Virus record (IMG/VR): IMGVR_UViG_3300047095_000140
Location: 1-25,350 of that record
Length of the DNA: 25,350 nt
Reading direction: 5' to 3' (one strand)
Source of the DNA: a virus
Position 1 is the stretch's first letter. Each line of letters starts with the position of its first letter. Position numbers and translations under genes: made by a program. This document shows, in pieces, positions 1-25,350 of the stretch. Under the pieces are notes generated by a model, which was not told where the DNA came from, did no database searches, and saw only the letters and a list, made by a program, of their open reading frames with translations.

Positions 1-136
1 TCAGATCGAGGGGGGAGGGAGGGCCTTAGCCAGGGCGTGTCGGTCACGGCACCCCCCACGAACAATTTTTTAAAAAAAAAAAAAAAATACCCAGACCAAA
101 AGCCCTTACAAACCAGAAATAGGTCAAATTGTCCTA
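1..136. other. Non-coding low-complexity leader upstream of the packaging genes
   Basis: No credible gene is seen here. The stretch holds a purine run with six consecutive G at 10-15 followed by two GGG runs (17-19, 21-23), six C at 52-57, then six T at 66-71 directly followed by sixteen A at 72-87. The T/A tract would be intrinsically bent or easily melted DNA. Its position just before the terminase small subunit is where phages often keep a packaging recognition site, but I see no clear cohesive-end palindrome or repeated binding boxes. The long homopolymer could also partly reflect assembly or sequencing error. Confidence 0.6.
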
Positions 137-664
137 TTGGCAAACGGGAAACAGTCGTGCTATAAACGGGCTATGTTCAAGTCACTCCCTTTTACACCCC
201 GCGTCGTCAAGGCGACCGAGCAGCGTTTGAACGCTATATATGCTGCTTCTAATTTAGGGTTAAAAGGGGATGCACTGGCGTTAGCAGCGGGGATGCTGCC
301 TACGGAATATAGACAATTGTGCCAATTTGACCCAATGGCCGAGATGGCCGCACAAAAAGGCAAGGCCGATAATGAACTGCAAGCTGCCCGGCGATTGAAC
401 GAGGCGTCTGAAGGCGGCGACGCTAAAGCGAGCCTGGCGATCCTTACGCACGTTCACGGTTGGCAACAAACTTCCAACGTCAACATAAATGTTGAACAGC
501 GGATTAGCATCATATCCGCGCTAGAAGAAGCCAAGTCAAGGGTGATCGAAGGCAGTGCTACAATAGACGAAGCCCCCGAACGCATCAACGGTCGAGGGCT
601 TCTTACCAATAACGATGAGGACACATCGCATGGCTACCAACATTCTAACGCAAGCGCGGCTTAA
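137..664 (+). CDS. Probable terminase small subunit
   Basis: A 175-aa, mostly helical protein directly upstream of the terminase genes, where the DNA-recognition (small) subunit of the packaging motor is expected. Residues about 40-70, with the stretch ALALAAGMLPTEY, look like a helix-turn-helix. A long helical segment follows (residues 75-105), and the C-terminal tail is polar and low in complexity. The role inferred is binding phage DNA at the packaging site and handing it to the large subunit. The start used is TTG at 137 with a weak AGGT at 121-124; ATG at 173 (residue 13) is an alternative with no better ribosome site. The last 35 bases overlap the following HNH gene, so the odd C-terminus may have been remodelled by that insertion. 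The assignment rests mainly on position, as I do not see a diagnostic family signature. Confidence 0.5.
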   Translation: MANGKQSCYKRAMFKSLPFTPRVVKATEQRLNAIYAASNLGLKGDALALAAGMLPTEYRQLCQFDPMAEMAAQKGKADNELQAARRLNEASEGGDAKASLAILTHVHGWQQTSNVNINVEQRISIISALEEAKSRVIEGSATIDEAPERINGRGLLTNNDEDTSHGYQHSNASAA

Positions 665-1148
665 AGAACTCTTGCACTACAACCCTGCAACGGGGCTATT
701 TACGTGGCTGCAAAACAAAGGTACTCAGCGCAAAAACGCTATTGCCGGTTCGCGGCGCGCTAAAGGTTACATTGAGATTAGCATCGACCGCAAATTACAC
801 CGAGCGCATCGGCTTGTGTGGTTGTACGAATACGGCTGTTTTCCCGATGGAGAGATTGACCATATAAACCGCGTTCGGTTTGACAACCGACGCGTTAATA
901 TCCAAGTAGCAACGCGCAGCCAAAACATGCAAAATAGCGGCTTAGGGCGTAATAACGTCTCGGGTCATAGAGGTGTTGGTTGGAATAAACAACACCAAAA
1001 ATGGCGTGCGCGCATAAACATTAACAGCGTAAAAATTTGGCTTGGCAATTTTGATACTGTTGAAGCGGCGGTAGCCGCGTATACTAACGCTGCAAGTATT
1101 CACCACGCATATAGGCTGCAATGCAAAAGCCAATCTACTCCACCATAG
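630..1148 (+). CDS. HNH homing-type endonuclease with AP2 domain, between the terminase genes
   Basis: A 172-aa protein with an HNH nuclease core: His60 in AHRLVW, the EIDHIN motif (Asp77-His78), and Asn residues at 86, 90 and 99. A C-terminal AP2-type DNA-binding domain follows (about residues 111-165, GHRGVGWNKQHQKWRARI, then WLGNFDTVEAAVAAY). HNH-AP2 proteins of this size are typical free-standing phage homing endonucleases that nick or cut an allele lacking them. ATG at 630 is chosen over ATG at 615 because GAGG at 617-620 lies 9 bases before it. The gene overlaps the small terminase gene by 35 bases and the large terminase start by 28 bases. A role in packaging is possible, since HNH proteins accompany some terminases, but the AP2 domain favours homing. 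It shares architecture with the minus-strand gene at 23280-23762. Confidence 0.88.
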   Translation: MATNILTQARLKELLHYNPATGLFTWLQNKGTQRKNAIAGSRRAKGYIEISIDRKLHRAHRLVWLYEYGCFPDGEIDHINRVRFDNRRVNIQVATRSQNMQNSGLGRNNVSGHRGVGWNKQHQKWRARININSVKIWLGNFDTVEAAVAAYTNAASIHHAYRLQCKSQSTPP

Positions 1149-2644
1149 ACGAAGAAAAATTGATGGTGGAGCTGTGGTCGCCCGCGCTTGCGGACGACCC
1201 CGAAGCGTTTGTGTTGTTTGCCTTCCCGTGGGGCCAGAAGAACACACCGCTGCACAAGTTCCGTGGCCCGCGCAAATGGCAACGCGAGGTGCTGCGCGAC
1301 ATTAAGGCGCACATTGCAGGGAACAAGGGCAAGATCCAAATGGACACCCTGCGGGAAGCGGTGTCATCAGGACGCGGGATCGGCAAGTCGGCCTTAGTCT
1401 CTTGGCTGGTGCTGTGGATGCTGACCACCCGCATCGGCGGCAGCGTCATCATCAGCGCCAACTCGGAAAGTCAGTTACGGTCGGTGACTTGGGCCGAGCT
1501 GACCAAGTGGGCGGCGATGACCATCAACAACCATTGGTTTGAGATCAGCGCAACCAAGCTGGTGCCGGCGCAGTGGTTGTGCGAGCTGGTCGAGCGCGAC
1601 CTGAAGAAAGGCACACGTTATTGGGCGGCAGAGGGGAAGCTCTGGTCGGCAGAGAATCCAGACAGCTACGCCGGTGTCCACAATCAAGACGGCATGATGT
1701 TGATCTTCGATGAGTCCAGCGGCATACCCAATCCGATATGGGAAGTCGGTGCCGGGTTCTTTACTGAGAACACGCCGGATCGCTATTGGTTTGCTTTTAG
1801 CAACCCGCGCCGCAACGAAGGCTACTTCTTTGAGTGCTTCCACGCCAAACGGGCGTTTTGGAACACCCGCAGCGTAGACGCGCGCACCGTTGAGGACACC
1901 GACAAGCAGGTCTACGAGCAGATTATTGCAGAATACGGCGAGGATTCGCCGCAAGCCAAGGTCGAGGTGTATGGGGAATTCCCCGACGCGGGCGAGGATC
2001 AGTTTATTAAGCCCATGCTGGTCGAGGATGCCATGCACCGCGAACGCTGGAAGGACACCACGGCACCGATCGTATTAGGCATCGACCCGGCCAGAGGCGG
2101 CGCTGACTCGACCGTGCTGGTGGTGCGCCAAGGGCGCGACATTGTGGCGATCAAACGCTACTCGGGCGAGGACACCATGACCATCGTCGGACGGGTAATC
2201 GACGCCATCGAGGAATTCAAACCCACGCTGTCGATTATCGACGAAGGTGGCCTGGGTTACGGCATACTTGACAGGCTGACAGAGCAGCGTTATAAGGTAC
2301 GCGGGGTAAACTTTGGCTGGAAGGCCAAGAACTCCATTATGTGGGGCAACAAGCGGGCTGAAATGTGGGGCACCATGAAGGAATGGCTGAAAACAGCATC
2401 CATTCCGAGCGACCGTCAGCTAAAAGCCGATCTGGTTGGCCCCATGAAGAAGCCTAACAGCAGCGGCACCATTTTCCTTGAGGGGAAAAAAGAGATGCGT
2501 AGTCGTGGATTGGCCTCACCGGACGCTGCTGACGCGCTAGCCGTCACTTTTGCCTTCCCCGTTGCACACCGCGAGTATCGCGAAGCAACCCGGCGCCCCG
2601 CGTCATCCCACGCCAGCGTAACCAACTCTTGGATGGGTTCCTAA
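1121..2644 (+). CDS. Terminase large subunit (packaging ATPase and nuclease)
   Basis: A 507-aa protein with both parts of a large terminase. The N-terminal ATPase has a Walker A-type loop SGRGIGKS at residues 83-90 and a Walker B MMLIFDES at 192-199, with Glu198 the likely catalytic carboxylate. The C-terminal RNase H-like nuclease has LGIDPARGGADST around 319-331 (Asp322), a second acidic strand IIDEGG (Asp374) and SPDAADALA (Asp468/Asp471). It docks on the portal, pumps DNA into the prohead and cuts concatemers. ATG at 1121 has AGG at 1113-1115; ATG at 1163 (residue 15) is an alternative that would remove the overlap with the HNH gene. The length is normal for the family. No intein or truncation is seen. 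Confidence 0.96.
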   Translation: MQKPIYSTIDEEKLMVELWSPALADDPEAFVLFAFPWGQKNTPLHKFRGPRKWQREVLRDIKAHIAGNKGKIQMDTLREAVSSGRGIGKSALVSWLVLWMLTTRIGGSVIISANSESQLRSVTWAELTKWAAMTINNHWFEISATKLVPAQWLCELVERDLKKGTRYWAAEGKLWSAENPDSYAGVHNQDGMMLIFDESSGIPNPIWEVGAGFFTENTPDRYWFAFSNPRRNEGYFFECFHAKRAFWNTRSVDARTVEDTDKQVYEQIIAEYGEDSPQAKVEVYGEFPDAGEDQFIKPMLVEDAMHRERWKDTTAPIVLGIDPARGGADSTVLVVRQGRDIVAIKRYSGEDTMTIVGRVIDAIEEFKPTLSIIDEGGLGYGILDRLTEQRYKVRGVNFGWKAKNSIMWGNKRAEMWGTMKEWLKTASIPSDRQLKADLVGPMKKPNSSGTIFLEGKKEMRSRGLASPDAADALAVTFAFPVAHREYREATRRPASSHASVTNSWMGS

Positions 2645-2645
2645 C

Positions 2646-2789
2646 ATGCCCCTCGTCAAATCAAAATCACCCGTTGCCTTTCGCAAGAACATCAAGGCAG
2701 AAGTAGCCGCCGGAAAACCAATAAAGCAAGCGGTGGCGATAAGTTACGCGGTCAAGCGCGCTGCGGCGGCTAAAAAGAAAGGCAAGTAG
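2646..2789 (+). CDS. Small basic phage protein (47 aa), function unknown
   Basis: A 47-aa open frame packed between the large terminase (stop at 2644) and the portal (GTG at 2789, sharing one base with this stop). The protein begins MPLVKSKSPVAFRKNIKAE, contains GKPIKQAVAISYAVKR and ends in a Lys/Ala-rich tail (AAAAKKKGK), giving a strong positive charge. The pattern, an MPL-K-S start, a short helix, G-K-P-x-K-Q-A-V-A-I and a basic tail, resembles a small protein I have seen in many phage genomes near packaging and portal genes. I know of no demonstrated function. Nucleic-acid binding is only a guess from charge. The tight spacing on both sides and lack of stops support a real gene. Confidence 0.8.
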   Translation: MPLVKSKSPVAFRKNIKAEVAAGKPIKQAVAISYAVKRAAAAKKKGK

Positions 2790-5026
2790 TGGCATATCAA
2801 GACACAGGCATTAACGAAGCGGGCGCAGTCTCGTCAGGCGGCACTAAGTCTGACCGTGACAACGGCGAGATGCTGGCGACCATGCGGACGCGCCTGACGA
2901 TGGCAATCGCCGCGTATTCGGATAGCCGTGAGGACGAGCTGGACGACCTGCGCTTTCGTGCTGCATCACCAGATAATCAATGGCAGTGGCCCGCTGACGT
3001 GCTGGCAACCCGCGGCTCGGTGCAAGGCCAGACGATCAACGCCAGACCTTGCCTGACCATTAATAAGCTGCCGCAGCATGTGCTGCAAGTGACCAACGAC
3101 CAGCGCCAGAACCGGCCCAGTGGCAAGGTAATACCGGCTGACGACAAGGCCGACATTGAAGTGGCCGAAATATTCAACGGTCTGGTGCGGCACATCGAGT
3201 ATATCTCGGACGCGGACGTGGCCTACGACACCGCGTGCGACAACCAGGTCACCTTCGGTGAGGGTTACTTCCGCATCCTGACCGAATACTGCGACGACAA
3301 CACGTTTGAGCAGGATTTGCGGATTGGGCGCATCCGCGACAGTTTTAGCGTCTACATGGATCCCACAATCCAAGATCCCTGCGGTTCGGACGCCGAATGG
3401 TGCTTCATCAATCAAGAAATTACCAAAGACGAATACGAACGCGAGTTTCCCAATGCCGCGACACTCTCAAGCCTGCAATACGGCGTGGGCGACGGGCAGT
3501 TAAACGCGTGGATTAACCAAGACACGGTAAGAATCGCGGAATACTTCTACATCAAGCATGAAGCCAAGAAGCTCAACCAATACCCCGGTGGAATGACCGC
3601 AATAGCGGGGTCGCCCGAGGCCAAACAGATTGAAATGATGGGTTTGGCTGCAACAAGAACCCGAGATGTGGACGTTCGGACGGTCAAATGGTGCAAAACC
3701 AACGGTTTTGAGGTGTTAGAAGAACGCGATTGGGCGGGCAAATACATCCCCGTTATCCGCGTAATTGGCAACGAATTTGAGATTGATGGTCGCATGTACG
3801 TCAGCGGGCTGGTGCGTAACGCCAAAGACGCGCAGCGCATGTATAACTATTGGGTTAGCCAAGAGGCCGAGATGCTGGCGTTGGCACCCAAGGCACCGTT
3901 TATTGGCTACGGTGGTCAATTTGAGGGTTACGAGCAACAGTGGAAAACGGCCAACATCAACAACTGGCCGTATCTGGAAGTCAATCCCGATGTGACCGAC
4001 GGGCAAGGTGGCCCGCTGCCGCTGCCGTCAAGGGCGCAGCCGCCGATGGCCTCCAGTGGCCTCCTGCAAGCCAAGGCGGGGGCGTCAGACGACATTAAAA
4101 GCTCGACGGGGCAGTATGACTCCAGCTTGGGCGCCACCAGCAACGAACGCTCTGGGCGCGCCATCTTGGCGCGTGAAAAACAGTCGGATACCGGCACCTA
4201 TCACTACGTGGACAACCTGGCGCGCGCCATTCGCTACGCCACACGGCAACTGGTTGATCTGATTCCAAAGATCTACGACACGCAACGCATCGCCCGCATC
4301 ATTGGGCTGGACGGCGAAACGGATCAGGCTATGATTGACCCGACGCAACCGATGCCGGTCAAGAAGATTCAGAACGAGCAAGGCATTGTCATTAAGAAAA
4401 TCTACAACCCCAACGTCGGCAAATACGACGTGGCGGTGACGGTTGGCCCAAGCTACATGACCAAGCGCCAAGAATCGCTGGACGCCATGAGCCAACTGCT
4501 GCAAGGCAACCCGCAACTGTGGGCGGTGGCCGGTGACCTGTTCATCAAACACATGGATTGGCCGGGCGCACAGGAAATGGCAAAACGCTTTGCCAAGACG
4601 ATTGACCCCAAACTGCTGTCCGACGAGGACGATCCGGCATTGCAAGCGGCCAACCAGCAGATGCAGGCAATGGGGCAAGAAATGCAGCAGATGCAACAGA
4701 TGCTGCAAAACGTCAGCCAGTCGATGGAAGCGCAGACGTTGAAGGTCAAAGAGTTTGAGGCCGAGGTTAAAGCCTACGATGCGGAAACCAAACGCATCAG
4801 CGCGGTGCAGGCCGGAATGAGCGAAGAACAGATCCAAGACATTGCAATGGGCGTGGTCGCGGCGGCAATGGAATCGCAAAGCATGATGAACCAGATGCCG
4901 GAGATGCGCGAAGAATCTATGCCTATGCAACCGGAACAAATGCCACCCGAAATGATGCCGCCTGAAATGATGCCGCCTGAAATGATGCCACCGCAAGGGA
5001 TGCCACCGATGGGAGCGCCACAGTGA
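2789..5026 (+). CDS. P22-type portal protein
   Basis: A 745-aa protein, close to the 725 aa of P22 gp1. It forms the dodecameric ring at one head vertex through which DNA enters and leaves. The N-terminal third has family features (TINARPCLTINKLPQHVLQVTNDQRQNRP around residues 73-101), and the conserved ERSGRAI motif lies at about 453-459. The C-terminal part, about 615-680, is a Gln/Met-rich predicted coiled coil (QQMQAMGQEMQQMQQM), matching the helical barrel that P22 portal extends into the head. The last 30 residues are a Pro-Met-Glu tandem repeat. The start is GTG at 2789, overlapping the preceding stop by one base, so translation is probably coupled. It lies in the usual order between terminase and scaffold/coat genes. 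Confidence 0.95.
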   Translation: MAYQDTGINEAGAVSSGGTKSDRDNGEMLATMRTRLTMAIAAYSDSREDELDDLRFRAASPDNQWQWPADVLATRGSVQGQTINARPCLTINKLPQHVLQVTNDQRQNRPSGKVIPADDKADIEVAEIFNGLVRHIEYISDADVAYDTACDNQVTFGEGYFRILTEYCDDNTFEQDLRIGRIRDSFSVYMDPTIQDPCGSDAEWCFINQEITKDEYEREFPNAATLSSLQYGVGDGQLNAWINQDTVRIAEYFYIKHEAKKLNQYPGGMTAIAGSPEAKQIEMMGLAATRTRDVDVRTVKWCKTNGFEVLEERDWAGKYIPVIRVIGNEFEIDGRMYVSGLVRNAKDAQRMYNYWVSQEAEMLALAPKAPFIGYGGQFEGYEQQWKTANINNWPYLEVNPDVTDGQGGPLPLPSRAQPPMASSGLLQAKAGASDDIKSSTGQYDSSLGATSNERSGRAILAREKQSDTGTYHYVDNLARAIRYATRQLVDLIPKIYDTQRIARIIGLDGETDQAMIDPTQPMPVKKIQNEQGIVIKKIYNPNVGKYDVAVTVGPSYMTKRQESLDAMSQLLQGNPQLWAVAGDLFIKHMDWPGAQEMAKRFAKTIDPKLLSDEDDPALQAANQQMQAMGQEMQQMQQMLQNVSQSMEAQTLKVKEFEAEVKAYDAETKRISAVQAGMSEEQIQDIAMGVVAAAMESQSMMNQMPEMREESMPMQPEQMPPEMMPPEMMPPEMMPPQGMPPMGAPQ
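4937..5008 (+). repeat. Tandem repeat encoding the Pro-Met-rich portal tail
   Basis: Within the 3' end of the portal gene, a unit of 15 bases encoding P-P-E-M-M is repeated about three times, flanked by degenerate copies (Q-M-P-P-E-M-M before, P-P-Q-G-M-P-P-M after). Copies differ only by a few third-position or single-base changes (CCACCC versus CCGCCT), so repeat number could change by slippage. It adds an extended, probably disordered tail after the coiled coil. Confidence 0.85.
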
Positions 5027-5385
5027 AATGCACCGACTTTTTAGGGATGCTGTTTTTGGCGCGAGATGTAGCGCACTCGGTACACCTCAACACCCGCAGC
5101 TACTCCAAGCATGTAGCCTTAAACATCTTCTACGAGCGCATTGTGAGCGCTGCCGACGACTTTGCCGAAGCCTATCAAGGGCGGCATGGTTTAATCGGCC
5201 CGATCTCGCTCATGTCGGCCAAGAAAACCGCCAACATCATCGAGTTTCTGGAAGATCAGTTGAAGGAAATTGAAGCGGCTCGGTATGATATTGTGGATAA
5301 GTCTGACAGTTCGCTGCAACAGCTCATCGACAACATCATTGAAGTATACCTTCGCACGCTCTACAAACTTCGCTTTCTTGCTTGA
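5023..5385 (+). CDS. Phage protein of unknown function (resembles DUF5856-type)
   Basis: A 120-aa, largely helical protein with conserved-looking segments FLGMLFLARDVAHSVHLNT, YQGRHGLIGP and a C-terminal helix LIDNIIEVYLRTLYKLRFL. The layout (L-A-R-D-x-A-H-x-x-H-L, then a second long helix with A-L-N-x-F-Y-E, then Y-Q-G-R-x-G) recalls the phage family catalogued as DUF5856, a four-helix, Dps/ferritin-like arrangement. I cannot verify that membership here. The start is GTG at 5023 preceded by GGGAG at 5011-5015; it overlaps the portal stop by four bases. Its place between portal and scaffold suggests late expression. No function is proposed. Confidence 0.85.
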   Translation: MKCTDFLGMLFLARDVAHSVHLNTRSYSKHVALNIFYERIVSAADDFAEAYQGRHGLIGPISLMSAKKTANIIEFLEDQLKEIEAARYDIVDKSDSSLQQLIDNIIEVYLRTLYKLRFLA

Positions 5386-5393
5386 GGACAATC

Positions 5394-5666
5394 ATGTCAG
5401 CCACCTATGAACGTATCACCGCATCGCATCAAATTAAAGTTGGGTTTACGGTTTTAAAAGGCATTTTTATTAGCGCCGCAAGCGCAACGCCAACCATTAC
5501 CATTTACGATTCTGGCACCGCAAACACTTCTGACCCGATCATAATTGGCGTGTTTACCCCAACAGCGGCAACTAATCACACTTTTACCGCAAACGGCATA
5601 ACGGCATCTAAAGGGCTTTACGTTGTTATATCGGGAACGGTAGCAGCAACACTCTTTTTTGAATAA
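5394..5666 (+). CDS. Small beta-rich protein of the head gene block, function unknown
   Basis: A 90-aa protein, starting MSATYERITASHQIKVG, predicted to be almost entirely beta strands (GIFISAAS, TITIYDSGTA, LYVVISGTVAATLFF). Short beta-sandwich proteins of this kind, with an alternating S/T/G/V pattern and I-x-x-Y-D-S-G-T-A, are common next to coat genes in phages and could be minor virion or decoration proteins; this is inference only. ATG at 5394 is chosen because GAGGA at 5384-5388 lies 5 bases upstream; a TTG at 5382 is possible but lies in the previous gene's stop region. The codon use is somewhat more AT-rich than that of the flanking genes. Confidence 0.75.
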   Translation: MSATYERITASHQIKVGFTVLKGIFISAASATPTITIYDSGTANTSDPIIIGVFTPTAATNHTFTANGITASKGLYVVISGTVAATLFFE

Positions 5667-5671
5667 CCGTA

Positions 5672-5688
5672 CTGGCGCGGTACGCCAG
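5672..5688 (+). other. Short hairpin upstream of the scaffold gene
   Basis: A perfect 6-bp inverted repeat, CTGGCG and CGCCAG, separated by CGGTA. It lies between the stop at 5666 and the AAGGA ribosome site at 5696-5700 of the scaffold gene. There is no T-run after it, so it is not a standard terminator; it may be an mRNA stability or processing element. Confidence 0.4.
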
Positions 5689-5708
5689 GGATTCTAAGGA
5701 ATCAAGCC

Positions 5709-6488
5709 ATGTCTGACGAAGTAATAGCGGAACAACCCGCGCCGGAACAGGCCGCAACGGCTGCGCCTGAACCCATAGCAAATGCGCCGGAAGCAGCAGA
5801 AGCATCCGAAGGTGACGTTAAGGAAACTCCAAAGGTATTTACCCAAGAGGATCTAGACGCAGCCATCGGCAAGAGGCTTGCAAGAGAACAAAGAAAGTGG
5901 GAGCGCGAAGCAAGGCAGGCCGAAGCACCAAAGCCTATCCCTGTGGAGCATGTAAAGCCGGAACAATATACGACGACCGAGGAATACGTTGATGCCTTGA
6001 CGACTTCCAAAGCCGCGCAGATTGTCCAGCAGCAACAGTTTGCGAAACAGCAACAGGAATTGTTGGGGAACTATCACGACAAAGAAGAAGATGCGCGGAG
6101 TAAATACGAGGACTTTGAACAGGTCGCGTACAACCCCAAGCTACCGATCACCGATGTGATGGCCCAGACAATTCAAGCCTCGGATAACGGCCCCGATATT
6201 GCATACTATCTCGGCACAAACCCCAAGGAAGCTGACCGCATCGCCCGACTTCAACCGTTCTTGCAGGCAAAAGAAATAGGAAAATTGGAAGCGAAAATTG
6301 CTTCTGAACCCGTTACAAAACGCACATCCAGCGCACCTGCGCCGATTTCACCCGTTACAGCTCGCGGAAGTCAATCCAGCGGTTTTGATACCACCGACCC
6401 ACGGTCAATTAAGACAATGACCACAAGCCAGTGGATCGAAGCTGAGAGAGCCAGACAAGTGAAAAAGCAGGAAGCTAGGAACCGCTAA
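5709..6488 (+). CDS. Scaffolding-like protein
   Basis: A 259-aa, highly charged, helical protein directly before the coat gene, the normal place for the P22 gp8-type scaffold that directs procapsid assembly and then leaves. Residues 1-45 are an Ala/Pro/Glu-rich acidic extension. Residues about 47-75 form a charged helix (DLDAAIGKRLAREQRKWERE), and 100-125 a Gln-rich coiled coil (IVQQQQFAKQQQEL). The C-terminus is basic and short-helical (QWIEAERARQVKKQEARNR), matching the basic helix-turn-helix coat-binding end known in P22 scaffold. The segment DNGPDIAYYLGTNPKEADRI is typical of scaffold-like proteins in related phages. Strong ribosome site AAGGA at 5696-5700. No protease domain is seen. Confidence 0.85.
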   Translation: MSDEVIAEQPAPEQAATAAPEPIANAPEAAEASEGDVKETPKVFTQEDLDAAIGKRLAREQRKWEREARQAEAPKPIPVEHVKPEQYTTTEEYVDALTTSKAAQIVQQQQFAKQQQELLGNYHDKEEDARSKYEDFEQVAYNPKLPITDVMAQTIQASDNGPDIAYYLGTNPKEADRIARLQPFLQAKEIGKLEAKIASEPVTKRTSSAPAPISPVTARGSQSSGFDTTDPRSIKTMTTSQWIEAERARQVKKQEARNR

Positions 6489-6508
6489 TTACTTTTTAGG
6501 AGTTTTTC

Positions 6509-7720
6509 ATGGCTAACAGCCTACTGACCATTGATATGATAACGAGGAAGTGTCTCGAAATACTTGAGAACAACCTTGTCCTTTCACGTAACGTGAACAA
6601 AGAATACGACGACAGCTTTGCCGTCGAAGGTGCCAAGATTGGCTCGACCCTGCGGATTCGTCTGCCGGATCGTGCGCTGGTGACCGACGGCGCCGCCCTG
6701 CAAGTGCAGGACGACAACGAGCAGTACACCACGCTGACGGTTTCTAGCCAGAAGCACATCGGCATTAACTTTACCTCTGCCGAACTGACTATGCAGTTGG
6801 ACGATTTCGCGGAACGTGTTTTGAAGCCGCGTATCAGCCAATTGGCGTCCAGTGTGGATGCTGACGTTGCCAACGCCTACAAGTCTATTTTCAACACCGT
6901 AGGCACTCCGGGCACCACGCCCGCCACCGCGCTGGTTCTGTTGCAAGCGCAGCAGAAGCTGAACGAGTCGGCGGCTCCCATGTCGCCGCGCTACGCGACT
7001 GTCAACCCCGCCGCTAACGCTGGCCTGGTCAACGGCATGACCGGTTTCTTTAACCCGACGGGCACGATTTCCCGCCAGTTCAAGACCGGCATGATGGGTG
7101 AGGGTGTTCTTGGCTTTGACGAAATGAATATGTCTCAGTCAATTGTCAACCACACCACGGGCAGTCGTGCGGGCACCATTCTGGTAAACGGTGCGGTTAG
7201 CACGCAAGGGCAAGCCACCATCAGCATTGACGGTCTTACCGGTGCAACTGACACGGTAACTGCTGGTGATGTGTTTACCATTGCTGGCGTGTATGCGGTC
7301 AACCCGCAGACCCGTCTTAGCACTGGTAGCCTGCAACAGTTTGTCGTGACTGCGGCGCAAACGGGTGCTGGTAATGCTTTGGCAAACATGGCTATCTCGC
7401 CGCCCATGTACACGGCCTCAAATGCGCTGGCAACCATTGATGCGTTCCCCGCTGACAACGCTGCGGTGACGTTCGTGGGAACCGCGTCAACCGTGTATCC
7501 GCAAAACTTGGTCTATCACAAGAACGCGATTACGCTGGCTACGGCTGACCTCTTGCTCCCGCAAGGTGTCGATATGGCTTCGCGTCAAGTGCATAACGGG
7601 ATCTCGATGCGTATCGTGCGTCAATACGATATTAACAACGACCGTATGCCTTGCCGTGTCGATGTGCTGTATGGTTTCAACACCATTCGCCCACCGATGG
7701 CTTGCCGTATTTTTGGGTAA
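6509..7720 (+). CDS. Major coat protein, P22 gp5-like
   Basis: A 403-aa coat protein (P22 gp5 is 430 aa). The N-terminal arm and helix (MANSLLTIDMITRKCLEILENN) and the strand KIGSTLRIRLPDRALV match the HK97-fold opening of the P22 coat family. A Gly/Thr/Val-rich beta segment at about residues 220-300, including DVFTIAGVYAVNPQTR, corresponds to the P22 insertion (I) domain. The C-terminal region has GISMRIVRQYDINNDRMPCRVDVLYGF. Hundreds of copies build the icosahedral shell with the scaffold. AGGAG at 6498-6502 lies 6 bases from ATG, giving strong translation. The gene is GC-rich with high codon bias, as expected for the most abundant virion protein, and is followed by a hairpin at 7728-7748. 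Confidence 0.95.
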   Translation: MANSLLTIDMITRKCLEILENNLVLSRNVNKEYDDSFAVEGAKIGSTLRIRLPDRALVTDGAALQVQDDNEQYTTLTVSSQKHIGINFTSAELTMQLDDFAERVLKPRISQLASSVDADVANAYKSIFNTVGTPGTTPATALVLLQAQQKLNESAAPMSPRYATVNPAANAGLVNGMTGFFNPTGTISRQFKTGMMGEGVLGFDEMNMSQSIVNHTTGSRAGTILVNGAVSTQGQATISIDGLTGATDTVTAGDVFTIAGVYAVNPQTRLSTGSLQQFVVTAAQTGAGNALANMAISPPMYTASNALATIDAFPADNAAVTFVGTASTVYPQNLVYHKNAITLATADLLLPQGVDMASRQVHNGISMRIVRQYDINNDRMPCRVDVLYGFNTIRPPMACRIFG

Positions 7721-7727
7721 TAGAATT

Positions 7728-7760
7728 GCTCCCGCCTAGCGCGGGGGCATCTTAATTTTT
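7728..7760 (+). terminator. Hairpin with T-rich tail after the coat gene, possible weak terminator
   Basis: An 8-bp stem (GCTCCCGC with GCGGGGGC, one G-T wobble) closes a 5-base loop, CTAGC, at 7728-7748 just after the coat stop. It is followed by ATCTTAATTTTT. The T-run begins a few bases late, so this could be a leaky terminator or a 3' stabilising stem that protects abundant coat mRNA. AGGAG of the next gene starts at 7761. Confidence 0.55.
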
Positions 7761-7773
7761 AGGAGAAACAATC

Positions 7774-8196
7774 ATGGCACTTCCTTCAGTTGGTGGTGGC
7801 TATCAAAACACTGATGGCAATCAAAGCGAACAAACAATTGGCGTCCAAGCCGCGCAACAAACGGCAACTGCAACCGCAACCTTGACTGTTGCTCAAATCA
7901 CCGGAGGTATTTTGGTGGGCAACCCGTCTACAACTGCGGCTTCCTACACTCTGCCGACGGCGGCGTTGATTGACGCAACGATGACCAACATGAAAACCAA
8001 CAGCACGTTTAAGCTGACGGTAATCAATCTTGGCACCAGTACTGGCCTTATCACGGTGGTTGTTGGCACCGGCATTACTGCGGTAGGCAACTTGGTTGTT
8101 GCTATTACTGGCAGTGCGGCGGGTGTTAGCGGCGCGGCTGAGTTTCTGTTCCGCAAAACCGGCGACGCAGCGTACACCGTTTATCGCGTAGCTTAG
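7774..8196 (+). CDS. Putative head decoration or minor capsid protein
   Basis: A 140-aa, beta-rich protein immediately downstream of the coat gene. Its sequence is dominated by Ala, Thr, Val and Gly with little charge; after a polar N-terminus (PSVGGGYQNTDGNQSEQ) come alternating strands such as FKLTVINLGTSTGLITVVVG, ending FRKTGDAAYTVYRVA. The pattern of strand-Gly-strand with a final Y-x-x-Y-R resembles small phage virion proteins that sit on the head surface. This role is inferred from position and composition only. AGGAG at 7761-7765 lies 8 bases upstream of ATG. The gene is bracketed by hairpins (7728-7748 and 8203-8230), which suggests it has its own mRNA level. Confidence 0.75.
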   Translation: MALPSVGGGYQNTDGNQSEQTIGVQAAQQTATATATLTVAQITGGILVGNPSTTAASYTLPTAALIDATMTNMKTNSTFKLTVINLGTSTGLITVVVGTGITAVGNLVVAITGSAAGVSGAAEFLFRKTGDAAYTVYRVA

Positions 8197-8202
8197 TAAC
8201 AA

Positions 8203-8236
8203 CACCTCGCGGCGTAACAACCGCGAGGTGGTTTTT
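8203..8236 (+). terminator. Rho-independent terminator inside the virion operon
   Basis: A perfect 10-bp GC-rich stem, CACCTCGCGG with CCGCGAGGTG, at 8203-8212 and 8221-8230, closes an 8-base loop and is followed by GTTTTT. This is the textbook form of an intrinsic terminator. It lies 6 bases after the decoration-like gene. The T-run runs directly into the AAGGA ribosome site (8237-8241) of the next gene, so read-through mRNA is clearly meant to be translated. Confidence 0.85.
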
Positions 8237-8247
8237 AAGGATTTGAT

Positions 8248-8421
8248 ATGGTCATCTACTTGCGGCATCCCGTTCACGGTAACAAGGTCGCTATTGCAGA
8301 GGCCGAAGCTGAAGCGGATGAAAAGAACGGTTGGGAACGCTTTGAACTGGGCGACCCCGAAAATGAAGTCAACGAATTAGCTAAACCTCGCGGCAGACCA
8401 CGTAAGGAGCTTGCGGAATGA
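8248..8421 (+). CDS. Small acidic protein with AT-hook-like C-terminus (57 aa)
   Basis: A 57-aa protein beginning MVIYLRHPVHGNKVAIAEAEAE. It has an acidic Ala/Glu middle, the segment NGWERFEL, and a basic tail KPRGRPRKELAE at about residues 46-57. The RGRPRK core matches the AT-hook, a short motif that binds the minor groove of AT-rich DNA. The N-terminal pattern (V-x-L-x-H-P-x-H-G-x-K-V-A, then NGW) resembles small proteins found before gp4-like genes in other phages; their function is unknown to me. AAGGA at 8237-8241 is 6 bases before ATG, and the stop overlaps the next start (ATGA), indicating translational coupling to the gp4-like gene. The AT-hook match may be incidental, as basic tails are common in small phage proteins. 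Confidence 0.85.
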   Translation: MVIYLRHPVHGNKVAIAEAEAEADEKNGWERFELGDPENEVNELAKPRGRPRKELAE

Positions 8422-9131
8422 CCACTACGGCTGGCGATCAGATCAACGGCGCGTTGCGGCTGATCGGTCAATTGGCCGAAGGCGAGACGCCATCGGCGGC
8501 AACGTCAGCCGACGCGCTGACCGCAATGAACCAGATGCTTGATAGCTGGTCGTCTGAGCGTCTGTCCGTGTTTTCAACGCAAGACCAAATATTTACTTGG
8601 CCTGCTAATACCGCAACACGCACTCTTGGGCCAACGGGTGATTTTGTTGGCAACCGTCCGGTATTGGTGGACGACTCAACGTATTTCCGCGACCCGTCAA
8701 ACAACATTAGTTTTGGCATCAAACTGATAAACCAGGCGCAATACAACGGCATTGCGGTAAAGACCGTTACCAGCACCTACCCGCAGGTCATGTTTGTAAA
8801 CATGACCATGTCCAATATAGAAATGACAATCTATCCGGTGCCGACTAAAGCGTTGGATTGGCACATTGTCAGCGTCAACGAGCTGGTCGAACCGGCTACG
8901 CTGGCGACCACGTTGGTGGTGCCGCCGGGTTACCTGCGGGCTTTTCGGTTTAACCTGGCGTGCGAGATCGCCGCCGAGTTTGGCGTTGAGCCACCGCCCC
9001 AAGTGCAACGGCTTGCGATGACCAGCAAGCGCAACATCAAGCGCATCAACAACCCCGACGACGTTATGAGCTTGCCGTATTCCATCGTGGCGACTCGCCA
9101 GCGGTTTAATATCTACAGTTCCAATTATTAG
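8418..9131 (+). CDS. P22 gp4-like head-tail connector (tail accessory factor)
   Basis: A 237-aa protein whose N-terminus shows the signature of the gp4 family: INGALRLIGQLAEGE, then PSAATSADALTAMNQMLDSW. The middle is beta-rich (VFSTQDQIFTWPANTATRTLG) and the C-terminus is a long helix with PPGYLRAFRFNLACEIAAEFG and SKRNIKRINN. In P22, gp4 (166 aa) binds the underside of the portal after packaging and begins the tail; some relatives have peptidoglycan hydrolase activity, but I see no clear catalytic motif here. It starts with ATG overlapping the AT-hook gene stop and ends in a four-base overlap with the convergent HNH gene at 9128. The extra length relative to P22 lies mainly in the beta-rich middle. 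Confidence 0.9.
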   Translation: MTTTAGDQINGALRLIGQLAEGETPSAATSADALTAMNQMLDSWSSERLSVFSTQDQIFTWPANTATRTLGPTGDFVGNRPVLVDDSTYFRDPSNNISFGIKLINQAQYNGIAVKTVTSTYPQVMFVNMTMSNIEMTIYPVPTKALDWHIVSVNELVEPATLATTLVVPPGYLRAFRFNLACEIAAEFGVEPPPQVQRLAMTSKRNIKRINNPDDVMSLPYSIVATRQRFNIYSSNY

Positions 9132-9670
9132 CGCGGATATTGGCTATGCTTACCTTTGACAAATCCTTTTGTGCCTTTAACCGCACGAAGCAAGCCTTTG
9201 CTTTTGTACGCGTTGATAGCGTGTTGGATGTTTTGCTGGTGCGTAAGCAGTTCCAAATTGTCAATGCAATTATTGGCTCGGTTAAGGTCTTTATGGTTGA
9301 TTTCCAAGCGACCTTCAATAGGCCCAACAAAGGCTTCCCACAAAGCTCTATGCAGAGAAACCCTAGTGTATTTTCCATTTTTGCACGCAGCAAAACGCAA
9401 ATAATGGTCAGAACCAGCGGGTGTTTTAACTTTTCGATATGCTGCATCGCCTTGCCATGTCTTTCCATTTTTAATCATACTGGCGGTGGCTATGCTAGTG
9501 CCAAGAAATCCCGCAACCTCACGAAGAAAAACGCCGTTTGCGAGCATTTGCTTTGCGATAGGGATTTTTGTGGCATCAAGTTTCTTAGCCCTGCCAACAC
9601 GCCGCACGTTGGCAAAATTACTGATTTCGTAAAAACCCTCGTAACCAAAAACCGGCTTCCATATTTCCAT
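9128..9670 (-). CDS. Free-standing HNH endonuclease with NUMOD4 domain, antisense in the virion operon
   Basis: A 180-aa protein. Residues 1-25 (MEIWKPVFGYEGFYEISNFA) are a NUMOD4 DNA-binding motif. Residues 37-70 look like a resolvase-type helix-turn-helix (VAGFLGTSIATASMIKNGK). The HNH core follows, with His107 (SLHRALW), Asn125-His126 in INHKDLNRANN, and Asn138, then a basic C-terminal tail. These are homing endonucleases that copy themselves into alleles lacking the gene. It is the only minus-strand gene in the 137-22472 block, sits between the gp4-like and fibre-like genes, and converges on the gp4 stop. Its start ATG (9670) has GGAG upstream and an extended -10 promoter at 9698-9706, so it can be expressed without the late operon. 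It is AT-richer than its neighbours, consistent with recent arrival. Confidence 0.93.
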   Translation of the reverse strand: MEIWKPVFGYEGFYEISNFANVRRVGRAKKLDATKIPIAKQMLANGVFLREVAGFLGTSIATASMIKNGKTWQGDAAYRKVKTPAGSDHYLRFAACKNGKYTRVSLHRALWEAFVGPIEGRLEINHKDLNRANNCIDNLELLTHQQNIQHAINAYKSKGLLRAVKGTKGFVKGKHSQYPR

Positions 9671-9697
9671 TCTATATCTCCATTTAAGTTAAATAGA

Positions 9698-9706
9698 AGT
9701 ATAGCA
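9698..9706 (-). promoter_or_regulatory. Extended -10 promoter for the antisense HNH gene
   Basis: Read on the minus strand, TGCTATACT matches an extended -10 element (TGnTATAAT, one mismatch). A start site about 20-25 bases upstream of the HNH ATG would follow. There is no good -35 box at 17 bases, which extended -10 promoters can do without. The gene is antisense to the surrounding operon and needs its own promoter. Confidence 0.45.
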
Positions 9707-9736
9707 TGACTTTTCAAGTTTACGGAGTTTACTAAC

Positions 9737-10342
9737 ATGGCTAATATCGCAATTTCTGCTCTACCCGTTGCCACTTCGCAAGCTGGCGCCGATGTGTTGC
9801 CGATCGTTCAAGCCACGACCAGCACAACAAAACAACTGTCGGTCACTAATCTGTTTACCAGCCCAACGCTGGTTACGCCTGCGTTGGGAACTGTTGCTAG
9901 CGGCAATATCAGTGCCTGCACCAGCACCTCGATGGCGTTGACCACGCCGGTAATCGGTGCGGCAACCGGCACTAGCCTTACTGCAACCGGCACGATCGTA
10001 TCCACTGGCACTGCGGGTGTGGGTTATGCCACGGGCGCGGGGGGAACGGTTACTCAAGCCACCAGCCGCACCACGGGCGTGACGTTGAACAAAACGTCAG
10101 GTGCAATTACCCTGTTCAGCGCAGCAGGAACAACGACGGCGGCAACCTTTACGGTGACGAACAGCACCGTGGCGGCAACGGATGTGATTATTCTCAATCA
10201 AAAGTCAGGCACCGACCTTTACGATTTGATGGTCACCGCGGTGGCCGCGGGTAGTTTCAACATCACATTCCGCACGACCGGCGGCACCACCACAGAAACC
10301 CCTGTTTTCAATTTTGCAGTCATCAAAGCGGTCACGGCGTAA
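9737..10342 (+). CDS. Short fibre-like virion protein
   Basis: A 201-aa protein rich in Thr, Ala, Val and Gly. The N-terminus (ISALPVATSQAGADVLPIVQ, then TTKQLSVTNLF) is a pattern common to phage fibre and head-fibre proteins. It is followed by repeat-like segments such as PTLVTPALGTVASG and PVIGAATGTSLTATG that form beta-strand shafts in such proteins. The C-terminal 90 residues are a beta-sandwich-like domain (TSGAITLFSAAGTTTAATFTVTN). The same shaft motif type recurs in the 631-aa fibre at 11980-13875. GGAG at 9724-9727 lies 9 bases before ATG. It is probably a minor virion fibre attached near the gp4/gp10 hub. The following gene starts at the next base after its stop. Confidence 0.7.
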   Translation: MANIAISALPVATSQAGADVLPIVQATTSTTKQLSVTNLFTSPTLVTPALGTVASGNISACTSTSMALTTPVIGAATGTSLTATGTIVSTGTAGVGYATGAGGTVTQATSRTTGVTLNKTSGAITLFSAAGTTTAATFTVTNSTVAATDVIILNQKSGTDLYDLMVTAVAAGSFNITFRTTGGTTTETPVFNFAVIKAVTA

Positions 10343-11980
10343 TTGAAAACGCCCATCCTTGGCGGCAGCTATGTCGCTCGGTCAATCAATGCGGCAGATA
10401 ACCGCATGGTCAACCTGTTTCCCGAAGCGATACCGGAAGGTAGCGGCGGGAAAGAGGCGGGCTTCCTGCTGCGGTGTCCTGGCCTACGCTTGGTGGCAAC
10501 GGTTGGCGATGGCCCAATTCGCGGCTTGTGGGTAACCAATGGCGTGGCCTATGTGGTGTCCGGTAGTGAGTTCTACAGCCTTGACACCAACTGGACGGCA
10601 ACACTAATTGGCACCGTATCCGGCACAGGGCCGGTCAGCATGGCCGACAACGGCACGCAGCTATTCATTGCTTGCAACCCCCTCAGTTACATCTACAACA
10701 CGTCCACAGCCGTGTTTGGGCAGATTACAGACGTAGATTTCCCTGGTGCGGGATCTGTGGGCTACCTTGACGGTTACTTTGTATTCAACGAACCGGATTC
10801 GCAAAAGTTTTGGGTAACCAGCCTGCTTGATGGCACCTCGATTGATCCGTTGGACTTCGCCAGTGCCGAAGGCTATCCCGACAACGTAATTGCGCTAATC
10901 GTAGACCACCGCGAAATATTCCTGTTTGGGAATAATAGCGTTGAGGTTTGGTATGACGCTGGCACACCCGACTTCCCACTGGCGCGGATTCAAGGCGCGT
11001 TTATGGAAGTGGGCTGCGCCGCTGCGTATTCTGTTGCCAAACTGGACAACAGCGTGTTCTGGCTAGGATCGGATGCCCGAGGCCGTGGGATCGTTTATCG
11101 AGCGAACGGTTACACGCCAGCGCGAATTTCAACCAATGCGGTTGAATACGCTATCCAGAGCTATGGCAACATTACGGATGCGATTGCCTACACCTATCAG
11201 CAAGACGGCCATCCGTTTTACGTGCTGATATTCCCCTCGGCACAGGCCACGTGGGTGTATGACGTATCCACGCAATTGTGGCACGAACGCGCTGGTTTTG
11301 AAAACGGGCAATTTGTCCGGCACCGCAGCAACTGCCAAATGTCGTTTAACAGCGAGGTTGTGGTTGGAGACTACGAGGACGGGCGGGTATACGCCTTCGA
11401 TCTAGACGTTTACGCCGATGACGACCAGATTCAGAAGTGGCTGCGGTCGTGGCGGGCGCTGGCTACGGGCCAGAATAACCTTAAGCGCACCGCGCACCAC
11501 AGCCTACAGCTCGACGCTGAAACGGGTGTTGGGCTTAACGCTTACCCCGCTTACGATGGTGAAGATTTAGCCACCGAATCCGGCGACATTATTGTGGCCG
11601 AGTTTGTGCAGGGGTATCTGACCACGCAAGCCGGTGACCAGTTAGTCACCGAGGCCGGTGACGGTAACGAACCGCTGGTGACTCAAGTGCAACCCGCCGA
11701 GGATTACAACGGTTATGCGCTAGAAACCATAGCCTATGATGCCGCGCCGGGTTACGATCCGCAGGTCATGTTGCGTTGGTCGGATGACGCAGGGCATACC
11801 TGGTCAAACGAACACTGGAACTCAATGGGCAAGATCGGCACCTACGGCACCCGCACCATCTGGCGGCGACTTGGCATGACCGAAAAGATCCGCGACAGGG
11901 TTTATGAGGTGTCCGGCACCGATCCGGTGAAGATCGCCATCATGGGCGCTGAATTGTTTGTCACGCCGACGAGTAGCTAG
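10343..11980 (+). CDS. P22 gp10-like tail hub / packaged-DNA stabilisation protein
   Basis: A 545-aa protein (P22 gp10 is 472 aa). Its start, PILGGSYVARSINAADNRMVNLFPE, is the recognisable opening of the phage stabilisation (gp10) family. The body is a run of beta blades (GLWVTNGVAYVVSG, LFIACNPLSYIYN, EIFLFGNNSVEVWYDAGTPD) followed by a C-terminal region with RWSDDAGHTWSNEHW and RTIWRRLGMTEKIRDRVYEV, strongly conserved in this family. In P22 the hexameric gp10 binds gp4, closes the DNA channel and carries spikes and needle. The start codon is TTG at 10343, immediately after the previous stop and without a clear ribosome site, so coupled translation is likely. The stop overlaps the next GTG by one base. 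Confidence 0.92.
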   Translation: MKTPILGGSYVARSINAADNRMVNLFPEAIPEGSGGKEAGFLLRCPGLRLVATVGDGPIRGLWVTNGVAYVVSGSEFYSLDTNWTATLIGTVSGTGPVSMADNGTQLFIACNPLSYIYNTSTAVFGQITDVDFPGAGSVGYLDGYFVFNEPDSQKFWVTSLLDGTSIDPLDFASAEGYPDNVIALIVDHREIFLFGNNSVEVWYDAGTPDFPLARIQGAFMEVGCAAAYSVAKLDNSVFWLGSDARGRGIVYRANGYTPARISTNAVEYAIQSYGNITDAIAYTYQQDGHPFYVLIFPSAQATWVYDVSTQLWHERAGFENGQFVRHRSNCQMSFNSEVVVGDYEDGRVYAFDLDVYADDDQIQKWLRSWRALATGQNNLKRTAHHSLQLDAETGVGLNAYPAYDGEDLATESGDIIVAEFVQGYLTTQAGDQLVTEAGDGNEPLVTQVQPAEDYNGYALETIAYDAAPGYDPQVMLRWSDDAGHTWSNEHWNSMGKIGTYGTRTIWRRLGMTEKIRDRVYEVSGTDPVKIAIMGAELFVTPTSS

Positions 11981-13875
11981 TGGCCGAACTCAACATCACC
12001 AATATCCCCGCGCCTCGGGTGCCGTTTGTAGACGAGCGCACCGGCCTCATGGCGCGGGAATGGTATCGGTTCTTTCTCAACCTGTTTGTCCTGACCGGCA
12101 GCGGCAACAACCCCATCACGCTGGAAGAACTGCAACTTGGGCCACCCAACCAGCCTGACCTAGCCGAGCTGCTTATCCAGATCAACCAGAACATCGCCCC
12201 GCAGTATGAGGATCAGTCGGGCGACTTCTTGGCTACCCTTGACACCGCGCAACTGATGTCCATGATGTCGCGGTTTGAGAACGCTGAAGCGGCTATCCAA
12301 GGGGCTTACCTCCAGCCGGTTGTGCAGACCGGCACCATTGCCAACTACAACCTCGACAACAACCCCACGGCGGGCGGCATAGTCTACGGCACTGGCCCCG
12401 CGTTAGCGGTCAGTGCAGCAGGCACATTGGGCCAGGTGCTGACCAGTGCAGGCGCCGGAACACCGACATGGGCCGCCGCTGCGGCGGGCACTGTGTCTAG
12501 CGTGTCGGTGGTGTCGGCCAACGGTCTGGCCGGAACGGTAGCCACCGCAACCACAACCCCGGCAATCACACTGTCCACAACCGTCACCGGACTGTTGAAA
12601 GGCAACGGCACTGCAATCAGCGCAGCGGCCAGCGGCACAGACTACGCACCGGCAACCAGCGGCACCTCGATCCTCTACGGCAACGGGGCTGGCGGGTTTA
12701 ACAACGTCACTATTGGCACCGGCGTTGCCTTTACCGCCGGAACGCTGTCTGCGACCGGCTCGGGCGGCACTGTCACCAGTGTGGCGCAATCGTTTACCGG
12801 TGGTTTGATCTCGGTTGCTGGCTCACCAATTACCACATCCGGCACGTTGGCCTTGACGGTTGCAGGCACCTCTGGCGGTGTTCCTTACTTTTCCAGCGCG
12901 TCAACCTGGGCAACATCGGCTGCGCTCACGGCCAGTGCGTTGGTGGTCGGCGGCGGCGCTGGCGCTGCACCGGCAACAATTACGACCGGCACCGGCGTGG
13001 TTACGGCACTCGGGGTCAATACCGGCACCGCTGGCGCGTTTGTGGTGAACGGCGGCGCTCTTGGCACACCGTCTAGTGGCACCGTCACCAACCTAACCGG
13101 CACCGCAAGCATCAACATCAACGGAACGGTGGGGGCTACAACAGCGAATACTGGCGCGTTTACGACGCTGAGTGCTACGAAGCCTACAACTATTGGAGAT
13201 GTAATTACATTTACGTCTGGTGCCGCAAGCTCCAAGACCGGTTATTTGTATGTCAGCACTGCTTCCGTTGTATTGTCTGGTGCGGCTAATGGCGGCTCTG
13301 GAATGTGTAACATTGCTCTCTCTGCTACAGGCTTGACTTTATACGGGCCAGACCAAACAAAAACTGCCGTGTTGAATAACACCGGCCTTGCTGTCACCGG
13401 AACGCTGAGTGCGACAGGAACAATCACTCCTTCTCAAACAGCCGGTATTGTTGGCACAACAACAAACAATGCCGCACAAGCAGGTAGCGTTGGGGAATAT
13501 ATAAGCGCAACTTTAGGAGTTGCATCAGGAACATCAATAACTAGCGGCGCTGGTAAAAATATCACAAGTATTTCATTAACTGCTGGCGATTGGGATGTTT
13601 GGGGCCGGCTTGGGGTATATAACGCTACAGCGGCAACATGGACCTATCTTTATGGTGCTATTTCAACAACATCAGGTAGTTTTGGAACTGAAGATTATGC
13701 GGTGGATAAGCCAGATGGCGCATCAGTTGCGTTGGCATATTTTCAGTTTGTAGTGCCACAACAAAGGATTAGTTTGGCATCAACAACAACAATTTATCTT
13801 GTGTGCAGCCCTGGTTTTGTTGGTGGAACAGGCGTTATTGGTTTTGGGTCAATCAGCGCAAGGCGGCGAAGATGA
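11980..13875 (+). CDS. Tail fibre / needle-like protein with modular shaft and swapped tip
   Basis: A 631-aa protein. The N-terminus (about 1-60, NIPAPRVPFVDERTGL, MAREWYRFFLNLFVLTGSG) is a virion-attachment module usually encoded right after gp10-like genes. The middle (about 120-400) is a low-complexity Thr/Gly/Ala/Ser shaft with recurring elements such as LTSAGAGTPTW, LLKGNGTAISAA and GTPSSGTVTNLTGTAS. The tip (about 500-631) is a recognisable fibre C-terminal domain: SVGEYISATLG, SGAGKNITSISLTAGDWDVWG, PQQRISLASTTTIYL, ending SARRRR; it probably contacts the receptor. The DNA changes from about 67% GC near the start to much lower GC after about 13140, indicating a replaced tip. The start is GTG, overlapping the gp10-like stop. 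It lies where the P22 needle (gp26) gene lies but is far longer. Confidence 0.85.
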   Translation: MAELNITNIPAPRVPFVDERTGLMAREWYRFFLNLFVLTGSGNNPITLEELQLGPPNQPDLAELLIQINQNIAPQYEDQSGDFLATLDTAQLMSMMSRFENAEAAIQGAYLQPVVQTGTIANYNLDNNPTAGGIVYGTGPALAVSAAGTLGQVLTSAGAGTPTWAAAAAGTVSSVSVVSANGLAGTVATATTTPAITLSTTVTGLLKGNGTAISAAASGTDYAPATSGTSILYGNGAGGFNNVTIGTGVAFTAGTLSATGSGGTVTSVAQSFTGGLISVAGSPITTSGTLALTVAGTSGGVPYFSSASTWATSAALTASALVVGGGAGAAPATITTGTGVVTALGVNTGTAGAFVVNGGALGTPSSGTVTNLTGTASININGTVGATTANTGAFTTLSATKPTTIGDVITFTSGAASSKTGYLYVSTASVVLSGAANGGSGMCNIALSATGLTLYGPDQTKTAVLNNTGLAVTGTLSATGTITPSQTAGIVGTTTNNAAQAGSVGEYISATLGVASGTSITSGAGKNITSISLTAGDWDVWGRLGVYNATAATWTYLYGAISTTSGSFGTEDYAVDKPDGASVALAYFQFVVPQQRISLASTTTIYLVCSPGFVGGTGVIGFGSISARRRR

Positions 13876-14051
13876 AATACGCAATTGTTAGAGATGATGG
13901 GGCGACAGAAATTCGTGAGGATGAATATCCGTTGCAAGACAATGCAATTGTTTTATCAGACGAGCAACACGCGCAACTTATGAGCGGCAGATACATTTTG
14001 CAAGACAATAAAATTGTTGCAAATTCAAATTTCAGAAAATTAGGAATGTAA
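13872..14051 (+). CDS. Small protein (59 aa) between fibre and tailspike, with internal repeat
   Basis: ATG at 13872 overlaps the fibre stop as ATGA, so this 59-aa frame is probably translated by coupling. It begins MKYAIVRDDGATEIRED and contains two copies of Y-x-L-Q-D-N-x-I-V, 22 residues apart. It could be a small fibre-associated or assembly protein, since tail fibre chaperones often follow fibre genes, but no family is recognised. Its base composition matches the AT-rich fibre tip and tailspike, so it probably moves with them. A longer in-frame extension upstream (from 13803) lies inside the fibre gene and reads WFCWWNRRYWFWV, which looks like a frame shadow. Confidence 0.75.
   Translation: MKYAIVRDDGATEIREDEYPLQDNAIVLSDEQHAQLMSGRYILQDNKIVANSNFRKLGM
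13932..14018 (+). repeat. Direct repeat inside the 59-aa gene
   Basis: Two 21-base copies at 13932-13952 and 13998-14018 share TTGCAAGACAAT and AATTGTT, differing only at two central bases (GC versus AA). They are 66 bases apart, an exact 22-codon period, so the encoded protein repeats LQDN-x-IV in frame. Confidence 0.85.
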
Positions 14052-14052
14052 A

Positions 14053-15717
14053 ATGCCCCTTACCAAAATTAACTTTAATCAAATCAAAGGCACTTCTATC
14101 AATGTCTTTGATTACATGACCGCTGCACAAATATCGGATGTGCAAGCGGGTAGTCTTTCCGTAGATGTGACTGCGGCTATTCAAGCCGCTGTGGACTATG
14201 CAACATCTACGCAGCTAGTTACAAACACAACGGGCGCGGCTGGTAGACCCAAAGCGTCTATCAGCAACATAATTTTTCCAAAAGGAAAATACAAAATTAG
14301 TGATGAAATCACTTTTGGCGGTGTGCCAGATTATGTGAATGTGCTTTCGTTTGACAACGCTTACATAAGCCAATCAAACGCTGCTAAGTCTACGTTTGTT
14401 TATCCTGATTCGTACATCAATCGTGTTCAAGGCATATATTTTAATGGTGGTGTTTCGTCCATTAAAATTAGCGGGATAAATAGGGATGCGGGTCGATTCA
14501 TAATTATGGATTGCGACTTTCAAAAAACCACAAGTTTTGCAATCAATGTATTTGATACGCCGCCATTTGTAGGACATCAAAGCGCAACGGTACACATTTG
14601 GGATTGTCGTGCCGTAAATTGCGCCCAGTTTTTGAGAGCATCATCTGATGACACTTGGGTAAACAATGTCTGGGTGGAAGTGGATAACACTTCAACCATG
14701 GCGGCAAACACGGCGTTTATTGAAAACCGTGCGGGTGTTTTGCATTTGGATAAATTGGAAGGCATACCCGCTATTGGAACGTCAGGTTCTGGCAGACCAG
14801 TAGGGGTGCGCTGGATTGACAATTACAGCAAGATTGTGGCAAACGAATGCCGCTTTGGTGGTGAAGATGCTGGCATTCCAATCGTATATAACTATGTTGG
14901 TGTTGCACAAACATCACCGTATGCTGATGGTGGGTCAATCATTATCCGCAACAGTCAGATTGCATCTGGCCCAGTGGCACAAGCTGATAGCTGTGTAATT
15001 TATTGTGCGACCGAAATTCCGCAATACATCACCATCAAAGATTGTTATGGTCAAAGCAGCACACCAATGGTTATTGCCAGTGCTGTATCGCCAAATTTAA
15101 TTACTTATTTGGCAAATCAAACATCGCTATACCCATACTCAAGAAGGATTTTCCAGATTGAGCCAAACATGGTTGCGCCTAATGCGTATTTGCCAGCAGA
15201 GTTGCAAAAATACACAATACAAAACACCTTTGCGGCAACGCAATTAAACACATCACAAGTTTTAGGCGCAACGTATGATGGTGTTTATTCAAGTGGCGCA
15301 AGCACAGTTACATTTGACACTTACATTGCATTTAATACTGGTGTTTATTATTCTTACATTACTGGATACACACCAGCGGGATATGGATATGGGTCGGTTT
15401 ATGAAATGTATTTGGCAATAGACCCAAATGCACCGTCAACAGCGTCATATAGAAACATTTTGGCAGGATTAATTATTGTAGATACTGGTTTTACGGGTGG
15501 CGCAATAAAACAAGAAATATCGTATGTGCCATTAGCAAATGTGACGGGGACAGCCTCTACGCCAGCCACTGTTGCGGTATATTTTAAAACTGAAGGTGGC
15601 GGCACATCAGCAGTATCAAATGACGGCACAACAAATAAATGGATTCAGATTGTAATTGGTAGCGTGTCTAATGATCCGGGTGTGCAATACACAATGCGTT
15701 TGGTTAAAAAACTGTAA
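14053..15717 (+). CDS. Tailspike-like beta-helix protein (pectate-lyase-fold)
   Basis: A 554-aa protein starting MPLTKINFNQIKGTSINVFD. The stretch VFDYMTAAQISDVQ, then VTAAIQAAVDYA, followed by IIFPKGKYKISDEITFGG, is the standard N-terminal cap of pectate-lyase-3-type beta-helices in phage spikes. The repeating strand pattern continues (VSSIKISGINRDAGRFIIMDCDF, then VHIWDCRAVNCAQF, then GSIIIRNSQIASG) to about residue 350. A separate beta domain fills 390-554. Such proteins bind and often cut surface polysaccharide. I cannot assign catalytic residues, so enzyme activity is unproven. It lacks a head-binding domain; a candidate one is encoded separately at 15740. The DNA is AT-rich (about 40% GC at 15241-15300). 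ATG at 14053 follows the preceding stop by one base, with AGGA upstream. Confidence 0.85.
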   Translation: MPLTKINFNQIKGTSINVFDYMTAAQISDVQAGSLSVDVTAAIQAAVDYATSTQLVTNTTGAAGRPKASISNIIFPKGKYKISDEITFGGVPDYVNVLSFDNAYISQSNAAKSTFVYPDSYINRVQGIYFNGGVSSIKISGINRDAGRFIIMDCDFQKTTSFAINVFDTPPFVGHQSATVHIWDCRAVNCAQFLRASSDDTWVNNVWVEVDNTSTMAANTAFIENRAGVLHLDKLEGIPAIGTSGSGRPVGVRWIDNYSKIVANECRFGGEDAGIPIVYNYVGVAQTSPYADGGSIIIRNSQIASGPVAQADSCVIYCATEIPQYITIKDCYGQSSTPMVIASAVSPNLITYLANQTSLYPYSRRIFQIEPNMVAPNAYLPAELQKYTIQNTFAATQLNTSQVLGATYDGVYSSGASTVTFDTYIAFNTGVYYSYITGYTPAGYGYGSVYEMYLAIDPNAPSTASYRNILAGLIIVDTGFTGGAIKQEISYVPLANVTGTASTPATVAVYFKTEGGGTSAVSNDGTTNKWIQIVIGSVSNDPGVQYTMRLVKKL

Positions 15718-15739
15718 CTAAGCTAACGAGGTAATAACT

Positions 15740-16222
15740 ATGGCTACAATTTCACCCGTTCCATTTTTACAGTTTATAGACGCTAACGGTAATCCGTTAT
15801 CTGGCGGCAAACTGTATACATACGCCGCAGGCACCACAACACCGTTAGCGACCTACACCACCAATGCAGGAAATATTGCCAATGCTAATCCGGTTATTTT
15901 GGACTCGGCTGGCCGCGCTTCTGTTTGGCTTGGGGGCGGTTCGTATAAGTTCGTGCTGAAAGACTCAACCGACGTTCTGGTTTATACAACCGACAACATC
16001 AGCAACTTAGGCGCAGGAGCAATGCAACCCGCTGTGGTTGCCACGCAAGGGCAAACGGTGGTTACTGTTTTGCCATATTTAATGGGCGGCAGCGCAATTG
16101 TGGCGGTCAACGGTTTGACTGAAGAATACAACGTGGCGTATACCGAAACTAACAGCACCACGATTACGTTTGTTTCGCCTGGGCTTTCCGTTGGCGACCG
16201 AGTAACCGTAAGGAGTATGTAG
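15740..16222 (+). CDS. Head-binding-domain-like virion protein (possible spike adaptor)
   Basis: A 160-aa protein with two parts. Residues 1-90 (PFLQFIDANGNPLSGGKLYTY, then ATYTTNAGNIANANPVILDSAGRASVWL, YKFVLKDSTDVLVYTTDNI) match the pattern of tailspike N-terminal head-binding domains, normally fused to a beta-helix. Residues 100-160 (ATQGQTVVTVLPYLMGGSAIVAVNGLTEEYNVAYTE, TTITFVSPGLSVGDRVTV) are a small beta domain common in phage fibres. No receptor-binding part follows. It may be an adaptor that holds the neighbouring spike (14053-15717) on the virion. ATG at 15740 has GAGG at 15728-15731. The family resemblance is from recall of typical sequences, not from alignment. Confidence 0.8.
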   Translation: MATISPVPFLQFIDANGNPLSGGKLYTYAAGTTTPLATYTTNAGNIANANPVILDSAGRASVWLGGGSYKFVLKDSTDVLVYTTDNISNLGAGAMQPAVVATQGQTVVTVLPYLMGGSAIVAVNGLTEEYNVAYTETNSTTITFVSPGLSVGDRVTVRSM

Positions 16223-16224
16223 AC

Positions 16225-16413
16225 ATGATGATTCAACTGCTCAAATCCAAAACCGTCTGGTTCGCCATCCTGATTGCGGTGTTGTCCGTCGTGCAGGGAT
16301 ATGTCGCGCTGCTGCCGGTCACGCCGGTGCAGCAGATGCTTGTCGGCATGGTCATTTCGGTGGCGGTGCTAGTCCTGCGGCTCGTCACCACGCAACCTAT
16401 TTTGGAGAAATAA
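16225..16413 (+). CDS. Small two-TM membrane protein, holin-like candidate
   Basis: A 62-aa protein with a short positive N-terminus (MMIQLLKSKTVW), a first membrane helix FAILIAVLSVVQGYVALLP, a short turn, and a second helix MLVGMVISVAVLVLRLV, ending TTQPILEK. The size and two-helix topology would suit a holin or an inner-membrane accessory, but it lies apart from the main lysis block at 20992-22472. Similar small membrane proteins occur next to structural genes in other phages without known role. AAGGAG at 16210-16215 is 9 bases from ATG 16225; ATG 16228 is the adjacent alternative. GC content is high again here, marking the end of the AT-rich module. Confidence 0.8.
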   Translation: MMIQLLKSKTVWFAILIAVLSVVQGYVALLPVTPVQQMLVGMVISVAVLVLRLVTTQPILEK

Positions 16414-16414
16414 C

Positions 16415-16750
16415 ATGACCGTAACCGTAAAAGTTCTTATCCCCGCCAAGACCGCAGAGGCGACCCAGACCACGCAATACACGGCCACCAACGTCACCAC
16501 AATTATCGACAAGTTCACGGCGACCAACTACAGCGCAACGGCGGCGACCTTGAGCGTGAATCTGGTCACTGCGGCTGACACGGCGGGCAATCAGAACCTG
16601 ATTACCAAGACCAAGACGCTGGCGGCGTCTGAGGTATATACTTTCCCCGAGATTGTCGGCCAGGTGCTGATGGCAAGCGGGTTTATCTCCACCATCGCGG
16701 GCACTGCGTCAGCCATCAACATTCGCGCTTCAGGGCGGGAGGTGTCGTAA
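16415..16750 (+). CDS. Small virion-block protein of unknown function (111 aa)
   Basis: A 111-aa, Thr/Ala-rich beta protein: MTVTVKVLIPAKTAEATQTTQYTA, then IIDKFTATNYSATAATLSVNLV, then a Leu/Ile-rich segment and a final INIRASGREVS. The layout of a strand pair, I-D-K-F-T-x-T-N, and a final I-x-I-R-x-S-G-x-E is one I associate with small phage proteins between fibre and ejection genes; a minor structural role is possible. GGAG about 10 bases upstream serves as the ribosome site. Its stop overlaps a 13-codon ATG frame (16750-16791) that I do not call. Confidence 0.75.
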   Translation: MTVTVKVLIPAKTAEATQTTQYTATNVTTIIDKFTATNYSATAATLSVNLVTAADTAGNQNLITKTKTLAASEVYTFPEIVGQVLMASGFISTIAGTASAINIRASGREVS

Positions 16751-16794
16751 TGAACACTTTGGCTAAACCAAACAAACATGCAAAGGATTAGATC

Positions 16795-17937
16795 ATGGGT
16801 TGGCTAAGTGATTTTGTCAGTGACCCCGTTGGCACCACTATTGATACGGTATCAAATGTTGTCAGCGATCCGTTAGGTTCTATTGACCGCGCCACTAGAG
16901 GCGTCGGCGATACACTAGAACAAGCTGCGCCGTACATACTTGCGGCGGTGGCGATGTATTATGGAATACCGGCAAGCTCGGTAGGTGCTGCGGAAATAGC
17001 TGGCGCAGCGGAAGCGGGGGCAATTACCGCTGCCGACGTAGCCGTAGCGACCCCGTATATAGATGCTGGTGCAATCACCGGCACCGCGTTAGACGCGGGC
17101 GCTGCTGGCGCTGCCGCAGGCACGGCGGGGATTGTGGCCGGCGACGCCTACATGCCGGGATTGCTAACTGGCGCAAACCCCGCATCGGCAGGTCTGATAC
17201 AACAATTGTCTACTTTGACGGGTTTGTCAACGTCGGCAATTGAACGCTTGGGTGGCGCGGCTATTAGCAGCTTGGCAAGCGGGTTTGGCGCAAATCAATT
17301 GGGCCAAGCCAGCATGGACGCGGCAAATCGGTTAGCCGCATCCAACCAGAGCGCAACGCAATTGCAATCTCGGATGTACGAAGATCAAGTTGCTCGGCAA
17401 CAACCGTTTTATCAAGCGGGGTTAAATGCGCTACCGGCCTACACGCAAGGCGTGATGCCTGGTGGCAATCTGGTGCGACCGTTTGCCGAATCGGATTTTA
17501 AAACCGATCCCGGCTACGGTTTCCGCATGTCTGAAGGCATGAAAGCCCTTGACCGCAGCGCCGCCAGCCGTGGCGGGCTGTTGTCCGGTGCTACCTTAAA
17601 AGGTGCCGAACGGTTTGGGCAAGACATAGCGTCGAACGAATACAACAACGCTTACAACCGCTATGTTGGCAATCAGGCTACGCAGCGCAACGCGTTGGCC
17701 GGTTTGACGGGCTTTGCCCCGACAGCGGCGCAACAGATTGGTGCGGCGGGCACCAACTACGCAACCAACGTAAACAACCTTGCAACCAACACGGCAACTA
17801 ATTACGCCAACGCCGATCTGACCGGCGCGGCTGCACGACAGTCGGCCTACATGGGTGCGGGGGGCGCGTTTGCAAATGCGTTAACCCCAAATCCGTTGAA
17901 CGCTTATCTCAATAAACAATTGGGGCTGGGGGCATAA
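16795..17937 (+). CDS. Ejection-type internal virion protein 1 (DNA-transfer-protein-like)
   Basis: A 380-aa protein and the first of three consecutive large internal-type proteins. Residues 1-170 are Ala/Gly-rich with amphipathic and hydrophobic helices (EQAAPYILAAVAMYYGI). A well-conserved-looking core follows: DQVARQQPFYQAGLNALPAY, then DPGYGFRMSEGMKALDRSAA, SRGGLLSGATLKGAERFGQD, and NEYNNAYNRYVGN. This core is typical of proteins annotated as DNA transfer proteins in P22-like and related phages. It probably plays a gp7/gp20-like part, forming with its neighbours the conduit that carries DNA across the envelope. The stop overlaps the next ATG (TAATG). Confidence 0.82.
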   Translation: MGWLSDFVSDPVGTTIDTVSNVVSDPLGSIDRATRGVGDTLEQAAPYILAAVAMYYGIPASSVGAAEIAGAAEAGAITAADVAVATPYIDAGAITGTALDAGAAGAAAGTAGIVAGDAYMPGLLTGANPASAGLIQQLSTLTGLSTSAIERLGGAAISSLASGFGANQLGQASMDAANRLAASNQSATQLQSRMYEDQVARQQPFYQAGLNALPAYTQGVMPGGNLVRPFAESDFKTDPGYGFRMSEGMKALDRSAASRGGLLSGATLKGAERFGQDIASNEYNNAYNRYVGNQATQRNALAGLTGFAPTAAQQIGAAGTNYATNVNNLATNTATNYANADLTGAAARQSAYMGAGGAFANALTPNPLNAYLNKQLGLGA

Positions 17938-19274
17938 TGGCTGACATTAATTTCGGTATCCTCGACACGCAAATGCCGGGCCGCATCGCGGCAATTCCGC
18001 AGCAGCAGCAGGCACAGCAAGCGCAGAACGCCATGCAGTTCATGCAACTTCAACAGTCAATGCAGCAGAACGCTTTGGCAAAAGCCAAGATGGAAGAATA
18101 CACGCGCGGCACCGCAGAGAAGAACGCGCTACGTGGGCGCATGACGCAACCGGGGTTTAATATCTATGACCCCGCGCACCAAGCGGAAATAATGAGTCTT
18201 TCGCCCGAGCTTGCGCCGGGGATCATAAAACACGCGCTAGACGTAGAAACGGCAAAATCTACAACCGCAAAAAATGTGGCTCAAACGGGCGTTGCACAAG
18301 CGGGCATTACAAAAGCCAAACGTGACTTTGGAAATGAAGCGCGCCGCAGTTTGTCGTTTAATCCGTCGGATGCCAACATAACGGCGTGGAATGAAGATGC
18401 CGTTAAACGCGGATTTATTACGCAACAGGAAGCCGATCTAGAAGTTCAAGACATGCTACGTGTGCCATTGGATCAGCGCAAAGCCATTTTTGAACGGGCT
18501 GGCGCGCCTGCGCCCACACCGCAACAACCGCGCCAGCCTAACTTGGCAACGGATCTGTTGATTCCCGGCCCGAACGGTACGATGGTGCCTAATACCGCGC
18601 TTATTGGCGTAAGAACCGGATTGGCAGCGGCGGGGCGTCCAGCAGGAACTACCGTCGTAATGCCGCCGTTAGAAAAATCCGAACAACAAGAAAAAGGCAA
18701 ACTTAACGTAAAAGTTTACGGTGATATTGCTGGCACCGCTGATCGCGCTAGGAAAATATTGCCGGCGCTAGAAACTTCGGAAGCTATCCTTAACAATGGT
18801 TTTAAAACCGGTTTTGGCACCGATGTGCAAACACAAGCAGCGCGGGTTCTTAGCTCGCTTGGCGTACCTGAAGCGGATAAATACGCAACAAATTCACAAC
18901 TGTTTTTGGCGCAAGGTCGTCAAGCATTGCTTCAACGTCAGCTTGAACAAAAAGGCGCGCAGTCTGAAGGCGACGCGCAACGTATCAATCAAACATTTAT
19001 CCAATTGGGGAATACGCCCGAAGCAAACAAATTTTTGGTGGCTACAGCTAAAGCGCAAGCTAAACAAGACATTGAACGGCAAAAGTTTTACGGCGATTGG
19101 TGGTCTAAGAGTAAGACATACGAAGGTGCCGAAGAAGCATGGCTGGCGGGAACTGGCGGTAAATCATTGTTTGACCGTCCGGATATGAAATCTTTTGCGC
19201 CAAAAACGCCGCAATCAGATATTTCATCTGCTGCCGCCGCCGAACTTGAGCGGCGTAAAGGAAAGTCGAGATAA
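17937..19274 (+). CDS. Ejection-type internal virion protein 2
   Basis: A 445-aa helical protein starting one base into the preceding stop. The N-terminus contains a Gln-rich coiled coil at about residues 20-50 (PQQQQAQQAQNAMQFMQLQQ). The middle has a Pro-rich hinge (PAPTPQQPRQP), and the C-terminal half is helical (FLAQGRQALLQRQLEQKGAQ, then FIQLGNTPEANKFLVATAKA). The order and size resemble P22 gp20 (471 aa), the second of the three proteins ejected with DNA. No enzymatic motif is seen. The segment TFIQLGNTPEANKFL recalls internal proteins of several podoviruses. Confidence 0.75.
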   Translation: MADINFGILDTQMPGRIAAIPQQQQAQQAQNAMQFMQLQQSMQQNALAKAKMEEYTRGTAEKNALRGRMTQPGFNIYDPAHQAEIMSLSPELAPGIIKHALDVETAKSTTAKNVAQTGVAQAGITKAKRDFGNEARRSLSFNPSDANITAWNEDAVKRGFITQQEADLEVQDMLRVPLDQRKAIFERAGAPAPTPQQPRQPNLATDLLIPGPNGTMVPNTALIGVRTGLAAAGRPAGTTVVMPPLEKSEQQEKGKLNVKVYGDIAGTADRARKILPALETSEAILNNGFKTGFGTDVQTQAARVLSSLGVPEADKYATNSQLFLAQGRQALLQRQLEQKGAQSEGDAQRINQTFIQLGNTPEANKFLVATAKAQAKQDIERQKFYGDWWSKSKTYEGAEEAWLAGTGGKSLFDRPDMKSFAPKTPQSDISSAAAAELERRKGKSR

Positions 19275-19276
19275 TT

Positions 19277-20992
19277 ATGGCGCTTGACCTAACTAAGTTA
19301 TCCGACGCGGAATTAGCGGCAATTGCATCCGGTGATATGTCATCGCTATCTGATGCTACGCTAACCCTGTTGGCTAAACAGAATACCGAAATACCCGCCG
19401 AACGTCGGCCGCCGCCTACAATGGCGGTGGTGACCAGCGCGCCATATAAAGCCCTAGGCGGTGCGGCAGACGTATTACTTAATGCGCCGCAAAACGTAGT
19501 AAATTTAGCCAAAATGGGTGCTGGCACTTTGGCAACTGCCGCAGGATACCCAAATTTAGCGCCGGAAGTAACCGCACCGCCGGAACGCGTTACCAACATG
19601 CTGCGTAGCGCGGGGTTAATTAAACCCACTGAAAATATGACCCCCGCGCAAAAAGTATGGGATGTTGCGTTGCAGTCCGCAACCGGCGGTATGCTATCGC
19701 CAGCTCGTACCGGTGCAGAATTGCTTCGTAGCGGCGGTTTAGGTCTTATCAGCGGCGCAACCGGGCAAGGCGTTGCTGAAGCTACGGATAGCCCTATCGC
19801 AGGTGTTTTAGCTTCTATGGCTGCGCCGACCGCACTGGCCGTTAAAAATCAAATGCGCCAACCGGCGCAAATGGCCGCACAACAACGCAACGCCGAACGC
19901 GATGCAACCATACGCGCAGCGCAAAAAGAAGGTTTTTTAGTCACCCCGGGTAGCGTTAGCCCATCCACGCAAAATGTGCTGCTAGAGCGCATAGGTGGCA
20001 AACAACGCACAGAACAAACCGCCGCGTCGCATAACCAAGATGTAGCGGATAAATTAGCGCGTCGCGCCGTAGATTTGCCACCAAACGAGTCGCTTACTTC
20101 GGAAAAAATGCAGGCAATTCGTAATCAAGAGTTTACCAAAGGATACGCGCCGCTAGAGAGAATTGGGCCTGTAGCTGCGGATAACGCTTACCTAACTAAT
20201 TTAGCTGATATTGAAAATAAATACCTTGGTGCATCGCGGTCTTTTCCCGGCACCGTATCCGATTCAAGTAACCAAGCCATACGAAAAATGGTAGACGATC
20301 ATTTGGTTTCATCTTTTGATTCAAAACACGCGCTTCAAGAAATTAGAGCCTTACGCGATCAAGCTAGCAAAAATTTCACCGCAAAAGAAACCGGATTAGC
20401 TAAAGCGCAAATAGATGTAGCGAACGCATTAGAAGCGCAGATAGAACGGCAGCTTATTGCGTCCAACACCCCAAACGCAAAAGATATGCTCGCACAATTC
20501 CGCGCTTCACGCGAAAAAATGGCAAAAGCGCATAACATCGAAGAAGCAATTGTTGAGGGCGGCGGCAGTATTAACCCTCAAACTTTGGCTGCAATGTTGC
20601 AACGGGGCGAAAAATTAACCGGCGATCTAGCTGTTATCGCGCGGTTTGCCAACATAGCTAAACCCGTAATGAAACGCCCAGGTTCTATGGGCACACCTGC
20701 TGCCGGTTCAGTGTTAGGCACCGGCACAGGTTTGGCTGGCGCGGGGGCGGGGATAGCTGGCGCGCCGTTTATGGGAATAGACCCAGTGACCGGGTTTCTT
20801 TTAGGCACGGCGGCCACAATGGCACCCGAAGCAATGCGCGCTGCTGCGCGGAAATATTTACTGTCCAATGCGGGGCAAAACCGCGCGCTACCTAATTATG
20901 GTGCTAATGCGCCTATGTCACCGGCGCTACGCAACGCGCTAATTGGCTTGCCGGTAGCTCAAGAAAACCAAAACAGATTGGCACCCCAATAA
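19277..20992 (+). CDS. Ejection-type internal virion protein 3
   Basis: A 571-aa protein (P22 gp16 is 609 aa), last of the three. The N-terminus (LTKLSDAELAAIASGDMSSL) is a short helical pair. Long charged helices occupy about residues 190-470. A Gly/Ala-rich hydrophobic stretch at about 475-525 (TGTGLAGAGAGIAGAPFMGI, then FLLGTAATMAPEAMRAA) could insert in the host membrane. No lysozyme or protease motif is seen, although some ejection proteins of other phages carry a transglycosylase. Third-position bases are AT-richer than in the head genes. It is followed by the lysis block, starting in its stop codon. Confidence 0.75.
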   Translation: MALDLTKLSDAELAAIASGDMSSLSDATLTLLAKQNTEIPAERRPPPTMAVVTSAPYKALGGAADVLLNAPQNVVNLAKMGAGTLATAAGYPNLAPEVTAPPERVTNMLRSAGLIKPTENMTPAQKVWDVALQSATGGMLSPARTGAELLRSGGLGLISGATGQGVAEATDSPIAGVLASMAAPTALAVKNQMRQPAQMAAQQRNAERDATIRAAQKEGFLVTPGSVSPSTQNVLLERIGGKQRTEQTAASHNQDVADKLARRAVDLPPNESLTSEKMQAIRNQEFTKGYAPLERIGPVAADNAYLTNLADIENKYLGASRSFPGTVSDSSNQAIRKMVDDHLVSSFDSKHALQEIRALRDQASKNFTAKETGLAKAQIDVANALEAQIERQLIASNTPNAKDMLAQFRASREKMAKAHNIEEAIVEGGGSINPQTLAAMLQRGEKLTGDLAVIARFANIAKPVMKRPGSMGTPAAGSVLGTGTGLAGAGAGIAGAPFMGIDPVTGFLLGTAATMAPEAMRAAARKYLLSNAGQNRALPNYGANAPMSPALRNALIGLPVAQENQNRLAPQ

Positions 20993-21159
20993 TGGCAACC
21001 TCTACCGAACTCGACGTTCGCCTGACCTCGCACGAAGCGGTGTGCGAGCTGCGCTATGAATCTATCAGCGCAAGGCTTAAGCGAATTGAGCATATCGGCA
21101 TTACTGCGGCGGGTGCCATCATTATGTTACTACTACATCTTGTGACAAAGGCTACGTAA
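20992..21159 (+). CDS. Small coiled-coil plus single-TM protein (55 aa), lysis-block candidate
   Basis: A 55-aa frame with ATG overlapping the previous stop (TAATG). The N-terminal half is a charged helix (ELDVRLTSHEAVCELRYESI, then SARLKRIEHI), and the C-terminal half is a membrane helix (GITAAGAIIMLLLHLV). This layout resembles XhlA-like proteins that cooperate with holins, where a coiled coil faces the cytoplasm. The assignment is by topology only. It is followed directly by another small membrane protein at 21160. Confidence 0.8.
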   Translation: MATSTELDVRLTSHEAVCELRYESISARLKRIEHIGITAAGAIIMLLLHLVTKAT

Positions 21160-21315
21160 ATGGATACCTTTGATATGCTGGTGAAGGCTTGGCCGATCTT
21201 GCTGGCCCTGATCACGCTTATCATTGTGCTGTCAAAGATTGACCTACGCGTTGCTGTAATCGAAGAAAAGATCAAAACGCTGTTTGAGCTATGGAACAAA
21301 AGGGGTGATAAATAA
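21160..21315 (+). CDS. Small single-TM protein (51 aa), lysis-block candidate
   Basis: A 51-aa frame starting directly after the 55-aa gene. It has an N-terminal membrane helix (WPILLALITLIIVLS) followed by a charged amphipathic helix (RVAVIEEKIKTLFELWNKRG). The order, TM first and coiled coil second, is the reverse of the preceding gene, which hints that the two may form a pair across the membrane. This is inferred, not shown. It is too short and lacks the proline-rich or lipobox signals expected for a known spanin. The stop TAA overlaps the ATG of the holin-like gene at 21315. Confidence 0.8.
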   Translation: MDTFDMLVKAWPILLALITLIIVLSKIDLRVAVIEEKIKTLFELWNKRGDK

Positions 21316-21743
21316 TGTTTCCTCTCGGCGCTATCCTAGACATCGGTTCCAAGCTGGTCGATAAGTTTTTTCCCGATCCGCAGCAAGCTGAACAGGCCAA
21401 GTTGAAGCTGTTGGAGATGCAGCAGACCGGCGAACTGGCGCAGCTTGCGGCGGCAACCGATTTGGCTAAATTGCAAATCCAGACCAATATGGAAGAAGCT
21501 AAAAGCACCAATTGGTTTGTGGCTGGATGGCGTCCGTTTGTCGGTTGGATATGCGGCGCTGGTTTGGCGTATGTGGCAATCTTTGAACCAGTAGCGCGGT
21601 TTGTCGCAAAAGTTTTTTTCAACTATGCTGGCGATTTTCCGGTTATAAATACGGATTTGACCATGCAAGTATTGATGGGTGTGCTTGGACTTGGGGCAAT
21701 GCGTTCGGTTGAAAAAGTCAAAGGTGGAGAGGGCAGCAGATGA
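21315..21743 (+). CDS. 3-TM holin-like protein
   Basis: A 142-aa protein with an amphipathic N-terminal region (residues 1-65; FPDPQQAEQAKLKLLEMQQ) and three hydrophobic segments: about 68-90 (WFVAGWRPFVGWICGAGLAY), 90-105, and 115-130. The phrase WRPFVGW before the first helix, preceded by a Gln/Glu-rich helix, is characteristic of the holin_3TM family used by phages and gene transfer agents. It would form the timed hole in the inner membrane that lets the muramidase at 21960 reach the cell wall. It overlaps the preceding gene by one base and the following by four. Confidence 0.87.
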   Translation: MFPLGAILDIGSKLVDKFFPDPQQAEQAKLKLLEMQQTGELAQLAAATDLAKLQIQTNMEEAKSTNWFVAGWRPFVGWICGAGLAYVAIFEPVARFVAKVFFNYAGDFPVINTDLTMQVLMGVLGLGAMRSVEKVKGGEGSR

Positions 21744-21970
21744 AAGACAAGCTAACCTTTATTGTTACCACAATGGTCAGTTTTACGTTGTGCGTGGTCA
21801 TCGGCGGCATGGTGTTTGCGCTGTGCTACGGTCTGTTTGATAAAGACGTAAACAACGACGATATATTTGCGCTGCTCGGGCCAGCGTTTCAAACGATTGT
21901 CGGCGGGTTCATCGGACTGCTGGCAGGAATAAAATTCTCAAATGCAAACGAGGGTAACGATGTTAAGTAA
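21740..21970 (+). CDS. Two-TM membrane protein, second holin or antiholin candidate
   Basis: A 76-aa protein with two membrane segments: about residues 6-34 (FIVTTMVSFTLCVVIGGMVF) and about 44-68 (LLGPAFQTIVGGFIGLLAGI), joined by an acidic loop (DKDVNNDDI). The short positive N-terminus (MKDK) and two helices give a class II holin-like layout. It overlaps the 3-TM holin-like gene by four bases and the endolysin start at 21960 by 11 bases, so all three are made together. Holin, antiholin and accessory roles cannot be told apart from sequence. Confidence 0.8.
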   Translation: MKDKLTFIVTTMVSFTLCVVIGGMVFALCYGLFDKDVNNDDIFALLGPAFQTIVGGFIGLLAGIKFSNANEGNDVK

Positions 21971-22472
21971 CTTCCCCGCATCACTGGCGCTGATCCTAAA
22001 ATCAGAAGGCGGCTTTGTAAATCATAAAAATGATCCCGGCGGCATGACAAACCTCGGCGTGACGCGCAATGTTTGGAGGGAGTGGGTAAATCGAGATGTT
22101 GACGAGGCCGAGGTGCGAGCCTTGACGCCCGAGCTGGTGACGCCGCTCTACAAACAGCGATACTGGGATGCCTGCAAGTGCGACGATCTGCCCCGAGGCG
22201 TGGATTATGCGGTGTTTGACGCTGCGGTGAACATGGGGCCCGGACGCGCCGCAAAGCTGTTGCAAGCGGCGCTAGAGGTAAAAGCTGATGGCAGTATCGG
22301 CAGGGCCACGATCGCTGCTGCGACCGCTGCCGATCCGGTTGAGCTGCTGGAGGCGTTTAGCCTGGGTAAGGAAGCGTTTTACCAAAGCCTGCCGACTTTT
22401 GCGACGTTCGGCAAAGGTTGGCTTAACCGTGTGGCGCACGTGCAAGATGCGGCAGAGGGGATGATGGGTTAG
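21960..22472 (+). CDS. Endolysin: GH108 muramidase with peptidoglycan-binding domain
   Basis: A 170-aa protein. Residues 11-35 (LILKSEGGFVNHKNDPGG, then MTNLGVT) are the GH108 catalytic signature, with Glu16 in E-G-G the likely acid; it cleaves N-acetylmuramic acid-N-acetylglucosamine bonds in peptidoglycan. Residues about 82-165 (DYAVFDAAVNMGPGRAAKLL, then DGSIGRATIAA) match the PG_binding_3 domain usually fused to GH108. ATG at 21960 is chosen because GAGGG at 21950-21954 lies 5 bases upstream; ATG 21942 is in frame but lacks a good site. There is no signal peptide or N-terminal membrane segment, so it needs a holin for release. It is the last plus-strand gene; the convergent cluster ends 24 bases later. 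Confidence 0.94.
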   Translation: MLSNFPASLALILKSEGGFVNHKNDPGGMTNLGVTRNVWREWVNRDVDEAEVRALTPELVTPLYKQRYWDACKCDDLPRGVDYAVFDAAVNMGPGRAAKLLQAALEVKADGSIGRATIAAATAADPVELLEAFSLGKEAFYQSLPTFATFGKGWLNRVAHVQDAAEGMMG

Positions 22473-22496
22473 ATTGAATTAGTATCTCGCGGTCGG

Positions 22497-22613
22497 TCAT
22501 CGCATCACCAGCACTGTGCAGATAATGACCAACACGACAACCACCAAGCCGATCCTGCCGCAGTCGGCAAAGCCTTCTGAATACCCTTCGTCGTAATCAT
22601 TCCAGTTACCCAT
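22497..22613 (-). CDS. Micro-protein with single TM helix (38 aa)
   Basis: A 38-aa minus-strand frame with a strong GGAGGA about 4-5 bases before ATG. The protein has an acidic aromatic N-terminus (GNWNDYDEGYSEGFADCG) and a C-terminal membrane helix (GLVVVVLVIICTVLVM), ending in Arg. It overlaps the zinc-ribbon gene by 8 bases in another frame. It is the last gene of the cluster. The strong ribosome site, clean hydrophobic helix and overlap support a real gene; the function is unknown. The topology, with the N-terminus possibly outside, could suit a small regulator of a membrane enzyme, but this is speculation. Confidence 0.65.
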   Translation of the reverse strand: MGNWNDYDEGYSEGFADCGRIGLVVVVLVIICTVLVMR

Positions 22614-22761
22614 AAATCCTCCGATCTTTTACCGCCAGAAAAGATACGCTCTTTCGCTCAAAGCAGCTTTTGCATTTCCATATCCGGCGCGTGCCTTTTG
22701 TGATCTTGACAAGTTTGTAGCCTGCCTCCCGTCGGCAGGACTGGCAGACGGGGGCGATCAT
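22606..22761 (-). CDS. Zinc-ribbon micro-protein (51 aa)
   Basis: A 51-aa minus-strand frame starting MIAPVCQSCRREAGYKLV. Four cysteines are spaced as two CxxC knuckles (Cys6/Cys9 and Cys30/Cys33) separated by 20 residues, the classic zinc-ribbon geometry, with basic residues between them (KITKGTRRIWKCKSC). Such small zinc ribbons in phages may bind nucleic acid or a host protein such as RNA polymerase; no specific role is claimed. The start overlaps the stop of the 62-aa gene as ATGA, so translation is probably coupled. It ends 8 bases inside the 38-aa gene. Confidence 0.75.
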   Translation of the reverse strand: MIAPVCQSCRREAGYKLVKITKGTRRIWKCKSCFERKSVSFLAVKDRRIYG

Positions 22762-22946
22762 CGCCGGGCCTTCTTCACGTTGTTAAGCCCCAACACTTGT
22801 ATCTCATAGCGGCGCATCGTGGCAGACACGTCGGTGTGCGCGACTGGCGTCGGCACAAACTTATTGTTGGCATCGACGACGTAGATGTTACGGCTGCGGA
22901 GATACGCTATGGCGGCGTCTAGCTTCGTGGTTAGGTTCGTTTCCAT
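22758..22946 (-). CDS. Small protein of unknown function (62 aa)
   Basis: A 62-aa protein: an N-terminal helix (NLTTKLDAAIAYLRSRNIYV), a short strand region (VVDANNKFVPTPVAHTDVSA), and a basic C-terminal tail (MRRYEIQ, then NNVKKARR). A helix followed by strands and a basic tail could be a small winged-helix-like or DNA-binding fold, but I recognise no family. AAGGAGG at 22956-22962 gives it a near-perfect ribosome site, inside the upstream gene, which it overlaps by 16 bases. Confidence 0.75.
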   Translation of the reverse strand: METNLTTKLDAAIAYLRSRNIYVVDANNKFVPTPVAHTDVSATMRRYEIQVLGLNNVKKARR

Positions 22947-23143
22947 TTGGTCGTTGCCTCCTTAAAGAGTTCGATCCGTTCCCGCGTAACCCGCAGGCTG
23001 TTATACCGCTGGTGCAGACGCTCCAACACCACGATACGCCGTAGATTGGCGCGCTCCTCATTCAACATATCCAGCACCTCGGCTTCGGTCTTGGTGCCAA
23101 GCGTGTGGTTCAGCTCACGCCAGGTTAGCTTTTGTGTTTTCAA
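22931..23143 (-). CDS. Small helical phage protein (70 aa), function unknown
   Basis: A 70-aa protein, almost wholly helical and charged: KLTWRELNHTLGTKTEAEVL, then DMLNEERANLRRIVVLERLH and RYNSLRVTRERIELFKEA. The pattern L-T-W-R-E-L, E-x-E-V-L-x-x-L-x-x-E, then R-x-H-Q-R-Y-x-x-L-R-x-x-R-E-R-x-E-L occurs in small proteins of other phages without known role. The start is TTG at 23143; the GGAGGA six bases upstream and the MKTQKLTW reading support it. It overlaps the 54-aa gene by 29 bases. Confidence 0.75.
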   Translation of the reverse strand: MKTQKLTWRELNHTLGTKTEAEVLDMLNEERANLRRIVVLERLHQRYNSLRVTRERIELFKEATTKWKRT

Positions 23144-23279
23144 TTTGTTCCTCCAGTTTGGCGATGGTTCGCATCACCTTAATTAACCCGCGCTTGGCGA
23201 CCGCATACTGTCGTTCTCGAATCACCAGTTCCCGTAATGCAACCTTCAGTTTGGCTTTCGCCTGTTCTTGCCTTGTCAT
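23115..23279 (-). CDS. Coiled-coil micro-protein (54 aa)
   Basis: A 54-aa minus-strand frame, MTRQEQAKAKLKVALRELVI followed by RERQYAVAKRGLIKVMRTIA and KLEEQIENTKANLA. It is rich in Lys, Arg, Glu and Leu with a heptad-like pattern, so a coiled coil is likely. AAGGAG lies 7 bases before ATG, and the ATG begins directly after the HNH stop. Its 3' end overlaps the TTG-started 70-aa gene by 29 bases. Function unknown; both this and the 70-aa protein could pair as helical partners, which is only a suggestion from composition. Confidence 0.7.
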   Translation of the reverse strand: MTRQEQAKAKLKVALRELVIRERQYAVAKRGLIKVMRTIAKLEEQIENTKANLA

Positions 23280-23762
23280 TTATTTGCTCCTTGCAAATGC
23301 GCCGTGAAATTTATCTCTGGCTTCCGTAGCGACAAGTTCTGCCAATTCAAAATCGCTAAAGAAACCAATATGCTTGCGGGTCTTATTTACTCGTAAAACA
23401 ACGCGCCATTTTTTAGTCTGTTTGTACCATTGAACATTCTTTGCCCCAGATATGCTATCTGCGCGCAAACGAGCGTTGTACTGATTTTCAGTTCTAGTCG
23501 CTGCGCGTAAGTTCTCTACGCGGCTATTGTTGGGGTTAGCGTCAATGTGGTCTATCTCATCAGGCAACCAACCATAGTGATATAGAAATACAAGCCGGTG
23601 CAAATAATAAATGTGATCGTCAATGTGTATGGTTCTGCGCCCATTTTTTAGCCCGCACCCTGCTAAATCACCGACGTGGACGCAATGCGAGCGAGAAATT
23701 TTCCAGTATAAAAGCCCATCAGCGTAAGAAAATAAATGCTGCAAATACTGTTGTGTAATCAT
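23280..23762 (-). CDS. HNH endonuclease with AP2 domain, in the helicase cluster
   Basis: A 160-aa protein with His55 (YLHRLVFLY), the EIDHIDANPNNSRVENL core (Asp71-His72, Asn78/79, Asn84) and Asn93 of the HNH fold, then an AP2-like DNA-binding domain at about 105-157 (GAKNVQWYKQTKKWRVVLRV, then HIGFFSDFELAE). The same two-domain layout and similar phrases (HRLVWLYEYG versus HRLVFLYHYG, EIDHI) appear in the endonuclease at 630-1148, so the two are relatives but not recent copies. Its ATG overlaps the helicase stop (ATGA). The DNA is AT-richer than the helicase gene, consistent with an independent insertion. Confidence 0.92.
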   Translation of the reverse strand: MITQQYLQHLFSYADGLLYWKISRSHCVHVGDLAGCGLKNGRRTIHIDDHIYYLHRLVFLYHYGWLPDEIDHIDANPNNSRVENLRAATRTENQYNARLRADSISGAKNVQWYKQTKKWRVVLRVNKTRKHIGFFSDFELAELVATEARDKFHGAFARSK

Positions 23763-25093
23763 TTTAGAGAATCCATCGCTAGGTCAGATAAAGAGCGTTT
23801 GTCGTGCAATGCTACGTAAATCTTTTCGTCTACCGTGTCCTCGGTCAGCAGGACGTAAACCCACACCGCGTGCCGCTGGCCGCTGCGGTGTAGCCGCCCG
23901 ATGGTCTGCTCGAACAGTTCCAGCGACCACGGCAACGACAGGAACACCATGTGACAGCCACCGAATTGCAGGTTGAGGCCGTGGCCCGCCGACTTCGGGT
24001 GCGCCAGCAGCAGCTCGACCTTACCGGCGTTCCAACGCTCGATGGCGTCCGGTTCGTCCAGCGTCACCGCACGCGGGTAGCGGCGCTGTAGTTCGGCCAG
24101 TTCCTCTTGGTATTGGTAGGCGATGATCGTGTTGGCGTGCTGGTTCTCTGTTAGCAGGTCGTCCAGCAGTTCAAACTTGTGGTCGGAAAACCACACCGGC
24201 TTTTGCGTCACGATGAACTTGCCGGGTCTGGTCGGATGTGGCTTTTTCGTCGTGTCGTAGACGAAGCCGCTGCTCATCTGTTGCAGCTTGCCCGTCACCA
24301 CACCGGCGTTCGCGGCGATGGCCTGGGCGTCGGGGAACTGCACCATGAAGTCCTTTTTCATGGTCTTGTATTCCGTCATCTCCATCGCGCAACGCATCTC
24401 GACGATGTGCAGCGGCGGCAGCTTGTCCTTGTATTCGCCAGCATCCAAGACAAACGTCGCCTTGCGGATACGCTCCATGACCATCGGCAGCGCGTCGGCG
24501 CGCGGCTCCCAGTCGCCGTAGTCACGGTTGATGCAGTGGAAATACTGTTGCAGAAAGGCACCCTTGCTGCGGCCAAGAAGTGACTGGTCGATGACCTTGC
24601 ATTGGCCGAATACGTCCTCCAGCCCGTTGCTGGTGAACGAGCCGGTCAGCCCCCACCGGATCGGCATGGCGTCCAGCACCTTCAGCAGTGCCTTGAACCG
24701 CTTGCCCGACGGATTTTTAAGGCGCGTCAGCTCGTCGAACACCACGCCGTCAAACTGCAACGGCTGTTCGGCCAGCCATTGCAGGTTGTCGTAGGTGGCG
24801 ACCACGACCTGCACGTTGGCTCGCAACGCCTTGACGCGCTGCGTCGGTGTGCCGATGACGACCGACAAGGACAACTCGGGTGCCCACAGCTTGATCTCAG
24901 TCGGCCAGACCGAATCGGCCACGCGTTTAGGCGCGACGACCAGAAACCGCTGCACCACGCCGGCGCGCAGCATGTCGCGCATGGCGGTGAGCGTCAACGC
25001 GGTCTTACCCGCACCAACGGGGGCAAGAATCATCGCCCTGTCCGACTCGAACAGGAAGTCAGCGGCTAGTTCTTGATAAGGCCGGAGTGCCAT
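23759..25093 (-). CDS. SNF2-type helicase / DNA-dependent ATPase
   Basis: A 444-aa superfamily 2 ATPase with the motif order of SNF2 proteins. The Q-like start is LRPYQELAADFL (3-14), motif I APVGAGKTA (24-32), motif II DELT at 120-123 (in place of the usual DEAH), motif III LTGSFTSN (149-156), motif V HPKSAGHGLNLQ (365-376) and motif VI QTIGRLHRSGQ (396-406). It probably translocates on DNA in replication, recombination or repair, or supports transcription. Phages commonly carry this short form beside a VRR-NUC nuclease, as here, where the upstream gene overlaps it by 28 bases. AAGGAG lies 7 bases before ATG. All key motifs are intact. Confidence 0.94.
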   Translation of the reverse strand: MALRPYQELAADFLFESDRAMILAPVGAGKTALTLTAMRDMLRAGVVQRFLVVAPKRVADSVWPTEIKLWAPELSLSVVIGTPTQRVKALRANVQVVVATYDNLQWLAEQPLQFDGVVFDELTRLKNPSGKRFKALLKVLDAMPIRWGLTGSFTSNGLEDVFGQCKVIDQSLLGRSKGAFLQQYFHCINRDYGDWEPRADALPMVMERIRKATFVLDAGEYKDKLPPLHIVEMRCAMEMTEYKTMKKDFMVQFPDAQAIAANAGVVTGKLQQMSSGFVYDTTKKPHPTRPGKFIVTQKPVWFSDHKFELLDDLLTENQHANTIIAYQYQEELAELQRRYPRAVTLDEPDAIERWNAGKVELLLAHPKSAGHGLNLQFGGCHMVFLSLPWSLELFEQTIGRLHRSGQRHAVWVYVLLTEDTVDEKIYVALHDKRSLSDLAMDSLK

Positions 25094-25347
25094 TGGTCAA
25101 CTCCTTCCTTTGTCCATAAGCATGCGTAGTTCTGTTGTGTGCGGCGCATTTCCTCGGCAAACAAGCCTTGCAACTTGGAGCGCCGGCCGTGGGGTGCTTT
25201 CAACTCCACGAACCATGTGCCGCCATTCGGCAGGCAGGCGATGCGATCTGCCACACCGCGCTGCGAGGGCGACTTGAACTTGTAGGTGCGCCCGCCGCTG
25301 CGCTGCACGACCCAATCAAAATAGTGTTCGACTTCTTTTTCTAGCAT
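25066..25347 (-). CDS. VRR-NUC domain nuclease
   Basis: A 93-aa protein, the usual size of a stand-alone phage VRR-NUC. Conserved residues are visible: Glu4/Glu6 in the first helix, KFKSPSQRGVADRIACLP with Asp34, WFVELKAPHG with the Glu48-x-Lys50 pair, and Gln60. This is the PD-(D/E)xK nuclease core, likely acting on branched or junction DNA together with the neighbouring SNF2 helicase. The ATG at 25347 is three bases from the window edge, so its ribosome site and promoter, and any upstream extension, cannot be seen. It overlaps the helicase gene by 28 bases. Confidence 0.9.
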   Translation of the reverse strand: MLEKEVEHYFDWVVQRSGGRTYKFKSPSQRGVADRIACLPNGGTWFVELKAPHGRRSKLQGLFAEEMRRTQQNYACLWTKEGVDQWHSGLIKN

Positions 25348-25350
25348 GTT

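Follow-up and report, generated by a model that had tools for sequence, protein, structure and literature searches.

Five overlapping small genes of a freshwater phage probably form two separate sets at the distal end of an exchangeable, nin-like gene block

According to the available part of PMC8022706, the nin region of the lambdoid phages consists of nonessential small genes which are packed by ATGA overlaps and close the early right operon at its 3' end; two nin genes are linked there to recombination and Holliday-junction resolution. The locus compared here is part of a stretch of 25,350 nucleotides (the window; positions 1 to 25,350 of the IMG/VR virus record IMGVR_UViG_3300047095_000140) and comprises five overlapping small frames on the minus strand at 22,497-23,279, named O1 to O5 in the direction of translation. 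It resembles the nin regions of lambda, P22 and L, as far as that available text describes them, in that very small ATGA-overlapping genes end an early block, that gene content varies between relatives and that genes for recombination or Holliday-junction processing lie nearby (PMC8022706). Of the window's overlaps, O3/O4 and O5/sixth frame are joined by ATGA as in a nin-type chain, whereas O1/O2, O2/O3 and O4/O5 overlap without ATGA. Further differences are the upstream block, which here encodes a VRR-NUC nuclease and an SNF2-type helicase, and the far border, which is formed by a convergent endolysin gene instead of a Q gene. Since none of O1-O5 matched a nin family in PHROGs or Pfam, the region appears to work like a nin region without being one. 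We consider it likely that the five genes belong to two separate sets and form the distal end of an exchangeable small-gene block of this nin-like kind. The block is probably an early operon; its genes lie on the same strand and overlap up to the contig edge.

The window terminase is closest to that of DSL-LC05 (70.6%), a phage from Dishui Lake; the available part of PMC10611076 assigns this phage to a family proposed for uncultured lake phages. A VRR-NUC/SNF2-helicase pair is present in many phages, of which the Corynebacterium phage CL31 and the Streptococcus phage Javan244 share the overlap of nuclease gene and helicase gene, but neither O1 nor O2 is present in the stretches searched. Likewise, O2 is absent from the searched stretches of the VRR-NUC/SNF2 phages DSL-LC05, ACF1, BL94 and AH2, and is thus no general partner of this helicase; a role as a general helicase subunit is unlikely. 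When the DSL-LC05 gene following the helicase was compared with O1, hhalign gave 0.7%, and with O2 no match was obtained; both assignments were rejected. No record among 50,697 phage records covered 80% of positions 22,300-25,350, and nothing on O1-O5 was found in the available parts of PMC8515928 and PMC3556154.

The minus-strand block starts at the contig edge with the VRR-NUC nuclease gene (25,066-25,347; phrog_93 endonuclease, E 4e-20), the first gene of module 1, for which the label was taken from annotated relatives; in relatives, too, it precedes the helicase gene. The SNF2-type helicase gene of the same module (23,759-25,093; PF00176, 55 bits at a cutoff of 24.9; phrog_62, E 8e-125) is followed by an HNH_3 endonuclease gene (23,280-23,762; PF13392, 53.5 bits) and then by O1 (23,115-23,279; 54 aa, ATG start), O2 (22,931-23,143; 70 aa, TTG start within O1), O3 (22,758-22,946; 62 aa), O4 (22,606-22,761; 51 aa) and O5 (22,497-22,613; 38 aa). 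The overlaps are 29, 16, 4 and 8 nt, and the ribosome sites are AAGGAG before O1, GGAGG before O2, AAGGAGG before O3 and GGAGG before O5, while O4 starts in its ATGA overlap with O3. In these respects, the first-pass annotation was confirmed: it had listed five minus-strand frames of these lengths and overlaps, each with a ribosome site or an ATGA, downstream of helicase and nuclease genes, of which the window contains the SNF2-type helicase, the VRR-NUC and the HNH nuclease. A sixth frame of 25 aa (22,423-22,500, minus strand) is coupled to O5 by ATGA. Its N-terminus is common to loci L004, L085, L086 and L091 (handles of this form denote loci of related phages), where the frame has 39-40 aa, so the copy in the window is a truncated remnant, shortened beside the end of the GH108 endolysin gene. 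The latter (21,942-22,472, plus strand; PF05838, 102.7 bits) forms the right-hand border of the exchange zone and is found after the tail in relatives also. Searches for RNA families and tRNAs yielded none, and a promoter scan yielded five candidates compared to a mean of 3.2 in shuffled sequence, which is not clearly above chance.

Coding status was examined by substitution patterns. Pooled pN/pS values were calculated from homologues with at least 60% amino acid identity, excluding codons within overlaps, and amounted to 0.20 for O1 (n = 8 homologues), 0.31 for O2 (n = 139), 0.23 for O3 (n = 18), 0.15 for O4 (n = 11) and 0.21 for O5 (n = 10); L110, a copy of the window itself, is included in the sets where the script found it and adds no differences. 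With this self copy excluded, the differences at codon positions 1/2/3 numbered 34/23/65 for O1, 1769/1116/3313 for O2, 144/73/425 for O3, 95/55/408 for O4 and 66/25/118 for O5, which is an excess at the third position for each frame among sequences that are related and hence not independent. The O4 protein is identical to those of L083 (dS 0.44) and L084 (dS 0.57) over the codons compared, and the O5 protein is 100% identical to that of L092 (dS 0.56, 35 non-overlapped codons). None of 2000 dinucleotide shuffles of 22,497-23,279 was fully covered by same-strand ORFs of ≥ 38 codons, the mean cover being 0.55. These patterns indicate that all five frames are protein-coding genes in relatives. 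In compact phage DNA, small frames could also arise spuriously or by degeneration, and both the lack of any Pfam or PHROGs family above threshold for O1-O5 and the remnant state of the sixth frame would fit this explanation. Purifying selection in all five frames and the absence of fully tiled shuffles speak against it; by the codon patterns it is refuted for O1-O5 and has a negligible probability. Constraint on codon substitutions, which the first-pass annotation had proposed as a check, was thus found throughout, and the frames are indeed kept in related phages, yet in different company. In MW202483, a GenBank relative (L001), the O2 homologue occupies the frame 3399-3647, whereas the annotated gene starts at 3452 in another frame; such genes are therefore missed by annotation. 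The phage PW916 has no annotated gene at the position of its O2 homologue.

Gene neighbourhoods were counted in loci which were mostly found through one of the genes counted, so that all following frequencies are biased. O2 follows the helicase gene in 79 of 80 loci of the scan with the helicase, the exception (L081) being a sequence that ends 232 nt past the helicase, and O1 is present in 67 of these loci. Of the 28 loci obtained in two scans that used O1 only, 26 have the order helicase-O1-O2, and the remaining two, L315 and L316, are weak, short matches. Among 145 distinct O2 loci, O1 was found in 126 and an upstream helicase was scored in 136, to which L001, L060 and L080 are to be added, where the helicase end overlaps O2; for L120, L191, L198 and L223 no VRR-NUC or helicase match was obtained in the sequence examined. 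Where more than 200 nt separate the helicase from O1/O2 (27 loci), O1 and O2 occur together in every case. With this constant linkage to the nuclease-helicase pair, O1 and O2 are regarded as a linked pair which belongs to the VRR-NUC/SNF2-helicase module. The commonest gene after O2 (34 loci, L026 and 33 others) encodes about 71 aa and starts at the O2 stop; by eye it resembles the DSL-LC05 gene directly after the helicase and is perhaps another part of the module.

In IMG/VR, at least 585 stretches of viral contigs match the O2 family. Sixteen residues (W, H, Q and many R and E) are invariant in 34 members, and the AlphaFold model comprises three confident helices (pLDDT 88.8), consistent with the helical character noted beforehand. 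O2 is basic, with a net charge of +6, and O1 strongly so (+7); a helical nature of O1 was read from the amino acid sequence only, as was the transmembrane character of O5. When the O2 model was compared with the PDB by Foldseek, nothing reached E ≤ 0.001; the best hit (E 1.7) was to helical hairpins of coronavirus nsp8, and VIA Z scores went up to 6.0. These values are below those of a common helical arrangement and were treated as chance, so no known fold was assigned. Matches in BFVD were uncharacterised phage proteins (best E 2.6e-4), and comparison of the O2 sequence with solved structures yielded none (best E 1.3). Homology was detected to gp42 of the Stenotrophomonas phage AXL_3 (Axeltriavirus; hhalign 98.2%, 57 residues, 33% identical). 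In AXL_3 and in the matching stretch of PW916, the O2 homologue lies among replication genes; in AXL_3 it overlaps the following DNA polymerase I gene by 4 nt, and in both phages the matches to VRR-NUC and helicase are situated some 3 kb downstream. AXL_3 differs from the window in having no O1 match.

Standalone VRR-Nuc proteins cleave four-way junctions, as stated in the available part of PMC4103454. As small basic proteins made right after the helicase, O1 and O2 could assist the processing of branched replication or recombination intermediates, in which O1 would act together with O2; we give a role of the pair in branched-DNA processing or replication restart about an even chance. The fixed place of O2 behind the VRR-NUC/SNF2 pair makes such a role testable. 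Alternatively, O2 might be a transcription regulator of late genes at the end of the early operon, with O1 as a leader gene which sets the O2 level. The Javan244 gene following the helicase belongs to phrog_36 (transcription regulation), and O2, being small, basic and helical with invariant arginines, would suit such a function. But hhalign gave a probability of 0.2% for O2 and the Javan244 regulator, no helix-turn-helix family matched O2, and the AXL_3 homologue lies inside the replication genes, which makes a regulator improbable.

O3, O4 and O5 were found in other surroundings. Sixty distinct O3/O4 loci were pooled from the scans, including doubtful O3-like matches of about 30 residues in helicase loci such as L019, L023 and L027; helicase and O2 lie upstream in 20 of them (window included) and a Lar-family gene in 24. 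O3-O4-O5 occur in order in 21 of the 60, and all five genes in order in the window only. With the O3 profile as query, 57 distinct loci were examined, not counting five that were returned under older ids; helicase-O1-O2 lies upstream once and Lar 16 times, O4 lies downstream in 22 and O5 in 19 loci, and for 25 loci no marker module was recognised. Other modules upstream of the tail contain a Sak4-like gene with a Cas4-type exonuclease, or an Erf-like gene with a YqaJ-type exonuclease. Judged from these neighbourhoods, O3-O4-O5 are a linked trio in a swappable right-hand tail, which becomes attached to different recombination modules. In L002, the gene at 4082-4474 beside O3, annotated as 'group-specific protein' in MW202825, matches a RusA-like Holliday junction resolvase (phrog_244, E 2.7e-23).

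As for the products of the tail, O4 is zinc-ribbon-like by its four cysteines, both CxxC motifs being invariant in 14 of 14 aligned members, which bears out the zinc ribbon expected among the five. O5, with its acidic N-terminus and one hydrophobic stretch, is likely a membrane peptide. The O3 model is weak (pLDDT 75, pTM 0.37) and gave no match to viral structures at E ≤ 0.001. The Lar-family neighbour was assigned by PF14354 (38.4 bits at a cutoff of 28.6), and its function, going by the Pfam name, is presumably restriction alleviation. The word Lar does not occur in the review PMC3874165. With a Lar gene ahead of the tail elsewhere, counter-restriction is a reasonable, unproven guess for O3-O5; they are presumably accessory host-interaction proteins, some of which may serve restriction evasion. 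More specifically, O3-O5 could counter restriction or another host defence, as the Lar gene that precedes them in related phages presumably does, an explanation to which the above-cutoff Lar genes and the variable loci with small genes lend some plausibility. The connection is one of association, however, and other phages have RuvC-like, RusA-like or SSB-like genes near the tail in place of Lar. Lar resembles the tail genes in being small and neighbouring O3, whereas O4 shares with it the zinc-ribbon look only: the families listed in a scan of 14 O4 members do not include PF14354, and phrog_599 is not listed for the O4 of the window. O3 and O5 have no Lar-family match in Pfam or PHROGs, and no Lar gene lies beside O3 in the window. 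We therefore hold this explanation as tentative. Of the role in host takeover or anti-defence which the first-pass annotation had considered, the part on O3-O5 retains circumstantial support from the Lar genes, and the part on O1-O2, with their replication and recombination neighbours, is weak.

The border between the two sets coincides with a change in similarity. The window is similar to L222 (97% over 22,932-23,281), L003 and L004 as far as 22,932, the end of O2, and similarity to L083 (92%) begins at 22,925, downstream of O3 codons 1-7. By these breakpoints, the AAGGAGG, the start codon and the first codons of O3 are located within or next to the O2 tail, and the body of O3 is of other origin. 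Two modules have thus been brought together by recombination in this freshwater phage; they meet within the 16 nt shared by O2 and O3 (junction 22,925-22,946, minus strand), where the 3' end of O2 supplies O3 with its ribosome site and start codon. In L003, L004 and L222, a different small gene uses the same embedded ATG.

It had been suggested beforehand that the dense coupling marks products made together as one set, and the five genes could accordingly form a functional unit, e.g. a host-takeover or anti-defence complex, with ratios fixed by translational coupling. The overlaps of 29, 16, 4 and 8 nt invite this explanation, as short overlaps are enriched among the subunits of complexes in cells according to the available part of PMC10666635, and O3-O4-O5, taken alone, do occur together in the 21 loci counted above. 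Nevertheless, the five-gene order, for which a search had been proposed, is confined to the window among the 60 distinct O3/O4 loci; O1-O2 and O3-O5 keep different partners, the junction falls on the O2/O3 border, and the embedded starts serve unrelated genes. A single set of all five is thus largely refuted and very unlikely, and in view of this case the subunit meaning of short overlaps should not be assumed for small phage genes. In phages, genes may overlap tightly where an exchange took place and need not encode a complex, a point to be considered when such genes are interpreted by guilt by association.

A next frame follows O2 in 132 of 146 distinct loci (114 of these starting inside O2; 31 families), O3 in 51 of 51 loci (22 families) and O5 in 30 of 31 loci (10 families); these counts are approximate, as a simple start score and families by BLAST linkage were used and some frames may be spurious. 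Since the embedded starts feed many unrelated families, tight coupling is no mark of a functional set. ATGA ends were found in 62% (O2), 83% (O3), 56% (O4) and 94% (O5) of distinct loci, and 30.6% of 1296 ORFs of ≥ 100 aa in these phages show ATGA coupling, which makes dense coupling less remarkable than it appears. The start codon of O2, TTG or ATG, lies within O1, in most cases 23-32 nt ahead of the O1 end. By a simple rule, the start is TTG in 87 and ATG in 35 of 122 distinct loci with O1, whereas among 20 loci without O1 it is ATG in 18, with no start in range in two. The invariant O1 residues L42 and E43 sit on the O2 ribosome site, and the Glu codon of this LE motif is GAG:GAA 102:15 compared to 181:173 elsewhere in O1. 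SD-like sites are present in 72 of 89 O2 tails ending in ATGA versus 58.6 expected from synonymous shuffling, and 0 of 500 shuffles reached 72. Because the sequences are related, these codon biases are strong hints rather than exact probabilities; selection of the embedded ribosome sites for coupled translation is supported by synonymous codon bias, though unproven.

It is conceivable, if doubtful, that O1, O2, O3 and O5 carry portable translation adapters in their tails, which would serve any gene recombined behind them. A ribosome site and/or start codon within a conserved gene end would give a newcomer gene immediate coupled translation, also where the N-terminus becomes a hybrid like that of O3 in the window. 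If so, the overlaps would be standing sockets for the swapping of accessory genes in the phage population.

Upstream of O1, the HNH gene seems to have been inserted as a mobile gene behind the helicase. Most relatives lack it, and it is only 47% identical in L003/L004, where the helicases share 96% and 95% identity; it was counted as an insertion on account of this patchy occurrence and divergence next to near-identical helicases; its start overlaps the helicase stop by ATGA. In L065, an inserted block (7202-7510 and neighbours) lies between helicase and O1 with O1-O2 still paired, and contains, among other small genes, one for a protein of winged-helix-like type (HTH_11, E 2.5e-5, narrowly below the cutoff). 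The 25 kb of the window contain three HNH_3-like endonuclease genes, at 23,280-23,762 (minus), 615-1148 (plus) and 9128-9670 (minus).
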